Positions 1 to 60,886 of a stretch of 60,886 nucleotides of DNA are shown one piece after another. The notes beneath the pieces are model-generated. The model saw nothing but the letters and a program-made list of their open reading frames with translations, ran no database searches and was not told where the DNA came from. The number at the start of each line of letters is the position of its first letter. The stretch's first letter is position 1. The translations under genes were made by a program, and so were the position numbers. The DNA is from a bacterium (GTDB taxonomy: Bacteria > Myxococcota_A > UBA9160 > SZUA-336): NCBI GenBank assembly GCA_024226335.1, contig JAAELY010000440.1:1-60886 (forward strand). The letters are read 5' to 3'.

Positions 1-140
1 GCTGCGAAGCGCGATGCATCCGCCTGCGCTGCGTCGCGCGACCCTCTGCAGATCTACGGATCTGCGATCGGATCACGCTTCTTGCTCAGGCGGCGACTCC
101 CGCTTCTCGCTCGATTCCTCCCTGTGCAGAGATTCCCTAG
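1..140 (+). repeat. Left copy of a 140-bp inverted terminal repeat
   Basis: Bases 1-140 equal the reverse complement of 60747-60886 with only two mismatches, at positions 11 (G versus T) and 115 (T versus A). Identity stops abruptly after base 140. Read inward, the copy encodes the same peptide start as the right-hand copy (an ATG at 14), but here the frame closes soon after the repeat. No transposase or target-site duplication is visible. A dispersed repeat that stopped an assembly, or a fold-back join, explains this at least as well as a mobile element. Confidence 0.9.
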
Positions 141-159
141 AAGCCTGGCTCGGACCGGC

Positions 160-173
160 CGGGAAACTTCCCG
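160..173. repeat. Short perfect inverted repeat upstream of the hydrolase
   Basis: CGGGAA-AC-TTCCCG lies 24 bases before the hydrolase start. It could be an operator or a small hairpin. There is no T-run after it, so it is not a convincing terminator. Confidence 0.3.
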
Positions 174-184
174 AAGGTCCGCGC

Positions 185-190
185 TAGAAT
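185..190 (+). promoter_or_regulatory. -10-like hexamer TAGAAT, six bases before the start codon
   Basis: TAGAAT ends six bases before the ATG at 197, and no Shine-Dalgarno sequence is present. If it is used as a -10 element, transcription would begin at about the A of the ATG, giving a leaderless mRNA. No good -35 hexamer is visible. Six other genes in the window show the same arrangement. Confidence 0.35.
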
Positions 191-196
191 AGCGGG

Positions 197-1054
197 ATGG
201 AACCCCGATCGATTCGACTGCCGGGAACGGATGGACTCAGTCTTCACGCACTCGAGTGGAGCGGTGACGGAACTCTTCTCTTGTTCCTGCACGGGTTCTC
301 GAATAGCGCCCGTGTCTGGGACTACATTGCGCCGGTGCTCGCCAGCCACTACCGCGTGATCGGGCTCGATCAGCGCGGCCACGGCGACTCGGATCGCGAT
401 CCAGAATTTCGTTACGGACACGAGAGCATGGCCAATGACGTGAACTCCGTGATCGAAGCGCTGGGTGCGGAGCGTCTGGTCATCGTGGGGCACTCACTCG
501 GCGGTCGAGTCGCCATGCGTTTCGCGGGACTGCATCCGGAGAAACTGGCCGGACTCGTGATCGTGGACTCCGGTCCAGAACTCGACGCCCGCGGTACCAC
601 GCGCATCCGGCTCGATGTGGCCAATGCCGAACCCAGCTTCGATTCCGTGGCCGCGTATCAGTCGGTACTGCATCGGCAATACCCGGAGACCGACAGCAAG
701 ATCCTGGCGCGTCTGGCCGGGCACTGGACACGAGAGCGCGAAGACGGGCGTTTTGAGCTGAAGCTCGACCCCGGCTTCATGTCAGGACGAATGGACGTGT
801 CCAAAGAAGAGATGGACGAAATGATGCAGGCGGAGACGAAGATTCTCTGGCAGGCGTTGAAACAGCTCCCCTGCCCCGCGCTCGTCATTCGCGGCGCGGC
901 TTCCGATGTACTGGACGCCGACACGGCTGAGAAGATGGCCGAAGAGGTCATCCCCAAGGGAAAGCTCGAAGTCGTCGGAGCCGCTGGGCATTCAGTAATG
1001 CTCGACAACCCCGAAGGCTTCGAAAAAGCCCTGGTCAGTTTCGTCCTGGGCTAG
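197..1054 (+). CDS. Alpha/beta hydrolase
   Basis: A 285-residue single-domain alpha/beta hydrolase, the usual size for the family. The oxyanion-hole motif HGF is at 32-34, the nucleophile elbow GHSLGG places the serine at 100, the acid is probably Asp237 or Asp240, and the histidine is His265 in GAAGHSVM. The lid between residues 130 and 225 is short and acidic. There is no signal peptide, so it is cytoplasmic. The substrate cannot be read from the sequence; esters or lactones are typical. The start is the ATG after a -10-like TAGAAT. It stands alone and converges with the LLM gene at 1065. Confidence 0.9.
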   Translation: MEPRSIRLPGTDGLSLHALEWSGDGTLLLFLHGFSNSARVWDYIAPVLASHYRVIGLDQRGHGDSDRDPEFRYGHESMANDVNSVIEALGAERLVIVGHSLGGRVAMRFAGLHPEKLAGLVIVDSGPELDARGTTRIRLDVANAEPSFDSVAAYQSVLHRQYPETDSKILARLAGHWTREREDGRFELKLDPGFMSGRMDVSKEEMDEMMQAETKILWQALKQLPCPALVIRGAASDVLDADTAEKMAEEVIPKGKLEVVGAAGHSVMLDNPEGFEKALVSFVLG

Positions 1055-1064
1055 CGACGAGCCT

Positions 1065-2027
1065 TCAGGGACCTGCGATCAGATCGCGGCAGGCCTGGCG
1101 CGCGTCGACACCTAACGGAAGAATCGCGAGTGCGGGTGTGTCGATACCGTTGTCGACGTACCGCTGGATATGCGCCCGACACTCTTCCGGTGTGCCGTGT
1201 ACGATCAATTCGTCGACGACCTCGTCGGGAATCGCGGCGAGAGCGCCTTTGCGATCGCCCTGCTCCCACAGATTCCACATCTGCCCGAGGCGATCTCGAC
1301 GACCGAGCCAGTCGTGAAAAGCGGCGTAGACGGGTACGTTGAGGTACGCGGATACCGCCATTTTTCCCATCGCCCGCACCTCCTCCCTATTCGCGTTCGG
1401 CGCCACGAAGATGCGCGCGACGATCTCCTTGTCGTCGCCCGCCTCTTTGACGTACGGCACGACCTTCTTCACGTCCTCGGCCGAAAGCCAGTTGAGGATC
1501 GCGCCATCGCCCACCTTGCCCGCAAGTTTCAGCATGCCCTCACGAAGTGCCGCGATCAGGATCTTGGGTTGTTGCTCGACCTTGGCGCCCAATCGGAACC
1601 CTTTGAGCGAAAACGACTCGTAGTCTTCGCTGATCTTCTCGCCGGTGAGTGCACGGCGCAGGAACTTCACTGTGTCCCGAACCCGCTGATAGGGCTGCTC
1701 GAAAGGGATTCCATTCCAGCGCTCGACAATCACATTGGACGACGTGCCGATTCCACAGACGAAGCGACCGGGCGCCGCCTGGCAGAGCGATGCCACGCTC
1801 ATGGCCAGTAGCGCGGGGCCGCGGGTAAAGGCCGGTAGGATCGCTACACCCAGCCTCGCGCTCGGTGCCCATTGCGATGCGAGCACCAGGGGCGTGAAAC
1901 CATCGTGCCCGCCGGCCTCCGCCGACCAGAGATCGGTATAGCCCAGCTGCTCCAGTTCCTGGATCCACTCTTTTTGGTCTGCGAGTGGCAGCCCATCGAA
2001 TGGGATCGTCATTCCGTAGCGCTTCAT
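1065..2027 (-). CDS. LLM-class flavin/F420-dependent oxidoreductase
   Basis: A 320-residue luciferase-like TIM-barrel oxidoreductase. The N-terminal strand MKRYGMTIPFDG, the block LGVAILPAFTRGP (59-71) and the cofactor-region signature GRFVCGIGTSSN (87-98) are typical of bacterial LLM enzymes that use FMN or F420. The C-terminus keeps the family pattern VDELIVHGTPEECRAHIQRY. The ATG is preceded by GGAGTCAAG, a usable ribosome site. The substrate and cofactor cannot be decided from sequence. Two further LLM enzymes lie at 52.8-54.4 kb but are not closely similar to it. Confidence 0.85.
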   Translation of the reverse strand: MKRYGMTIPFDGLPLADQKEWIQELEQLGYTDLWSAEAGGHDGFTPLVLASQWAPSARLGVAILPAFTRGPALLAMSVASLCQAAPGRFVCGIGTSSNVIVERWNGIPFEQPYQRVRDTVKFLRRALTGEKISEDYESFSLKGFRLGAKVEQQPKILIAALREGMLKLAGKVGDGAILNWLSAEDVKKVVPYVKEAGDDKEIVARIFVAPNANREEVRAMGKMAVSAYLNVPVYAAFHDWLGRRDRLGQMWNLWEQGDRKGALAAIPDEVVDELIVHGTPEECRAHIQRYVDNGIDTPALAILPLGVDARQACRDLIAGP

Positions 2028-2101
2028 CTTGACTCCAGTCGTACTCGGGATCGGCGAGACTTGCCGTGACCGATCGAAGGCGAGAGCATACCAGCCACAT
2101 C

Positions 2102-2719
2102 ATGACCAGACTGAACCGGCCCTTCTTCGATCGCTGCGCGCGCGAAGTGGCCTTCGAACTCCTCGGATGCCGAATCGTGCATCGCATCGCTGCAGACGAT
2201 TGTGCGATTGGCAGCATCGTCGAAGTCGAAGCCTACCTCGGCGAAGGCCGGGACCCGGGCTCACACGCGTACAAAGGCAGGACGGAGCGCAACTCGTCGA
2301 TGTTCGGCCCGCCGGGTCGCTTCTACGTGTACCGGAGCATGGGCATCCACGCGTGCGTGAACCTGGTTTGTGGGGCACCGGGTGTAGGTGAGGCGGTGCT
2401 CGTGCGCGCCGTGGAACCGTCCCAAGGCGAAGCCGAGATGGTCCGTCGGCGCTCGGGTCGCGGCGGACGCGAGCTGACCAACGGCCCCGGCAAGCTGACT
2501 CAGGCCTTCGCGATCGACCTGGACCAGGACGGCACCTCGGCTCTGTCGGGTGCGCTGCGCGTACTGCCACCACTCGCCAACGCGCGAGCGACCGTGATGG
2601 CGGGGCCCCGTATCGGCCTGACCAGGGGCGCGGATCTGCCCTATCGCTTCTTTCTGGCCGACAACGCCTACGTGACTCGCTCGCCTTTCAATCGTCGCGC
2701 GCGGCCGATCGGTTGCTGA
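2102..2719 (+). CDS. mpg: DNA-3-methyladenine glycosylase (AAG/MPG family)
   Basis: A 205-residue alkylbase-DNA glycosylase that excises 3-methyladenine and related lesions. Family hallmarks are the catalytic-Glu segment IVEVEAYLGEGRDPGSHA, the block RTERNSSMFGPPGRFYVY, the strand GIHACVNLVC, and RELTNGPGKL before the C-terminal barrel strands. The length fits bacterial members (about 200). The frame is open 36 bases further upstream to a weak start at 2066, but homologues start near the ATG at 2102 (MTRLNRPFFDR), so that start is preferred. Confidence 0.93.
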   Translation: MTRLNRPFFDRCAREVAFELLGCRIVHRIAADDCAIGSIVEVEAYLGEGRDPGSHAYKGRTERNSSMFGPPGRFYVYRSMGIHACVNLVCGAPGVGEAVLVRAVEPSQGEAEMVRRRSGRGGRELTNGPGKLTQAFAIDLDQDGTSALSGALRVLPPLANARATVMAGPRIGLTRGADLPYRFFLADNAYVTRSPFNRRARPIGC

Positions 2720-2780
2720 GCGCGGGGATTGGCCGGTTTGGATTCGCCCCGGAGTAGCGGCGCTCCGCTCGATCAGCTCC

Positions 2781-2786
2781 TATCAT
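2781..2786 (+). promoter_or_regulatory. -10-like hexamer TATCAT before hemE
   Basis: TATCAT ends eight bases before a TTG codon at 2795 that is in frame with hemE. This favours 2795 as a near-leaderless start over the longer open frame from 2729. Confidence 0.35.
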
Positions 2787-2794
2787 TCCCGACC

Positions 2795-3877
2795 TTGAGC
2801 ACCCAGAAGAATCCAATCCCGGCCCCAGAAGGTGCACTCAGCCAACGCGAGCGCATGCTTCGGGCGTGTCTCGGGGAGCCCGTCGATCGGCCGCCCGTCT
2901 GGCTCATGCGCCAGGCCGGTCGGGTCTTGCCCGAATACCGGGCGATCAAGGAGCGCTCGAGCTTCCTCGAGATGTGCGGCGATCCAGAGATCGCTACCGA
3001 CGTATCGCTGCAGCCTTTCCGACGCTTCGGCATGGATGGCGTGGTCGTGTTCTCGGACATCCTTCTGCCGTTACAGGATCTCGGCGTGAAGCTCAGCTTC
3101 AATCCGAGTCCCGTCGTTGCCAATCCGATCGAGGGAACCGGCGACCTGGACCGGATCGAGGGCAGCGTCGAAAAATCAATGGCATCGACCTGCCAGGCCA
3201 TTCGCCTGCTGAAGCGGGAACTCGGAGATCGAGCGGCGGTGATCGGTTTCGCGGGCGCACCCTGGACCCTTGCGGCCTACGCGTGTGAACGAAGCCTGTC
3301 TCGCGATATTGCCGTTCTGTCCCAGGCCAGCTACGCGCAGCCGCGCTTCGTGCAGGAACTGCTCGATCGGCTCGCGAAAGTCACCGCTGACACGTTGCAG
3401 ATGCAGATCGACGCAGGCGCCGATGTGCTGCAGATCTTCGACACCTGGGCGGGAATGCTCTCGGCTCCGCGTTTCAAGGAGTTCGCGGGTCGTGCGCTGC
3501 GCGATGTAATTCAACTCCTGCCAGCGGATCGGCCACCCGTCATCGTGTTCGCGCGCGGCGCGGCGCACCTGGTCGAGGAACTCGCGGATCTGGGGGCCGA
3601 GGTGGTCTCATTGGACTGGCGCACCGACTTCGCGCAAGCCGTCGAACGCATCGGCCAGAGAGTCTCCCTTCAGGGCAACCTGGAACCGACCGCGCTGGCG
3701 GGTTCAGCCGAACAGATCACTCGATCGGTGAACGAACTGGCCCGGATCGGCCGCGGTGCCCGCGGCCATATCCTGAATCTGGGGCACGGCCTCCTGCCCT
3801 CGATTCCCATCGAGGGAGTGGCGGCCTTCGTGAAGGCCGCGCAGAACGCGGGCGGCTATTCTGGAACAGGACACTAG
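2795..3877 (+). CDS. hemE: Uroporphyrinogen decarboxylase
   Basis: Removes four carboxyl groups from uroporphyrinogen III to give coproporphyrinogen III in haem synthesis. The invariant substrate-binding block PVWLMRQAGRVLPEYR is present near the N-terminus, followed by the active-site Asp region VVFSDILLPLQDLG, GFAGAPWTLAAYA, and the C-terminal HILNLGHGLLPSIP. The usual QGNLDP is QGNLEP here, a conservative change. The frame is open from 2729, but the TTG at 2795 gives 360 residues, the normal HemE size. The last four bases overlap the convergent acyl-CoA dehydrogenase gene. No other haem gene is nearby. Confidence 0.93.
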   Translation: MSTQKNPIPAPEGALSQRERMLRACLGEPVDRPPVWLMRQAGRVLPEYRAIKERSSFLEMCGDPEIATDVSLQPFRRFGMDGVVVFSDILLPLQDLGVKLSFNPSPVVANPIEGTGDLDRIEGSVEKSMASTCQAIRLLKRELGDRAAVIGFAGAPWTLAAYACERSLSRDIAVLSQASYAQPRFVQELLDRLAKVTADTLQMQIDAGADVLQIFDTWAGMLSAPRFKEFAGRALRDVIQLLPADRPPVIVFARGAAHLVEELADLGAEVVSLDWRTDFAQAVERIGQRVSLQGNLEPTALAGSAEQITRSVNELARIGRGARGHILNLGHGLLPSIPIEGVAAFVKAAQNAGGYSGTGH

Positions 3878-5013
3878 AAACCGTTCAGCTTCGCGAAGCG
3901 GTCACGATGATAGGCGCCGTCGCCCAGGCAGAGCTGCGTCACGCGTGCCCGCTTCAGGAAGAGTCCGATGTCTTCTTCGTCCGTCACGCCGATACCGCCA
4001 AACATCTGGACCGCTTCGTTACTCACCAGGAACGCAGTATCGCTCAGTTTCGCTTTGGCTAGACTCGCGAGTTGTTCGACATCGGCTCGACTCTCGTCGA
4101 TTGCCTGCAGCGAGTCGATTACGACCGATCGAGACAACTCGAGTTCGATGAACATGGCGGCCGCGCGGTGCTTGAGTGCCTGGAACGAACCGATCGGCAC
4201 ACCGAATTGCTTGCGTTCCTTCAGGTAGGTGAGCGTGCGCTCGAAGGCTTCTGAAATCGAACCCAGCATTTCCGCAGAAAGCGCGACGGTCGCACGATCG
4301 AGCACCTTTTCGAGCAGGCCCGATGCCTCGCCAACCTCGCCAATCACTTCGTCGCGCGCGACTTCTACGGAGTCAAACTCCAGATCCGCCACATTGCGAC
4401 CATCGATCATGACGGTACGCGTGGTCTTCAGGCCCGACGCCTTCGCGTCTACGAGAAAGAGCGTGAGACCGTCCGAGTCGCCCGAAGAACCGCTCGTACG
4501 CGCGGCCACCACGATCTGATCGGCCACGTGTCCGTCGAGCACGAATTTCTTCTTGCCCGTCAGTCGGAAGCCCGAGCCGGCCGACTCCGCGCGCATCTCG
4601 ATCGCGAGCGGATCGTGGAGCGGGCCTTCCTGTACGGCGAGCGCGAGAATCCGCTGACCTTCACAGATCGCCGTCAACACATCCTTCTTCTGTGTCTCGT
4701 TGCCACCCAGGAGCACGGCCGTCCCGCCGAGTGCGATGGTCGAGATCAGCGGTGTCGCCGCCAGTGTGCGGCCGCATTCTTCGAGCACGATGCCGAGTTC
4801 GGCATAGCCCATGTCCGCTCCACCGTATTCTTCGGGAAACACGATTCCCGCCCAGCCGAGTTCCGCCATCTCTTTCCAGAGATCGGCCGAGAAACCGTCG
4901 GCGGAGGCTTCGTCTCGCAACTTGCGCAGCTCGGAGACCGGTGAACGCTCCTGGATGAACTCGCGCGCAGTTTCTTTGAGTAGTTCCTGCTCTTCGCTGA
5001 GTATGAGTGCCAT
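3874..5013 (-). CDS. Acyl-CoA dehydrogenase, second of a tandem pair
   Basis: A 379-residue FAD-dependent acyl-CoA dehydrogenase: N-terminal helical domain (SEEQELLKETAREFIQER), beta domain, and a C-terminal helical domain with MFGGIGVTDEEDIGLFLKRA. The start is the ATG at 5013, preceded by AGGAGA at good spacing; the longer upstream frame is not needed. It begins 16 bases after the stop of the other dehydrogenase, so the two form an operon. Such tandem pairs often make alpha2-beta2 heterotetramers acting on bulky acyl-CoAs such as steroid side chains (known for actinobacterial pairs). Applying that here is inference. Confidence 0.9.
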   Translation of the reverse strand: MALILSEEQELLKETAREFIQERSPVSELRKLRDEASADGFSADLWKEMAELGWAGIVFPEEYGGADMGYAELGIVLEECGRTLAATPLISTIALGGTAVLLGGNETQKKDVLTAICEGQRILALAVQEGPLHDPLAIEMRAESAGSGFRLTGKKKFVLDGHVADQIVVAARTSGSSGDSDGLTLFLVDAKASGLKTTRTVMIDGRNVADLEFDSVEVARDEVIGEVGEASGLLEKVLDRATVALSAEMLGSISEAFERTLTYLKERKQFGVPIGSFQALKHRAAAMFIELELSRSVVIDSLQAIDESRADVEQLASLAKAKLSDTAFLVSNEAVQMFGGIGVTDEEDIGLFLKRARVTQLCLGDGAYHRDRFAKLNGF

Positions 5014-5029
5014 CTGATTGTCTCCTGGC

Positions 5030-6235
5030 CTAATCCGGCAGTCCGAGTACGCGCTTCGCAATGATGTTGAGCTGAACCTCCGAGGTCCCGCCCTCGATCG
5101 AGTTTCCTTTCGAGCGCAGCCATTCACGGGTCGTACTCAACTCGCTTTCAGCAAAACCCTCGCCTTCCCAGCCGAGGGCCTGTACGCCCATGATCGAGAC
5201 GAGCAATTCGTACTTGCTCTTGTTGAGTTCGGTTCCGTAGAGCTTGAAGATCGACGACGCTGCTCCAGGACCGTGCCCCGCCTTGGCCTCATCACCCGAT
5301 CGGCGCAGCGTGGTCGTGAACGCGCGCTGATTCATCAGATGCCGCGCCACCTCGTCGCGACGCACGGGATCGGCAACCTGACCGTGCTTTTCTCCGAGGT
5401 AGTCCTTGGCGAGTTGCCCGAGACTGCTCTTGCCCCCTGAGCTTCTCGTTCCCAGTCCCATCTCGCTGATCATCGAACGCTCGTGCTGCAACAGACGCTT
5501 GGCGATCGTCCAGCCGCCGTTCCGTTTCCCGATCAGGTTCTCCTTGGGCACCTTCACGTCCTGGAAAAACGTCTGACAGAACGGCGAGGAGCCGCTGATG
5601 AGTTTGATCGGCGAAACGGTCACACCGGGCGAAGCCATGTCGAAGAGCAGGAAGCTGATTCCGTCGTGCTTGGCCGCATCGGGATCGGTCCGCACCAGGC
5701 AGAAGATCCAGTCGGCCATGTCGGCGTACGAAGTCCAGATCTTCTGACCGTTGACCAGAAAATGATCGCCCTTGTCATCGCAGCGCGTCTGTAGATCGGC
5801 CAGATCCGAACCGGCGCCGGGTTCGCTATAGCCCTGACACCAGCGGATCTCGCCCTTGATGATCTTGGGCAGGTGCTCGCGCTTCTGCTCCTCGCTGCCG
5901 TACTCGATCAGGACGGGGCCGAGCATCGAAATGCCGAAGCTGGTCAACGCCAGGCGACAGCCGAGTCTGCGCATCTCCTCCGCCAGGATGCGCGCCTGGG
6001 CCTTGTCGAGCCCGCCTCCCCCGTATTCCGTGGGCCACGTCGGGGTGGTCCAGCCCTTCTCACCCATACGGTCCAACCAGAGCTTGGCTTCCGACTTGGA
6101 ATCGGCCGAGGCGCGTCCACCCCATTCGTAGTCCTCGTCGGGACCGAGCGGGGTGCGCATGCTCGGGGGGCAGTTCTCCTCCAGCCAACTGGCGACATCC
6201 TTGCGAAAAGCTTCGAGATCCGGCGTCTGGGCCAC
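5030..6235 (-). CDS. Acyl-CoA dehydrogenase, first of a tandem pair
   Basis: A 401-residue acyl-CoA dehydrogenase. Visible signatures are the flavin/substrate block YSEPGAGSDLADLQTR, KIWTSYADMADW, and the C-terminal GNSIEGGTSEVQLNIIAKRV, close to the FadE-type dehydrogenases used for bulky acyl-CoAs. The start is a GTG at 6235 behind a strong AAGGGAGGAAACC ribosome site, which rules out the 72-codon upstream extension. It is divergent from the TerB-like gene at 6357 and is followed after 16 bases by its partner. The substrate is unknown. Confidence 0.9.
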   Translation of the reverse strand: MAQTPDLEAFRKDVASWLEENCPPSMRTPLGPDEDYEWGGRASADSKSEAKLWLDRMGEKGWTTPTWPTEYGGGGLDKAQARILAEEMRRLGCRLALTSFGISMLGPVLIEYGSEEQKREHLPKIIKGEIRWCQGYSEPGAGSDLADLQTRCDDKGDHFLVNGQKIWTSYADMADWIFCLVRTDPDAAKHDGISFLLFDMASPGVTVSPIKLISGSSPFCQTFFQDVKVPKENLIGKRNGGWTIAKRLLQHERSMISEMGLGTRSSGGKSSLGQLAKDYLGEKHGQVADPVRRDEVARHLMNQRAFTTTLRRSGDEAKAGHGPGAASSIFKLYGTELNKSKYELLVSIMGVQALGWEGEGFAESELSTTREWLRSKGNSIEGGTSEVQLNIIAKRVLGLPD

Positions 6236-6342
6236 GCGGTTTCCTCCCTTAGGGGCCGCGAAGGCGCGGCAGCCCAATCCTGCCAGCTGGCGGCTCTCAA
6301 AGCCAGCGAGCCGATTCGGGGTTCGCTCGGCGCAAGCCCTGC

Positions 6343-6348
6343 TACTAT
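6343..6348 (+). promoter_or_regulatory. -10-like hexamer TACTAT before the TerB-like gene
   Basis: TACTAT ends eight bases before the ATG at 6357, and no Shine-Dalgarno sequence is visible, as at several other genes in this window. Confidence 0.3.
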
Positions 6349-6356
6349 GCCCGCGG

Positions 6357-6881
6357 ATGAGAGCACTGCGCAGATTGATCGGACTGGGCGAGAAGTACGA
6401 GGACGAGCGCGACACCGCCACCGTGCGGCGAATCGCCGCGAAACTCGACAATCTCCCCGAAGACGAAGCACGCTTCCTGGCGGCCTTTGCCTACGTGCTC
6501 GCGCGCGTCGCCCACGCCGATCTGCGCGTGACCGACGATGAGACCGACAGCATGGTGAAGCTCGTTCAGGAGTGCAGTCACCTCGTGGAGTCGCAGGCCA
6601 CGCTCGTGGTAATGATGGCCAAGACACAGGCCCTGGCGCTGGGTGGAACCGAGAACTACGTGGTCACGCGGCAGTTCCGAGAGCTTTCGAACCGCGCCCA
6701 GCGCATCGACCTGCTTCGCTGCCTTTTTGCCGTGGCGGCTGCAGACGATGACGTCTCGAACGTGGAGAGCAACGAGATCACACAGATCGGTATCGAACTC
6801 GGATTCGGCGCTGAGGAAATCGCGGGCGTGCGTGCGGCCTATCGCGACCAACTCTCCGTCCTCAAGGACTTTCCCTCGTAG
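6357..6881 (+). CDS. TerB-like (tellurite-resistance/DjlA type) helical protein
   Basis: A 174-residue all-helical protein with the two acidic TerB repeats, VAHADLRVTDDE at about residues 57-68 and AAADDDVSNVESNEIT near 130. The family is broad (TerB, DjlA N-terminus), and these proteins are often of unknown role; some bind metal through the acidic turns. There is no signal peptide or membrane segment. The start is the ATG at 6357. The nitroreductase follows after 13 bases, so the two are probably co-transcribed, but no functional link is evident. Confidence 0.8.
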   Translation: MRALRRLIGLGEKYEDERDTATVRRIAAKLDNLPEDEARFLAAFAYVLARVAHADLRVTDDETDSMVKLVQECSHLVESQATLVVMMAKTQALALGGTENYVVTRQFRELSNRAQRIDLLRCLFAVAAADDDVSNVESNEITQIGIELGFGAEEIAGVRAAYRDQLSVLKDFPS

Positions 6882-6894
6882 GGGGACCTGGCAC

Positions 6895-7548
6895 GTGACG
6901 TCGATCGACGATCTGGGAGAAGACGTCAGGCTACTCGATGCGATTCGCAGTACCCGCGCGATTCGCCGCCTGAAAGCCGACCCGGTGCCACCCGAGCTGA
7001 TTCGCAAGATCTGCGAGGCGGGAACCTTCGCCCCCAGCGGAGGCAATCGGCAGCCGTGGGTCTTCCTTGCGGTGACGGACGAGGAGCGGCGCGCTTTCAT
7101 CGCAGAGCGCTATCGGAAAGCCTTTCGCGAATATCTCGCACCGGCACTCGAAGCGGCCGAAGATCCCGCGTTTCCCGAGGCGCGGCGCCGCAATATGCAG
7201 GCGGCCCTGCACCTGGCCGATCATCTGCACGAGGCTCCGGTGCATCTCTTCGTCGCGGGCTGGACGCGTCGCGGACAACCCCAAGCCCAGGCTCTGTTCC
7301 CGGCGATCCAGAACATCCTTCTGGCCTGTCGTGCAGTCGGGTTGGGTGTTTCGCTGACCACCATGCACCGCGCGCACGGCAAGGAAATCGATGCCTACCT
7401 CGGCCTTCCGGACGGCTGCCCTTCGATCGCCCTGTTGCCGATCGGGTGGCCCCTGGGGCGCTACGGACGCCCCCCGCGACGCTCCGTCGACGAGTGCCTG
7501 CACTGGGAAGTCTTCAGCGAACAGGCGATGGAGCCGAACGCAGAGTGA
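6895..7548 (+). CDS. Nitroreductase-family FMN oxidoreductase
   Basis: A 217-residue nitroreductase. FMN-contact signatures are RSTRAIRRLK near the N-terminus, FAPSGGNRQPW, and PIGWPLGRYGRPPRR at the C-terminus. Members reduce nitro compounds, quinones or enones with NAD(P)H, usually as homodimers. The start is a GTG at 6895 (VTSIDDLGED), 13 bases after the TerB-like stop, with GGGGGA upstream. The 3' end overlaps the convergent metallophosphoesterase gene by 35 bases. The substrate is unknown. Confidence 0.87.
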   Translation: MTSIDDLGEDVRLLDAIRSTRAIRRLKADPVPPELIRKICEAGTFAPSGGNRQPWVFLAVTDEERRAFIAERYRKAFREYLAPALEAAEDPAFPEARRRNMQAALHLADHLHEAPVHLFVAGWTRRGQPQAQALFPAIQNILLACRAVGLGVSLTTMHRAHGKEIDAYLGLPDGCPSIALLPIGWPLGRYGRPPRRSVDECLHWEVFSEQAMEPNAE

Positions 7549-8710
7549 TCTCGGTGATCTCGGCGGGCGCGAACAAGCGCATGGGCGGACCCCAGAAGCC
7601 GGTTCCCCGGTTCACGTAGAGTTCGGAACCGTTGCGGCGGTAACGTCCGGCCACGAACGGAATTGCCAGACGCACCAGGTAACGAAACGGCCAGATCTGC
7701 CCGGCGTGGGTATGGCCGGAGAGCTGCAGGTCTACGTCGTGCGAAGAAGCCCGCTTGAAAGTGGAAGGGTCGTGCGCCAGTAGCAGGGTCGCAATATCCG
7801 GTGCACGTCCTTCGAGAGCCGCGGACAGGTCCTCTTTCTCCCCATCGAGAAATCCCCCGCGATGATCATCAACGCCCGCCAGTACGAAACGGGCTTCTCC
7901 CTCCCCCAGCGTCACGTGTCGGTTGCGCAACGGGATAAAGCCGAACCGTTCGACGCATTCGACCCAGGATGCAGCATGAGAGTAGTGATCGTGGTTGCCC
8001 GTGACGAAGTACACACCCTGACGTGCGCGCAGATCCGCGAAAGGAGCGACCTCATCCTCCAGATGCCGAACTGCACCGTCGACCAGATCACCGGTCACCA
8101 CGATCAGGTCGGGATCGAGAGCATTGCAACGCTCGACCAGATAGCTGGCGAAACGACGGCCTAGAAGAGGACCGATGTGGATGTCGCTGATCTGAACGAC
8201 CCGATAGCCGTTGAACGACTGCGGCCAGCGCTCGAGTGAGATCTCGACGCGTTCCAGTAGCGGCGGGGCCAGACCGGACGCCAGACCGGCGAGAGTCGCC
8301 CCGGTCACGACGGTCAACACGAACAGCGCCCGGAATGCCGCGAGTCGCGACGCACCTTCTGAGCCGTCGATCCCAGTTGCCACGGCCAGCGCATCGCCCA
8401 CACCGAATGACCAGATCAGCAGGTCGGAAACGCCCAGGGTCACGAAGGTCAGGAAGAACACGCCCATCCACAGCGAAGCAGGCCAGGCGACCCAGCGCGA
8501 GAGCGGCGGACCGATGAGTCGTTCGACGATCGGGTGGGCCACATTCAACGCGACCAGCAACACGAGTCCCCCGATCAGGATCTGGCGATACGGCGCGGGA
8601 ACACCGGGGTCCAGTACGAGTCGCGTGGCGATGTAGTAGTGCGCGCCCAAGATGCCGCTGATCGCGACGGAAGCCACGAGCATACCGAGTAGGATCTGAA
8701 ACGAGCGCAT
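7514..8710 (-). CDS. Membrane-anchored metallophosphoesterase (YkuE-like)
   Basis: A 398-residue protein. Residues 1-150 hold four or so hydrophobic membrane segments, followed by a calcineurin-like phosphoesterase domain with all metal motifs: DIH (Asp176, His178), GDLVD (207-211), GNHDH (238-242) and GHTHAGQ near residue 328. The YkuE/YpbG group acts on UDP-diacylglucosamine-like or other membrane phosphoesters; the exact substrate here is not evident. It starts two bases after the stop of the PTPS-related gene and is last in a three-gene operon. Confidence 0.88.
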   Translation of the reverse strand: MRSFQILLGMLVASVAISGILGAHYYIATRLVLDPGVPAPYRQILIGGLVLLVALNVAHPIVERLIGPPLSRWVAWPASLWMGVFFLTFVTLGVSDLLIWSFGVGDALAVATGIDGSEGASRLAAFRALFVLTVVTGATLAGLASGLAPPLLERVEISLERWPQSFNGYRVVQISDIHIGPLLGRRFASYLVERCNALDPDLIVVTGDLVDGAVRHLEDEVAPFADLRARQGVYFVTGNHDHYSHAASWVECVERFGFIPLRNRHVTLGEGEARFVLAGVDDHRGGFLDGEKEDLSAALEGRAPDIATLLLAHDPSTFKRASSHDVDLQLSGHTHAGQIWPFRYLVRLAIPFVAGRYRRNGSELYVNRGTGFWGPPMRLFAPAEITEITLRSAPSPVR

Positions 8711-8712
8711 GC

Positions 8713-10431
8713 TCAGAGGCTAGCAATCCGTCCGAGAATCCACTCCCGTCTCCAGAGCACCAGAATAAAGAACACCAAGAATCCGAAACTGATGACCTGA
8801 GCCACTCTGTGCGGAAGGGGTGCTCGGTACTGGAGATCGACACGTGTCCTGCCGCGAGGCACCCGGATCTCGATCGCACCCGACGGCGCCGCCCGCGGCT
8901 GCGCAGGTGTGTCGTCGAGAGTGAGTTGCCAGCCCGGATAGAACCAGCGCGCAACGACGATGCTCGTGGGTTCGGTCGCCTGGACATGGAAGACCGTATG
9001 AGAACCGTGATCCGTCTCCACGCGAAGCGATGCCTGGGGTCGGGTAGAAATGACTGGACCGAGTACGGGCCGATCGCGAACCCAGGCCTTGGGATTGGCA
9101 CCACGAGGCAGAAATTCGTGACCGACCGTGACCTTCTGTCGACCGACACGAATCGACTCGGGCGCTACGAATTTCTCGATTCGAGTCCAGGCCTCGGGAT
9201 CGAAATGCTTGGAACGGGAGAGTGCCGGCCAGGCGTTTGCGACAAATAGAACGAAGAGCACGAGTTCGACGGTGAAGACGCGTTCTGCGGATTTTCCGCG
9301 CAGAAGCAGGGCGAAGCCCAGAGTCGCTGCGATCGCAGTCACGAGCGCCAGCGGACCGAGCATCCGCCAGGGAAACTGAAAGTACGGAAGCAGCGGAACA
9401 CTTTCCCAGATCGGAGTACTCGCAGAGGTCAGCATGAATGCGAAACCGAGCATGCCGGCGATCGCCCCGACTAGCAACCGCTTCTTGCGCGGATCGATAT
9501 CGACTCGGTACAGCGCGTAGAGAGCGGCAAGGAAGATCGCGGGTGTCAACAAGCCCACGCCGGAGAGGTGCCCGTACAGGAGGTGACTGACGAACGGCTT
9601 GAATTGTATGTGGAAGTCAAACTTTCCGCCGAGCAACTGGTCTGTTCGCACGAGTTCCATGAACCAGTTGGCGGGCAACCAGAAAAAGGCACTCATTCCA
9701 AGACCGGTCGCAATCGCCAGGCCCGCTACACGCAGCGCTGCTGCCCGCAGTGGCGCCAGGTACAGCATTCCCCCGGCGATCAACGCCGTTCCCAATGCGA
9801 TCAGCGCCGTGAGGTTGTGGCTGAGGATCGACAGAGCCAGCCCCCCAGCCAGGGCCGCAAAAGCCGCGCGGGGACGCGTCGCTGCAGTCAGAACACCGAG
9901 CACGACCAGAGGGATCAGGCACAACGCAGCGAACTCGGCGTTCGCGTTGCGCGTCAACTTGTCGGCGATCAGGTAGGGATGAAGGACGAAGCCGTACAAG
10001 CCGACGCGAACTGCCGCCCCCTCAACTCGACCCACTGACCCCGAGTTTGCGCTTGCGTCATCGAGTGAAGCACGCAACATACTCCGCGCCGTCAGTAGCG
10101 AAACTACCGTCAGCACAATCAGGAGAAGGCTCGAGCCGGTCGGAATCGAACCCACGGCCCACGAAGCCAGGGACGCCCCGAGCGAGAACAACGGCGCGTA
10201 GAACAGAAAGACCGGAGAGCCGTAACCCGCGTACAAGTTCTCGGACCAGACCGGGGGAAACTGGCCCGCAAGCAACGCAGATTGGTATTCCGAAACGCGA
10301 ACTAATTCCGTCTGCCAGTCGTGCCCCTCCGGATACCCGTACAAGATCAAGGGCAGGCAGGAAATACCGACCCCTATCCAGGGAAGAAAACCGAACCAGG
10401 CGTGGATGCGTTGTGCGCTTGCCTCTTTCAC
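8713..10431 (-). CDS. PTPS-related polytopic membrane protein (YfhO/glycosyltransferase-C-like)
   Basis: A 572-residue polytopic membrane protein with about a dozen hydrophobic segments and a soluble C-terminal beta-rich part. The first loop carries DWQTELVRVSEYQSAL and GQFPPVWSENLYAGYGSP, the signature of the '6-pyruvoyl-tetrahydropterin synthase-related' membrane family, a GT-C-type fold despite the name. The frame is open to 10800, but that region is the DUF423 gene. The GTG at 10431 overlaps the DUF423 stop as GTGA and is the likely start. A role in transferring sugars to lipid or wall polymers is inference. Confidence 0.75.
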   Translation of the reverse strand: MKEASAQRIHAWFGFLPWIGVGISCLPLILYGYPEGHDWQTELVRVSEYQSALLAGQFPPVWSENLYAGYGSPVFLFYAPLFSLGASLASWAVGSIPTGSSLLLIVLTVVSLLTARSMLRASLDDASANSGSVGRVEGAAVRVGLYGFVLHPYLIADKLTRNANAEFAALCLIPLVVLGVLTAATRPRAAFAALAGGLALSILSHNLTALIALGTALIAGGMLYLAPLRAAALRVAGLAIATGLGMSAFFWLPANWFMELVRTDQLLGGKFDFHIQFKPFVSHLLYGHLSGVGLLTPAIFLAALYALYRVDIDPRKKRLLVGAIAGMLGFAFMLTSASTPIWESVPLLPYFQFPWRMLGPLALVTAIAATLGFALLLRGKSAERVFTVELVLFVLFVANAWPALSRSKHFDPEAWTRIEKFVAPESIRVGRQKVTVGHEFLPRGANPKAWVRDRPVLGPVISTRPQASLRVETDHGSHTVFHVQATEPTSIVVARWFYPGWQLTLDDTPAQPRAAPSGAIEIRVPRGRTRVDLQYRAPLPHRVAQVISFGFLVFFILVLWRREWILGRIASL

Positions 10432-10796
10432 GACTTCGCGCTGCTTCGCGCCCACCAGGGCAGAGAAATCCATCCGGCAATCAAGCACAGGCCCCCGAGA
10501 GGCGTCACGGGGCCCAGCACACGCGGCAAGCCCAGAGCCAGAGCGTAGATCGAGCCCGAAAACAAGAACACGCCCGCAGTGAAGAGCGAAGCGGGAAGAT
10601 GCACTTTGCGCCCGTTGACGACTCCAACGAGGCCCAGGGCCAGGATCGCCAGGCTGTGGAGCAGGTGGTACAGCACGGCCGTATCCCAGGATGCCAGGAT
10701 CTCGGGGGTCAGGTGCTCGCGCAGCCCGTGCGCGCCGAATGCGCCGGCGGCAACACCGGACGCTCCCAGGAATCCTGCAACTCCGACCCAGCTCAA
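10428..10796 (-). CDS. DUF423 small membrane protein
   Basis: A 122-residue protein with four membrane helices and the DUF423 (YgdD) signatures GAFGAHGLREHL, ASWDTAVLYHLLHSLAIL and a glycine-rich LPRVLGPVTPLGGL. The start is a TTG at 10796 preceded by GGAGGG at good spacing, with TAGACT about 24 bases before it. It is the first gene of an operon that continues, through a GTGA overlap, into the PTPS-related protein and the metallophosphoesterase. Function is unknown in the family. Confidence 0.88.
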   Translation of the reverse strand: MSWVGVAGFLGASGVAAGAFGAHGLREHLTPEILASWDTAVLYHLLHSLAILALGLVGVVNGRKVHLPASLFTAGVFLFSGSIYALALGLPRVLGPVTPLGGLCLIAGWISLPWWARSSAKS

Positions 10797-10862
10797 GCAC
10801 CCTCCGATGAGTCTCAGTCTAGCAAGGGTTCCCGCGAAGTCCGGGCAGTGTCCAGCAGACCG

Positions 10863-12215
10863 TCAACGCTTCTCCTTGCGTCCGCACCACGGACAGAAGT
10901 GCCAGAACTCTCGTGACACGGACCAACGACAGCGCGGGCAGCGATCGGAAAGTTCGGCATCGCTCCAGACTCGGCGAGGTTTCTGTTTGCACAACGGACA
11001 GTAGCGCATGAACTTCCGCAGCTGGCCATCGCAATCGCGACGCGTGCAGTTCCGTTCGGCCAGGGGGTCGAAACGCGGTTCGCGGCCGTTGCCTTCGAAC
11101 CGACCTGCGTAGCACCAGGGGCAGGCTTTCCACTCCGCCTTCACACCTCGTTCACAACTCGGACACACGAGCGGGAAGCGGGTGATCTCGCGAAAGGAGT
11201 TTTCCGAACTGCCACACCACGGACAGAAGCTCATGGTCTCGGCAATCGGCCCTTCGCAACCATGGCACTCGAACTTCATGCCGAGTCGCGCGCCGTGGCG
11301 CTTGCGGAACAAGCGAGCCTGAACTTCGAGGGGCGACGGTGGCTCGATCTGCTTGCGACTCTTTCGAGGTTTGGGTGTCCGGTTGCGTTCGATCTTGCGC
11401 ATCGCCGCATCCCACGCGTCTAGAAACTCGACACCATTGCGGTAGCGCTTGCGGGGGTTGAATTCGCAAGCCTTGCGAATCACGGGATGCAGGGGTTCGG
11501 GTACCCGTGACTGGAAACGCGGGTAGCCGCGAGGGGGCCAGTCGAACGGCCAGGAAAGGAGCTTGCCCGAGAGCAGATCGTACGCGATCACGCCGACCGA
11601 GAACACATCCGATGAAAGGCTGGGACGGCCATAGGCCTGTTCCGGCGCCATGTATCCGAGAGTACCCACTTCCGTCATCGTGATCGTACCGGCCTTCGCG
11701 AATACCGACGTGCCAAAGTCAGCAAGCGCCGCGCGACCATCCGCAAAGATCAAGATGTTCTCGGGTTTGAGGTCCCGGTGCATCAGGCGTCGCTCGTGAG
11801 CATACGCCAGGCCCGAGATCACGTCGCCGATTACCCTCAACGCCACGTTTGCCGAGCGACGCGCGCCCGCATAGCTCGCAAGATTGATGCGAGCCAGATC
11901 GGTTGCGATCAAGAAGCGCCCGTCGAGCCAGTCGGCGTTGCGTGTGCCGACGATGTTCGGATGCGACAGGTTGGCCGCAATGCGCGCCTCGCGTTCGATT
12001 GCCGCGCGACCGTGCTGTTCGACCACCTCTTTAGAGGTGATCTTCAGCGCCACGACGCGGTTCTCGACTGTATCGCGCGCCGACCACACGTCTGCGAACG
12101 CACCGCTACCCAGATGCCGCTCCAGGCGGTATTTCCCCAGGCGCAAACCCTTGCGCAACGCCTTTGCCTGCAGAAGCGATCGAGGCGGCGAGTGTCTTGC
12201 CGCCGTTACCTTCAA
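10863..12215 (-). CDS. Ser/Thr protein kinase with a C-terminal zinc-ribbon array
   Basis: A 450-residue Hanks-type kinase. The glycine loop LGSGAFADV (35-43), VALK with Lys58, HRDLKPEN with Asp148 and ADFG with Asp166 are all intact, and GTLGYMAPEQ is the activation end, so it should be active. Residues 280-297 are a basic linker. Residues 317-444 hold four zinc ribbons built from paired CxxC knuckles (317/320 with 331/334, 351/354 with 365/368, 390/395 with 406/409, 426/429 with 441/444). There is no membrane segment. The start is a TTG overlapping the MaoC stop as TTGA, so the two are translationally coupled. The target is unknown. Confidence 0.85.
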   Translation of the reverse strand: MKVTAARHSPPRSLLQAKALRKGLRLGKYRLERHLGSGAFADVWSARDTVENRVVALKITSKEVVEQHGRAAIEREARIAANLSHPNIVGTRNADWLDGRFLIATDLARINLASYAGARRSANVALRVIGDVISGLAYAHERRLMHRDLKPENILIFADGRAALADFGTSVFAKAGTITMTEVGTLGYMAPEQAYGRPSLSSDVFSVGVIAYDLLSGKLLSWPFDWPPRGYPRFQSRVPEPLHPVIRKACEFNPRKRYRNGVEFLDAWDAAMRKIERNRTPKPRKSRKQIEPPSPLEVQARLFRKRHGARLGMKFECHGCEGPIAETMSFCPWCGSSENSFREITRFPLVCPSCERGVKAEWKACPWCYAGRFEGNGREPRFDPLAERNCTRRDCDGQLRKFMRYCPLCKQKPRRVWSDAELSDRCPRCRWSVSREFWHFCPWCGRKEKR

Positions 12216-12694
12216 CTGTAGATGAGCCGGGACAAGCTCTCGGCCACACAGGCCGGCTTCGCCTCGCCCTCGATCTCGATCACGACCTTCTGCTTGAGCT
12301 GGATCGTATTGGGTGCCACGAGGTCTGCCGACATCAACTCGCGGTTCGCGCGAATCGTCGCATCCACCTTGACCGGGTTCGGGAAGCGAACTTTGTCGAG
12401 TCCGTAGTTCACACCCATGATCACGCCTTTGTAGGCCTCCGGATCGCTGTTCTCGATGCTTCCGGAGAGAAGGGGGAGCATAGAGAGCGTCAGATAGCCG
12501 TGAGCGATCGTCACCTTGTAGGGAGAGAGCTTCGCGGACTTCTCGGGGTCGATGTGAATGAACTGATGATCACCGGTGGCGTCGGCAAACAAGTTGATTT
12601 GCGCTTGCTCGACCTTGTGATCCTTGCTCGGTCCTTCGTTCTCGCCGACCAGTTTTTTGAATCTCTCGAGTGCGGCTTCTGCGTTGCTGGGCAT
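12212..12694 (-). CDS. MaoC-family (R)-specific hydratase
   Basis: A 160-residue single hot-dog hydratase. The catalytic motif ADATGDHQFIHIDPE puts the Asp at 42 and the His at 47, as in (R)-specific enoyl-CoA hydratases and NodN-like proteins. It probably hydrates enoyl-CoA in fatty-acyl or polyester metabolism. GGAGGACCCCCT sits just before the ATG. It shares four bases with the kinase that follows. An acyl-CoA enzyme in one operon with a protein kinase is unusual, but co-regulation is all that can be inferred. Confidence 0.87.
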   Translation of the reverse strand: MPSNAEAALERFKKLVGENEGPSKDHKVEQAQINLFADATGDHQFIHIDPEKSAKLSPYKVTIAHGYLTLSMLPLLSGSIENSDPEAYKGVIMGVNYGLDKVRFPNPVKVDATIRANRELMSADLVAPNTIQLKQKVVIEIEGEAKPACVAESLSRLIYS

Positions 12695-12817
12695 AGGGGG
12701 TCCTCCGCTCGCCCGGATGGGCGTGGTTCGAATCCCAGTGTATACAACCGCCGCGCTCCCTCAAGCGGTGAATCGGGGCCCGATACACGGACCTGGCCCG
12801 GGGCCCCAAAACGGGGC

Positions 12818-12823
12818 TATTCT
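12818..12823 (+). promoter_or_regulatory. -10-like hexamer TATTCT before arsC
   Basis: TATTCT ends six bases before the ATG at 12830; no Shine-Dalgarno sequence lies between them. Confidence 0.3.
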
Positions 12824-12829
12824 CACGGA

Positions 12830-13177
12830 ATGGCAAAGCCCGTTCTCTACCACAATCCGCGCTGCTCGAAGAGTCGAGCGGCCAAGCAGTTGCTCGAAGA
12901 ACGCGGAATCACCATCGAGATCGTCGAGTACCTGGAGGCGCCGCTCTCGCGCGCCGAACTCGAGAAATTGATGAGAAAGCTCGATCGGCCGATCGCCGAG
13001 TGGATTCGCACGGGCGAGGATGCGTTCAAGGCGCGCGGATTGAGCCTGGAGACGCCCGAGGCGGAATTACTCGACGCGGTGGCTGAAGAGCCCCTTCTGA
13101 TGGAGCGCCCAATCTTCGCGAGTGGCGATCGGGCGGTCGTCGGACGGCCGCCGGAACTCGTACTCGATCTCGTCTAG
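12830..13177 (+). CDS. arsC: ArsC/Spx-family arsenate reductase-like protein
   Basis: A 115-residue thioredoxin-fold protein of the glutaredoxin-dependent ArsC type. The catalytic cysteine is Cys12 in NPRCSKSR, and the anion-binding arginines lie in LLMERPI and AVVGRPPE, so the reductase residues are all present. It would reduce arsenate to arsenite with glutathione/glutaredoxin. No arsR, arsB or acr3 gene is adjacent, and ArsC-fold proteins without an ars operon can have other roles. The start follows a -10-like element with no ribosome site. The next gene begins nine bases later. Confidence 0.85.
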   Translation: MAKPVLYHNPRCSKSRAAKQLLEERGITIEIVEYLEAPLSRAELEKLMRKLDRPIAEWIRTGEDAFKARGLSLETPEAELLDAVAEEPLLMERPIFASGDRAVVGRPPELVLDLV

Positions 13178-13186
13178 ACCGGACCT

Positions 13187-14107
13187 TTGAGCGAGCCGAA
13201 GCAGGGCTTTAGAAGCTGTAGTCAACAAAGCCTGGACGTCGCTGAACCCCTGTTGGGCAGCGCCGGATCGAGCGAGTATTTCGCCGCGGTATCGTGGCCC
13301 AAGCCGCTCTGGGACCCCGGCACGGCGGCACTCTCGGAGGGTCTGCCCGAGGAACTCAGTGCGCTCGAAAAGGCTCAGAAAGCCGGCGGTAGCCAGCTGG
13401 CGCTGAGGGTTTTTCAGCGAGAACCGGGCACATCGCGAGAGGGTGTTGAATTGCTCTGCATCCGACCTGGGGATTCGCGATCCATGCGACGAACAGAGAT
13501 CCCGATCGGCTCGGTGGCCCGCGAGCTCGAGTCCTTCCTTTCCGGAGAGGCCAGAGGGGCGGAGGTCGCCACACCCCAGATTCTGGTCTGCACGGACGGG
13601 CAGCACGATCGCTGCTGTGCGGCGCACGGCCGAGCCTTTTTCGAGGCACTTCGCGAAGTGGTCGAGAGCAGCGGTGCGGCGATCGGCCTGGCCGAATCGA
13701 GCCATCTGGGCGGACACCGGCTCGCGGCGACCTGCATCGTGCTTCCCGCGGGCAGAATGTACGGCCGACTCCGACCGGAAGATGCCCCCGCTCTGATCGA
13801 AGCGGTGCAACTCGATCGCGTGTGGCTCCCCCGCTATCGCGGGCGCATGGGTTTGACTGAACTGGAGCAGATTTCCGAAGCCGAAACCTGCGCGCGAAAC
13901 CCGAATGAACGGCCGGTGCAGGCTCAGATCAGCGGCGATTCGGCGATGATTGAACTCGATACCGACGGCCAGCGACTGTGCGTTGAGTACCGACGCCAGG
14001 CGTTCGTCTCGGCTGCTGGGTGCGCGAACGCGCCCACCGAAACTCGCATGCGCTGGGCGCATGTGCGAACCGTCAGAACTTCAGGCCGGACTCCTGGACG
14101 AGCTTGA
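13187..14107 (+). CDS. Sucrase/ferredoxin-like family protein (thioredoxin-fold 2Fe-2S type)
   Basis: A 306-residue member of the Suc_Fer-like family. The core is CTDGQHDRCCAAHG (Cys135, 143, 144) followed by SSHLGGHRLAATCIVLP, the pattern seen in thioredoxin-like ferredoxins of this family, which probably bind a 2Fe-2S cluster. The N-terminal Cys11 region SCSQQS is also conserved in the family. The start is taken as the TTG at 13187, nine bases after arsC, so the two are likely co-transcribed. Its last 35 bases overlap the convergent DAHP synthase gene. The physiological role is unknown. Confidence 0.78.
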   Translation: MSEPKQGFRSCSQQSLDVAEPLLGSAGSSEYFAAVSWPKPLWDPGTAALSEGLPEELSALEKAQKAGGSQLALRVFQREPGTSREGVELLCIRPGDSRSMRRTEIPIGSVARELESFLSGEARGAEVATPQILVCTDGQHDRCCAAHGRAFFEALREVVESSGAAIGLAESSHLGGHRLAATCIVLPAGRMYGRLRPEDAPALIEAVQLDRVWLPRYRGRMGLTELEQISEAETCARNPNERPVQAQISGDSAMIELDTDGQRLCVEYRRQAFVSAAGCANAPTETRMRWAHVRTVRTSGRTPGRA

Positions 14108-15194
14108 GCCTCTGCGCGTAGGCATCGCGGACGATCTGTGCGTCGCGAACGAAGTGCTCGAGCTCCGGAAGCAGTAGCGCCTGAGGACCGTCGCAGAGAG
14201 CTTCGGCCGGGTTCGGGTGAAAGTCGACCAGCACCAGGTTCGCTCCGGCGATCACTCCCTGTGCGGTCACGTGGTGAATATCGAGCAATCCGTCCGGAGC
14301 TACGACCTTTTTACCGACGGAATGCGATGGATCGATACACACCGGCATGCGCGTCAACCGCTTGACGACAGGCACGGATCCAAAGTCGACGAAGTTGCGA
14401 TGCGGATCACCGAGGTTCGTCTTCATGCCTCGTAGACAGAAGATGATCTTGTGATTTCCGCCCGAAGCCACGTACTCGACGGCGTTCAGCGATTCTTCGA
14501 GCGTAATACCCATACCGCGCTTGAACAGCACGGGGTATTCGTGTTGAGCACCGACGTCCTTGAGCAGCTCGAAATTCTGAGCGTTCCGGGTACCGATCTG
14601 CAGCATGACGCCGGTCGGCCTCCCGGCGTCTTCCAGAGCGGTATCGATCTCTTCGATCTGCGCGCTGCTCGTCACTTCCATGGCGACGACTTTCATCCCG
14701 TGTTTACCGGCTAGTTCGAATAGGAATGGCAGACAGGTAGCGCCATGGCCCTGGAAGTCATAGGGACTCGTGCGGGGCTTGTAGGCCCCGGCCCGGGTCG
14801 TATTCAGGCCGATTCCCTTGAGCTCGCGGAACATGGTGTCGACGTTCTGGCGCGTATCGACAGCGCAGAGACCGGCGAAGATGTGAAAGCTGTCTTGACC
14901 GAAGTGAACCCCGTTGTACTCGAAGCCGATCGCCTCGGCCTGACCTTCGTGCCGGCCGATCGATCGATAACGCTCGCGGATCCGGATGACTTTCTCGACC
15001 GCCGAGAACTCCTCGAACGGGCCCTCGGGGACCGATCCGGTGGAACCGAGTAGATACACCTCGGTGAGTCCGCGCGTGGTCCCCTGGATCGCCCGCACTT
15101 CCGTCTGAACGTCGGGATAGCGCTTCGCCATCTCGATGACTTGCCGGACCTCTGGGCCGTCCGGAAGGATGTCTGCTTTCATCACGATGATCAT
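14073..15194 (-). CDS. aroF: 3-deoxy-7-phosphoheptulonate (DAHP) synthase, type I-beta-like
   Basis: Condenses phosphoenolpyruvate with erythrose 4-phosphate in the first step of the shikimate pathway. The 373 residues start with a ferredoxin-like regulatory domain (1-70), then the TIM barrel with AGAYKPRTSPYDFQGHG (135-151), LQIGTRNAQNFELL, FKRGMG and IDPSHSVGKK. The stretch after the RGM motif differs from the common RGI...RNTLD form, so this is a divergent member. The start is the ATG at 15194, nine bases after a TAGAAT element and with no ribosome site. It is divergent from the TonB receptor. Confidence 0.9.
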   Translation of the reverse strand: MIIVMKADILPDGPEVRQVIEMAKRYPDVQTEVRAIQGTTRGLTEVYLLGSTGSVPEGPFEEFSAVEKVIRIRERYRSIGRHEGQAEAIGFEYNGVHFGQDSFHIFAGLCAVDTRQNVDTMFRELKGIGLNTTRAGAYKPRTSPYDFQGHGATCLPFLFELAGKHGMKVVAMEVTSSAQIEEIDTALEDAGRPTGVMLQIGTRNAQNFELLKDVGAQHEYPVLFKRGMGITLEESLNAVEYVASGGNHKIIFCLRGMKTNLGDPHRNFVDFGSVPVVKRLTRMPVCIDPSHSVGKKVVAPDGLLDIHHVTAQGVIAGANLVLVDFHPNPAEALCDGPQALLLPELEHFVRDAQIVRDAYAQRLKLVQESGLKF

Positions 15195-15203
15195 TGCGCG
15201 CGA

Positions 15204-15209
15204 ATTCTA
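15204..15209 (-). promoter_or_regulatory. -10-like hexamer TAGAAT (minus strand) before DAHP synthase
   Basis: On the minus strand TAGAAT ends nine bases before the ATG of the DAHP synthase, which has no Shine-Dalgarno sequence. Confidence 0.33.
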
Positions 15210-15300
15210 TCAGTTTCTTCGGGCGTAGCCCGCGCCGCGGCGACAGGCTCGGTCAACCTGGAACCCCTGTGGTAGAGTCCGCCCCGATTGGGAGGTTGGA

Positions 15301-17403
15301 TTGAAGCTGGATCGACACCCGGATTGCCGGTTCCGGGGAGCTGCGAACCTTCCGAGCGCTATCGCGATCGCAACGGCCGCACTGCTCCTCACCTGGGTTT
15401 GCCCACAGTTCACATCTGCGAGCGAGAGCGACCCCGGCGAGATCACCCTGTACGAAACCGAATCCGCGCGCTCTCCTTCCCGCCTGCTCGAGACACCTCA
15501 GGCCATTTCCGTGATCTCCCGCGAGGAGATCCACCAGGTTCGACCGGCCGTCACGATCGATGAAGCCGTCGATCTCGTTCCCGGCGTATTCGCTCAGGGC
15601 GGACGCAACTTCGCACAGGACAGCCGCGTGTCGATTCGCGGCTATGGCGCACGAGCCACGTTTGGAGTGCGGGGTATTCGCCTGCTGGTCGACGGGGTTC
15701 CGAACACCCTGGCCGACGGTCAGAGCGAGGTCGATTCCCTGGACCTCGCCTTCACCGAGCGCATCGAGATCAGCCGTGGCCCGATGTCCGCTCTGTACGG
15801 AGGTAGCGGTGGCGGAACGATTTCCGTCCAGACTCTGTCTCCCAGCGAGGTACCGCGCTACGAGGCTCGAGTGTTGTTCGGCAGTGATCACCTCTCGCGC
15901 TACTCCGCCACGACGACCGGCACCCTGGCCGAGACAGGCTATGCCTTTGGACTCGCCTGGACACGAGCGGGCGGATATCGCGACCACTCGCGCTCCAGGC
16001 AGCAGGTCCTGTTTTCAAAGCTCGAGCGCGAACTCGCGGGTGGCACCCGCCTGCAGGGCATCTTCTCCAGCACCTGGGCGCCAGAAGCCCAGGATCCCGG
16101 GGGTTTGAAAAGCCTCCAGGTAGAAAGCGACCGCAGCCAGGCGCGCGCGGATGCGATCACGGGCGACTCGCGCGAGAAGCTCAACCAACAGAAACTCTCG
16201 CTCTCTGCACGCCACGCATTCGGTGAATCCCGAGAACTCCGCGCGATGATCTACGGGTTGCAGCGCGACTTCAGCAATGCGCTGCCGAACTTCGTGGACA
16301 AACGTATTGATCTGGACCGAAGTGCCGGTGGCCTTGGACTGCTGTGGATCGACCGGAGTTCGCCGGTCCGTTTCACCTTCGGACTCGACCTCGATATCCA
16401 GAAGGACCAGCGCAGCGAGTACGGAAACGATAACGGTCTGCGGGGTTCGCTTCGCGTGCGCCAATCCGAAACGGTGCGCTCTGTCGGGCCCTTCGGAATG
16501 GCGGAATTCGACCTGGACTGTGGTCTCGGGTTCGTCGCGGGCGTGCGCTACGACTGGACGGAGTTCAAGGTAGGCGATCGCTTCGTAAACGGTGGCAGCG
16601 GTGATCACTCGGATCGACGCCGCTTCCGCCAGCTTTCTCCGCGTTTTGGCATTCACTTCGGGCGTTCACCCGCGTTCAATACCTACGCCAACCTCTCTAG
16701 CTCGTTTCGCGTCCCCACGACGACAGAACTCGCAGAGGCGGATGGCGGGTTCTCTTCCAACCTCGATTCCGAGAGCACTCTCGGTTTCGAGATCGGCGCC
16801 AAGGGCGTGCTCTCCGAACGCCTGTACTACGACCTGGCCGTGTTCGACTTGCGCATCAAGGACGTGGCCGTCGGCTACACAGATGCATCCAATAGCGATC
16901 TATTTCGCGACGCGGGAGAAGTGCGACGCCGCGGTGCAGAACTCGGCCTTTCACTTCTACTGACACCCGTGCTCAGCCTGCGCCTGGGCTACACCTACGC
17001 GGACTATCGCTACAAGGACTTCGACTTCCTTGACCTGAACACTCCGGCGTTCGTCGAATACGACGGAAATCGCGAGCCAAACACACCGCAGCATTCCCTG
17101 AGTAGTGAACTGCGTTACGACCCCGGCGAAGGTCCGTTTGCCGTCCTGTCGTTGCGCCACTATGCAGATATCGAAACCAACGACGAGAACAGCGCCGAGT
17201 CCCCCGGGGCGACCCTTTTGGATCTCGGCCTGGGTTGGCGCTTGAAGCGGGATCGCACTACATGGATTCCATTTCTCGGCGTGCGCAACTTGAGCAAGGT
17301 CGAGTACGACCAGACACTGCGACCCAATGACTTCAATTCACGCTTCCACGAACCCGCGCCCGAGACGGAACTGTACATAGGTCTGGAACTCTCGCTGGAC
17401 TGA
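15301..17403 (+). CDS. TonB-dependent outer-membrane receptor
   Basis: A 700-residue outer-membrane receptor. A signal peptide ends at about residue 41 (FTSASES). A plug domain follows, with LETPQAISVISREEI, RVSIRGYGARATFGVRGI, LVDGVPN and RGPMSALYGG, then a long beta-barrel ending in an amphipathic strand (YIGLELSLD). The closest general type is the siderophore/FecA group; the ligand is not deducible. The start is a TTG preceded by GGGAGGTTGGA. No tonB/exbB or ABC uptake gene is nearby. It is convergent with the phosphotransferase gene, with a six-base gap. Confidence 0.92.
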   Translation: MKLDRHPDCRFRGAANLPSAIAIATAALLLTWVCPQFTSASESDPGEITLYETESARSPSRLLETPQAISVISREEIHQVRPAVTIDEAVDLVPGVFAQGGRNFAQDSRVSIRGYGARATFGVRGIRLLVDGVPNTLADGQSEVDSLDLAFTERIEISRGPMSALYGGSGGGTISVQTLSPSEVPRYEARVLFGSDHLSRYSATTTGTLAETGYAFGLAWTRAGGYRDHSRSRQQVLFSKLERELAGGTRLQGIFSSTWAPEAQDPGGLKSLQVESDRSQARADAITGDSREKLNQQKLSLSARHAFGESRELRAMIYGLQRDFSNALPNFVDKRIDLDRSAGGLGLLWIDRSSPVRFTFGLDLDIQKDQRSEYGNDNGLRGSLRVRQSETVRSVGPFGMAEFDLDCGLGFVAGVRYDWTEFKVGDRFVNGGSGDHSDRRRFRQLSPRFGIHFGRSPAFNTYANLSSSFRVPTTTELAEADGGFSSNLDSESTLGFEIGAKGVLSERLYYDLAVFDLRIKDVAVGYTDASNSDLFRDAGEVRRRGAELGLSLLLTPVLSLRLGYTYADYRYKDFDFLDLNTPAFVEYDGNREPNTPQHSLSSELRYDPGEGPFAVLSLRHYADIETNDENSAESPGATLLDLGLGWRLKRDRTTWIPFLGVRNLSKVEYDQTLRPNDFNSRFHEPAPETELYIGLELSLD

Positions 17404-17409
17404 GTCCGA

Positions 17410-18447
17410 TCAGGCGACGTCGAGGAGTTGCAGAAGATCGAGTTCGGTTTCGGCCATGCGCCGTCCGATCGCGGCCTGCTCGACGCTAGGTCGCATTCCG
17501 GACAGGTAGGCACTCACCTGGAAGATCCAGACGACTGCAACCTTGAGCGAGCAGATGATCTCCCAGTAGCGGAGCGCGTCGCGATCGAGTTTACGACCGC
17601 TTTCGGCTTCATAAGCCGAGTAGAATGGCTCGCGAGCGCCGATCCCTCCGACTGGCTTGTCGATGTTCCCAAACCGCCAGGTCTTGGTGCACATCCAGGC
17701 CAGGTCTTCGTGTGGATCGCCGATGTGCGCGAGTTCCCAGTCGAGAACTGCACGCAAGCCATCCGGTCCGACCATGACATTACCGACGCGGAAGTCACCG
17801 TGAACGATCGTGCGATCGCCTTCGTCCGGTACGTTGCGCTCCAGGAAACGAAATGCGAGCTCGCACACGGGTGTGGGCGCTGGAGCCGCGTCGATGCCCG
17901 TTCGAAGCTGTACGATCTGCTCTTCGGGACTCGACTTGCCTGGCGCAGGCGCGGGCAAATCATCGAGTCCGTCCGCGTTCAGGTCCATGCGATGGATCCG
18001 CGCAAGAGCTGTCCCTAATTGGGTAGGGAGCGCGGCTCGGGCCTTCTCCAGTTCCGGCGCGCGAAAGATGCGGCGGGCGATCGCTTCGCCCTCGATCCGA
18101 TCCATCAAGTAGAAAGGACCGCCGAGCGTCTCGTTATCCTCGCAGGCCCAGTAGACACGCGGGACAAGAACGTCACAACGGACAGCCTCTTGCAGCAAGC
18201 GGAATTCACGGATGAATCCATTGGATCCGCCGAGTCCGGTCGTTTTTCCGGCAAGCGGATCGATGCGAAGAACGAGTTGCATGGGATCCGGCTTCGAGCC
18301 CAGGGTCAGGTCGAGATTCCAGACCTGTCTGGAAGACCCCCCGGCAAGGGGCCGTAGATCCTCGACGCGCACGTCCTGTTCCGACGTCTGCGAGCGCACG
18401 AAGTCCGCGATACGTCGCACGCGCTCTTCTTGTTCCAGTTTCTTCAC
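17410..18447 (-). CDS. APH-family phosphotransferase (ACAD10-like kinase domain)
   Basis: A 345-residue aminoglycoside-phosphotransferase-fold kinase. The ATP-site segment LAGGSSRQVWNL (34-45), the catalytic HGDFRVGN (216-223) and the metal-binding DWE (236-238) are intact. This branch resembles the kinase domain of ACAD10/11, which phosphorylates 4-hydroxyacyl-CoAs; in bacteria such genes often sit near acyl-CoA dehydrogenases. Here the nearest dehydrogenases are 11 kb away, so the assignment is tentative. The start is a GTG at 18447. It is divergent from the flagellar locus across a region carrying two palindromes. Confidence 0.83.
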   Translation of the reverse strand: MKKLEQEERVRRIADFVRSQTSEQDVRVEDLRPLAGGSSRQVWNLDLTLGSKPDPMQLVLRIDPLAGKTTGLGGSNGFIREFRLLQEAVRCDVLVPRVYWACEDNETLGGPFYLMDRIEGEAIARRIFRAPELEKARAALPTQLGTALARIHRMDLNADGLDDLPAPAPGKSSPEEQIVQLRTGIDAAPAPTPVCELAFRFLERNVPDEGDRTIVHGDFRVGNVMVGPDGLRAVLDWELAHIGDPHEDLAWMCTKTWRFGNIDKPVGGIGAREPFYSAYEAESGRKLDRDALRYWEIICSLKVAVVWIFQVSAYLSGMRPSVEQAAIGRRMAETELDLLQLLDVA

Positions 18448-18486
18448 AGCTGTCCCAATACCGACACTACCACGTCGCTCGGCGTT

Positions 18487-18500
18487 GTCGAAATTTCGAC
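18487..18500. promoter_or_regulatory. Perfect 14-bp palindrome, candidate operator
   Basis: GTCGAAATTTCGAC is a perfect palindrome between the divergent phosphotransferase and TPR genes, about 120 bases upstream of the -24/-12 element at 18621. That position suits an enhancer or a repressor site. Which protein binds is not known. Confidence 0.4.
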
Positions 18501-18563
18501 GGTGACTTCAATGCACTGTCGGCTTCTCGTCGGCAGGATGTGCCGGGCGGAAAGACCTCCGCA

Positions 18564-18577
18564 GTCCAGGTTTGGAC
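18564..18577. promoter_or_regulatory. Inverted repeat GTCCA-N4-TGGAC, candidate activator site
   Basis: Two perfect five-base arms separated by GGTT lie about 45 bases upstream of the -24 element of the candidate sigma-54 promoter. It could be an activator site for the enhancer-binding protein encoded next to the TPR gene, but this is only positional inference. Confidence 0.3.
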
Positions 18578-18620
18578 AGCAGAGGCCAATTGCTGCCAAC
18601 TGCGACGGACTGGGCAACAA

Positions 18621-18635
18621 GGCACACGAGTTGCA
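18621..18635 (+). promoter_or_regulatory. Candidate sigma-54 (-24/-12) promoter before the TPR-regulator pair
   Basis: GGCACACGAGTTGCA has GG and GC separated by exactly ten bases and matches the consensus GGCAC-N5-TTGCA. The predicted start of transcription is near 18646. The downstream pair includes a sigma-54 activator, so autoregulation is possible. Confidence 0.55.
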
Positions 18636-18647
18636 CTCGGGGTCGGC

Positions 18648-20858
18648 GTGTTCTTCACGGCTCAATACTTCCGTCGGCAAATCTGGACCGGCGTGCTGAT
18701 CGCCACAACTCTGCTCGGGTGGTCGGGCGGCGCCAACGCCGCCGACCCGAATGCGCCTGGTTTCAACGTCGTGGATTCGAAAGCCTGGCAAGCGCACTTC
18801 GAATCGTGGGTCGAGACGAATCTGGTAGACGCCGAGATTCGACAGGCGGCGGACAGCCTTCCGGAATTCGAACCCAAGGCCATCCTACGCATACTCGGAA
18901 AGCTTGAAACACAGCACCTGCGAGGGTGGCGCGGCGAATCGCGTCTTCCCCACGATGTGCAACCGCGAATGCTGGCTCGCGGTATCAAGGGAATCCTGCT
19001 GCGTGCGGCAAAGCTGTATGCCAAAGGCAAGAATGGAGAGGCGCTCGCACTACTTGGTGATCCCAATATCGCTGGAGACGCGAAGACGATCCACCTGCGG
19101 GTGCAGATTCTCGACCAGCTGACGCGCGAACTCCAGCCGATCTTCCGTCTGGGAATCATCGATCTCTACCGCGAAGCGATCCGTTCCCAGGCGACAGGGC
19201 CGCTCGCCGATCGCGCCAAAGTTCGCATCGGACAGATCTATCTGGAACTGGGTTTCATGGCCGAAGCGCAAGCACAGTTCCGTTCACTGCGGGAACCGCC
19301 CCTCTCCGAACCATTCGCCACCCAGGCGCGCGTTTCCCTGGCTGAGGTCTCCTACCTATATGGGGACCCGAAAGCGGCTCTCCGGGTTCTCGCGCAATTG
19401 GACCCAAACCAGCTTTCGCCCGAGGTCCAGAACTGGCACTCCTTGCGAATTGCGGATGCGCTGTTCACGGTGGGTGATGATGCCGGTGCGCTGAAAGCCT
19501 ACGCAAGACTAGATGGGCACGAGCACGCAGGAGCATTGGCCGCAATTCGTCACGGCTTTGCTTTGACGGCTTTGGGAGATCCAGAAAAGGCACATGAAGT
19601 CATTGCTGAGTCGCTAGGCGAAGATGTCGAGCCGCGACTCCAGGCCCTGGGAGGTCTCGTACTCGCGCGCGTACTGCGCGAAGCGGGAAAACTCGAAAAG
19701 AGCATGCAAGCGGCCAGTGCGGTCAGCAGCGCGTCTCCCGACCCGGACACAGCCGCCCTGGCTGCGATCGAGTCGATGGAGGTGCAGCGACTTATGGGTC
19801 GAACGAGCCTCGCACTGCCGAAAGATTCAGGTTCGCTGGTCTCCCTGGCTCCGGATTCTCCAGCAGTCGCCCTCCTGTCCTATCGGGTCGCGGCCGCTCC
19901 CAACCCGGGCGACCGTACAGGTGATGCTGAACAAAGACTCGGTTCTCTCCTCGCGACCCTGCCGGGAAACGAGATTCAGTTGCTGGCGCAGGATGATCTG
20001 ACGCGAAGGCTCGTCGACCGCCTCGCGTCTGCGGTTCAGAAGGGCAACGACCCAGATCCCGAACTGCTCGACAGCGTCGAACGGTTCTTCCGCCCGCGCA
20101 TCATCAACGAGAACGCGCTTCTACTGGCGGTCGACGCACTCGCCGGGGCTGAACGCCGCGGCTCGTGTGTTCGCTGGGCGCGCACTCTTGCCCTCCGAGA
20201 ACTCCGACCGATCCGCAAAGGGCTGGCTGCCTGGCGTGAGGTGCGTTGCCTGGCCCAGCGCAATGACGATCGCGGAGCTTCGCACCGCCTGATGCAACTG
20301 GCAGACAGCGGTACGGCCGGGCCGTTTGCACTGGCCCTCGCGACGCTGGCCGCGGAGAACCAGGTGCGATTAGGAGACCTGGATAGAGCGGTTCGAAGCT
20401 ACGAACGAGCCCTCCAGGTTTTCGCGGAACCCGTACTGCTTCCACCCGTACTCTTGCGCCTGGGCGAACTCGAGGTCGCGACCCATCGGTTGAAACTAGC
20501 GCAGCTCAGATTGACGCGAGGGCTCTCTCTGACGAGTGGAAAATCTCTGGCGGGAGACCCATTTCGCAAAGCTGCCCTGCTCGCGGTCACGGAACTCGCC
20601 GCACAGACAGGCGATCGCACCCGACTGGCGCAGACGCTGAAGAGCGAGAGAAAGCTCGTCGGCCCCTGGTGGAGTGACGCTTACGCCTACGCACTGTTCA
20701 GGAACGGGGAACCGCAACGCCCGAGCGGTGAGACGCCCTTCACGCAGGTAGCAGAGAAACTGACGCAGATGAACCGGGCAAAGAGCCGCGTGGACCGCGT
20801 GATTCGCAATCACGAGGAAGCCCGAAGAGCAGCAGCTGCGGCGAGGTCGTTGCAATGA
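18648..20858 (+). CDS. Secreted TPR-like helical repeat protein, coupled to the flagellar activator
   Basis: About 736 residues if the GTG at 18648 is used; the frame is open from 18540, and a GTG at 18693 is also possible. A basic-then-hydrophobic stretch (FRRQIWTGVLIATTLLG) ending in GGANA looks like a signal peptide, so the protein is probably periplasmic. The rest is alpha-helical with many degenerate tetratricopeptide-like repeats (for example AKVRIGQIYLELGFMAEAQA and AALAAIRHGFALTALGDPEKA). The last codons overlap the sigma-54 activator as ATGA. No enzyme motif is seen. A sensing or scaffold role in flagellar assembly is inference. Confidence 0.75.
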   Translation: MFFTAQYFRRQIWTGVLIATTLLGWSGGANAADPNAPGFNVVDSKAWQAHFESWVETNLVDAEIRQAADSLPEFEPKAILRILGKLETQHLRGWRGESRLPHDVQPRMLARGIKGILLRAAKLYAKGKNGEALALLGDPNIAGDAKTIHLRVQILDQLTRELQPIFRLGIIDLYREAIRSQATGPLADRAKVRIGQIYLELGFMAEAQAQFRSLREPPLSEPFATQARVSLAEVSYLYGDPKAALRVLAQLDPNQLSPEVQNWHSLRIADALFTVGDDAGALKAYARLDGHEHAGALAAIRHGFALTALGDPEKAHEVIAESLGEDVEPRLQALGGLVLARVLREAGKLEKSMQAASAVSSASPDPDTAALAAIESMEVQRLMGRTSLALPKDSGSLVSLAPDSPAVALLSYRVAAAPNPGDRTGDAEQRLGSLLATLPGNEIQLLAQDDLTRRLVDRLASAVQKGNDPDPELLDSVERFFRPRIINENALLLAVDALAGAERRGSCVRWARTLALRELRPIRKGLAAWREVRCLAQRNDDRGASHRLMQLADSGTAGPFALALATLAAENQVRLGDLDRAVRSYERALQVFAEPVLLPPVLLRLGELEVATHRLKLAQLRLTRGLSLTSGKSLAGDPFRKAALLAVTELAAQTGDRTRLAQTLKSERKLVGPWWSDAYAYALFRNGEPQRPSGETPFTQVAEKLTQMNRAKSRVDRVIRNHEEARRAAAAARSLQ

Positions 20859-22252
20859 TCGGATTGATTGAACTATGTGGCCACGGACTGGTGCGCGCCG
20901 GAATTCAGCGGCACGGCCTGCCTTTTACCGTACTTCATGACCTGAACGATGTGTTGAACGCACTCTCGAACGATGAACTCGACGGACTGGTCGTCGAGGC
21001 CAAGGAACTGGAGCCCGACGTGCGCGAGATTCTGCTCGCAGCCCGTCGTCACGAGACGCCAAGCCTTTTCGTAACGAGAGAGCGCAGCGTAAGCAATGCG
21101 GTCGAAGCCCTGCGCGAAGGAGCGACGGACTGCCTGGTAGCACCCTTCGAACTCGAGAGTTTGACGCGCGCACTCGACCGTCTGAGTGACGCAGGGGCCG
21201 CGGCGCCTTCGGGAGAAGAGCTACCGATTCCATTCATCACGCGAGATCCGGAAGTTTTATCGACGCTGGAAATGGCGCGTTCAGTCGCCGCAAGCGACGC
21301 CACAGTAATGATCGAAGGAGAAAGCGGAACCGGCAAGGAGCTACTGGCCCAACTGGTCCACCGCGCATCGGCCCGAAGAACGCGAGAACTCGTAACTGTA
21401 AACTGTGCAGCCCTTCCAGCTGGCCTGCTCGAGAGCGAACTCTTCGGGCACGAACGCGGCGCCTTCACCGGTGCAATTGCTCGAACGATCGGCAAGTTCG
21501 AACTCGCTCAGAACGCGACGATTCTGCTCGATGAAATCGGCGAACTCGAACTCGGACTCCAGGCGAAGCTCTTGCGCGTGATCCAGGAAAAGCAGGTACA
21601 ACGCGTCGGTGCGCACCGGCCGATCGCGGTCGACTTCCGCCTGGTGGCGACGACGAATCGTAATCTTGCAGCCGAAGCCCGCGCAGGCCGCTTCCGCGAG
21701 GACCTGTTCTATCGCCTGAATGTTCTACCCATTCGCCTCAAGCCGTTGCGCGAGCGGCCTGACGACATCCGCTTGCTCTTACGTCACTTTCTGGACATCC
21801 ATCGACGCGCCGGACGCCCACTTCCGGAACTCTCAGCAGCAACTCTCGCGACCCTCGAGGCCTACGACTGGCCGGGCAACGTACGGGAACTCGAGAATCT
21901 GGTCGAACGTCTGGTGCTTACGTCGCGCGGGCGGATTGTGGAGCCGCAACAACTCGGCTTGAGCCAGTTGCACGGCGCGACAGCGAGTCCGCCGATCGAG
22001 CGAATCGATTCCTCTGGGGGCTTGCCCTTCGAAACGATTCGAGAGATGGAGCGTTGGCTGATCGTCGAGACCCTGCGGCAGATGACCGGAAACCGGACAC
22101 GTGCGTCACAGAAACTGGGGATCAGCCTGCGCACGCTCCGCAACAAGATCCGCGAATACACCATCGACGAACCCGACACACTGCCGCGAACGGGCACGGC
22201 GCGAAGCGCATCCCTTCCGCGTACCGGGCAACACCTGCCGGGTGAACTGTGA
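20855..22252 (+). CDS. Sigma-54-dependent activator with a degenerate receiver (FlgR/FleQ-like)
   Basis: A 465-residue enhancer-binding protein. The AAA+ domain is complete: Walker A GESGTGKE (155-162), the sigma-54 loop GAFTGA (202-207), Walker B LLDEIGE (224-230), and the sensor arginines in FREDLFYRLNV. The C-terminal Fis-type helix-turn-helix is NRTRASQKLGISLRTLRNK (413-431). Residues 1-110 have a receiver-like fold, but the acidic pair, the acceptor Asp and the lysine (Ala96) are missing, so phosphorylation control is unlikely. It overlaps the TPR gene by four bases and lies 136 bases before flgB, so it probably drives the flagellar operon. Confidence 0.92.
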   Translation: MIGLIELCGHGLVRAGIQRHGLPFTVLHDLNDVLNALSNDELDGLVVEAKELEPDVREILLAARRHETPSLFVTRERSVSNAVEALREGATDCLVAPFELESLTRALDRLSDAGAAAPSGEELPIPFITRDPEVLSTLEMARSVAASDATVMIEGESGTGKELLAQLVHRASARRTRELVTVNCAALPAGLLESELFGHERGAFTGAIARTIGKFELAQNATILLDEIGELELGLQAKLLRVIQEKQVQRVGAHRPIAVDFRLVATTNRNLAAEARAGRFREDLFYRLNVLPIRLKPLRERPDDIRLLLRHFLDIHRRAGRPLPELSAATLATLEAYDWPGNVRELENLVERLVLTSRGRIVEPQQLGLSQLHGATASPPIERIDSSGGLPFETIREMERWLIVETLRQMTGNRTRASQKLGISLRTLRNKIREYTIDEPDTLPRTGTARSASLPRTGQHLPGEL

Positions 22253-22332
22253 ACGAGCCTGTTCTTGCCCACTTCGGGACCCGGAATCTGGCGAAAGCGA
22301 CCGTTGAGCACCCGCATGTCGCTCGGTTTCCG

Positions 22333-22348
22333 TGGCACGTTGATTGCT
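22333..22348 (+). promoter_or_regulatory. Sigma-54 promoter of the flagellar operon
   Basis: TGGCACGTTGATTGCT fits the sigma-54 consensus TGGCACG-N4-TTGCW with the correct ten bases between GG and GC. Transcription would start near 22359, about 30 bases before the flgB ATG, leaving room for the AGAGG ribosome site. The adjacent sigma-54 activator supports it. It is the best promoter in the window. Confidence 0.85.
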
Positions 22349-22388
22349 TCGTTGATGCTCGAATCAGTGCAGCCAGAGGTGTCTTGAA

Positions 22389-22778
22389 ATGCCGTTGATC
22401 GAAAACCCACTATCCACAGTGCTCGAGCAGGTGCTTCGTCATCAGAACGCGCGCCAAGATGCAATCGCATCCAACATCGCGAACGCAAACACACCCGGAT
22501 ACAAGTCCTTCGATCTCGTGATGCGGGAAAGCTCCGAACGCATGGCACCGATCGCTCCCCGGCAATCGAGTTCCCGGCATATGTCTGAATCGCAAGCGAT
22601 GGACAACGCTGGCTCCCGAATCGTTCGCTCCGATGCTCCCGCCCGACTCGACGGGAACAACGTCTCGATGGAGGAGGAGTTCATGAAGATGACGGAGAAT
22701 CGAATGAGGTATCAAGCGATCTTCGAAATGATGGACAAGTGGGGCGGACTGATGCCCATCGCGAGGGAGGTCCGATGA
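22389..22778 (+). CDS. flgB: Flagellar basal-body rod protein FlgB
   Basis: A 129-residue proximal rod protein. The N-terminal helix with the rod signature RQDAIASNIANANTPGYK and the C-terminal helix EEEFMKMTENRMRYQAIF are typical. These pair in a coiled coil when FlgB assembles onto the MS ring with FliE and FlgC. It is first in the operon behind the -24/-12 promoter, and the stop overlaps the flgC start as ATGA. The length is normal. Confidence 0.96.
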   Translation: MPLIENPLSTVLEQVLRHQNARQDAIASNIANANTPGYKSFDLVMRESSERMAPIAPRQSSSRHMSESQAMDNAGSRIVRSDAPARLDGNNVSMEEEFMKMTENRMRYQAIFEMMDKWGGLMPIAREVR

Positions 22779-23200
22779 GTTTCTTCTCTTCTCTGGAAAT
22801 CGCCGCCTCGGGATTGGCCGCTGATCGCATGCGCGTTGATCTCGCGACCACGAATCTGGCAAACGCCAATTCCACGAGGACGGCCGCGGGTGGACCCTAT
22901 CGGCGCCAGGATCCGGCACTGCGGGCCGTGGGCACGGAAGGCACTTTCTCCGATCGCCTGTCCCGCGCGTTCCAGCGCGTACGGATCGACGGTGTGGTCT
23001 CGGACCAGAAACCGCCTCGCGAAGTCTTCAATCCGTCACATCCAGATGCGAATGAGGATGGCGTCGTCTTGATGCCCAACGTCGACACGGTCGAGGAGAT
23101 GGTCAACCTGATGAACGCGCAGCGCTCGTTCGATGCAAACGTCTCGGTCATCCAGGCGAGTCGCGAAATGGCGCAGCGGGCTCTGCGGATCGGCAGGTAA
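22775..23200 (+). CDS. flgC: Flagellar basal-body rod protein FlgC
   Basis: A 141-residue rod protein. The N-terminus SSLEIAASGLAADRMRVD and the segment TTNLANANSTR, with C-terminal VEEMVNLMNAQRSFDANV, are the FlgC pattern. It is exported by the flagellar secretion system and stacks on FlgB. The ATG at 22775 follows GGGAGG and overlaps the flgB stop. fliE follows after five bases. Confidence 0.96.
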   Translation: MSFFSSLEIAASGLAADRMRVDLATTNLANANSTRTAAGGPYRRQDPALRAVGTEGTFSDRLSRAFQRVRIDGVVSDQKPPREVFNPSHPDANEDGVVLMPNVDTVEEMVNLMNAQRSFDANVSVIQASREMAQRALRIGR

Positions 23201-23205
23201 TTCTG

Positions 23206-23496
23206 ATGGCGATCGAGAGCATAGGACCCAGCGCGCTAGCGAACCTGCGCCCCGGCGCAGCGAAAGAAGTTGAAGGAACCGGTTTTGCTGGTGAACTCAG
23301 CAAGTTTCTCGAAGGCGTGAACAAGGACCAGGTGGAGGCAGCCACGAAGATCAAAGAACTCGCCGTGGATGGCAAAGGTTCCATCCACGACACGATGGTC
23401 GCGGTATCGAACGCCGAAGGCTCATTCCGGCTGCTCATGGAAATGCGGAATCGCATGATCGATGGCGTGAACCGACTCCTACAGTCACCCAACTAA
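23206..23496 (+). CDS. fliE: Flagellar hook-basal body protein FliE
   Basis: A 96-residue protein that joins the MS ring to the rod and is the first rod-type export substrate. The C-terminal half IHDTMVAVSNAEGSFRLLM and EMRNRMIDGVNRLL are the conserved helices. AGGT lies upstream of the ATG. Size and position between flgC and fliF are as expected. Confidence 0.95.
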   Translation: MAIESIGPSALANLRPGAAKEVEGTGFAGELSKFLEGVNKDQVEAATKIKELAVDGKGSIHDTMVAVSNAEGSFRLLMEMRNRMIDGVNRLLQSPN

Positions 23497-23520
23497 TAGA
23501 TTGAAGACAGGACCCATAAC

Positions 23521-25113
23521 TTGAACGGATTCGACAAGCTCTTGCAGGGATTGGCCAGCTTCTGGGCCGGTCTGAATGCGGCGCAACGGGTTGCGTTCGT
23601 ATCCATTGCCATGATCACGATCGGCACAGTTTCCTTGCTGACGAATCTCGCGAGCCAGAAAGAGTATTCCACGCTGTTCTCGCAGCTAGAGCCGAAAGAT
23701 GCCGCACGCATTGCCGACGAACTGGCGACTCTAGAAGTCCCCTACGAACTCACGCACGCCGGGACCACGGTTCAGGTTCCCAGCGAGCGTGTCTATGACC
23801 TGCGACTCGAACTCGCGAGCAAGGGTCTTGGCGTCAACGGTCCTGTCGGCTTCGAAGCATTCGATGAAGGCGGTCTGGGAATGACGCCATTTCAGGAGCG
23901 TGTGCGCTATCGCCGTGCCCTGGAAGGTGAACTCTCGCGGACGATCAGCGCCCTGGCCCAGGTCGAATGGGCACGAGTGCACATCAACGTTCCCGAGAAA
24001 GCGCTTTTTCAGCGCGCCAAGAAGAAGGCAACTGCTTCGGTCGTCTTGAACCTCGGCCCGGGAAGAGCGCTGAGCGGCGGCGAGGTCAGCGGGATCGGCC
24101 AACTGATCTCCGGTGCAGTCGAAGGACTCGCCGCAAACCAGGTCACCATCCTGGATACCAGCGGCCGTCTGCTCGCGAGACCCGGGAGCAGCGAAAGCGA
24201 TGTGCTCGCCGCCGAAGCTCTCGATGTACAGCGCTCGATCGAGAAGAGGCTGGCCGGTCGGGCCCAGACTTTGCTCGATGCAGCCGTCGGCGCGGGCAAG
24301 TCGGTGATCACCGTCGCCGCACAGGTCGAGCGCAGGCGTGTGGAAGAAGACCAGGATCGCGTCAATCCGAAAGAGACCGCCGTACTGAGTGAACAGCGAA
24401 CGGAAGAAAGTCGCAGCGAACCCAGGCTGACGGCTGCCGGAATCCCGGGAACCCGAAGCAATGTACCTCCGGGCGGGGCCGAAGAATCCTCGAGCCAGCC
24501 GAGCACCGAGAACGTGACGCGCGAGACGATCAACTTCGAAATCAGCCGCAGCCGCAGCCATACCGTTATCCCGATGGGAGAGATCCAGAGGCTTTCGATC
24601 GCGGTTCTGGTGGACGGAACCTACACGACCCCAGAGGCCGTAGAAGGCGAGCCCGCTCCAACTCCGGAATACCAGCCGCGCACGCCGGAAGAGGTCAAAC
24701 AAATTCTGGAGATCGTGAAACGCGCAGTGGGTTTCGACGAGGTTCGCGGCGACCTGATCGAAGTCCAGAGCATGCCCTTCCGCTCGCCGCTCGAGGATGT
24801 CGCGGCAGAGCCTCTGCCCATCTGGCAGAGCCCGGAGGTCTTCATGCTCCTACCGGGCATCGCGCGCTCTGTGGCCGTGATCGGTGGACTTCTCCTTCTG
24901 ATCTTCCTGGTCATTCGACCTGCTCTGCGACAGCTCGCGGTGGCGAACGTCGTCGCAGTGAGTTCGGCCGAAACCGGCGCCACTGGCGAGATCAGCGCCG
25001 GCGGAGAACCTCAACTCGCAATCGCCTCGGAAGCGGATCGACTGGCGAGCACGCTATCGAACCAGGACCCGAAGGTCATTGCTGACGCGATGAAACAATG
25101 GCTGCGCGAGTAG
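23521..25113 (+). CDS. fliF: MS-ring protein FliF
   Basis: A 530-residue membrane protein that forms the MS ring. There is a transmembrane segment at about residues 23-42, followed by the ring-building domain with LEVPYELTHAGTTVQVP, ALEGELSRTISALAQVEWAR and VHINVPEKALF. A low-complexity periplasmic stretch (about 285-325) comes next, then a second membrane segment near residues 440-465, and a cytosolic tail ending in DPKVIADAMKQWLRE, the FliG-binding end. The start is a TTG with AGGA upstream. The 3' end overlaps fliG by 16 bases. Confidence 0.96.
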   Translation: MNGFDKLLQGLASFWAGLNAAQRVAFVSIAMITIGTVSLLTNLASQKEYSTLFSQLEPKDAARIADELATLEVPYELTHAGTTVQVPSERVYDLRLELASKGLGVNGPVGFEAFDEGGLGMTPFQERVRYRRALEGELSRTISALAQVEWARVHINVPEKALFQRAKKKATASVVLNLGPGRALSGGEVSGIGQLISGAVEGLAANQVTILDTSGRLLARPGSSESDVLAAEALDVQRSIEKRLAGRAQTLLDAAVGAGKSVITVAAQVERRRVEEDQDRVNPKETAVLSEQRTEESRSEPRLTAAGIPGTRSNVPPGGAEESSSQPSTENVTRETINFEISRSRSHTVIPMGEIQRLSIAVLVDGTYTTPEAVEGEPAPTPEYQPRTPEEVKQILEIVKRAVGFDEVRGDLIEVQSMPFRSPLEDVAAEPLPIWQSPEVFMLLPGIARSVAVIGGLLLLIFLVIRPALRQLAVANVVAVSSAETGATGEISAGGEPQLAIASEADRLASTLSNQDPKVIADAMKQWLRE

Positions 25114-26114
25114 GAAAGAAGCGACTCACCGGGCCACATAAAGTGGCCATCTTGTTCCGCCTTCTCGGCGAGGACATGTCGCTGGGCATCCTGCGCCAGA
25201 TGAATGATCGCGACATCGCTCGCATCAATCGCGCCGATATCGACCTGGGTGAGCCAGACGAAGAAACCGTAGAGAGCGTCGCAGAAGACCTCAACAGTCG
25301 GATGGACGGTAGCGGGGTCGGTTTTGGCGGTTCCCGACGCATCGAAGGTTTGATCCGGCAGGGTTTCGACGAAGATCGCATGGAAGCGATTCTCGGCCGC
25401 ACCGATGTCGAGCTCGGCAAGATCCAGGATACACTCGCCGAGATCGATGCCCGTGTCGTCGGCCGGATCCTGAGTCGAGAGTATCCACAGACATGCGCAT
25501 TGATCGTCAGCCAGTTGCCTTCCCGACAGGCCACGGAGATCTTGCTGGCCTTGCCCGAGGACCTGCGCGTAGACGTGATCATGCGCATCGCTCGCATGGA
25601 GAAGATCTCCGAAGACATGCTCGCCGAACTCAACCGAGCGCTCGAACGCGAGATCTCGGGTTTCGAAGGCGGGTCGCACGCGCAAGAGATGGAGGGCGTC
25701 GACGTCGCCGTCCAGATCTTCATGAATATGGACCGGGCGAGCGAAGGCTCACTCCTGGAGCGCGTGGGCGAACACGACGAGGAAGTCGCAGAACTGATTC
25801 GCGAGCGGATGTTCACCTTCGACGACCTGCTACAGATCGACGACCGCGGCATCCAGATGGTCCTGCGCAACGTCAACACGCAAACACTGGTGCTCGCACT
25901 CAAGGGAGCCGAGCAGGCGATGCTCGAGAAGTTCCTTTCGAATGTATCGCAGCGCGTCTCCGCATCGTTGCAGGAAGATCTGGATACCATGGGTCCGGTT
26001 CGCCTGTCGGAGGTCGAAGGCGCACAGCAGGAGATCGCGAATATCGCACGCGAGATGAGTGATCGCGGCGAGATCCAGGTACCGGGGAGAGGAGATGGCG
26101 ATGAGCTCGTCTGA
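25098..26114 (+). CDS. fliG: Flagellar motor switch protein FliG
   Basis: A 338-residue C-ring protein that binds FliF and contacts the stator. Domain order is N (KVAILFRLLGEDMSLGILRQ), middle with the EHPQ-like segment REYPQTCALIVSQLPSRQA, and the torque helix domain with MFTFDDLLQIDDRGIQMVLR and LRGAEQ-like LALKGAEQAMLEKFLSNVS. Charged torque residues are retained by eye. It starts within the last codons of fliF and ends just before fliH. The length is normal. Confidence 0.96.
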   Translation: MAARVGKKRLTGPHKVAILFRLLGEDMSLGILRQMNDRDIARINRADIDLGEPDEETVESVAEDLNSRMDGSGVGFGGSRRIEGLIRQGFDEDRMEAILGRTDVELGKIQDTLAEIDARVVGRILSREYPQTCALIVSQLPSRQATEILLALPEDLRVDVIMRIARMEKISEDMLAELNRALEREISGFEGGSHAQEMEGVDVAVQIFMNMDRASEGSLLERVGEHDEEVAELIRERMFTFDDLLQIDDRGIQMVLRNVNTQTLVLALKGAEQAMLEKFLSNVSQRVSASLQEDLDTMGPVRLSEVEGAQQEIANIAREMSDRGEIQVPGRGDGDELV

Positions 26115-26766
26115 TTTCCTGCACCGTCCCGAACTGGTCGATCTACACCAGACCACGCCGCAGCCGAGTCCGCGTCAGTTCACGCCACAGTGCGAGTTCG
26201 AGCAGGCGCAGACGAGACCCGCCCGCGAGATCGATCCGGAAGAAGCTCACCGGCTCGGACTGGCCGAAGGTGAACAGCGCGCCCGGGATGGGGCGATGAA
26301 GGAACTCGCGCCGGTCATCGAAGAACTGCAAAAGATCGCCCTTTCGCTGGCGAATCTGCGCCACAAGCGACTCGAAGAACTCGAAGGCGAGTTGACGGAG
26401 ACAGCGATCGAGTTGACCCGGAGACTGATTCGGGGCGAACTGCGTCAGGATGGAGACTCGGTCGTGCGCATGGCGCGAGCCTGTCTTGCCGAGGCTGCGG
26501 AACAAGGCGTGCTGACCCTACGGGTCGCACCCTCGGATGCGGAACTCCTGCGCGCACATATCCCCGAGCTGGAGGTCGACCTGGCCGACGCCTCGATCAC
26601 GGTTCAAGCCGACGCCTCGGTGCAGGCCGGATGCGCCGTGCTGCAAACACCCTCGCGGGTCTTCGACGGGCGGCCAGAGCGGATTCTCGACTCCGTAGTA
26701 CGGGGGCTTTCCGAGAAGACTCCTGCATCGCCCGACGCCCATGGTCCCGAGGAGGATGCGTCATGA
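26101..26766 (+). CDS. fliH: Flagellar assembly protein FliH
   Basis: A 221-residue regulator of the export ATPase. There is an N-terminal disordered part, a long central helix with the GxxxG-like LGLAEGEQRARDGA start and a Glu/Leu-rich coiled coil (LEELEGELTETAIELTRRLI), and a C-terminal globular domain ending near VRGLSEK. It forms a FliH2-FliI complex and links to FliN. Two ATGs are possible (26095, 26101); AGAGGAG at 26088-26094 has good spacing only to 26101. fliI follows with an ATGA overlap. Confidence 0.92.
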   Translation: MSSSDFLHRPELVDLHQTTPQPSPRQFTPQCEFEQAQTRPAREIDPEEAHRLGLAEGEQRARDGAMKELAPVIEELQKIALSLANLRHKRLEELEGELTETAIELTRRLIRGELRQDGDSVVRMARACLAEAAEQGVLTLRVAPSDAELLRAHIPELEVDLADASITVQADASVQAGCAVLQTPSRVFDGRPERILDSVVRGLSEKTPASPDAHGPEEDAS

Positions 26767-28067
26767 TCAGTGAACAGCTCCTCGAACGTGCCGAAGCAAC
26801 CGGACCGATTCCGGGCGGCCACGTGTGTGCGGTGCGTGGTGTGATCGTCGAAACCACCGGTCTCGAGCTTCCGCTCGGTGGCTCCGTCGAGATCGAGTTG
26901 AACGGTGAGTTCGTGCGCGCCGAGGTCGTGGGCCTGCGAGACGATCGACTTCAGTTGATTCCACTCGGTGGAACCCGCGGGATCGGTACGGGTTGTCGCG
27001 TCTGGCCAATCACTTCCCGTTCTTCGGTAAACGCGGGTGAGTTCCTGCTGGGTCGAGTGATCGATGCTCTCGGCAACGCGATCGACGGCGGCCCCGAACT
27101 TCCCATTGGGCACCCGGCCCCGCTCTACGTCGAGCCCATTCCATCGCTGAACCGACCGGTTCTGGAACATCCGCTGGACGTGGGAGTACGGGCGCTGAAC
27201 GCAACTACGACGCTGGCCCGCGGACAGCGAGTCGGATTGTTCGCCGGTTCGGGAGTGGGCAAGAGCACTCTGATGGGCATGGTCGCACGCGGTACAGATG
27301 CCGACGTGCGCGTCGTGGGTTTGATCGGTGAGCGTGGACGAGAGGTTCGAGAATTCATCGAACGCGAACTAGGCGATGCCCGCCGAACCACCGTTGTTGT
27401 GGCAGTTCCCTCGGATTCCCCTCCCCTTCTGCGTATGCGAGGCGCGTACGTCGCCACCGCCATTGCAGAATTCTTCCGCGATCTGGGTCGCGACGTCCTG
27501 CTGATGATGGATTCGGTGACCCGTTTTGCCTTTGCAGCGCGTGAAATCGGTCTGGCCCGCGGAGAGCCCGCGACGACCAAGGGCTATACCCCGAGCGTAT
27601 TCGCCGAGCTTCCAAACCTGCTCGAGCGGGCTGGTCGCACCGAACGCGGAAGCATCACCGGCGTGTATTCCGTACTCGTCGAAGGCGGCGACTTCGAGGA
27701 TCCAATTGCGGACGCCTTGAGAGCAATTCTCGACGGACACATCGTGCTCTCGCGCGACCTCGCGGAGCGCGGACACTACCCCGCCATTGATGTTCTGGCC
27801 AGCATCAGTCGGGCTATGCCTCAGGTGACTCAACCCCTGCATCGGGAGTACGCCGGGACACTTCGTTCCCTACTGGCGGCCTATCGCGATGCTGAAGACC
27901 TGATCCAGGTCGGTGCGTATGCGAGCGGAAGTGACAAGACCGTAGATCGAGCCATCGCTCTGCGCGAAGGCATCGACTTCTTCCTGCGTCAGTCCGTTGA
28001 CGACGTCTGCCCGATGGCCGAGACGCTCCAGGCAATGGCTGTGCTGCTCCAGGAGAAGCCGCAATGA
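26763..28067 (+). CDS. fliI: Flagellum-specific export ATPase FliI
   Basis: A 434-residue F1-beta-like ATPase that energises export. Walker A is AGSGVGKST (161-169), Walker B LLMMDSVTRFAF, and the family signature GEPATTKGYTPSVFAELP follows. GERGREVREFIE is also conserved. The ATG at 26763 overlaps the fliH stop; an upstream extension in the same frame lies wholly inside fliH and is discounted. fliJ follows with an ATGA overlap, the usual FliH-FliI-FliJ order. Confidence 0.96.
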   Translation: MISEQLLERAEATGPIPGGHVCAVRGVIVETTGLELPLGGSVEIELNGEFVRAEVVGLRDDRLQLIPLGGTRGIGTGCRVWPITSRSSVNAGEFLLGRVIDALGNAIDGGPELPIGHPAPLYVEPIPSLNRPVLEHPLDVGVRALNATTTLARGQRVGLFAGSGVGKSTLMGMVARGTDADVRVVGLIGERGREVREFIERELGDARRTTVVVAVPSDSPPLLRMRGAYVATAIAEFFRDLGRDVLLMMDSVTRFAFAAREIGLARGEPATTKGYTPSVFAELPNLLERAGRTERGSITGVYSVLVEGGDFEDPIADALRAILDGHIVLSRDLAERGHYPAIDVLASISRAMPQVTQPLHREYAGTLRSLLAAYRDAEDLIQVGAYASGSDKTVDRAIALREGIDFFLRQSVDDVCPMAETLQAMAVLLQEKPQ

Positions 28068-28537
28068 AGCGCGTCTCCAAACTCGAACTGCTCGTGAAGC
28101 TGGCCCGGCACGAAGAGAGCCGTACGCTGCGCAAGCTGGGAGAAGCGCGCGCTGCGGTCACTGGGCTCGATCAGCACCTGGCTCGAATCCGCACGGAAGT
28201 CGCTGCTTCGCTGCGCGACAACCGAGTCTCTCGATTGATTCGATTCGCTGCCGACCTGACGGCAGATGAACGTCACCGGGGTTCCTTGCGTTTCCAGGCC
28301 GCAGCAGTGGTCGAGGATCGTGAGCGCGCACTCTTACAGGTGGAAGAAGCCCGCCAGGAAGCCGCGCGCGCGCGGATGCGCGTTCGAGGTATCGAAAATG
28401 CGATCGAGCGGCGTGCAAAGCGGGAGCGTTTGGAACGCGAACGCAGCGAGACCCGGCGCCTCGATGAGACCGTTCGACAGATGCAAGCGCGTTCACACGA
28501 CTCAGAGCAGGAGGTTAATCCCGATGCGCTGGCGTGA
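28064..28537 (+). CDS. fliJ: Flagellar export protein FliJ
   Basis: A 157-residue coiled-coil protein rich in Arg, Glu and Ala, matching FliJ in length, composition and position. It is the central stalk of the export ATPase (like the F1 gamma subunit) and also escorts chaperones. Sequence identity is always low in this family, so the call rests on context and coiled-coil pattern (LVKLARHEESRTLRKLGEA, DRERALLQVEEARQEAARA). It overlaps fliI by four bases and the next gene by 14. Confidence 0.88.
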   Translation: MKRVSKLELLVKLARHEESRTLRKLGEARAAVTGLDQHLARIRTEVAASLRDNRVSRLIRFAADLTADERHRGSLRFQAAAVVEDRERALLQVEEARQEAARARMRVRGIENAIERRAKRERLERERSETRRLDETVRQMQARSHDSEQEVNPDALA

Positions 28538-28994
28538 ACTCGCAATTCTGCTCTGGATCGTGCCGTTGCTCTGGATTCCCCCGGTCGCCGTTGCGGTCGA
28601 CACGCCGCAGAACGAGCCGGGCTCCGGTGTACCGATGAGCGTGGCTGAAGCGGCGCGAGAAGCACTCGAACTCGAGGTGCGCCAATCCGCTTTACGCATG
28701 CTCGAAGCGGACATCGCAAGCAAACTCGAAGAGCTTCTGTCCGAGCACAAGCGATTGGAAGACGCGCTCTCCAAGCAAGAAGGTGATCCGGCAGCCGATC
28801 TGGGTACGCTGATCGAGTTCTACCAGGCCATGAAGCCGAAGAACGCGGCTGTGCTGCTCGAGAAACTTCCGTCGGGACTGGCCGCAGACGTACTGGCCGC
28901 GATGAGCAGTCGTTCGGCCGGGAAGATTCTCAACGTCATGACACCCGAACGGGCCGTACGCATCTCCAAGCTCATGGCACGAGGCAAGCCATGA
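28524..28994 (+). CDS. MotE-like periplasmic/membrane-anchored protein (MgtE-N domain)
   Basis: A 156-residue protein with an N-terminal hydrophobic anchor or signal (LAILLWIVPLLWIPPVAVAV). A coiled coil (LEADIASKLEELLSEHKRLE) follows, then an MgtE-N-like helical domain with FYQAMKPKNAAVLLEKLP and ILNVMTPERAVRISKLM. This architecture between fliJ and fliK matches MotE, a chaperone-like partner of the stator-supporting protein MotC in other bacteria. motC is not in the window. GCAGGAGG precedes the ATG, and fliK follows with an ATGA overlap. Confidence 0.8.
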   Translation: MRWRELAILLWIVPLLWIPPVAVAVDTPQNEPGSGVPMSVAEAAREALELEVRQSALRMLEADIASKLEELLSEHKRLEDALSKQEGDPAADLGTLIEFYQAMKPKNAAVLLEKLPSGLAADVLAAMSSRSAGKILNVMTPERAVRISKLMARGKP

Positions 28995-30172
28995 GCGCCG
29001 CACTCATCCCGCCTCCGCTCCCGACCCCGCCGCCCGCGGCGGCACCGGCTGCAGTCTCCGATACCGGCGCACCGGCGGCTGGCGATGCATTGGCGGAGAT
29101 CGGTGCATCCGTTGTTCAGGGCCAGCTCTTCGAACTGGCTTTGCACCAGGCTGCAAACATTCTGCGGGGCCAGGTCTCGCAGCAGAACTCACTCAATTTC
29201 GCAGAAGGAGCCAGTGAAGTGGACGTTCCGGTAGAAGACCAGACCGGCGAATCCGAAGCTCCAGCCGAAGACTCGCTTCTAACCGTACTCGATCAATTGA
29301 CGGGCGCTGAAGAACCCGAAGCCGAAATTCGAACTCCTGAGCTGCCCGAGCTTCTGCCCGTTTCCACACCCCAGCCCGCCAACGAGAACCTCACACCGAT
29401 TGAGGTCGCGGGACGTGTGTCGGCCGGCACTGGCACCGAAGAGTTTGCCGCACCCCGAGTATTCGAAGCAGCGCCGCAACCGGTCTTCCAGGCCGGAGAT
29501 ACGATCGAAGCGCCGCGCGAAGCCATGCCGCAGAGCCACGCTCAGGCAGATACAAACGACTTCGGCTCTTCTCCTCAGCACCGCGATCCCGAAGCCGCGC
29601 TACAAGACCCCGGGTTCGCTGGCAGCAATAACACCAACCAGGAGTCCGCGCAGACAGCGCCACGCGCCGAGGCGCTGGCCATCTCCGATCCCACAGCACT
29701 ACGCGAATCCCGCGAGACCGGTCGAGATGTTCGCGCCCTGCCGGAACTTCCTGCGCGCACCGAGTCCGAGATCGTGCGCGAGCTTCGCGTGCTGGCTCAC
29801 GAAGGTGGAGGTACGGCCCGGATCACCCTGAATCCTCCGCAACTCGGTGATCTGAGGGTTCAGGTCACCATCGGCGAAAACGGCGTCAGCGTCAGCTTGC
29901 TGGCCGACAATATGCCGGTCGCTGACCTTCTGGTTCGGCATCTGGCCGAGCTGCGACAGTCCCTGGAAAGCCACGGGCTGCGAATCGATCAGTTCGACGT
30001 CGACAGTGAACGCGCTGAAGACTCCTACGTATTCGGGAAGTCCCCAGAACAGGATCGCGGCTCCCGGAGTCGCGGTGAGGATTCGAGCCCGGCCGGCTTC
30101 ACGTCGAATGGGGCTCCTCTGATTCACCGTAGCGACATCAACACCCTCGGAACCGTCGACATCCGGATCTGA
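28991..30172 (+). CDS. fliK: Flagellar hook-length control protein FliK
   Basis: A 393-residue ruler protein. The first 240 residues are disordered and rich in Pro, Ala, Glu and Thr, as expected. The C-terminal hook-length domain has RITLNPPQLGDLRVQV, GVSVSLLADNMPVADLLVRH and LRQSLESHGLRIDQFDV, the region that contacts FlhB to switch export from hook to filament substrates. It ends 16 bases before flgD. Confidence 0.92.
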   Translation: MSAALIPPPLPTPPPAAAPAAVSDTGAPAAGDALAEIGASVVQGQLFELALHQAANILRGQVSQQNSLNFAEGASEVDVPVEDQTGESEAPAEDSLLTVLDQLTGAEEPEAEIRTPELPELLPVSTPQPANENLTPIEVAGRVSAGTGTEEFAAPRVFEAAPQPVFQAGDTIEAPREAMPQSHAQADTNDFGSSPQHRDPEAALQDPGFAGSNNTNQESAQTAPRAEALAISDPTALRESRETGRDVRALPELPARTESEIVRELRVLAHEGGGTARITLNPPQLGDLRVQVTIGENGVSVSLLADNMPVADLLVRHLAELRQSLESHGLRIDQFDVDSERAEDSYVFGKSPEQDRGSRSRGEDSSPAGFTSNGAPLIHRSDINTLGTVDIRI

Positions 30173-30188
30173 GAGGAAAGGAATAGAA

Positions 30189-31022
30189 ATGGAAATCGAT
30201 CCCACAACCTCGCTGGACCTGGCACGAAGTGACTTTTCAACTTCGGACACTTCGCTCCAACAAGCGGGGCTCGACCGTGATGCGTTTCTGAAGATCTTCC
30301 TCGTACAACTCCAAAACCAGGACCCTCTCAACCCAGAGGATGTCTCGAAGATGAACGAGCAGCTGGCCACCTTCAGCCAACTCGAGCAATCAATCAAGAT
30401 GGCCGAGGAGCTCTCGGGCGTAAACGAACGACTCGACCGCCTGATCGACGCGGGCTCGGACCAGCGCTCGAGCCCATTGGATCCAGTTTCGCTGATCGGT
30501 CACTCGGTCGATCTGGATACAGCCGCGTTGACGGTCCCACCCACAGGTGACTCGCCTCGACTGAACATCCAACTGAAAGAGTCAGCAGACTTCGTGCTGA
30601 TACAGGCGAAGGATGAAGCTGACGTGAGCATCGGCGGTGCGATCCTGAGTCGCGCGACGGAGGACGGCACTCGAATTCCGCTTGCGGCCGGGGATTACGA
30701 TGTATGGCTCCGCGATGGCCAGGCGCGTGTGCGCTTCCCCAACGGTGAAGAAACCGACGTGGTCTTCGAGCCGTTGAGCATCGACGAAGCGGGCAACGTG
30801 GTGATTCGCGAGGCCGAAGGTGGTGGAACTCCGATCAGCCTGGATGTCGGGGCGACCTACAACTTCGATGCGCGTGCTGCGAGAGCAGGCAGTGGGTTCT
30901 CCCGCTCCCTGGACATGATGTCTTCGGGAATCGTCCAGTCGGTTCGGATCGTCGACGGTCTCCCGGTCCTGACAGTGAACAATCAACAAGTTGAGCTGAG
31001 TAGCATTTCTCGAATTCGCTAG
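30189..31022 (+). CDS. flgD: Hook assembly scaffold protein FlgD
   Basis: A 277-residue hook cap protein. The N-terminal signature DAFLKIFLVQLQNQDPLNP and FSQLEQSIKM are diagnostic. The C-terminal part is Ig-like and beta-rich (GDYDVWLRDGQARVRFPNG), slightly longer than in enteric FlgD. AGGAAAGGA precedes the ATG. It caps the growing hook and is replaced by FlgK. flgE follows after 24 bases. Confidence 0.95.
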   Translation: MEIDPTTSLDLARSDFSTSDTSLQQAGLDRDAFLKIFLVQLQNQDPLNPEDVSKMNEQLATFSQLEQSIKMAEELSGVNERLDRLIDAGSDQRSSPLDPVSLIGHSVDLDTAALTVPPTGDSPRLNIQLKESADFVLIQAKDEADVSIGGAILSRATEDGTRIPLAAGDYDVWLRDGQARVRFPNGEETDVVFEPLSIDEAGNVVIREAEGGGTPISLDVGATYNFDARAARAGSGFSRSLDMMSSGIVQSVRIVDGLPVLTVNNQQVELSSISRIR

Positions 31023-31046
31023 CTGAAGTAGAAAAGGAAGTTTGCA

Positions 31047-32471
31047 ATGGGAATCATGACCAGTCTATTCGCCGGAGTATCCGGCATCAACGCCTCCGGA
31101 CAGCAGATCTCTGTCGTCGGTGACAATATCGCCAACATCAACACGATCGGATTCAAGTCGGCTCGGGCCGAATTCGTGGATGTGCTTTCGGGAAACCTCG
31201 GCAGCGCCGGTGGAGCCTCCCAGATCGGTTCTGGTTCGAGACTCAACGGAGTCACACAGAACTTCACTCAGGGTTCGCTTGAGTCCTCGGGTGTTACCAC
31301 CGACCTGGCCATCGACGGAAACGGTTTCTTCATCATCCAGGATACGAGCGGCGTGTTCTACTCACGCTCTGGTATGTTCCGTCTGAACAACCAGCAGTTC
31401 CTGGTCAATGAACAAGGCCAGTCCGTACTCGGGTTCGGTGTTACACCGGCCGGCATCCCGAACGGCGCGCTGTCTGCGATCGATTTGTCCTCCGTGTCAT
31501 CGGTCCCCCAGGCGACCCAGACCGTTGAGGTCAGTGTCAATCTGGATCCAAACGAAACCGCTCTGACGGGCGGAGCGACCGGGTTCGATCCTCTGGACCC
31601 GGTCAATACTTCGAACTTCCAGACCGGTATCCGCATCTTCGATACTCAGGGTAATCCGCGCAGTCTTCTGGTGTACTTCCGCAAGAACGACGCGTCGACG
31701 AATTCCTGGTACTGGTATGCAGGCGTCAACCGGGGTGAACTCGACGTTTCCACGTACGGAATGACCCAGGGTACGGCGACTCAGTTCTTCCCGGTACAGA
31801 GCGGATCGCTCTCCTTCAACACAGATGGAACTCTGGCCACGGTTAGCGGCAATACGGCTGGTACACAGCTTTCGTTCGATTTCGACACGAACGGTGATGA
31901 CGTCATCGACGCCAGCGATACCAACCCTGTCACGACGCCTCTCGCCTGGAATTGGGGGAACGGCGCGGGTCCGACGAATCCTCTGGCCTTCGACTTCGGT
32001 ACCCAGACCTCATCGGGTGGAACGGGTGCCGATCGCACCACCCAGTTTGGTGGCTCGTCGGCTTCGGGCGTGAACAACTTCGTTCGTTTCATGAACCAGG
32101 ACGGATTCGCTGCCGGTTCTTTGCAGGCAGTCGATATCGACGAGTCCGGTTTCGTAACCGGTTCGTTCTCCAGTGGCGAGACCAATCGTCTCGCCCAGAT
32201 CGCCCTGGCGAACTTCCCAAATGTGAACGGCCTGAACCGACTCGGAGGCAATAGCCTGGCCGAGACCAATAGTTCAGGCAACCCAATCATCGGTTCGCCG
32301 AACCAATCGGAGTTCGGTGCCGTCCGATCCGGGTTTTTGGAGCAGTCCAATACCGACCTGGCAGAGCAATTCGTCAAGCTGATCATCGCCCAACGCGCCT
32401 TCCAGGCAAATACTCGAACGATCAGCACCACGAACGACCTGCTCTCGTCACTGGTGGCACTCGGCAACTAG
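31047..32471 (+). CDS. flgE: Flagellar hook protein FlgE
   Basis: A 474-residue hook subunit. The N-terminal axial helix has the rod/hook motif ISVVGDNIANINTIGFK, FlgE-type LAIDGNGFFIIQD lies in the beta domain, and the C-terminal helix is FVKLIIAQRAFQANTRTIS. An insert around residues 270-340 contains DTNGDDVIDASD (280-291), an EF-hand-like loop, then a Gly/Ser/Thr-rich strand region. AAGGAAG lies before the ATG. The length is larger than enteric FlgE (about 400), all in the outer domains. Confidence 0.95.
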   Translation: MGIMTSLFAGVSGINASGQQISVVGDNIANINTIGFKSARAEFVDVLSGNLGSAGGASQIGSGSRLNGVTQNFTQGSLESSGVTTDLAIDGNGFFIIQDTSGVFYSRSGMFRLNNQQFLVNEQGQSVLGFGVTPAGIPNGALSAIDLSSVSSVPQATQTVEVSVNLDPNETALTGGATGFDPLDPVNTSNFQTGIRIFDTQGNPRSLLVYFRKNDASTNSWYWYAGVNRGELDVSTYGMTQGTATQFFPVQSGSLSFNTDGTLATVSGNTAGTQLSFDFDTNGDDVIDASDTNPVTTPLAWNWGNGAGPTNPLAFDFGTQTSSGGTGADRTTQFGGSSASGVNNFVRFMNQDGFAAGSLQAVDIDESGFVTGSFSSGETNRLAQIALANFPNVNGLNRLGGNSLAETNSSGNPIIGSPNQSEFGAVRSGFLEQSNTDLAEQFVKLIIAQRAFQANTRTISTTNDLLSSLVALGN

Positions 32472-32518
32472 CAAGCACGCCGCTGGTGACGGCAATTCTC
32501 AATCTGGGGGGATGAGGC

Positions 32519-33187
32519 ATGGCTGAAGAGACTGAAGAGACTGAGGCAACCGAGGAACAGGAAGCTTCCGAGATCATCGCCGACGAGCCTGCGGGAGCCG
32601 GCAAGAAGAAGTTGATCTTGATGGGGGCAGCCGCGCTTGTACTCGTAATCGCGAGCGCAGGAGCTGGGTTCCTGTTCTTCGGTGAGGAGCCTGAAGAAGT
32701 CGCCGAGGCCGGGCCTACCCCCGAGCAACTCGCCGAGCAAGAGAGGCAACAGCGTCAGCGCGGTGTCGTCGATGGCGTGGACTATGCGGCAGAAGTCGAT
32801 GTCGAGGTACCGATGCCGGAGATGGACATCGCCTCCGGCGATGAGGAAGAAGACGAAGCCGCCGCCGCTCCGGCAGAAAATCATATGGGAAAGATCGTTC
32901 ATCTCGAACCGTTCGTGGTGAACATCAGCGACAAGGACCGCGATCGCTATCTGAAGCTGAAAGCTGATATCGAGCTATCCGAAGACAAGGTCGCCTCGGA
33001 GTTCGACCAGCGACTTCCGCAGATGCGCGATCTGATCATCAGCTTGCTCGGAGGCAAGTCGTTCGAAGATCTTCGCACGATTGAGGGCAAGAACTTCCTG
33101 CGCGAGGAGATCCTCCTGCGGGTAAACGCACTTCTGGTCACCGGCAAGGCGAAACGGATCTTTTTCACGGAGTTCGTCGTGCAATGA
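32519..33187 (+). CDS. fliL: Flagellar basal body-associated protein FliL
   Basis: A 222-residue single-span membrane protein that supports the stator. It has an acidic cytosolic N-terminus, a transmembrane segment at about 31-54 (KLILMGAAALVLVIASAGA), an unusually acidic linker (residues 56-118), and the stomatin-like FliL domain with IVHLEPFVVNISDKDRDRYL and INALL-type LLRVNALLVTGKAKRIFF. The GGGGGGATGAGGC leader is a clear ribosome site. It overlaps fliM by four bases (ATGA). Confidence 0.94.
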   Translation: MAEETEETEATEEQEASEIIADEPAGAGKKKLILMGAAALVLVIASAGAGFLFFGEEPEEVAEAGPTPEQLAEQERQQRQRGVVDGVDYAAEVDVEVPMPEMDIASGDEEEDEAAAAPAENHMGKIVHLEPFVVNISDKDRDRYLKLKADIELSEDKVASEFDQRLPQMRDLIISLLGGKSFEDLRTIEGKNFLREEILLRVNALLVTGKAKRIFFTEFVVQ

Positions 33188-34341
33188 GTGAACGCGTGCT
33201 CGAACAGCAAGAGGTCGATCGCCTCGTCAAAGGAATCCGTTCCGGTGACATCCCCACCGGCCCGGACTCCCTCGCGCCCCTGCAGAGCGCTGCACCGGTG
33301 GATCTCAGTGATCCGAGCTGGAGTCACGAACGCATTCTGCGGCGGAAGCTCCCGGTCCTGGAACAGGTCTTCAACAGGCTCGCGCCTTTCGCCCAGGTGA
33401 CTCTCACGAAGAGTCTTCGTTTCCCGATTCGGGCGGAATTCCTCGGCGTGGAACTTCTGAAGTTTGGAGACTTCCGCACTCGACTGGAGGGTCGCCCCCT
33501 GCTCTTCCAGGTGATTCATCTCGATCCACTGCGTGGCTATAGCGTGGTGATCTTCGATTCCACCATCCTCTACGCGCTGATCGATGCATTGATGGGGGGA
33601 CTGGGTGTCGCTGACTCGGCTCCCGACCGCGAGGTCTCTGACATCGAAGCGAGCCTCTTGCAGAGATCACACGATGACATGCTGCGCGACCTCGAGAACT
33701 CCTGGAAGCCGTGGTTCCCCTTGCAGGTCGAAGCAGTCCGGTCGGATCGCTCCGTGCACATGTTGAGCACGATTCCCGATCAGGAAATCTGTCACATCGC
33801 CACGATCAATGTCGCCGGCGATGTTCTTCCCGCATCGCCTCTTTACTTCGTCATGCCTTACACAAGTCTGGAGCCGCTTTTTGATGCGACTTCCGCTCGC
33901 GTGGGCGAAGAGATTGATCCGAACTGGCGAATGAACCTGGAAAAGAACCTCTGCGATACAGAGATCTCGTTAGCCGCACATCTTGGAGATGCGCTGCTCC
34001 CGACATCCCGCGTCAGATCCCTGGAGCCTGGAGAGATCATCGAACTCGATCGCGGTATCGGTGAGGACATCGATATGGAGATCGAGGGCGAGCACATCTT
34101 CACGGGCCGCATCGGGAGGAGCAACCTGAACTATGGCGTATCGATCACCAACCGACGAGAAATGAAGCGTACGTTCATCGATCGCAGCATTGGTCAGATT
34201 CTGGTCCGCAAGGGCACGATTACGCGGGAACAACTCGCGGTCGCCACTGTTGATGAACTCATCAACCGCAAGTCGGTAATCGACTCGATCATCGCGCGCG
34301 GTTGGGCGGAGCAATCCGCCGTGCAAGCTGCACTCCAGTAG
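33184..34341 (+). CDS. fliM: Flagellar motor switch protein FliM with a C-terminal MshEN-like extension
   Basis: A 385-residue FliM, about 50 longer than usual. The N-terminal CheY-P peptide is LEQQEVDRLVKGI (6-18), the middle CheC-like domain carries LMGGLG (136-141), and the FliN-like domain spans about 253-328. Residues 330-385 are extra: IGQILVRKGTITREQLAVAT (336-355), then a five-residue spacer and a second weaker copy. This matches the 24-5-24 spacing of MshEN domains, which bind cyclic di-GMP, but the motif arginine is Ser335, so binding is uncertain. Overlap with fliL is ATGA. Confidence 0.94.
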   Translation: MSERVLEQQEVDRLVKGIRSGDIPTGPDSLAPLQSAAPVDLSDPSWSHERILRRKLPVLEQVFNRLAPFAQVTLTKSLRFPIRAEFLGVELLKFGDFRTRLEGRPLLFQVIHLDPLRGYSVVIFDSTILYALIDALMGGLGVADSAPDREVSDIEASLLQRSHDDMLRDLENSWKPWFPLQVEAVRSDRSVHMLSTIPDQEICHIATINVAGDVLPASPLYFVMPYTSLEPLFDATSARVGEEIDPNWRMNLEKNLCDTEISLAAHLGDALLPTSRVRSLEPGEIIELDRGIGEDIDMEIEGEHIFTGRIGRSNLNYGVSITNRREMKRTFIDRSIGQILVRKGTITREQLAVATVDELINRKSVIDSIIARGWAEQSAVQAALQ

Positions 34342-34359
34342 CAGGAGAGAGGAAGGACG

Positions 34360-34653
34360 ATGCCGGAAGAGGACGTCACCGAACACGCACAACAAGACGG
34401 TATCGAGCTCCTGCTCGACGTACCTCTTCGCGTATCCGTCGAGCTTGGTCGCACCCAGATGCGGGTTCAGGAACTCCTGGATCTTGGCCAGGGATCGATC
34501 GTGGAACTCGAACGACTCGCTGGTGAAGCAGTGGACATCATGGTCAATGGTCATCCGATTGCACTCGGAGAGATCGTCGTCGTCAACGATCGTTACGCCG
34601 TTCGCGTCATGTCGGTCCACAGCCCGACCGAACGCGTGGAGAGCCTGACATGA
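34360..34653 (+). CDS. fliN: Flagellar motor switch protein FliN
   Basis: A 97-residue C-ring protein of SpoA fold. Signatures are LLLDVPLRVSVELGRTQMRV, LLDLGQGSIVELERLAGEAV and the C-terminal GEIVVVNDRYAVRV. It forms the base of the C ring with FliM and docks FliH. GGAGAGAGGAAGGACG precedes the ATG. The stop overlaps fliO as ATGA. Confidence 0.96.
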   Translation: MPEEDVTEHAQQDGIELLLDVPLRVSVELGRTQMRVQELLDLGQGSIVELERLAGEAVDIMVNGHPIALGEIVVVNDRYAVRVMSVHSPTERVESLT

Positions 34654-35126
34654 AGTGGTCGATCTTGATCTGCCTCGTCGCTTTGATCGCGTGCACAGAC
34701 GCCCGCGCCGAGGAATCCGCTGATCAGAAACCAGCGACCGCGTCGGTGTCAGAAACACCGCCCGTCGCGGCCTTTCCGACACCGATGGCCGTTCCTCTGG
34801 CGCGCATCTGCCTGGCGATCGCACTCATTTCGGGAACCGGCTTCGGCTTGGCGTGGTGGACCCGCAACAAGCGGGGACAGATCCGCGGAACGGACGCGCG
34901 CATCGAAGTGGTCGCGAGCCGCAACATCAGTCCACGGCATCAGGTCGTGCTGATCGATGTTGCAGGGCAGCGTCTACTGATTGGAACGGGGGGAGAATCG
35001 ATTCGCACCCTGGCGGATCTCAGCGAATCGCATGCGTTCTCCGAGGCCCTGAACCGGCAGCTTCCGACTGGAGATCGCGCAGACCTGGTCGACTCGATCG
35101 GTCGCTTTGAGGGGCTCGATGCGTAA
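34650..35126 (+). CDS. fliO: Flagellar biosynthesis protein FliO
   Basis: A 158-residue protein with an N-terminal signal-like hydrophobic stretch (ILICLVALIACTDARA), one clear transmembrane segment (about 50-68) and a cytosolic domain with IEVVASRNISPRHQVVLIDV and GQRLLIGTGGESI, the FliO hallmark. It assists FliP ring assembly. The gene overlaps fliN by four bases and fliP by eight. Confidence 0.9.
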   Translation: MKWSILICLVALIACTDARAEESADQKPATASVSETPPVAAFPTPMAVPLARICLAIALISGTGFGLAWWTRNKRGQIRGTDARIEVVASRNISPRHQVVLIDVAGQRLLIGTGGESIRTLADLSESHAFSEALNRQLPTGDRADLVDSIGRFEGLDA

Positions 35127-35886
35127 TACGGGCCGAGTGCGATGTCTTGCATTCGCCGTGGTGATGGCAACAGCCGGAGCGGTGCAAGCGCAGGAGCCGA
35201 GCGCCGGAATGATGACCGACGCGTTGAGCGATCTCGATTCGCTCATGGACGACCCCGAGCGCCTCACGCCGGCCTTCCGCCTCGCAATTCTCGTTACCGT
35301 CCTCTCACTTGCGCCGGCCCTGGTCATGATGGTGACCTGCTTCGTGCGAGTCGTGGTCGTGCTGACTCTCTTGCGCCAGGCGTTAGGCGTCCAGCAGACA
35401 CCACCGACGCAGGTGATCATGTCGCTCTCGCTGTTCCTGACCATCTTCGTGATGCAGCCTACCTTCGATCAGGCCTATGCAGCGGGGGTAGGACCATTCC
35501 TGCGCGGTGAACTCGAGAACAGTGTTGCATTCGACACGACCGTCGGACCTTTTCGCGACTATATGCTTCGTCAGACACGGGATGAAGACCTGCTGCTTTT
35601 CGAGGAAATCTCGAATCGCCCCCTACCCGAGGAGCCTCAAGAGATCAGCCTCTCGTTGCTGGTCCCGGCCTATATGCTGAGCGAACTGCGCACGGCCTTC
35701 ATGATCGGATTCATGCTGTTTCTCCCGTTCCTCGTGATCGACATGGTTGTTGCTTCGACGCTTCTTTCGATGGGCATGATCGTAGTCCCGCCAGTCATGA
35801 TCTCGCTTCCATTGAAATTGATGATTTTCGTGCTGGTTGACGGCTGGAATCTGGTCGTCGGAGCACTTGTTAGGGGAATCGTATGA
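35119..35886 (+). CDS. fliP: Flagellar export gate protein FliP
   Basis: A 255-residue export-gate core protein. A signal peptide (ending near AVQAQ) is followed by four membrane segments, with FVRVVVVLTLLRQALGVQQT, QVIMSLSLFLTIFVMQP and the C-terminal AFMIGFMLFLPFLVIDMVVAS. It forms the FliP5FliQ4FliR1 channel. The ATG at 35119 has GAGGGG upstream, so it is preferred to the TTG at 35107. fliQ overlaps as ATGA. Confidence 0.96.
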   Translation: MRNTGRVRCLAFAVVMATAGAVQAQEPSAGMMTDALSDLDSLMDDPERLTPAFRLAILVTVLSLAPALVMMVTCFVRVVVVLTLLRQALGVQQTPPTQVIMSLSLFLTIFVMQPTFDQAYAAGVGPFLRGELENSVAFDTTVGPFRDYMLRQTRDEDLLLFEEISNRPLPEEPQEISLSLLVPAYMLSELRTAFMIGFMLFLPFLVIDMVVASTLLSMGMIVVPPVMISLPLKLMIFVLVDGWNLVVGALVRGIV

Positions 35887-36158
35887 GTATCGAACTCGTG
35901 GTCGAGATCTACAGAGAGATGCTGAGGACCGCAGCGCTAGTCGCAGCTCCGATCCTGGGAACCGCAATGATGATCGGCTTGTCGGTCTCGCTCGTCCAGA
36001 CACTGACGAGCATCAACGAGCAGACCTTGACCTTCGTACCGAAGATTGCGGGTATTGCAGCGGTGATCGGCTTCTTGTTGCCCTGGATTCTCGCGCAACT
36101 CATGAACTTTCTGCGCCTGATCCTTACGCACGCCCCCGGATTGACTCTCGCCGGATAG
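35883..36158 (+). CDS. fliQ: Flagellar export gate protein FliQ
   Basis: A 91-residue protein of two membrane helices. LVAAPILGTAMMIGLSVSLV and QTLTSINEQTLTFVPKI are the family signature. It packs around FliP and FliR in the export gate. It overlaps fliP by four bases; fliR follows after nine bases. Confidence 0.96.
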   Translation: MSIELVVEIYREMLRTAALVAAPILGTAMMIGLSVSLVQTLTSINEQTLTFVPKIAGIAAVIGFLLPWILAQLMNFLRLILTHAPGLTLAG

Positions 36159-36167
36159 GGATCTGTC

Positions 36168-36908
36168 GTGCTGATCACCCTCATGATCGTATCTGCGCGA
36201 GTCGCCGGTCTATTCATCGGCGCACCGATCTTCTCGCGTCGATCTCTGCCTACCCGGTTTCGCATCTTGTTGATCTTCGCGATCTCAGGGCTACTGGGTA
36301 GCGCCGCACTTCCTGAGAAGCTGCCCGATACCATGGACCTGGTCATGCACGCGATGGCCGGTGAACTCCTGCTAGGCCTGGCGATCGGTCTCGTAGCACG
36401 CTTCATGATTGCCGCCTTCCAGATGGCCGGTACGATCATGGGGCGGCAGATGGGCTTCGCCATGGCCAATGGATTCGATCCGGAAATGCAGAGCCAGGGC
36501 ACGGTGATCGCGAGCCTGCACACGAACCTCGCTGCGTTCTTGTTCCTTGGGATCGATGGTCACCATATGCTGCTACGCGGGCTCGCAGCCAGCTACCAGA
36601 ACTTTCCGATCGGCGGCGAAATCCAAGGACCGCTACTCGCCCAGACCTTGATGAGTTCCGCGGGAAAGATCTTCGAGGATGGGGCTCGTGTCGCTGCCCC
36701 TGTCACCGGGATCATGCTCCTGATCAACGTGATGCTGGGCTTCATGAACAAGATCAATCCGCAACTTTCGATCTTCAACGTAGGACTTCCCCTGACCGTG
36801 ATGGTCGGGATGTTGGCGGTAATGATCTCGATCCCCGACACGACGGCGACGATCCTGCGAGTCTATGAAGTACTCGTATCCGACGTGGCGCTTCTGGTGG
36901 GCAGATAG
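36168..36908 (+). CDS. fliR: Flagellar export gate protein FliR
   Basis: A 246-residue polytopic membrane protein, the single-copy gate subunit. Typical stretches are GAPIFSRRSLPTRFRILL, GRQMGFAMANGFDPEMQSQG and NKINPQLSIFNVGLPLTVM. The start is a GTG. It is followed after three bases by flhB; the two proteins contact each other in the gate. Confidence 0.95.
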   Translation: MLITLMIVSARVAGLFIGAPIFSRRSLPTRFRILLIFAISGLLGSAALPEKLPDTMDLVMHAMAGELLLGLAIGLVARFMIAAFQMAGTIMGRQMGFAMANGFDPEMQSQGTVIASLHTNLAAFLFLGIDGHHMLLRGLAASYQNFPIGGEIQGPLLAQTLMSSAGKIFEDGARVAAPVTGIMLLINVMLGFMNKINPQLSIFNVGLPLTVMVGMLAVMISIPDTTATILRVYEVLVSDVALLVGR

Positions 36909-36911
36909 GCC

Positions 36912-37976
36912 ATGGCAGACGATCTCGAAAAGACAGAGGAACCTACACCGAAAAAGCGCGCCGAGGCGACGCGCGAGGGCAGTATTGCGTCGAGCCAGGA
37001 GGTGTACACCGTCGCCAATCTGCTCGCGGTCGCGACAGTACTCATGTTTCTCGGCCCGAGGGTTCTCCAGAAGGCCATCGTGGCCTTTCCGCGTCTCTGG
37101 GAGCCACCCACTGAACTCACAGTCGACTCGGCGGCGCAATTGCTTCGCCAGGCATTCTCAATCGCTGTGGTCGTCTTGATCCCCGTGTTTACGGCCACCG
37201 TAGTGGGAGGCCTGGGCGCTGGACTACTACAGACGCGAGGCAATATCTCGCCCAAGAAAATCCGACCCAAGGCCTCAAAAATCAGTCCGATGAAGAACGC
37301 ATCGCGCGTCTTCAAGAAGACGATGGTCATCGAACTCCCCAAGTCAATTTTGAAGATGAGTATTACGGGCGCTGCCATCGCATTCGCGATCTGGCCAAAC
37401 TTCGCGGAGTACCGTGGATTGCAACAGCTCCCCCTGGTCCTGGCGGTCGCTTTCCAGATGGACGTCGTTCTCAAAGCTCTGCTCGCGGGCGCAGTTGCGC
37501 TGATTCTGGTCGCAGCCATCGACTATTCCTACCAGCTCTGGCAGACGGAAAAGAGCATGAAGATGACCAAGAGCGAAGTCGCAGACGAGCACAAACAGAG
37601 CCAGGGTGATCCGATGGTCCGCAGTCACATGCTCAGCATGATGATGGATCGCAGCCGACAGCGCATGATGGACGCCGTACCCAATGCCGATGTGGTCGTC
37701 ACGAACCCGGAGCACATCAGTGTGGCCATCCGCTACGAGCGAGGCGAGATGGTCGCGCCCATCGTGGTGGCCAAGGGAGCGGGCTTCCTCGCCTTGAAGA
37801 TTCGCGAACTCGCACGCGAGTCGGGAGTCCCCATCGTCGAGAATCGTCCCCTTGCGCGCACCCTCTACCGATCCGTGAAGATCGGACAGATCATTCCCGA
37901 GTCCCTCTTTCAGGCTGTAGCCGAGGTGCTTGCCTACATCTATCGCGTGGATAGCCAGCGAGGTCGAGCGTGGTAG
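36912..37976 (+). CDS. flhB: Flagellar export switch protein FlhB
   Basis: A 354-residue membrane protein. It starts with the family motif EKTEEPTPKKRAEATREG, has four membrane helices, then a cytosolic domain with the self-cleavage site. That site is NPEH (265-268) rather than the standard NPTH. The Asn-Pro bond that is cut and the His are kept, so cleavage may still occur, though the Thr-to-Glu change could slow it. FlhB sets export substrate order together with FliK. It overlaps flhA by seven bases. Confidence 0.95.
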   Translation: MADDLEKTEEPTPKKRAEATREGSIASSQEVYTVANLLAVATVLMFLGPRVLQKAIVAFPRLWEPPTELTVDSAAQLLRQAFSIAVVVLIPVFTATVVGGLGAGLLQTRGNISPKKIRPKASKISPMKNASRVFKKTMVIELPKSILKMSITGAAIAFAIWPNFAEYRGLQQLPLVLAVAFQMDVVLKALLAGAVALILVAAIDYSYQLWQTEKSMKMTKSEVADEHKQSQGDPMVRSHMLSMMMDRSRQRMMDAVPNADVVVTNPEHISVAIRYERGEMVAPIVVAKGAGFLALKIRELARESGVPIVENRPLARTLYRSVKIGQIIPESLFQAVAEVLAYIYRVDSQRGRAW

Positions 37977-40033
37977 CTGCTACGGAACAGCGAAACGCAA
38001 ACGTAACCGGACAGCTCATGCTGGGCGGAGGGATCGTCACCATCCTGGCGATCCTGCTCGTCACCTTGCCACCGGTCTTCCTCGACCTGGGGTTGACGAT
38101 CAATCTGAGCGTCGCTCTCCTGATCCTGCTGGTGGCAGTGTTCGTCAGGAGACCGATCGACATCTCCGTCTTCCCGACTGTTCTTCTGCTGGTCACCTTG
38201 TATCGCCTGGCCCTGAACATCGCTTCGACACGCCTGATCCTGCTCAATGGGGATCGAGGAACCGCGGCAGCTGGAAACGTGATCCAGGCCTTCGGCGAAT
38301 TCGTCGTCGGTGGAAACTTCGTAGTCGGTATCGTCGTCTTCTTGCTCTTCGTGATCATCAATTTCGTGGTCGTCACGAAGGGCGCCGGGCGCATCGCCGA
38401 AGTCGCAGCGCGCTTTACCCTGGATGCGATGCCCGGCAAGCAGATGGCCATCGACGCGGACCTGAACGCCGGCATGATCAACGAGACGCAGGCCGTCCAG
38501 CGCCGCAAGCAAATTCAGGAAGAAGCGGACTTCTACGGAACGATGGATGGTGCCAACAAGTTCGTTCGAGGCGATGCGATTGCGGGCTTCCTGATCACAA
38601 TCGTGAACATTCTCGGCGGTCTTGCGATCGGCACGATGCAAAACGACATGAGCTTCGCCGAAGCCGCCGGTACCTACACCCTCCTGACGGTGGGCGACGG
38701 GTTGATCTCGGCGGTGCCCTCGCTGCTGATCGCGATCGCTGCAGCCGTAATCGTCTCCCGCGCCGGAACCGACAGCGATCTTTCTGAAGACATCCGAAGC
38801 CAGTTCTGGGACAGCCCGATTCCGCTCGCGGTGAGTTCAGCGGTCCTGGGTGCTTTAGCATTGGTACCCGGATTGCCGACTTTCTCCTTTGGTATTCTTT
38901 CTGCCGGACTGGCATTGGGCGCCTATCAGCGTTCGCAGGCCGAGAAAGGCGCGGCCGGAGTACCCGAAGAAGAAGTGCAGGAAGTCGCACCCGAACGGCC
39001 GGCCGACCTCCTGCAACCTCCCGACTCTCTCGAACTTCAGGTGGGTTACGGACTGATCGACCTGGTGGATCCGAACAAGAACGGGGAACTGCTCGATCGC
39101 ATCCGCACGTTCCGACGCGAGTTCACCACACAGATGGGCTTCCCGGTGCCCCTGATCCACATTCGCGACAATCTCCGATTGGGTGCAGAGGACTACGCCA
39201 TACTCGTGCGCGGTGTTCGCACTGGCCACGGAAGCGTTCTGTCAGACCACCTACTCGCAATCGCGCCACCCGGTGGCGGCCCGGCGCTACCAGGCATCGA
39301 GAGCAAGGATCCGACCTTCGGCCTGCCCGCATTCTGGGTGAAGAACGATCACAAGGACCAGGCACAGACCTCGGGCTATACGGTCGTCGATCCGGCGTCC
39401 GTGATCATGACTCATCTGACTGAGCTGATCCGGCGGCACTCCTCCGACCTGCTCGGACGTCAGGAAACTCAGGAGATGCTCGATGCTGTCGCACAGACGC
39501 TACCGAAGCTGGTGAGCGAAGTCGTTCCCGAAATCATCCCGCTCGGCGGAGTACAAAAGGTGCTCCAGAGCCTGCTGCGCGAGTCGGTTCCGGTCCGTGA
39601 CCTGCCGACGATCCTGGAAGCAATCGGCGATTACGCGCCGAAAACTAAGGATCCAGAGCTTTTAACAGAGCTGGTTCGCGAGCGATTGGCAGCCCAGATT
39701 TCTGCGCAGCTGGCGCCAGATGGCAGCATGGGTGTCCTCGTGCTCTCCCCTGACATCGAACAGATGATTTCAAGTTCGATCCAGCGTACGGAGCACGGTA
39801 CTCTAATCACGCTCGATGCAGGATCGATTGCGAAGATCGTCGGAGCCATTCGTGAATCCGTGTCAAAGGTGAGTGTGCTGAATCCCGACCCAACCATTCT
39901 CTGCACCCCCGATCTGAGACCACATGTTCGGAAGATGGTCGAACGCTTCCTACCGCGCTGCGGTGTGATCTCGGCGAACGAGCTCGCACCCAATCTTCAG
40001 GTGGAGTCCATCGGCACGGTGAATCTGTCCTGA
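37970..40033 (+). CDS. flhA: Flagellar export protein FlhA
   Basis: A 687-residue protein with eight membrane helices (to about residue 320) and a large cytosolic domain that forms the nonameric ring receiving export substrates. FHIPEP-family signatures are TRLILLNGDRGTAAAGNVIQ, TKGAGRIAEVAARFTLDAMP and GKQMAIDADLNAG. The start is a GTG overlapping the flhB stop. Length and order after flhB are normal. Confidence 0.97.
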   Translation: MVAATEQRNANVTGQLMLGGGIVTILAILLVTLPPVFLDLGLTINLSVALLILLVAVFVRRPIDISVFPTVLLLVTLYRLALNIASTRLILLNGDRGTAAAGNVIQAFGEFVVGGNFVVGIVVFLLFVIINFVVVTKGAGRIAEVAARFTLDAMPGKQMAIDADLNAGMINETQAVQRRKQIQEEADFYGTMDGANKFVRGDAIAGFLITIVNILGGLAIGTMQNDMSFAEAAGTYTLLTVGDGLISAVPSLLIAIAAAVIVSRAGTDSDLSEDIRSQFWDSPIPLAVSSAVLGALALVPGLPTFSFGILSAGLALGAYQRSQAEKGAAGVPEEEVQEVAPERPADLLQPPDSLELQVGYGLIDLVDPNKNGELLDRIRTFRREFTTQMGFPVPLIHIRDNLRLGAEDYAILVRGVRTGHGSVLSDHLLAIAPPGGGPALPGIESKDPTFGLPAFWVKNDHKDQAQTSGYTVVDPASVIMTHLTELIRRHSSDLLGRQETQEMLDAVAQTLPKLVSEVVPEIIPLGGVQKVLQSLLRESVPVRDLPTILEAIGDYAPKTKDPELLTELVRERLAAQISAQLAPDGSMGVLVLSPDIEQMISSSIQRTEHGTLITLDAGSIAKIVGAIRESVSKVSVLNPDPTILCTPDLRPHVRKMVERFLPRCGVISANELAPNLQVESIGTVNLS

Positions 40034-40055
40034 AACAACGTGCTGAGTCCCGGCA

Positions 40056-41318
40056 ATGCAAGTAAAAACCTTTGAAGCAGTAGACATGAAACAGGCACTC
40101 CGCCTGGTGCGCGAGACCCTCGGCCCGAGCGCGGTCATCGTCTCGAGCCGATCATTGCGCAAGGATGCGGGGTTGTTCGGGCTGCTGGGACGCAAAGTCC
40201 TCGAGGTAACTGCGGCCGTCGAAAAATCTCCAAAGGCAACACCTATCGAGGTTCCGGGATCCCGAACTCCGAATCTTGACTACAAGAATCTCGACCACAA
40301 GAAACTCGGCCGCACGAATCTCAATCGCACGAAGCGAGATCCGAGCGGAGCCTATCAGGACATCTGGGCGATGAAGCAGGCGATCGACCCGGTACTCGAT
40401 GAAGTTCGCTCCCTGCGGGAGGCCGTCGGCAGTCTCGAAGAGCAGGCGGGTTTCCATCCAAGTGAGTTGCGTTCGGATCTCGGTCAGATCCGTACGATGC
40501 TGGCATCGATGGCCGGTGCGGGGACTCTCGGGGCAGATGAACAAGGAGCTGCAGCACAGCGCCTGTTCTACTTCTTGATGGGTCGCGGACTCGACGAACC
40601 GCTGACGCGCTCTCTTGTGCAACGCGTGGTCGCGAAGGTAGAGACGGGATCACTCGGCGACCTGGATCGCCTGAAACTCAACCTGGCAGCGGAGATGCGC
40701 GCTGATCTCTCACGCGCGGAACGTGGAAGTCCGGCCAGCCGAGTACAGGTTTTTATCGGACCGACGGGCGTCGGCAAAACCACCACGATCGCAAAACTGG
40801 CGGCTCGCGCGGCGCGCTCGGGTGAGGACGACGTCTTGATCATCACGACGGATGTGCACCGCGTGGCAGCCGTCGAGCAAATGCTGCGTTTCGGCGAAAT
40901 GATCTCCGTGCCCGTAGAGGTCGCCTTATCTCCTGAAGAACTCACGCGCCGTATCGACGCCGCCGAGGACAAGACCTGCATCCTGGTCGATACCGCGGGA
41001 CGAAATCACCGCGACTCTCTCGCCATGCGGCAGCTTTCTCCCTGGCTCGAAGCGGCCGGAGATGCTGAAGCCATGCTCGTACTCTCCGCCGCCATGCGAC
41101 CGGCCGATTCTCGGGAAATCATCGACGCGTACGATGAACTTCGCTGGTCGCGTTTGATCATGACCAAGCTGGACGAAACGCGAGTGTACGGAGAGCTGTA
41201 CAACTGCGTCGTTCGCAGCAATCGGCCGCTGGCCTGCATCTGTACGGGCCAGTCTGTTCCCGAGCATCTGGAGTCGATCGATATTTCGGGAATTCTCCGC
41301 AAGGTACTTCACGGATAG
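40056..41318 (+). CDS. flhF: Flagellar GTPase FlhF (SRP-type)
   Basis: A 420-residue SRP-family GTPase that sets flagellar number and pole. The N-terminal B domain (1-135) is followed by the N and G domains. Walker A is GPTGVGKTTT (235-244), G3 is DTAGR (312-316), and G4 is TKLDE (370-374). The usual TxDTYR is TTDVHRV (265-271). The linker 73-95 has a degenerate repeat of the type N-L-x-x-K. Its usual partner, the FlhG ATPase, is not next to it; an HDOD gene is instead. Confidence 0.93.
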   Translation: MQVKTFEAVDMKQALRLVRETLGPSAVIVSSRSLRKDAGLFGLLGRKVLEVTAAVEKSPKATPIEVPGSRTPNLDYKNLDHKKLGRTNLNRTKRDPSGAYQDIWAMKQAIDPVLDEVRSLREAVGSLEEQAGFHPSELRSDLGQIRTMLASMAGAGTLGADEQGAAAQRLFYFLMGRGLDEPLTRSLVQRVVAKVETGSLGDLDRLKLNLAAEMRADLSRAERGSPASRVQVFIGPTGVGKTTTIAKLAARAARSGEDDVLIITTDVHRVAAVEQMLRFGEMISVPVEVALSPEELTRRIDAAEDKTCILVDTAGRNHRDSLAMRQLSPWLEAAGDAEAMLVLSAAMRPADSREIIDAYDELRWSRLIMTKLDETRVYGELYNCVVRSNRPLACICTGQSVPEHLESIDISGILRKVLHG

Positions 41319-41327
41319 AGGTCAATT

Positions 41328-42167
41328 TTGCCGAACGCCGCACACGTTTTCGTCGAACACGCCCGGGACCTTCCGGTCATGCCCCCGGTCGCAGCAGAAG
41401 TTCTGCGCCAGGTGGAGGATCCGGACACCGATATCAACAACCTCGCCGAACTGATCACCAGGGATGCGGGGCTGGCAATGCAGGTACTCAAACTCGCGAA
41501 CTCCTCGCTCTACTCCATGCCTCGCGAAATCGAGACGCTCCCTCAGGCGATCGTGCTTCTCGGCTACTCGACCCTGCGGTCAGTAGTCATCGCCGCTTCG
41601 CTCAAGGACGTGTTCGCGAATTTCGGACCCACTGAGCGCCTGCTCTGGAATCACGCCAGTGCGGGGGGTATTACAGCCTCGTCATTGGCGGAACAAGTGA
41701 CGGGATTGCGCAAGGAAGAGGCCTTCCTGGGCGGACTGCTCCACGACATCGGCAAGCTGGCGATAATTGCGAAACGAAGTGATGCCTACCAGGCCGTCGT
41801 ACTCGCCGTGGAAGCAGGAGAGAGCGATGCGATCAGCGCCGAACGAGAGGCCTTCGATTTCGACCACGCACAGGTCGGGGGCTTGCTCCTGGACAAGTGG
41901 GGTGTCTCTGAACGACTCGCACAGGCGGTAAGCGCGCATCACGATCCCGAGAGTGCTCCGGAAGAGGCCAGGCCGCTCGCAGCACTCATTCAGATCGCCG
42001 ACATCTTATGCCACACGCTCGGGTATGGACGTCCAGAACCCGCTAAGGGGCTTCCGATACTCAGTTGTGCGGGCGCACATATCCTGGGTCTTCAGGACGC
42101 CGATCCAGAGGAACTGATTGCCAGTACCAAGAAAGCCTACGAAGATGGGCAGGAGGTCTTCTCATGA
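41328..42167 (+). CDS. HDOD-domain protein in the flagellar operon
   Basis: A 279-residue protein made of one HDOD domain. LPVMPPVAAEVLRQVEDPDT opens it, and LITRDAGLAMQVLKLANSSL and GLLHDIGKLAIIAK follow. Many HDOD proteins lack HD catalysis, but here HD and a later histidine (DFDHAQVGG) are present; activity cannot be judged by eye. It starts with a TTG ten bases after flhF, where flhG normally sits, and overlaps the next small gene. A signalling role in flagellar control is likely but undefined. Confidence 0.88.
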   Translation: MPNAAHVFVEHARDLPVMPPVAAEVLRQVEDPDTDINNLAELITRDAGLAMQVLKLANSSLYSMPREIETLPQAIVLLGYSTLRSVVIAASLKDVFANFGPTERLLWNHASAGGITASSLAEQVTGLRKEEAFLGGLLHDIGKLAIIAKRSDAYQAVVLAVEAGESDAISAEREAFDFDHAQVGGLLLDKWGVSERLAQAVSAHHDPESAPEEARPLAALIQIADILCHTLGYGRPEPAKGLPILSCAGAHILGLQDADPEELIASTKKAYEDGQEVFS

Positions 42168-42439
42168 TGATGAACGACACCCTCCGCGCACTCGAACCCG
42201 TAGAACGACCGATTCGATCCGTAAGAGAGCGTCGCGAGCAACCGCACCGCGATCGCCGTTCGAAGCTTCCGCTGGACGATGAAGACGGCGCTCAGCCGGG
42301 CAGATCTCCAGAGACCACGACACCGCCCGCGAAACCCGACGACGCTGAAGAGCATCGGATCGACCTGGTTGTGAGCAGTTGCTTTCTGCCCACCCGGCAG
42401 ATCCTTCCCGGGTCAGCGAGCGCAACACTGCCGCACTGA
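42164..42439 (+). CDS. Small basic/acidic protein of unknown function
   Basis: A 91-residue ORF translationally coupled (ATGA) to the HDOD gene. It is charged and Pro-rich (RERREQPHRDRRSKLPLDD) and ends with a hydrophobic patch (HRIDLVVSSCFL). No membrane span or known motif is recognisable. The overlap and the following gap of only 52 bases to flgF favour a real gene, but coding potential should be regarded as moderate. Confidence 0.5.
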   Translation: MMMNDTLRALEPVERPIRSVRERREQPHRDRRSKLPLDDEDGAQPGRSPETTTPPAKPDDAEEHRIDLVVSSCFLPTRQILPGSASATLPH

Positions 42440-42462
42440 AGAACCCGGCTGACAGCGTCGCC

Positions 42463-42478
42463 CGGCATCCCGCTTGCA
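42463..42478 (+). promoter_or_regulatory. Possible second sigma-54 element before flgF
   Basis: CGGCATCCCGCTTGCA has GG and GC ten bases apart and the TTGCA half-site. The predicted start of transcription (about 42489) lies only three bases before the flgF ATG, so it would give a leaderless message. It is a weaker case than the site before flgB. Confidence 0.28.
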
Positions 42479-42491
42479 CACTTAGCGGACC

Positions 42492-43190
42492 ATGTCTTCA
42501 GGACTCTACATTGGATACTCAGGTGCATCGACGAGCCGACAGCAACTCGATGCGATCGCGAATAACGTCGCAAATATCTCGACCGCGGGGTTTCGGCGAG
42601 ACACGACACGCTTCGACACGGTCCTCGCGGGGGACCTGAGCTTTGCACGCACCCCTGAGACCAATCTGGATCTCTCACCGGCCAGCAATCGGCTGACTGG
42701 CGACCCACTCCAGGCAGCCGTCGAGGGCGACGGATTCTTCGTCGTAGAAGGCGCCGATGGCGGCGAGTACTACACACGCCGAGGAGACTTCCGTCTGGAT
42801 TCACGCGGGCGCCTCGTCTTGCCGAACGGCAGACCAGTTCTCGGAGCAGGAGGCGAGCTGATCGTCCCTGATACTCAGAAGGGAACGTTGACCGGGGATG
42901 GTCGCCTCATGACCGAACTGGGAGAGGTCGGACGGTTACGCATCGTGCGCTTCGAAAATCCCGGGTCCCTTTCCAAGGCGGGTGAGAGTCTGATCGCGGC
43001 TCAACCAAAGGCCGGGCTAGTTGACGTAGAAAATCCTGCGCTCGCAGTGGGCTTCGTGGAGGAGTCCAACGTCAATGTTGCGGCAGAGATGGTCTCACTC
43101 ATCGAGGCCTCGAGGATCTTCGAGGCGGCGATGAGATCGATCACGATCAACGACGAACTCACACAGAAACTGATCCAGAGCCAGACGTAG
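42492..43190 (+). CDS. flgF: Flagellar proximal-rod protein FlgF
   Basis: A 232-residue rod protein. The N-terminal LDAIANNVANISTAGFRRD, the central AVEGDGFFVVE and the C-terminal VNVAAEMVSLIEASRIFEAA are the rod/hook-family signatures. The short length and the pairing with flgG right after it favour FlgF. It forms part of the rod between FlgC and FlgG. The ATG has only AGCGGA upstream. It is followed after 20 bases by flgG. Confidence 0.93.
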   Translation: MSSGLYIGYSGASTSRQQLDAIANNVANISTAGFRRDTTRFDTVLAGDLSFARTPETNLDLSPASNRLTGDPLQAAVEGDGFFVVEGADGGEYYTRRGDFRLDSRGRLVLPNGRPVLGAGGELIVPDTQKGTLTGDGRLMTELGEVGRLRIVRFENPGSLSKAGESLIAAQPKAGLVDVENPALAVGFVEESNVNVAAEMVSLIEASRIFEAAMRSITINDELTQKLIQSQT

Positions 43191-43210
43191 TAGCACCGGG
43201 GAGAGATTGA

Positions 43211-43984
43211 ATGAGCAGTTCCGCAATGTTCACCGCCGTGACGGGCACCGTCGCACAACAGGTCCGTATTGATGCGATCGCGAACAATCTGGCGAACATC
43301 GCTACGACGGGCTTCAAACGGGTGCGTCCACAGTTCGAAGATCTTCTGTACGAGACGGTGCGTCCACCCGCAGAAGAAGGAGATTCACCTTCAGGTCTGC
43401 AGTTCGGACGAGGCGTGCGGGTCGTTTCCACGCAAACCATCCACACACCCGGTTCATTGCGCCAAACGGGTCAGGCTCTGGACATCGCGATCGAAGGAGC
43501 CGGGTTCTTTCCAGTTCAGCGTCTCAACGGTGACACAGCCTACTCTCGCAGTGGTGCGTTCCAGCTGGATTCTTCGGGAAACCTCGTGAACTCTTCGGGT
43601 CTCCCGCTTTCGCCGCCGATCACGATTCCCGACGACGCGACAAACATCACGATCACCAATGATGGCCGGGTGCAGGTCGCCCAATCGGGGAGTACTTCGA
43701 CAACAGAAGTCGGGCAGATTCAGCTCATGCGCTTCTCGAACCCAGGTGGCCTGGAGGCGATGGGGCAGAACCTCTTCCGCGAAACCGAGTCATCCGGATC
43801 ACCGGTCTCAGGGAATCCAGGGGAAGACGCGTTCGGTCAGCTGGCCCAGGGTGCACTCGAGGAGGCGAACGTCAACATCGCCGAAGAACTCGTGAACCTG
43901 ATCGTGGCGCAGCGCGCCTTCGAAGCCAACACGCGTGTGATTTCGACCGCAGATGACATGCTGCGCTTCGTAACGCAGAGGTAA
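43211..43984 (+). CDS. flgG: Flagellar distal-rod protein FlgG
   Basis: A 257-residue rod protein. IDAIANNLANIATTGFKRVR, DIAIEGAGFFPVQ and VNIAEELVNLIVAQRAFEAN are typical; 257 residues matches FlgG (about 260). It builds the distal rod inside the P and L rings. GGGGAGAG precedes the ATG. flgA follows after four bases. Confidence 0.95.
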   Translation: MSSSAMFTAVTGTVAQQVRIDAIANNLANIATTGFKRVRPQFEDLLYETVRPPAEEGDSPSGLQFGRGVRVVSTQTIHTPGSLRQTGQALDIAIEGAGFFPVQRLNGDTAYSRSGAFQLDSSGNLVNSSGLPLSPPITIPDDATNITITNDGRVQVAQSGSTSTTEVGQIQLMRFSNPGGLEAMGQNLFRETESSGSPVSGNPGEDAFGQLAQGALEEANVNIAEELVNLIVAQRAFEANTRVISTADDMLRFVTQR

Positions 43985-43988
43985 CCCA

Positions 43989-44756
43989 ATGCACCGCGCT
44001 CTGCTCGGTATTCTGCTTTCGCTCTGCGCCGCGCTACCCGCGTCGGCCGAAGAGGTTCAAACCGCGCCGGTGGATCGCGAGGTGCTTCCGGAATTCGTTC
44101 GAGATCGCTTCGAGCAGGCTCTTCGACATCGCATGCCGTGGCCAGAACAGAACGTCACCTTGGAAAACTGGAACTTGCCAAACGCCTTCATCGTGCCTTC
44201 TGAGCTCGGTCGCTTGCGCCTGCTGTTTCGGGATGGCGAGGACTTCCTGGGACGAGTCAGTGCGCAACTCGAGTTCTCCAGCAGCTCAGATACCGGCACG
44301 AAGAGCATCCGTCGCGGAGTGAGCGCCGATGTAGTCGTGCGGATTGCCGTCGTCGTGACCAGCTCGGCGCTGCGCCGGGGAACCTCCCTGGGGGTACCCG
44401 AACTGCGCCACGAAACGAGGGACCTGCGCCAACTTCCGCGCGACGTGATCACGAATGCCGAGTCCGTCTACGGCCTGCGACTCGCGAGAAGCCTGCCGGA
44501 AGGCCACGCCTTGACGCATTCTCATCTCGTGGCAGAACCGCTGATACGACGCGGTGATACCGTGCGCGTCGACGCCCTTGGTTCTGGCCTGGAACTCATG
44601 ATCGAAGCTCGCGCTCTCGAAGGCGGGGGGCTCGGGCAGCGCATCCGGCTCGAGAATCCCGGAACGCGAAAGCGTTTTCATGCGGAGATCACCGGACCGG
44701 GTCAAGCTCGGCTTACTCGACCCGGCAGTGCACCCGCGGCAGTCGGAGCTCGCTGA
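43989..44756 (+). CDS. flgA: P-ring chaperone FlgA
   Basis: A 255-residue periplasmic protein with a signal peptide (LLGILLSLCAALPASA|EE). The SAF-type domain is seen in RRGTSLGVPELRHETRDLR and ARSLPEGHALTHSHLV, and the end GGGLGQRIRLENPGTRKRF is the FlgA C-terminus. It helps FlgI assemble the P ring. The stop TGA shares a base with the flgH start (TGATG). Confidence 0.92.
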   Translation: MHRALLGILLSLCAALPASAEEVQTAPVDREVLPEFVRDRFEQALRHRMPWPEQNVTLENWNLPNAFIVPSELGRLRLLFRDGEDFLGRVSAQLEFSSSSDTGTKSIRRGVSADVVVRIAVVVTSSALRRGTSLGVPELRHETRDLRQLPRDVITNAESVYGLRLARSLPEGHALTHSHLVAEPLIRRGDTVRVDALGSGLELMIEARALEGGGLGQRIRLENPGTRKRFHAEITGPGQARLTRPGSAPAAVGAR

Positions 44757-45505
44757 TGCGACGTTTCTGCATCGCTACCAGCGCGGCGATTCTGTTTGCG
44801 GCCTGCGCGAACATCGAAGAACTGCCTTCCCTGGTCGAAAAGCCCCCGGCTCTGCTCGCACCACCCGAGCCTCTGGTCGAAGCGCCAAGACCCGCCGAAG
44901 GAGCACTTTGGAGAGGTGACCAGTCACGTCGCTTCCTGGCCTTCGAGAACCGCGCGAAACGCATCGGCGATCTGGTGAGCGTGATCATCCTGGAGGAGGC
45001 CTCGGCCGAAAACGAGGCCAAGACCGAACTCGATCACTCTTCTGCGTTCGATGCGACGCTCAACAGCGATGTCGCGCTACAGACCCTGGTCACACGACCG
45101 ATCCGTCGAATCCTCGGGCTCCTGGGTTTCACCGACCAGAAGAACGACGCAGATCCCAGCACTGAGCTATCGATCATCGAATCCAGTGCAGAGACTTCCT
45201 ACGATGGCGAGGGAAAACTCGAGCGCAGCGCCTCGTTCACCACGAAGATCGCGTGCGTCGTTACCGACCAGACCGAGTCGGGCCTGCTGCACATTCAGGG
45301 CGAACGACACCTGACGATCAACGGTGAAACACAGATCATCCAGTTGAGTGGTTTCGTTCGCCCCGAAGACATCCGCATCGACAATACGTTGCCGTCCGAA
45401 CTGATTGCAGCGGCGGACATCCGCTACGGGGGCGTTGGCCTCGTCAGCGAGCAACAACGTATGCCCTGGCTCTCGCGCCTTCTGCGCCTGGCCCTGCCGT
45501 TCTGA
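44756..45505 (+). CDS. flgH: L-ring lipoprotein FlgH
   Basis: A 249-residue outer-membrane lipoprotein. The lipobox is LFAAC with Cys17. Core signatures are RAKRIGDLVSVII-type KRIGDLVSVIILEEASAENEA, HIQGERHLTINGETQII and SGFVRPEDIRIDNTLPS. It forms the L ring. It overlaps flgA and flgI by one base each (TGATG), which suggests tight co-translation. Confidence 0.95.
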   Translation: MRRFCIATSAAILFAACANIEELPSLVEKPPALLAPPEPLVEAPRPAEGALWRGDQSRRFLAFENRAKRIGDLVSVIILEEASAENEAKTELDHSSAFDATLNSDVALQTLVTRPIRRILGLLGFTDQKNDADPSTELSIIESSAETSYDGEGKLERSASFTTKIACVVTDQTESGLLHIQGERHLTINGETQIIQLSGFVRPEDIRIDNTLPSELIAAADIRYGGVGLVSEQQRMPWLSRLLRLALPF

Positions 45506-46602
45506 TGTTGCGTTTCCCTTCCGCGATCGCGTTCTTGCTGCTTCTTCTGACACCGATCGCAGAAGCCGCACGGATCAAGGACCTGACTGACTTCCAGGGA
45601 GTGCGTTCAAATCCCTTGATCGGATACGGATTGGTCGTCGGCCTGCAGGGAACAGGCGACTCCGCTTCGACCCTGTTTGCGAACCGTTCGCTCGCAGGGC
45701 TGCTGGCGAAGCTGGGAATTGTCGTCGACCCCGCGTTGGTCAATGTCACGAACGTCGCAGCCGTCATGGTAACCGCCCAACTGCCACCGTTCGCACGAAT
45801 GGGCGAAGCTCTCGATGTCACGGTCTCTTCGATCGGGGACTCCGGGAACCTGCAGGGCGGAACACTACTGGCCACTCCCCTGCTCGGTGTCGATGGAGAA
45901 GTCTACGCACTCGCGCAGGGCCCGGTTTCAATCGGCGGTTTCTCCGCACAGAGCGGACAGGGCGATGTAGTTCAGAACAACCATCCGACCGTCGCTCGCA
46001 TCCCGCGAGGTGCGTTGGTCGAAAAAGAGATCTTCCTATCCCTGGATGATCGTGAACAGATGCGACTGGTGCTCCACGAGAAGGACTTCACCACCGCTGC
46101 GCGCATCGCAGAAGCGATCAACAAGTCGATACGCGCCAAGGTCGCTCATGCCACGGACTCCGGCAGCGTAGATATCCTGATACCGGAAGGCTCTCGTACG
46201 AACGTAGTGCCCTTCCTGGCGCAGGTTGAAGACATCGAAGTCATTCCCGATCGGACCGCCGCCGTCGTGCTCAATGAACGAACTGGCACGGTAGTGATCG
46301 GGTCTGATGTCCGCATCTCAGCCGTTGCGATCTCGCACGGGAGCCTGTCGATCCGCATCTCCGCACGCACCGAGGTCTCGCAACCTCCGCCCTTCGCGGA
46401 AACCGGCAATACGGTCGAGTTCAACAACGACGAAATCGTGGTGCAGGAACAAGGCTCGAATCTGGTCGTGGTCCAAGGCGTGACGATTGGTGAACTGGTG
46501 CGCACGCTCAATTCAGTGGGTGCGAGCCCACGGGACCTGATCGCGATCCTGCAGGCGATGCGGGCCGCCGGTGCGCTGCAGGCAGAGCTCCGCCTCATAT
46601 GA
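45505..46602 (+). CDS. flgI: P-ring protein FlgI
   Basis: A 365-residue periplasmic P-ring subunit. The signal peptide ends at AEA|A, and the mature N-terminus RIKDLTDFQGVRSNPLIGYG is the family signature. FSAQSGQGDVVQNNHPTVAR and the C-terminal IGELVRTLNSVGASPRDLI are also conserved. It shares one base with flgH. A 66-base gap with no recognisable signal separates it from flgJ. Confidence 0.96.
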   Translation: MLRFPSAIAFLLLLLTPIAEAARIKDLTDFQGVRSNPLIGYGLVVGLQGTGDSASTLFANRSLAGLLAKLGIVVDPALVNVTNVAAVMVTAQLPPFARMGEALDVTVSSIGDSGNLQGGTLLATPLLGVDGEVYALAQGPVSIGGFSAQSGQGDVVQNNHPTVARIPRGALVEKEIFLSLDDREQMRLVLHEKDFTTAARIAEAINKSIRAKVAHATDSGSVDILIPEGSRTNVVPFLAQVEDIEVIPDRTAAVVLNERTGTVVIGSDVRISAVAISHGSLSIRISARTEVSQPPPFAETGNTVEFNNDEIVVQEQGSNLVVVQGVTIGELVRTLNSVGASPRDLIAILQAMRAAGALQAELRLI

Positions 46603-46668
46603 ACAATTCAACTTATCTCGGAAACCCTCCGATACAGCTATCGCACGAATACGGCCAGGTGTAGACGG

Positions 46669-46968
46669 ATGGAAGCGATCCTCGAAATTCCGGTCAACTC
46701 GCAGATCAAAGCAGCGGGCGAACCGATCAGCGGCACCTCTCAGGCAGATGCCGCGCAGCAATTTGAAGCCTATATGCTGAAGTACCTGCTCACACAGATG
46801 CGCAAGACGGTCTCCGACGACGGACTTTTCAGCGGCAGTTCCATGCGCGGCTACGAGTCGATCTTCGACGAAGCTCTGACAGGCCGGGCGGCGGAACGCG
46901 GCTCGTTCGGTTTGGCGGATCAGTTGCTGAGACAGTGGGGAGCAGACGATGGGGGAAGCGGATCGTGA
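46669..46968 (+). CDS. flgJ: Rod-binding domain protein FlgJ (short form)
   Basis: A 99-residue protein equal to the N-terminal rod-capping domain of FlgJ: AAQQFEAYMLKYLLTQMRKT, the loop SMRGYESIFDEAL, and an amphipathic C-terminus. The muramidase half found in enteric FlgJ is absent, as in many other phyla, so another hydrolase must open the wall. It overlaps flgN by four bases (GTGA). Confidence 0.92.
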   Translation: MEAILEIPVNSQIKAAGEPISGTSQADAAQQFEAYMLKYLLTQMRKTVSDDGLFSGSSMRGYESIFDEALTGRAAERGSFGLADQLLRQWGADDGGSGS

Positions 46969-47465
46969 ACGCGACCCTGACCCGACTCGTAGACACGCTG
47001 GATGCTGAAGCGGTGACCGTTGCAGAACTGGTCGAGTCGTTGCAACAGGACCAGCAGCGCATCGTGAAACACGATATCGCCGGCCTCGAGGCGAGCAATC
47101 TGCGCAAGGAAGAGTGCATTCTCCACTTCCAGATGCACGAGCGAACGCGTCTGGAACTGACTCGTGAACTCGGTTCGGAACTCGGCCTGCCCGCCGATCA
47201 GGTTCGTGTCTCTACACTGTGCCCACTTCTCGGACCTGACGGTGAGCAGCTCGAATCCACGGCCGCAAAGCTGAGTGCACTCGTCTCGAGCCTGGATGAT
47301 CTGGCCGCAATCAGTCGCGGTTTTCTCGAACAATCCATCCTGGGCATTCGCGGTCTGCTCAACCTGATCCAGACGCTGCAATCACCGGCTCCCGGAACCT
47401 ACGATGCTTCCGGGCGACACGCGGTCGGGCAACCCGGCCCGGTCAGTGTGCGACGGGAGGCCTGA
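46965..47465 (+). CDS. flgN: Flagellar chaperone FlgN-like protein
   Basis: A 166-residue helical protein with an N-terminal coiled coil (LVESLQQDQQRIVKHDIAGLE). It matches FlgN in size, helix pattern (LRKEECILHFQMHERTRLEL) and place directly before flgK. FlgN keeps FlgK and FlgL unfolded for export. The start is a GTG at 46965 overlapping the flgJ stop; a longer frame from 46935 lies inside flgJ. Confidence 0.85.
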   Translation: MNATLTRLVDTLDAEAVTVAELVESLQQDQQRIVKHDIAGLEASNLRKEECILHFQMHERTRLELTRELGSELGLPADQVRVSTLCPLLGPDGEQLESTAAKLSALVSSLDDLAAISRGFLEQSILGIRGLLNLIQTLQSPAPGTYDASGRHAVGQPGPVSVRREA

Positions 47466-47467
47466 GA

Positions 47468-48979
47468 GTGAGTATCTTTGCCGCACTCTCCATCGGTCGC
47501 CTCGGCCTGACCGCGCAATCACGAGCGCTCCAGGTCACGGCCAACAATATCTCGAACGTCAATACGCCCGGGTTCACGCGACAGCGGGCGGTATTCGAGC
47601 CGATCTCCAATGGTGTGCTCTCCTCTGGATTCTCGCCGGGCTCGGGCGTAATCGTACCGACAGCTGAACGCATTTCCGACGCGACCCTCGAGGCACAGCG
47701 TCAGTTCGAACGTCAGCAGCTCGGAATGGACGAAGGTATGGAGAGAGGCCTCTCTCGCATCGAGGGCATCTTCGAAGAACTCGGTGGCGAAGGCATCAAT
47801 ACGACGCTCTCTCGTTTCTTCGCCGGTCTGAACGATCTCGCGAACGACCCGGGGAATACGGCCGTGCGCGACACGGTGGCCCGTGCGGCAGAGACGCTGA
47901 TCAGCCAGATATCGGATACCGATCAACGTCTCAATCAGCTTCAGCTCGACGAGAACACCAAGATCCGACAGTCTGTCATCGAGGTCAGCGATATTTCCAG
48001 GGACATCGCCTCGCTGAATCGCCAGATCTTCCTGAAGGAAACCGGAGATGGGCAGGCCACAGCCAGCGGACTCAGAGACCGGCGAAATGAGTTGCTAAAT
48101 CAGCTCGCAGAGGAAATCGATTACACGAGTTTCGAGCGGGATGACGGGTCGATTGCGGTATTCGCGGCGGGAGGGTTCCTGCTGGTCGATGGCGATGAGA
48201 GCGCGAGCCTCGAAGTTCAGACCGGTGGATTCGGCAATCCCCTGTTCTTCGACGTGTTTCAGAACCTGGGCGGGTCGGTCAACGGCCCGATCACGTCCCG
48301 CATCAGCAGCGGGCAGATCGGCGCCTCGCTCGCGCTGCGAGATGATCGCGTTCAGGCGTACCGCAACTCCCTCGACGAGTTCGCGTTCTCTCTGGCCGAC
48401 CGGATCAATAGCGTCCACTATCAACCGGGTACCCCACCGGGTGCGCTTGGAATGGGGGACGCCACCTCCCGGCGCATGTTCATCGACGCACGCCAGCCTG
48501 TCGTAGCCGAGGGCGCAGCACCGGTACAGGTAGCGGGACTCGCGGGCGCCCTCAGACTCCACCCCGACATCGTCGCGAATTCGCGCCATATCGCCACGGG
48601 CGCGGGCCCGTCCGGGGGAGGGCCGGCCCTCAAGGATGACAACCGGATCGTCCTGGCGCTTGCGAATGTCGAAACCCTCGACACTGCATTTTACGCGGTG
48701 GGGGATACGGCGGGTTCTCCCACGGGAAGTCCCGCCACTCTCGGAGCCTTCATGGACAGCTTGTCCGGTTCACTCGGCTCCGAACTACAGAGCGCCCGAC
48801 GTTCAGTCAGCCAGAGCGAGTTGATCGTCGCGGAACTCGACGATCGACGTGGCGCTCTATCGGGCGTATCCCTCGACGAAGAAGTCGCCAATCTCGTGCG
48901 CTACGAACGCGCATACCAGGCGTCGGCCCGTACGATTTCGACCATGGATGAACTACTCCAGGACCTCCTCGCGCTCTAG
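47468..48979 (+). CDS. flgK: Hook-filament junction protein FlgK
   Basis: A 503-residue junction protein. The N-terminal ALQVTANNISNVNTPGFTRQ and the C-terminal VANLVRYERAYQASARTIST are the axial helices; the centre contains FlgK-type LRDRRNELLNQLAEEIDY. GGGAGG lies before a GTG start. It is exported after the hook is complete and joins hook to FlgL. flgL starts 11 bases later. Confidence 0.95.
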   Translation: MSIFAALSIGRLGLTAQSRALQVTANNISNVNTPGFTRQRAVFEPISNGVLSSGFSPGSGVIVPTAERISDATLEAQRQFERQQLGMDEGMERGLSRIEGIFEELGGEGINTTLSRFFAGLNDLANDPGNTAVRDTVARAAETLISQISDTDQRLNQLQLDENTKIRQSVIEVSDISRDIASLNRQIFLKETGDGQATASGLRDRRNELLNQLAEEIDYTSFERDDGSIAVFAAGGFLLVDGDESASLEVQTGGFGNPLFFDVFQNLGGSVNGPITSRISSGQIGASLALRDDRVQAYRNSLDEFAFSLADRINSVHYQPGTPPGALGMGDATSRRMFIDARQPVVAEGAAPVQVAGLAGALRLHPDIVANSRHIATGAGPSGGGPALKDDNRIVLALANVETLDTAFYAVGDTAGSPTGSPATLGAFMDSLSGSLGSELQSARRSVSQSELIVAELDDRRGALSGVSLDEEVANLVRYERAYQASARTISTMDELLQDLLAL

Positions 48980-48990
48980 GCGGACACACT

Positions 48991-49968
48991 ATGGCTTTTC
49001 GAATCAGTGACGACACTACCTTCCGAAACTCGGTGCGAAACTCGCGTTTCGCCCGCTTTGAACTCTACAAACTACAGGCGCAGCTCAGTTCAGGAAAGCG
49101 CATCAACTCCGTTTCGGACGACCCCTCGGACGCTTCGCGCATCCTCGCCCTGCGGCGCTCCTCGGCGCAGGTGGAACAGTACATGCGCAACGTCGACGCA
49201 GCGACTGCGCGTCTCGAACCGATCGAACAGGTCTTGAGCACGGTCACGGATCTTCTCTCTCATGTCCGCGAACTCACGGTCTCCGCGGATACGGAGACGC
49301 CCCAATTCGATCTGATCAAGTCCGAAGTCGAAGAACGTTTCGACGAGCTTCTGGGCCTGGCGAATACGCACTTCGGCAACGGCTATCTCTTTGGTGGCTT
49401 CGACTCCGCCAGTGCACCGTTCACTCAGACCGGGGCGTTCGTAGAGGGTACGGTCGATCTGGTCAATCCGGCGATCACGTTTGGAGGCGACTCCGGTGTC
49501 GTCAAGATTCAGATCGGTGAAGGCTCGACCATTGATGCGAACGTGTCCGGCGCTTCGGTGTTCATGGGAGACTTTGACGGTGACGGGAGCACCGATGCGG
49601 GAGCTGTAAATCTTTTTGCTCTGATTCGCGATGTACGCAACCGACTCGAGGATCCGACAGTCGCCGGTGACCCGGTTTTTGGAGGAACCAATCCCGGACC
49701 ATCAGAAACCCTCGACGATCTGGACAACGCGATTGATCAGATACTGGCCATACGGGGTGGCGTCGGTGGCCGTTTGAATCGACTCATCACAACGAGCAAC
49801 CAGTTCGAAGGTTTGAAGATCACGCGCGCCGCCGAGCGTTCGACCCTCGAAGACCTGGACATCATCGCTGCGGCCTCCGAGCTCTCGGTACGGGAGAACA
49901 CCTATCAGGCTTCACTCGCCGTGACCGCCCGGATCATTCAACCAAGCCTGCTCGACTTTCTGGGCTGA
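48991..49968 (+). CDS. flgL: Hook-filament junction protein FlgL
   Basis: A 325-residue junction protein. The N-terminal helix with SGKRINSVSDDPSDASRIL and the C-terminal TLEDLDIIAAASELSVREN are the flagellin-like D0/D1 helices. The middle domain carries GDFDGDGSTD (193-202), a calcium-loop-like sequence. It links FlgK to the flagellin filament. csrA follows after three bases, so flagellin export and CsrA control are linked in one transcript. Confidence 0.94.
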   Translation: MAFRISDDTTFRNSVRNSRFARFELYKLQAQLSSGKRINSVSDDPSDASRILALRRSSAQVEQYMRNVDAATARLEPIEQVLSTVTDLLSHVRELTVSADTETPQFDLIKSEVEERFDELLGLANTHFGNGYLFGGFDSASAPFTQTGAFVEGTVDLVNPAITFGGDSGVVKIQIGEGSTIDANVSGASVFMGDFDGDGSTDAGAVNLFALIRDVRNRLEDPTVAGDPVFGGTNPGPSETLDDLDNAIDQILAIRGGVGGRLNRLITTSNQFEGLKITRAAERSTLEDLDIIAAASELSVRENTYQASLAVTARIIQPSLLDFLG

Positions 49969-49971
49969 TCC

Positions 49972-50223
49972 ATGCTCGTTCTTACCAGACGATCCGGCGA
50001 ATCCATCCGCATCGGCGACGACGTGACGGTGCGGGTCGTGGAAATCCACAATGGGCAGGTGCGTCTGGCCATCGAGGCGCCGCGTTCGATACCTGTCCAC
50101 CGGGAAGAAGTCTACCGCGTTGTGCGGGATGAAAACGTAAGAGCTGCGAGACTCAGTCCCGACGCAAACCCATCCAAGCTATGGCCAAACAAACAAGGTA
50201 ACGACGAGGGAAACAGGTCATGA
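49972..50223 (+). CDS. csrA: Translational regulator CsrA
   Basis: An 83-residue RNA-binding protein. The N-terminal MLVLTRRSGESIRIGDDV and the RNA-contact region VRLAIEAPRSIPVHREEVY are intact, so GGA-motif binding is expected. The C-terminus has some 20 extra residues compared with E. coli CsrA (61), as in CsrA proteins controlled by FliW. It overlaps fliW by four bases (ATGA). Confidence 0.95.
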   Translation: MLVLTRRSGESIRIGDDVTVRVVEIHNGQVRLAIEAPRSIPVHREEVYRVVRDENVRAARLSPDANPSKLWPNKQGNDEGNRS

Positions 50224-50669
50224 GAGAATTCGACTCTCCACGCTTCGGCCTGATCGAGGTCGAAAACGACAAGCTGATCGTCTTCGAAAAGGGGCTTCCG
50301 GGATTTCCCGACTCTACTGAGTTCATCGTCATGGACCATGACAAGGAAACTCCGTTGAAATGGCTCCACTGCGTGAACCATCCCGAGGTCGCATTCCTGA
50401 TCGTCAACCCGACACAGGTCCTGGCGGGTTACGAATTCGACGTACCTCGCGAAGTCCTGGAGGCAGTGGGCTTCGACAAAGGAACAGACAATCCACTGGA
50501 TCTCGTCGTCTTCGTGATCATGAACGTGGACGAAACGGAACTTACGGCAAATCTACGCGCACCCGTGATCGTTCACATGAAGACCCGGCGCGCACATCAA
50601 ATCATCCTGAACAATCCTGAACTCCCGCTGCGTCACCCGATCGAAGCGACGGCACCCGAGGCGGAGTAA
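50220..50669 (+). CDS. fliW: Flagellar assembly factor FliW (CsrA antagonist)
   Basis: A 149-residue beta-barrel protein. RFGLIEVENDKLIVFEKGLP, GYEFDVPREVLEAVG and NLRAPVIVHMKTRRAHQIIL are the FliW signatures. FliW binds either flagellin or CsrA; when flagellin accumulates in the cell, freed... CsrA inhibition is lost, giving homeostatic control (known from Bacillus and Campylobacter). Its last 68 bases overlap the convergent symporter gene, and it ends the flagellar run. Confidence 0.95.
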   Translation: MREFDSPRFGLIEVENDKLIVFEKGLPGFPDSTEFIVMDHDKETPLKWLHCVNHPEVAFLIVNPTQVLAGYEFDVPREVLEAVGFDKGTDNPLDLVVFVIMNVDETELTANLRAPVIVHMKTRRAHQIILNNPELPLRHPIEATAPEAE

Positions 50670-52086
50670 GCGATCCGAACCAGACAATGGTGATATTGAT
50701 GAAGAGGCTCAGCACGCCGACGTGGAAGCCGTAGATTCGCTTCGTCCCCGCAAGGACGCAGACAACTGCGATACCCGTCCCGACCAGGAGCCCGAGCAAG
50801 GTGGGACCGGGACGCGTCTTCTTCCAGTGCATGGCGAGCATGAATGCGGGAACACACTGGATCAGAAGTTCCATCTTCAACTCGATGAGACGCCAGAGAC
50901 TGATGCTGCGGTTCATCGCCAGTAGAATCATGGCGATCAGCACACCCGCTGCGATGCGCTTGCCCAGTTTGGTGGTCGCCGGATCCTGTCTCGATCTTCC
51001 CAGAAGGTCTTCGGCGATCAGAGATCCGAGTGAGAGCAAGACGGAGTCGGCGGTCGACATGATCGCGGCCAGCGCGCCAATGAAAACGACAATGGCCGCG
51101 ATTGAGGCGAGCGGACCGGCCGTTGCCCACTCTTCGAGCAGACGCGGCATGACGGTATCGGCCTGTGCCGCGACGAGATCAGGAAATCGCGTAATGGCGA
51201 CCAGGCCGATCAAGGTAACGACGAAGGTCGTGGTCAAGGGCATGAATCCCATGATTGCGAAAGCGCGCTTCAAGTCCGTACCGCTACGCGCAGCGTAAAT
51301 ACGCTGGATCGCCTGCGGATAGATCACGCTTGCAAGACCGAGCAGGAGCACGGTACTCAGCCAATTGGCGCACTCCGTCGCGTCGGGAACGCGGACGGCT
51401 TCAGGACGCAGGCTCGCGATTGTCAGAGTCACCTGCTCCAGCCCACCCGTTGCACCGAGCAGCCAGACCAGCATCGAAACCAGACCCACGAGCATGAGGA
51501 TGCCTTGTGCGGCGTCCGTCCAGGCGACAGCACGCATTCCCCCAAGCGTCTCGTAGAACAGAATCAGCAGTGCAAGACCGACGACACCGGCTTCATAGGG
51601 AACGATCCCATCGGTCACGAGTTCGGTCAGTTCTCCCATGGCCTTCAGTTGCGCGAACAGGAAGTTCGCCAGCGCTGCGATCATCAGAATCGCTACGGCA
51701 ATCAAGAGACGTTTGGCCAGTGCATCGCCGCCAAAGCGATACTTGATATAGTCGCCGGGCGTCACGAATCCGTGTTGAACGGAGAGCAGCCGAAGGCGTG
51801 GCGCGAGCGCGTGAAATACCACGATGATGGACATCATGAAACCCGTGGCCATGATCCAGGAGAAGCCGCGGCGATAGGCTTCACCCGGGTAGCCGAGCAG
51901 GGAGTTGCCACTGTAGGCCGTGGCGTAGAGGGTCAGGAGAAGCACGAACACGCCCAGTTCACGCCCCGCCAGAAAGTGGTCAGATGGACTCAGGTCGCGA
52001 CGCGCCCGGCGCGCGAACTCGGCCACACCGATCAGCCCGAACAGATAGATCACGAGGGCGATGACGCCGAGCTGTCCGAAACTCAC
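50602..52086 (-). CDS. Sodium:solute symporter family transporter
   Basis: A 494-residue polytopic membrane protein with about 13 helices of the LeuT-like SSS family. Visible family stretches are SDHFLAGRELGVFVLLLTL, ATAYSGNSLLGYPGEAYRRG and FIGALAAIMSTADSVLLSLG, the last being the Na2-site signature. The substrate is not evident; PanF/PutP-like acids are typical. The start is a GTG overlapping the small upstream gene as GTGA. The 3' end runs 68 bases into fliW on the other strand. Confidence 0.88.
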   Translation of the reverse strand: MSFGQLGVIALVIYLFGLIGVAEFARRARRDLSPSDHFLAGRELGVFVLLLTLYATAYSGNSLLGYPGEAYRRGFSWIMATGFMMSIIVVFHALAPRLRLLSVQHGFVTPGDYIKYRFGGDALAKRLLIAVAILMIAALANFLFAQLKAMGELTELVTDGIVPYEAGVVGLALLILFYETLGGMRAVAWTDAAQGILMLVGLVSMLVWLLGATGGLEQVTLTIASLRPEAVRVPDATECANWLSTVLLLGLASVIYPQAIQRIYAARSGTDLKRAFAIMGFMPLTTTFVVTLIGLVAITRFPDLVAAQADTVMPRLLEEWATAGPLASIAAIVVFIGALAAIMSTADSVLLSLGSLIAEDLLGRSRQDPATTKLGKRIAAGVLIAMILLAMNRSISLWRLIELKMELLIQCVPAFMLAMHWKKTRPGPTLLGLLVGTGIAVVCVLAGTKRIYGFHVGVLSLFINITIVWFGSLTPPRVPSLRSGDAAGVQDCSG

Positions 52087-52316
52087 GAGTCCCCCCGATC
52101 CGCGCCCGGATCTTCGTCGGGAATATCCGTGAGCAGCCAGGCGATCATGTTCAGTACGGCCACCGCCGCATAGCAGAAAAGCGCGACCGCAACCCAGTCG
52201 GGCAGTCCGAAAACCAGACTCGGCATCTGTCCGGTCTCTCGGTACCAGGGGATCGACGCGATGTACAAGACGGCGATCACCAAAAGCAACGAGATTCGAA
52301 GTCGCGATCGACTCAT
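52083..52316 (-). CDS. Small membrane protein paired with the symporter (DUF3311-like)
   Basis: A 77-residue protein with two membrane segments (LLLVIAVLYIASIPWY and VAVALFCYAAVAVLNMIAWL) and an acidic tail. Such proteins often precede SSS-family symporters and may be accessory subunits. It overlaps the symporter start as GTGA, so the two are coupled. The family assignment is by context and topology. Confidence 0.75.
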   Translation of the reverse strand: MSRSRLRISLLLVIAVLYIASIPWYRETGQMPSLVFGLPDWVAVALFCYAAVAVLNMIAWLLTDIPDEDPGADRGDS

Positions 52317-52700
52317 CGGAGCGTTGCGCCCTCTAACTGCTGCCCCGCATCGCGAACGCACGCCGCAAGAACGCGGAAGAAGTCGAAGGCGTTTTCGGGC
52401 ATCTGCATTGCGAGTTCCTTCCAGCGCGCCCCCTCGAGCGTAAGCAGCCGCGAATCACATGATGCGACCACGGTAGCGCTACGCCTGCCATTGTCGAGCA
52501 CCGCAATCTCACCAAACCCGCTGAAGTGAAATTGCTCAGATCGCCCTCCTCGCAAATCACTTTGGCGCGAACGTAGCCGACTTCGATGAGTGACTCGTGC
52601 ATGGTTTCAAGCTGGGCAAACGCCAGGTTCGCGAGTTCTTCCAGGGCATTGCCCCGGGAACGATGCGCCAGAGTTGAGAGGCCAGCCCGAGCATCAATTC
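52313..52700 (-). pseudogene. Decayed cyclic-nucleotide-binding domain gene
   Basis: On the minus strand one frame reads LETMHESLIEVGYVRAKVI then CEEGD, the start of a cyclic-nucleotide-binding domain. Another frame continues with SGFGEIAVLDNGRRSATVVA and LLTLEGARWKELA, the phosphate-binding cassette and lid. Between the two there is a frameshift near 52548-52556 and about 30 expected codons are missing. No single frame encodes the domain. This fills the 440-base stretch between the symporter partner and the LLM genes. Confidence 0.75.
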
Positions 52701-52759
52701 CGCCGGAGTATACTGTTCCCTATCTAATTAGAACCTCGGATTCCGGGAGCGACCCATCG

Positions 52760-53581
52760 ATGAAGCTCGGAATAGCGGTGCGCTCCATGGGACCGCAGGC
52801 AACTGCCCAAACGATCCTGGCCTGCGCTGCGAGCGCGGAAGCACTGGGATTGCACGAGATCTACGTCCAGGATCACATCGCGATCCCACCCGACCAGGCC
52901 GAAGGCTCGGACGGCCGCTACCTCGACCCGCTGACGACCCTGGCGTTTCTCGCGGCACGGACCGAGCGTATCGGACTCGGAACTGGAGTCTTGATTCTGC
53001 CGTATCGCCGCATGCTTCCGACCGCAAAGGCGATCGCGACCGTCCAGGAACTCTCCGGGGACCGCCTGGTGCTGGGCGTGGGTGCAGGCTGGATGAAGCC
53101 GGAGTTTCGCGCACTGGGCATCGAGATGAGGAATCGCGGACGAGACACCGACAGAGTTCTCGCCTTTTTGAAGCGTTGTTTCGACGGAGACGAGGTCGAA
53201 GAATACGGTCAGCGTTTCCTCTTCCGGCCGCGCCCGACTCGACCGCCGATTCTCGTGGGCGGCGCCCCGCCCCACGCGCTCGAACGGGCGGTGGCCCTGG
53301 GCGACGGATGGATGCCCATGGCACGCAGTCCCGACGATCTGATCGCACCCATCACACGATTGCGGGAACTCGCAGCTCAAGCCGGTCGACCCGAGCCCGA
53401 GGTCGCGGTCCTGACCGCCTTGCCCCTCGACGATTCGCAGCGGGCCCTCGACACCGCGCTGGCCTATCGTGAGGCGGGCGCCACGCGCTTGTGTCATGCC
53501 TCCGGACGCTATTCGGACGCAGCGGAGTTCCGCACCATCGCCGAACGACTAGCTGGCAAGATCCTGCCGGTGATCAGCTGA
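52760..53581 (+). CDS. LLM-class oxidoreductase (F420-type), first of a tandem pair
   Basis: A 273-residue luciferase-like protein. TERIGLGTGVLILPYRRML, DRLVLGVGAGWMKPEFRALG and PPILVGGAPPHALERAVALG are characteristic of TIGR03619-type F420-dependent enzymes. The start is the ATG at 52760, with GGGAGCG upstream. The region before it has TATACT at 52709 and the palindrome TCTAATTAGA at 52723. The substrate is unknown. The next LLM gene begins 13 bases later. Confidence 0.87.
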   Translation: MKLGIAVRSMGPQATAQTILACAASAEALGLHEIYVQDHIAIPPDQAEGSDGRYLDPLTTLAFLAARTERIGLGTGVLILPYRRMLPTAKAIATVQELSGDRLVLGVGAGWMKPEFRALGIEMRNRGRDTDRVLAFLKRCFDGDEVEEYGQRFLFRPRPTRPPILVGGAPPHALERAVALGDGWMPMARSPDDLIAPITRLRELAAQAGRPEPEVAVLTALPLDDSQRALDTALAYREAGATRLCHASGRYSDAAEFRTIAERLAGKILPVIS

Positions 53582-53594
53582 ACGGGAGTTGACT

Positions 53595-54440
53595 GTGAAA
53601 ATCGGCCTATACGGAATCAATACCGGAGCCTGCGCGGAACCTCAGACCGCGATCCGGGTCGCGCGCGCCGCGGAAGATGCGGGCTTCGAGTCCCTCTGGA
53701 CGGCCGAGCACATCGTGCTACCCGACCCCCAGGTGCCGCCCTCGCCTGCACCGCCCGAACTGGCATTTCTCGATCCAGCGGTAGCCCTTTCGTTCATCGC
53801 TGCGAAAACCCGGAACATCCGGATCGCCACCGGCATCGTCATCCTTCCGCAACGAAATCCCGTAGAACTGGCCAAGCAATTGGCGAGTCTCGATATCGTT
53901 TCAAATGGCCGGCTGATCTTCGGACTGGGTGCAGGCTACCTGGAACCAGAATTCAGGGCACTCGGCGCGGATTTCGAAAATCGCGGCGCGCGTACCGACG
54001 AGTACATCGAAGTCCTGAAAACACTCTGGACCCAGGAGAAGCCGCAATTTGAAGGGAGCTTCTGCCAGTTCGGTGGCATCCAGTCCCAACCACAGCCGCT
54101 GCAGAAACCCCACCCTCCGATCATCATCGGCGGCCAGAGTCCTCCGGCCTATCGTCGCGCAGTGCTGCGTGGCAACGGCTGGTATGGCTTCGCGCTCGAT
54201 ATCGAGGCAACTCGCAAGGCCCTCGCAGGGCTGAGTGAAGCAGCCACGAAAATCGACCGCCCCGCAAAACTTGGCGCACTCTCTCTGACGATCACTCCGG
54301 TCGGTCCGATCGATATCGACCAGGTGAGGCGCTACGAGGATCTCGGCGTAGAGCGACTCGTCCTGCTGGCCTTCGGAAAGGAGGATGCACAGGTCGCATT
54401 CGTGGAAAAGACCGGAAATGAATTGGTGCGGGCGGGCTGA
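53595..54440 (+). CDS. LLM-class oxidoreductase (F420-type), second of a tandem pair
   Basis: A 281-residue paralogue of the preceding protein. The shared pattern is TRNIRIATGIVILPQRNPVE, NGRLIFGLGAGYLEPEFRAL and HPPIIIGGQSPPAYRRAVLRG. The start is taken as the GTG at 53595 (VKIGLYGINTG), six bases after GGGAG; a TTG two codons earlier is possible. A duplication of one ancestral gene is likely. Tandem LLM genes may act on related substrates or as a pair. Confidence 0.87.
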   Translation: MKIGLYGINTGACAEPQTAIRVARAAEDAGFESLWTAEHIVLPDPQVPPSPAPPELAFLDPAVALSFIAAKTRNIRIATGIVILPQRNPVELAKQLASLDIVSNGRLIFGLGAGYLEPEFRALGADFENRGARTDEYIEVLKTLWTQEKPQFEGSFCQFGGIQSQPQPLQKPHPPIIIGGQSPPAYRRAVLRGNGWYGFALDIEATRKALAGLSEAATKIDRPAKLGALSLTITPVGPIDIDQVRRYEDLGVERLVLLAFGKEDAQVAFVEKTGNELVRAG

Positions 54441-54491
54441 GTTCGCCCTCGATCCGCAGATTTTCGGCAACCTGCTAGGATAGCTACACTA

Positions 54492-55301
54492 ATGGAATGT
54501 TTTCGAACCCCTGAGATCATCGTCGGGCTATTCCTCAGTCTCTGCCTTGCTGCAGGTCCCACCTCTGCAGAGCCACTGAAATCCCTCGAAGATGTCGACG
54601 CCTGCATCCACGCGAACATCCCGAAGAAGACCTCCGTTCAAACCATCGAGTTCGTGACCCGCGACAAGCTCGCATTCGAGAGAACCACGCGCGGGAAAAT
54701 CTACGCCAGGCGAGCAGACGACAGTCTGCGCCAGATCCTGATGATCTTCACCCGTCCACAGGATCTGCGCGGCACCCAGTACCTGATGCTCGAGGCAAAG
54801 GATCATGTTCCCGATATGTACATCTACACACGGGAGCTGCGAAAGGCAAAGCGCATAACGGGACGCTCTGCTTCGGGAAGCATGTTCGGCACTGATTTCT
54901 CATTCGAGGACTTCCAGCGCATGCAACTGCTCAACCAACCGGGCTCCTCCAAACTGCTCGAAAACACTGTCGTCATGGATCGGCCGGCCTACGTAATCGA
55001 GACGAAACCGGACCCGAGCGAAAAATCCAGCTACGAGGCGATCACTGCCTACTGGGACCAGGAGACGTGCGTCGCCTTGAAGACGGAGTCCTACGAGCGC
55101 GGACACCGACTGCGCAAGGTTCTCACGTGCGATCCAGAGCAGATTCAGCAACACGAGAACATCTGGGCCTGCCAGTCTGTATTGATGGAAGATATTCGCG
55201 ACGCGACTCAGACGCGACTTCTCATCGAAACCATGGAAGTCGGTATTCCGATCAAGAACCGAACCTTCAGCGTGACGGGATTGGGCAAGAACGTACGCTA
55301 G
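54492..55301 (+). CDS. LolA-like outer-membrane lipoprotein-sorting family protein
   Basis: A 269-residue protein with a signal peptide (cleavage after Ala26, GPTSA|EP) and a LolA/LolB-like half-barrel. Typical segments are QILMIFTRPQDLRGTQYLML, VPDMYIYTRELRKAKRITG and GSMFGTDFSFEDFQRM, which mark the LolA-like family that accompanies RND/MMPL transporters. It probably binds a lipid or hopanoid-like ligand in the periplasm. The start follows TAGGAT by ten bases. The transporter begins 24 bases downstream. Confidence 0.88.
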   Translation: MECFRTPEIIVGLFLSLCLAAGPTSAEPLKSLEDVDACIHANIPKKTSVQTIEFVTRDKLAFERTTRGKIYARRADDSLRQILMIFTRPQDLRGTQYLMLEAKDHVPDMYIYTRELRKAKRITGRSASGSMFGTDFSFEDFQRMQLLNQPGSSKLLENTVVMDRPAYVIETKPDPSEKSSYEAITAYWDQETCVALKTESYERGHRLRKVLTCDPEQIQQHENIWACQSVLMEDIRDATQTRLLIETMEVGIPIKNRTFSVTGLGKNVR

Positions 55302-55325
55302 GCGCGAGCTGCGGAGGTCGGATCA

Positions 55326-58067
55326 TTGGAACGCATCATTCGGTTCATATCCGGTCATCCCTGGATCGTGATAAGCCTCGCGGTCCTGGTCACGGGTTTC
55401 TCGCTGACCCGCTTCTACGACCCCTACGAAGGACGACTGCTGGTCGGCTATGACCCGTCCACGAACAGACTGCTGCCCGAAGGTGACCCAGGGCGGGAAT
55501 TCTACGAACACACGCGCGTAGTATTCGGCAGTGACGAGACCATCCTGGTCGTTTTGCACGCAGACGATCTGTTTACGAGACAGAATCTGGAGACGCTGCG
55601 AATTCTGACCGAGAAACTCGACCAGGTCGAGGGCGTACATCACGTTACATCTCTTGTAACGGCTCAGAGCATCCGCGGCGATGCGGAGGGGCTATTAGTC
55701 GAGCCACTGTTCTACGAGGTCCCTGAGGATCCCGAACACATCGCCGAGTTGCGCAGGCAGGCGCTCGACAATCCGATCTTTGCCGGGAATCTGATCTCCA
55801 AGGATGCGACGACGGCCGCCATCCAGGTCCATTTCCTCGACTTCGATGACGCCGATTTCTTCGAACGCGGTATCGATGCAGAGATTGCCCGCATCGCACA
55901 CGAGAACAAAGGCAATACAGAAGTCTGGATCACCGGCGCACCCCATATCAAAGTCGCGAACCAGATCACGCAACGCGCCGAACTCCAGCGCAATGTTCCG
56001 CTGATCCTGGTAATCCTGGGAGTCGTGCTCGCGTTCTCTTTCCGCTCGCTACGCGGTGTACTCCTGCCGCTGGTGACAGTGGTCGTGGCCCTGATCTGGA
56101 CAATGGGTGTCGCGGGTGCGGCGGGACGACCCCTGAACCAGGTCACGGTATTGGTTCCGTTGTTGATCCTGATTCTGGGTCTATCGTACTCGGTGCACGT
56201 CGTGTCCGAGTTCTTCGACGAGGTCCGTGAGGATCCCGAGTCGAGCGCCGCCGAATCGATGCGTCGGGCGTTGATGAAGGTCTGGCTGCCGGTATCACTG
56301 ACAGGCCTGACGACGGCTGTGGGTTTCCTCTCGGTTCTGCTCACTCCGATCGCCGCAATCCGCGAGTTCGGCGCCTTCTCCCTGACGGGAGTAATCGGGT
56401 CCGTCGTCGCTTCGCTTACGATCACGCCCGCCTTGCTGATCGCTTTGGGAAAACCCCGAGCTCTCACGCGTGCACGCGAAGAAGATGCTCGCGAAGACCT
56501 GTTCAGCCGATTTGCGGGTATCGTTGCAGAAGTCGTTCTCAGTCGCAGACGACAGGTATTCTTCGCTTTCGGGCTGGTCTTCATCGGTTCGATCATCGCA
56601 ACCACCCAGATGCGAGTGAGCTCGGACAGCATCAAGAGCCTGGCCGCCGATCTCCCGGCACGCACCGATTTCGAGGCCATCAATGAACATCTCGACGGTG
56701 CGACCGCATTCAACGTCGTGATCGATGCCAGCTATGTCGACGCGTTCAAGGATCCCAAGAACGTTCGAGAGGTCGAGAAGCTCGCGCAATGGCTCAGGAA
56801 GCACCCGGATATCGGCGGCACCACCTCACTGGTGGACTTCGTCAAGATCATGAATCGCGGCTTCAACGAAGACAATCCCGAGTACTTCGCGATTCCGGAG
56901 AGCAAGCGAATGCTCTCGCAACTCATGTTCTTCGGCGCGAGCGACGACATGGAGCGTTTCGTCGACTCACGCTATCAACTGGTCAATATCGTGCTGCGCA
57001 CACCCCTGGTCGACGCAGCTGATCTCCGCGTGCTCTCGGGCGAGATCGAGAAACGCCTGAAACTGCTCCCCGAACACATGAGCGCGACGGTTACGGGAAA
57101 CGCGATCGTCATGCAGCGCATGATCGACGACCTGATCCGTGGCCAGGTCATGACGGTAGGCGGTGCACTGATCGTCATCTACGTGATCCTTTCCCTGCTC
57201 TTTCTGTCGCCGATGAATGGCTTCATCGCCCTGATTCCGAATATCGTGCCCGTCATCGCCTATTTCGGAGCGCTCGGACTCACCGGCATCCCGCTCTCGA
57301 TCACCACGAGCATCGTCGCTCCGATGGCCCTGGGAATCGCGATCGACGACACCATCCACTACTTCGCTCGTTTCACCGAAGACGCGAAACGACTTGCCGA
57401 CGAAAAGCGTGCGACGCGGCATGCTCTGCGCACGGTCGGACGGCCTGTCACCTACACCACGATCTCTGTCGTTCTGGGCTTTCTCGTACTGACACAGAGC
57501 GATCTGCTGAATCAGGTGCACGTCGGCCTGATGGGCGCCTTCACGCTGGCCATCGCGTGGCTGGTCGACTTCACCCTGACGCCCGCGCTCTGCTCCGGCC
57601 TGCGCGTCGTCACCCTCTGGGACACGCTGCGACTCGATCTGGGCGACGCGCCTCAACAGACGATTCCCTTGTTCCGCGGACTCTCGACGGCGCAATGCCG
57701 CATTCTGGCTCAGATGGCCAGCATGCGACGCGTACCTTCAGGTCAACCACTCCTGCGCTCAGGGGACGAAGGTCAGGAGATGTACTTGATCATCGACGGG
57801 ACCCTGGAAATTTCTATCGACGGCCAGGAAGGGCGCATCGTACTGGCGCAGAGCACTCGCGGAGATCTCGTGGGTGAAGTCGGGTTCTATACGCGGCGCC
57901 GGACCGCAGATGTCGAGGTCCTTGAAGATGCGCGATTGTTGCGCCTGACCCAGGGGAGCCTGGAGCGGATTTCGAAACGCCGGCCTCGCCTGGCTGCCCG
58001 CGTGTTCTCGAATATGAACTCGATCCTGGCAGATCGCGTCTCGAACACCACCGACCACCTGCGCTAG
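55326..58067 (+). CDS. RND/MMPL-family transporter with a C-terminal cyclic-nucleotide-binding domain
   Basis: A 913-residue protein: two RND halves, each with a periplasmic loop and six helices (helices near 222-380 and 605-760). The proton-relay region is ALGIAIDDTIHYFARFTED (668-686). Residues 775-905 form a cyclic-nucleotide-binding fold with IPLFRGLSTAQCRILAQM, a phosphate cassette GDLVGEVGFYTRRRTADV (846-863) and a lid helix. The cassette Arg is kept. The start is a TTG behind GGAGG. With the LolA-like protein it probably moves lipids, with export gated by a nucleotide signal (inference). Confidence 0.9.
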   Translation: MERIIRFISGHPWIVISLAVLVTGFSLTRFYDPYEGRLLVGYDPSTNRLLPEGDPGREFYEHTRVVFGSDETILVVLHADDLFTRQNLETLRILTEKLDQVEGVHHVTSLVTAQSIRGDAEGLLVEPLFYEVPEDPEHIAELRRQALDNPIFAGNLISKDATTAAIQVHFLDFDDADFFERGIDAEIARIAHENKGNTEVWITGAPHIKVANQITQRAELQRNVPLILVILGVVLAFSFRSLRGVLLPLVTVVVALIWTMGVAGAAGRPLNQVTVLVPLLILILGLSYSVHVVSEFFDEVREDPESSAAESMRRALMKVWLPVSLTGLTTAVGFLSVLLTPIAAIREFGAFSLTGVIGSVVASLTITPALLIALGKPRALTRAREEDAREDLFSRFAGIVAEVVLSRRRQVFFAFGLVFIGSIIATTQMRVSSDSIKSLAADLPARTDFEAINEHLDGATAFNVVIDASYVDAFKDPKNVREVEKLAQWLRKHPDIGGTTSLVDFVKIMNRGFNEDNPEYFAIPESKRMLSQLMFFGASDDMERFVDSRYQLVNIVLRTPLVDAADLRVLSGEIEKRLKLLPEHMSATVTGNAIVMQRMIDDLIRGQVMTVGGALIVIYVILSLLFLSPMNGFIALIPNIVPVIAYFGALGLTGIPLSITTSIVAPMALGIAIDDTIHYFARFTEDAKRLADEKRATRHALRTVGRPVTYTTISVVLGFLVLTQSDLLNQVHVGLMGAFTLAIAWLVDFTLTPALCSGLRVVTLWDTLRLDLGDAPQQTIPLFRGLSTAQCRILAQMASMRRVPSGQPLLRSGDEGQEMYLIIDGTLEISIDGQEGRIVLAQSTRGDLVGEVGFYTRRRTADVEVLEDARLLRLTQGSLERISKRRPRLAARVFSNMNSILADRVSNTTDHLR

Positions 58068-58098
58068 ACGCCACCGGGTCGCTTGCACTCTCAGGTGT

Positions 58099-58104
58099 TA
58101 TCCT
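58099..58104 (+). promoter_or_regulatory. -10-like hexamer TATCCT before the acyl-CoA synthetase pair
   Basis: TATCCT ends eight bases before the ATG at 58113; no ribosome site lies between them. Weak on its own, it matches the arrangement seen at other genes here. Confidence 0.25.
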
Positions 58105-58112
58105 CGCCGCCC

Positions 58113-58769
58113 ATGTCCTACACGCTCTCCGAATTCGAATCGAAGCAACTCCTACGCGACGCGGGTATCGGCATCCCTCCCGAGCACCTGGTCACGTCGG
58201 CTGAGGCAGCCGTCGAGACGGCCGAGCAGGTCGGCTTCCCCGTTGCGCTCAAACTCTGCGGTCGCAGAATTGCGCACAAGACGGAGCGCGGACTGGTCAG
58301 CCTGGGGCTTGCAGATGCGGCTAGCGTGCTCGCCGAAGCCAAGCGACTTCTCGCCGAGCGACGCCCCGAAGATGGCGAGACAGGTCTCCTGATCTGCCCC
58401 ATGGTGAGCGGCCGCCGCGAATTGATTGCCGGCCTGATACGCGATCCGCAATTCGGTCCCTGCGTAATGCTCGGTCTTGGAGGCATCTTCGCAGAAGCGC
58501 TCGAGGACGTTGCGTTCGCCGTCGCCCCCCTGCAACGCGGTGAAGCCGAAGAACTGATCGATGCTTTGCAGTTCGGAAAGATACTTGGCTCGTTTCGGGG
58601 TGAACCGGCGCTCGACCGCAAAAAGCTTGCGCGCATACTCGAAACACTGGGCAAGATCGGACTCGATCGACCCGATGTCCGTTCGATCGACATCAATCCA
58701 CTGATCGTTTCGGGCCAGGATCCCACCATCGTCGACGCGCTGGTGGAACTCGAAGGATCATCGACGTGA
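58113..58769 (+). CDS. ADP-forming acyl-CoA synthetase, ATP-grasp (beta) subunit
   Basis: A 218-residue ATP-grasp subunit. SEFESKQLLRDAGIGIP opens it, the ATP-binding lysine segment is FPVALKLCGRRIAHKTE, and DPQFGPCVMLGLGGIFAEAL is the catalytic-loop signature of the acetyl-CoA synthetase (ADP-forming) family. DINPLIVSG closes the active site. These enzymes make ATP from acyl-CoA, ADP and phosphate, or the reverse. The gene shares four bases (GTGA) with the CoA-binding subunit downstream. Confidence 0.9.
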   Translation: MSYTLSEFESKQLLRDAGIGIPPEHLVTSAEAAVETAEQVGFPVALKLCGRRIAHKTERGLVSLGLADAASVLAEAKRLLAERRPEDGETGLLICPMVSGRRELIAGLIRDPQFGPCVMLGLGGIFAEALEDVAFAVAPLQRGEAEELIDALQFGKILGSFRGEPALDRKKLARILETLGKIGLDRPDVRSIDINPLIVSGQDPTIVDALVELEGSST

Positions 58770-60241
58770 GCGCAATCCTCGACCGACTTCGCCCGCTCTT
58801 CTACCCGCGCGGCGTGATCGTCACTGGAGTCTCTGCACATCCGGGCAAGTTCGGAACCGTGGCCTTCCACAACCTACTGGCCTACGGATTCGATGGTGAG
58901 GTCTTCGGCATCAACCGTGAGGGTGCCGAAGTACTGGGCCGCAAGACCTATAAGAGTGTCTCCGAAGTCCCCGAAGGTCACGCCGATCTGGTCTTCATGT
59001 GCACACCCAACAAGATCAATGAAGACCTGCTACGGGAGTGTGCAAAGGTCGGGGTTCGAGCCGCATTCGTGGCCTCTGCGGGTTACGGGGAAGCGGGGGA
59101 AGAGGGGCGCGAGATGGAACGTCGCCTCATCGCACTCGGCGAGGAACTCGGCATCGTGATCGCGGGACCGAATGGACAGGGTTTGATCTCGACGAAACTC
59201 TCCATGTGCGCACAGATCGTCGCTCCCTACCCACCCGCGGGACCGATCTCTCTGGTCAGTCAGAGCGGAAACCTGGCTTCGAGCTATATGAATTACGGTT
59301 GCCTCACCGACATCGGCTTTTCCAAAGCGGTATCCAGTGGCAACTCCGCGCAACTCGAACTCGCCGACTATCTGGAGTACTACGCCGAGGACCCGGAGAC
59401 GAGCGTGAGCCTGGCCTATCTGGAAGGAGTAGAGGACGGTCGCCGCTTCCTGGACGTGGCCCGCGCGCACACGCTCCGCAAGCCACTCGTAGTCATGCGT
59501 GGAGGCGCTACGAGCGCGGGCAAGAGCGCGGCCTCGAGTCACACCGGTGCCCTGGCTTCAGATGACAAGATCTTCAGCGGAGTATGTCGGCAAGCGGGCA
59601 TTGCTCGAGCCGAAACCATCGAAGAGGCCTTCGAAGCAGCGGCATCTTTCGCCACACAGCCGCTACCACGAGGTCCGCGCACACTGATCTTCACCGTCGC
59701 CGGAGGTTGGGGTGTGCTGACCAGTGATGCCTGTGTGCAGGCCGGTCTCGAACTCATCGACTTGCCCGACGATCTGCGCGCGACGATCGACAAGATGGTC
59801 CCTGCGCGCTGGAGTCGCAGCAATCCGATCGACCTGGCGGGCGGTGAGACCCGCGACACGATTCCCGAAGTGCTCGAACTGATGGCCGCACACGACGAGA
59901 TCGATGCAATCATCTACCTGGGTATCGGTATTCAGGCTTCACAAGCCCAGGCGTTCAAGGACGGACCGTTCTATCCGGACTTCGGACTCGATCGCATCGC
60001 GGGCTTCCACGACGATCAGGACCGACGCTACGCCCTTGCAGCTGCGGAGGCCAGCAAGCGCCACAGCAAACCGATTCTCTGCGCGACTGATATGGTCTAT
60101 ACCGATCGCGCATACGGAAATCCCGGACCTCTGGGAGTGACGGAATCGGGGCGTCTCACCTCACCCTCCGGACACCGCGCGGTCAAAACTCTGTCGCACA
60201 TGGTCCGCTACTCGCGCTACCGCCAACGCGTAGACGGCTAG
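58766..60241 (+). CDS. ADP-forming acyl-CoA synthetase, CoA-binding (alpha) subunit
   Basis: A 491-residue subunit with a CoA-binding Rossmann domain (FYPRGVIVTGVSAHPGKFG), then two flavodoxin-like succinyl-CoA-synthetase domains. The phospho-histidine is probably His259 in SSHTGAL. VSQSGN (164-169) and AGPNGQGLIS are family motifs; GPNCLG is more usual than GPNGQG. Together with the ATP-grasp subunit it forms a two-gene ACD, as in archaea and some anaerobic bacteria. The acyl substrate is not deducible. Confidence 0.9.
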   Translation: MSAILDRLRPLFYPRGVIVTGVSAHPGKFGTVAFHNLLAYGFDGEVFGINREGAEVLGRKTYKSVSEVPEGHADLVFMCTPNKINEDLLRECAKVGVRAAFVASAGYGEAGEEGREMERRLIALGEELGIVIAGPNGQGLISTKLSMCAQIVAPYPPAGPISLVSQSGNLASSYMNYGCLTDIGFSKAVSSGNSAQLELADYLEYYAEDPETSVSLAYLEGVEDGRRFLDVARAHTLRKPLVVMRGGATSAGKSAASSHTGALASDDKIFSGVCRQAGIARAETIEEAFEAAASFATQPLPRGPRTLIFTVAGGWGVLTSDACVQAGLELIDLPDDLRATIDKMVPARWSRSNPIDLAGGETRDTIPEVLELMAAHDEIDAIIYLGIGIQASQAQAFKDGPFYPDFGLDRIAGFHDDQDRRYALAAAEASKRHSKPILCATDMVYTDRAYGNPGPLGVTESGRLTSPSGHRAVKTLSHMVRYSRYRQRVDG

Positions 60242-60309
60242 CCTCCGCGAATCACCACGGCACTTCTGCGACAGCTCATCTCTGCGCTCTCCCGGGAGAA
60301 ACCACGAGA
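60242..60309. other. Short convergent intergenic region
   Basis: The 68 bases between the synthetase and the hydroxylase contain the perfect palindrome TCTCCCGGGAGA (about 60289-60300). There is no T-run, so termination is possible but not shown. Confidence 0.3.
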
Positions 60310-60873
60310 TCAGATCGGGCTACGGTTGGCCATCGCCGCATCGGCATCGGCGCGACGGGTTTCTGCATCGCACTGAGCTTTCCCGACCAGTGTGTAGTCA
60401 GCGGCAAAAGACTCCCGGAGTTGTCCCGCTTCGTCGACGAGCCAGAGCATCGCCATCCGTCGGGGAACGGGTACGCGATCGACCGGTAGGAGCGTGCCGA
60501 ATACGACATCCCATATCGGTGTGGTCACACCGTGCGCGCGGCGAGGATTGCCGAAATGATGAGCGAAATGGCTCTTGCGTAGCCAGCGGCCATACCCCCC
60601 GCGAGGCGGGTGGGTGTGTGCCCGTCGGTGTAGAACCTCGTAGAGCAGATACATCCCGATCAACCCGGCAGTGAACGAGAGTCCGACCCGGACACCGCCT
60701 GCGAAGATTCCCATCGGAAGGACGGGCGCGATAGCCGCCACAGCAGCTAGGGAATCTCTGCACAGGGAGGATTCGAGCGAGAAGCGGGAGTCGCCGCCTG
60801 AGCAAGAAGCGTGATCCGATCGCAGATCCGTAGATCTGCAGAGGGTCGCGCGACGCAGCGCAGGCGGATGCAT
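60310..60873 (-). CDS. Fatty acid hydroxylase/sterol desaturase family protein, 5' end unresolved
   Basis: The C-terminal part of a di-iron membrane hydroxylase: VLHRRAHTHPPRGGYGRWLR, KSHFAHHFGNPRRAHGVTTP and IWDVVFGTLLP carry the histidine clusters. One hydrophobic segment (VGLSFTAGLIGMYLLYEVL) precedes them; family members normally have more membrane segments before this point. The frame stays open to the window edge, and its first 42 codons or so lie inside the terminal repeat, so the true start is probably outside or has been replaced by repeat sequence. The role is probably hydroxylation of a lipid. Confidence 0.75.
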   Translation of the reverse strand: MHPPALRRATLCRSTDLRSDHASCSGGDSRFSLESSLCRDSLAAVAAIAPVLPMGIFAGGVRVGLSFTAGLIGMYLLYEVLHRRAHTHPPRGGYGRWLRKSHFAHHFGNPRRAHGVTTPIWDVVFGTLLPVDRVPVPRRMAMLWLVDEAGQLRESFAADYTLVGKAQCDAETRRADADAAMANRSPI

Positions 60874-60886
60874 CGAGCTTCGCAGC
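60747..60886 (-). repeat. Right copy of the 140-bp inverted terminal repeat
   Basis: The reverse complement of this segment is 138/140 identical to bases 1-140. Here it forms the first part of the open frame of the hydroxylase. The junction at 60747 is as sharp as that at 140. Confidence 0.9.

Follow-up and report, generated by a model that had tools for sequence, protein, structure and literature searches.

A FliM switch protein with a C-terminal MshEN_N/GSPII-like module, likely without canonical cyclic di-GMP binding, in a family of Myxococcota_A

The flagellar motor switch protein FliM of a bacterium in the GTDB lineage Myxococcota_A; UBA9160; SZUA-336 continues past its standard domains into a C-terminal tail, which raises the question of what this tail is and whether the switch could use it to read a second messenger directly. 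The gene lies in a stretch of 60,886 nucleotides (assembly GCA_024226335.1, contig JAAELY010000440.1, positions 1 to 60,886 of the forward strand), hereafter the window. A first-pass annotation, made from the letters alone, had proposed an MshEN-like fold for the tail and a switch that itself senses cyclic di-GMP.

The fliM open reading frame is intact and sits between fliL and fliN inside a large flagellar gene cluster, with the following features:

32519-33187, + strand: fliL, overlapping the start of fliM (Pfam PF03748)
33184-34341, + strand: fliM, flagellar motor switch protein, 385 aa (Pfam PF02154, E 1.7e-27; PF01052, E 7.7e-15)
33199-33225, + strand: N-terminal peptide LEQQEVDRL, FliM residues 6-14 (L6, Q8, D12 and L14 invariant in four genomes)
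33325-33882, + strand: FliM middle domain, residues 48-233 (Pfam PF02154)
33949-34152, + strand: FliMN_C / SpoA-like domain, residues 256-323 (Pfam PF01052)
34180-34338, + strand: MshEN_N/GSPII-like tail, residues 333-385 (profiles, PDB and genome searches, predicted fold)
34186-34257, + strand: motif 1 of the tail, 24 residues, 335-358 (Arg1 replaced by Ser/Thr, Gln24 by Glu)
34258-34272, + strand: five-residue spacer, 359-363, with an invariant I-N-R
34273-34338, + strand: motif 2 of the tail, 364-385, degenerate and two residues short (Gly3 replaced by Ile/Leu, Gln24 absent)
34360-34653, + strand: fliN, of normal length (97 aa) and without a tail (Pfam PF01052, E 1.5e-25)

With a middle domain, a FliMN_C domain and flagellar gene surroundings, the protein belongs among the FliM switch proteins. 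Its N-terminal peptide resembles the CheY-binding peptide of FliM, which we presume it to be, with a putative role in binding CheY. Pfam found no PilZ domain in the FliM of the window, which accordingly does not class as a YcgR-type brake. Elsewhere in the window, an HDOD-domain protein (41328-42167, + strand) is encoded directly after an FlhF-like gene (SRP54-type GTPase match), a position at which flhG might be expected; two neighbouring luciferase-like monooxygenase genes (52586-54440, + strand) lie just past the flagellar cluster; and an MMPL/Patched-type transporter (55326-58067, + strand) is, unusually, combined with a C-terminal cyclic nucleotide-binding domain (cNMP_binding, residues 801-884).

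The protein runs to residue 385 as first annotated: the FliMN_C match ends at residue 323, and a Pfam scan assigned no family to the last ~60 residues, a match to DUF7236 being insignificant. The extension comprises 52-57 residues, arranged 24 + 5 + 22. Each of the four family genomes that encode FliM, drawn from four genera, has it; the other seven family genomes searched gave no FliM match. No flagellated member of the family is known to be in culture. The three tail-bearing relatives, Deltaproteobacteria bacterium CSMAG_3071, OFTM108 and Proteobacteria bacterium SZUA-336, were found by a contig search with the alignment and carry the same tail at the same position, in MAGs from separate public records. 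A scan of the genome contigs with a single-sequence query gave no match, and a distant Rhodanobacter match in the alignment-based scan aligned only to residue 331. A frameshift or misassembly as the origin of the tail is excluded by its recurrence in the three separate MAGs, by equal GC3 in the FliM core and the tail, and by the concentration of nucleotide differences in the tail at third codon positions.

Among the readable FliM proteins outside the family, in a survey that covered this phylum, no tail was seen: profile matches to FliM-like loci extend no further than about position 335, and the 19 C-termini that could be read there are unrelated or low-complexity sequence, some further loci being judged from the extent of the profile match alone. 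Ordinary FliM of other families of the phylum thus consists of the FliM and FliMN_C domains, with no such tail after FliMN_C. Within the family, the mean pairwise identity of the four sequences is 70% in the tail (333-384), compared with 63% in the FliM middle domain and 39% in FliMN_C. Across the same four sequences 27 of 52 tail columns are invariant, which in part reflects shared ancestry, because only four sequences carry the tail.

Several searches place the tail in the MshEN_N/GSPII family. Profile-profile alignment of the tail with MshEN_N was gapless over 53 columns and reproduced the proposed register, namely motif 1 at 335-358, the spacer at 359-363 and a weaker motif 2 at 364-385. 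The alignment scored 35.1, whereas the best of 300 column shuffles reached 20.5 (0/300 higher) and windows of FliM outside the tail scored no more than 13.7. In a PDB sequence search with the four-tail profile, 10 of 11 matches were PilF/PilB chains, in which the aligned region was the MshEN/GSPII motif; the lowest E was 0.0048. Across 91 genomes of the class, there were 16 readable non-FliM matches, comprising eight GspE/PilB-type MshEN_N segments, five DUF4388-type proteins, one stand-alone tandem and two spurious matches; four of them are followed, after about 10 to 35 bases, by a PF05157 match that had been found independently. The genome of the window itself gave only a weak best match outside FliM (E 0.22), an MshEN_N segment on contig 259 that immediately precedes a PF05157 match.

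Outside FliM, the closest match of the tail (E 9e-6) is the stand-alone protein L120 of the same class. This short protein (L120, 1231-1845) apparently consists of a run of four MshEN_N half-motifs, and Pfam placed no other domain in it above the cut-off. The proteins L123, L127, L130 and L131 are of DUF4388 type (by Pfam, L123 only) and contain a helical pair that resembles MshEN_N but has eroded ligand positions. The modules of L120 and L123 have lost ligand positions similarly to the tail and, unlike it, are unattached to flagellar proteins.

Structure prediction points the same way. An AlphaFold model of full-length FliM, built with four sequences, had a poor core (pLDDT 38) and a confident tail, and the tail was therefore modelled alone, giving four helices at pLDDT 88.8. 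The eleven best PDB matches of this model in Foldseek were all PilF-GSPII or MshE structures, with probabilities up to 1.00; the best match had TM 0.69 and rmsd 1.1 A, and Vibrio cholerae MshE (5htl_B) aligned with TM 0.71 and rmsd 1.0 A. Against this, the Foldseek E-values exceed 0.1 for this query of only 64 residues, and the sequence of motif 2 is weak. Fumarase helices, considered as a better match, ranked below the eleven MshEN-type structures with lower probability, and a viral structure library yielded no convincing match. The FliM tails keep 9-10 of 10 structural core positions.

Two sequence-based searches gave negative results. Pfam detected neither PF05157 (T2SSE_N/MshEN) nor MshEN_C in FliM, and the protein ends after motif 2, such that the tail is not a complete MshEN domain; however, the absence of PF05157 says little about the tail, because in the GspE/PilB proteins examined this model starts after the two 24-residue motifs and covers the part that follows them, which makes it an unfair test. 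Likewise, the published relaxed MshEN search motif (PMC5013675) matched none of the four FliM proteins; it includes ligand positions and is a search pattern rather than a fold criterion, which may explain why such tails are missing from earlier lists.

Could the likeness be fortuitous, with an unrelated helical hairpin happening to bear G-x-x-L-V-x-x-G? A helix-turn-helix pattern of two motifs is a simple one, and the fumarase helices match weakly too. However, no shuffle came near the score of the tail, the PDB, class-wide and structural searches converge on one family, and the 24-5-24 register is gapless, so that chance is a very remote explanation. Because the profile, PDB, class-wide, profile-profile and structural searches agree, we consider the FliM tail to be, firmly, a homologue of the MshEN_N/GSPII N-terminal subdomain, predicted to form a four-helix module without MshEN_C. 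Thus, the proposed MshEN-like fold stands for the N-terminal subdomain only, on four kinds of computed evidence.

Comparison with characterized domains shows where the tail departs from them. Like the tail, MshEN_N of V. cholerae MshE (PDB 5HTL; PMC5013675) is a four-helix bundle of two 24-residue motifs with a five-residue joint, but it occupies the N-terminus of an ATPase rather than the C-terminus of FliM, whereas the tail lacks MshEN_C, has a motif 2 that is two residues short and has lost half of the ligand residues. GSPII-A of Thermus thermophilus PilF (PDB 9g1w; PMC12002112) differs from the tail in possessing a C-terminal subdomain and in belonging to a tandem array of three GSPII domains, carried by an ATPase.

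The MshEN consensus is RLG...G...LxxxLxxQ, present twice (Wang et al., PMC5013675). In motif 1 of the tails, Arg is replaced by Ser or Thr, Leu by Ile, Ser or Ala, the second Leu position holds Thr, Gln, Leu or Arg, and Gln is an invariant Glu; in motif 2, Arg is replaced by Ser, Leu, Gln or Pro and Gly by Ile or Leu, and Gln is absent. The motif-1 Gly3 and several hydrophobic positions are retained. In total, 5-6 of 12 ligand positions survive in the FliM tails, whereas canonical GspE/PilB domains from the same lineage retain 10-12. The residues of a cyclic di-GMP receptor, (R/K/L)-L-G and L-x3-L-x2-Q in both motifs, do not occur together in any of the four tails, all of which have lost both Gln residues and the motif-2 Gly. 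The Arg-to-Ser change had been spotted in the first-pass annotation, which nevertheless understates the loss of ligand residues.

These substitutions have experimental counterparts in PilF. GSPII-A, a domain that does not bind cyclic di-GMP, was repaired in a fragment in which Ser in place of Arg nonetheless abolished binding (PMC12002112), and the double Gln-to-Glu mutant of GSPII-B is non-binding (PMC11731258). In apo GSPII-B, helix 1 is elongated and would collide with the ligand; in the tail model, helix 1 begins about twelve residues before motif 1 and continues into the domain without a break. Given the lost ligand residues, the non-binding PilF mutants with like changes and the elongated helix 1, canonical binding is unlikely; on the sequences and the model, the tail has likely lost it.

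We therefore weighed the possibility that the tail is nonetheless a working sensor of cyclic di-GMP or another nucleotide, in which a modified MshEN_N site would alter the C-ring and the switch would read the messenger directly. The fold is right for such a role, the genome offers an ample cyclic di-GMP network (14 GGDEF, 21 PilZ and 5 MshEN (PF05157) matches), the invariant Arg334 adjoins the lost motif-1 Arg, and the extended consensus tolerates Lys or Leu in place of Arg at position 1, with single Gln-to-Glu mutants of GSPII-B still binding at 0.5-1 uM (PMC11731258). Against it stand the motif-1 Glu in all four tails together with the missing motif-2 Gln, the motif-2 Gly changed to Ile or Leu, the PilF precedents and the unbroken helix, and we regard direct sensing as improbable. 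The proposed sensing of cyclic di-GMP by the switch itself is thus not borne out, half of the 12 ligand positions being lost in every family member, including by changes shown experimentally to abolish binding.

What, then, could a module without its ligand do on FliM? Conservation in the tails is inverted relative to ligand-binding MshEN domains: residues of the pocket are variable or missing, whereas positions that are not usually conserved are identical in all four tails, namely the spacer I-N-R, RK342-343, EQ349-350, D357, R372 and E376. In Xanthomonas citri PilB (PDB 7lkm; PMC8389850), ND0/ND1 lacks the cyclic di-GMP motifs, a loss shared with the tail, and docks PilZ, although the highlighted PilZ contacts are with ND1, which is missing from the FliM tail. 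Together, the inverted conservation and the PilB precedent point to protein docking.

At the cytoplasmic base of the C-ring, FliN packs with the C-terminal part of FliM, including FliMN_C, and the FliH-FliI export complex is close by. A tail located after FliMN_C would therefore bring one copy per FliM to this base. We propose that FliM of this family gained a C-terminal MshEN_N/GSPII-type four-helix module whose canonical cyclic di-GMP binding was lost, and that each FliM would display one such module, giving a ring of identical modules at a position deduced from the known architecture. The polar conserved surface (RK342-343, EQ349-350, DE357-358, INR360-362, R372 and E376) would bind a partner there, candidates being FliN or a neighbouring FliM, the FliH-FliI export complex, or a PilZ-type adaptor. 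This reading, a ligand-dead MshEN_N module serving as a protein docking or assembly element on every FliM, draws on conservation and on analogy with PilB, and we give it a probability of about 0.6.

An alternative role is that of a purely structural stiffener of the C-ring, packing on FliMN_C/FliN or on neighbouring tails without a regulated partner. The tail directly follows FliMN_C and is under strong constraint, and it may substitute for stabilising contacts of FliMN_C, which has itself diverged to 39% identity; yet FliM of related families in the phylum does without it, and most known relatives of the module serve in regulation or docking. We consider this role tentative and less likely than docking. 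Second-messenger control inside the C-ring, through non-canonical binding of a cyclic dinucleotide by the tail or through recruitment of a cyclic di-GMP-responsive PilZ adaptor to every FliM, seems to us rather doubtful, although an adaptor-mediated input is possible, given the GGDEF and PilZ complement of the genome.

In the literature searched (open-licence papers), we found no description of an MshEN/GSPII module on FliM or another flagellar rotor protein. Published fusion partners of MshEN include REC, HD-GYP, CheA, CheX, a cyclase and a kinase (PMC5013675), and the main text of that paper names no switch protein among them. FliM-MshEN_N therefore appears to be an undescribed combination of known domains.

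To conclude, the FliM tails indicate that MshEN_N folds can persist under strong constraint after loss of the ligand site, and thus cyclic di-GMP sensing should not be concluded from a fold match by itself. If second-messenger control were to prove true, a brake or clutch input would be built into the switch complex of this family. Should the tail dock a regulator, a regulatory module of pilus and secretion systems would have been transplanted onto the flagellar switch, providing a defined handle on how extra inputs reach the C-ring.
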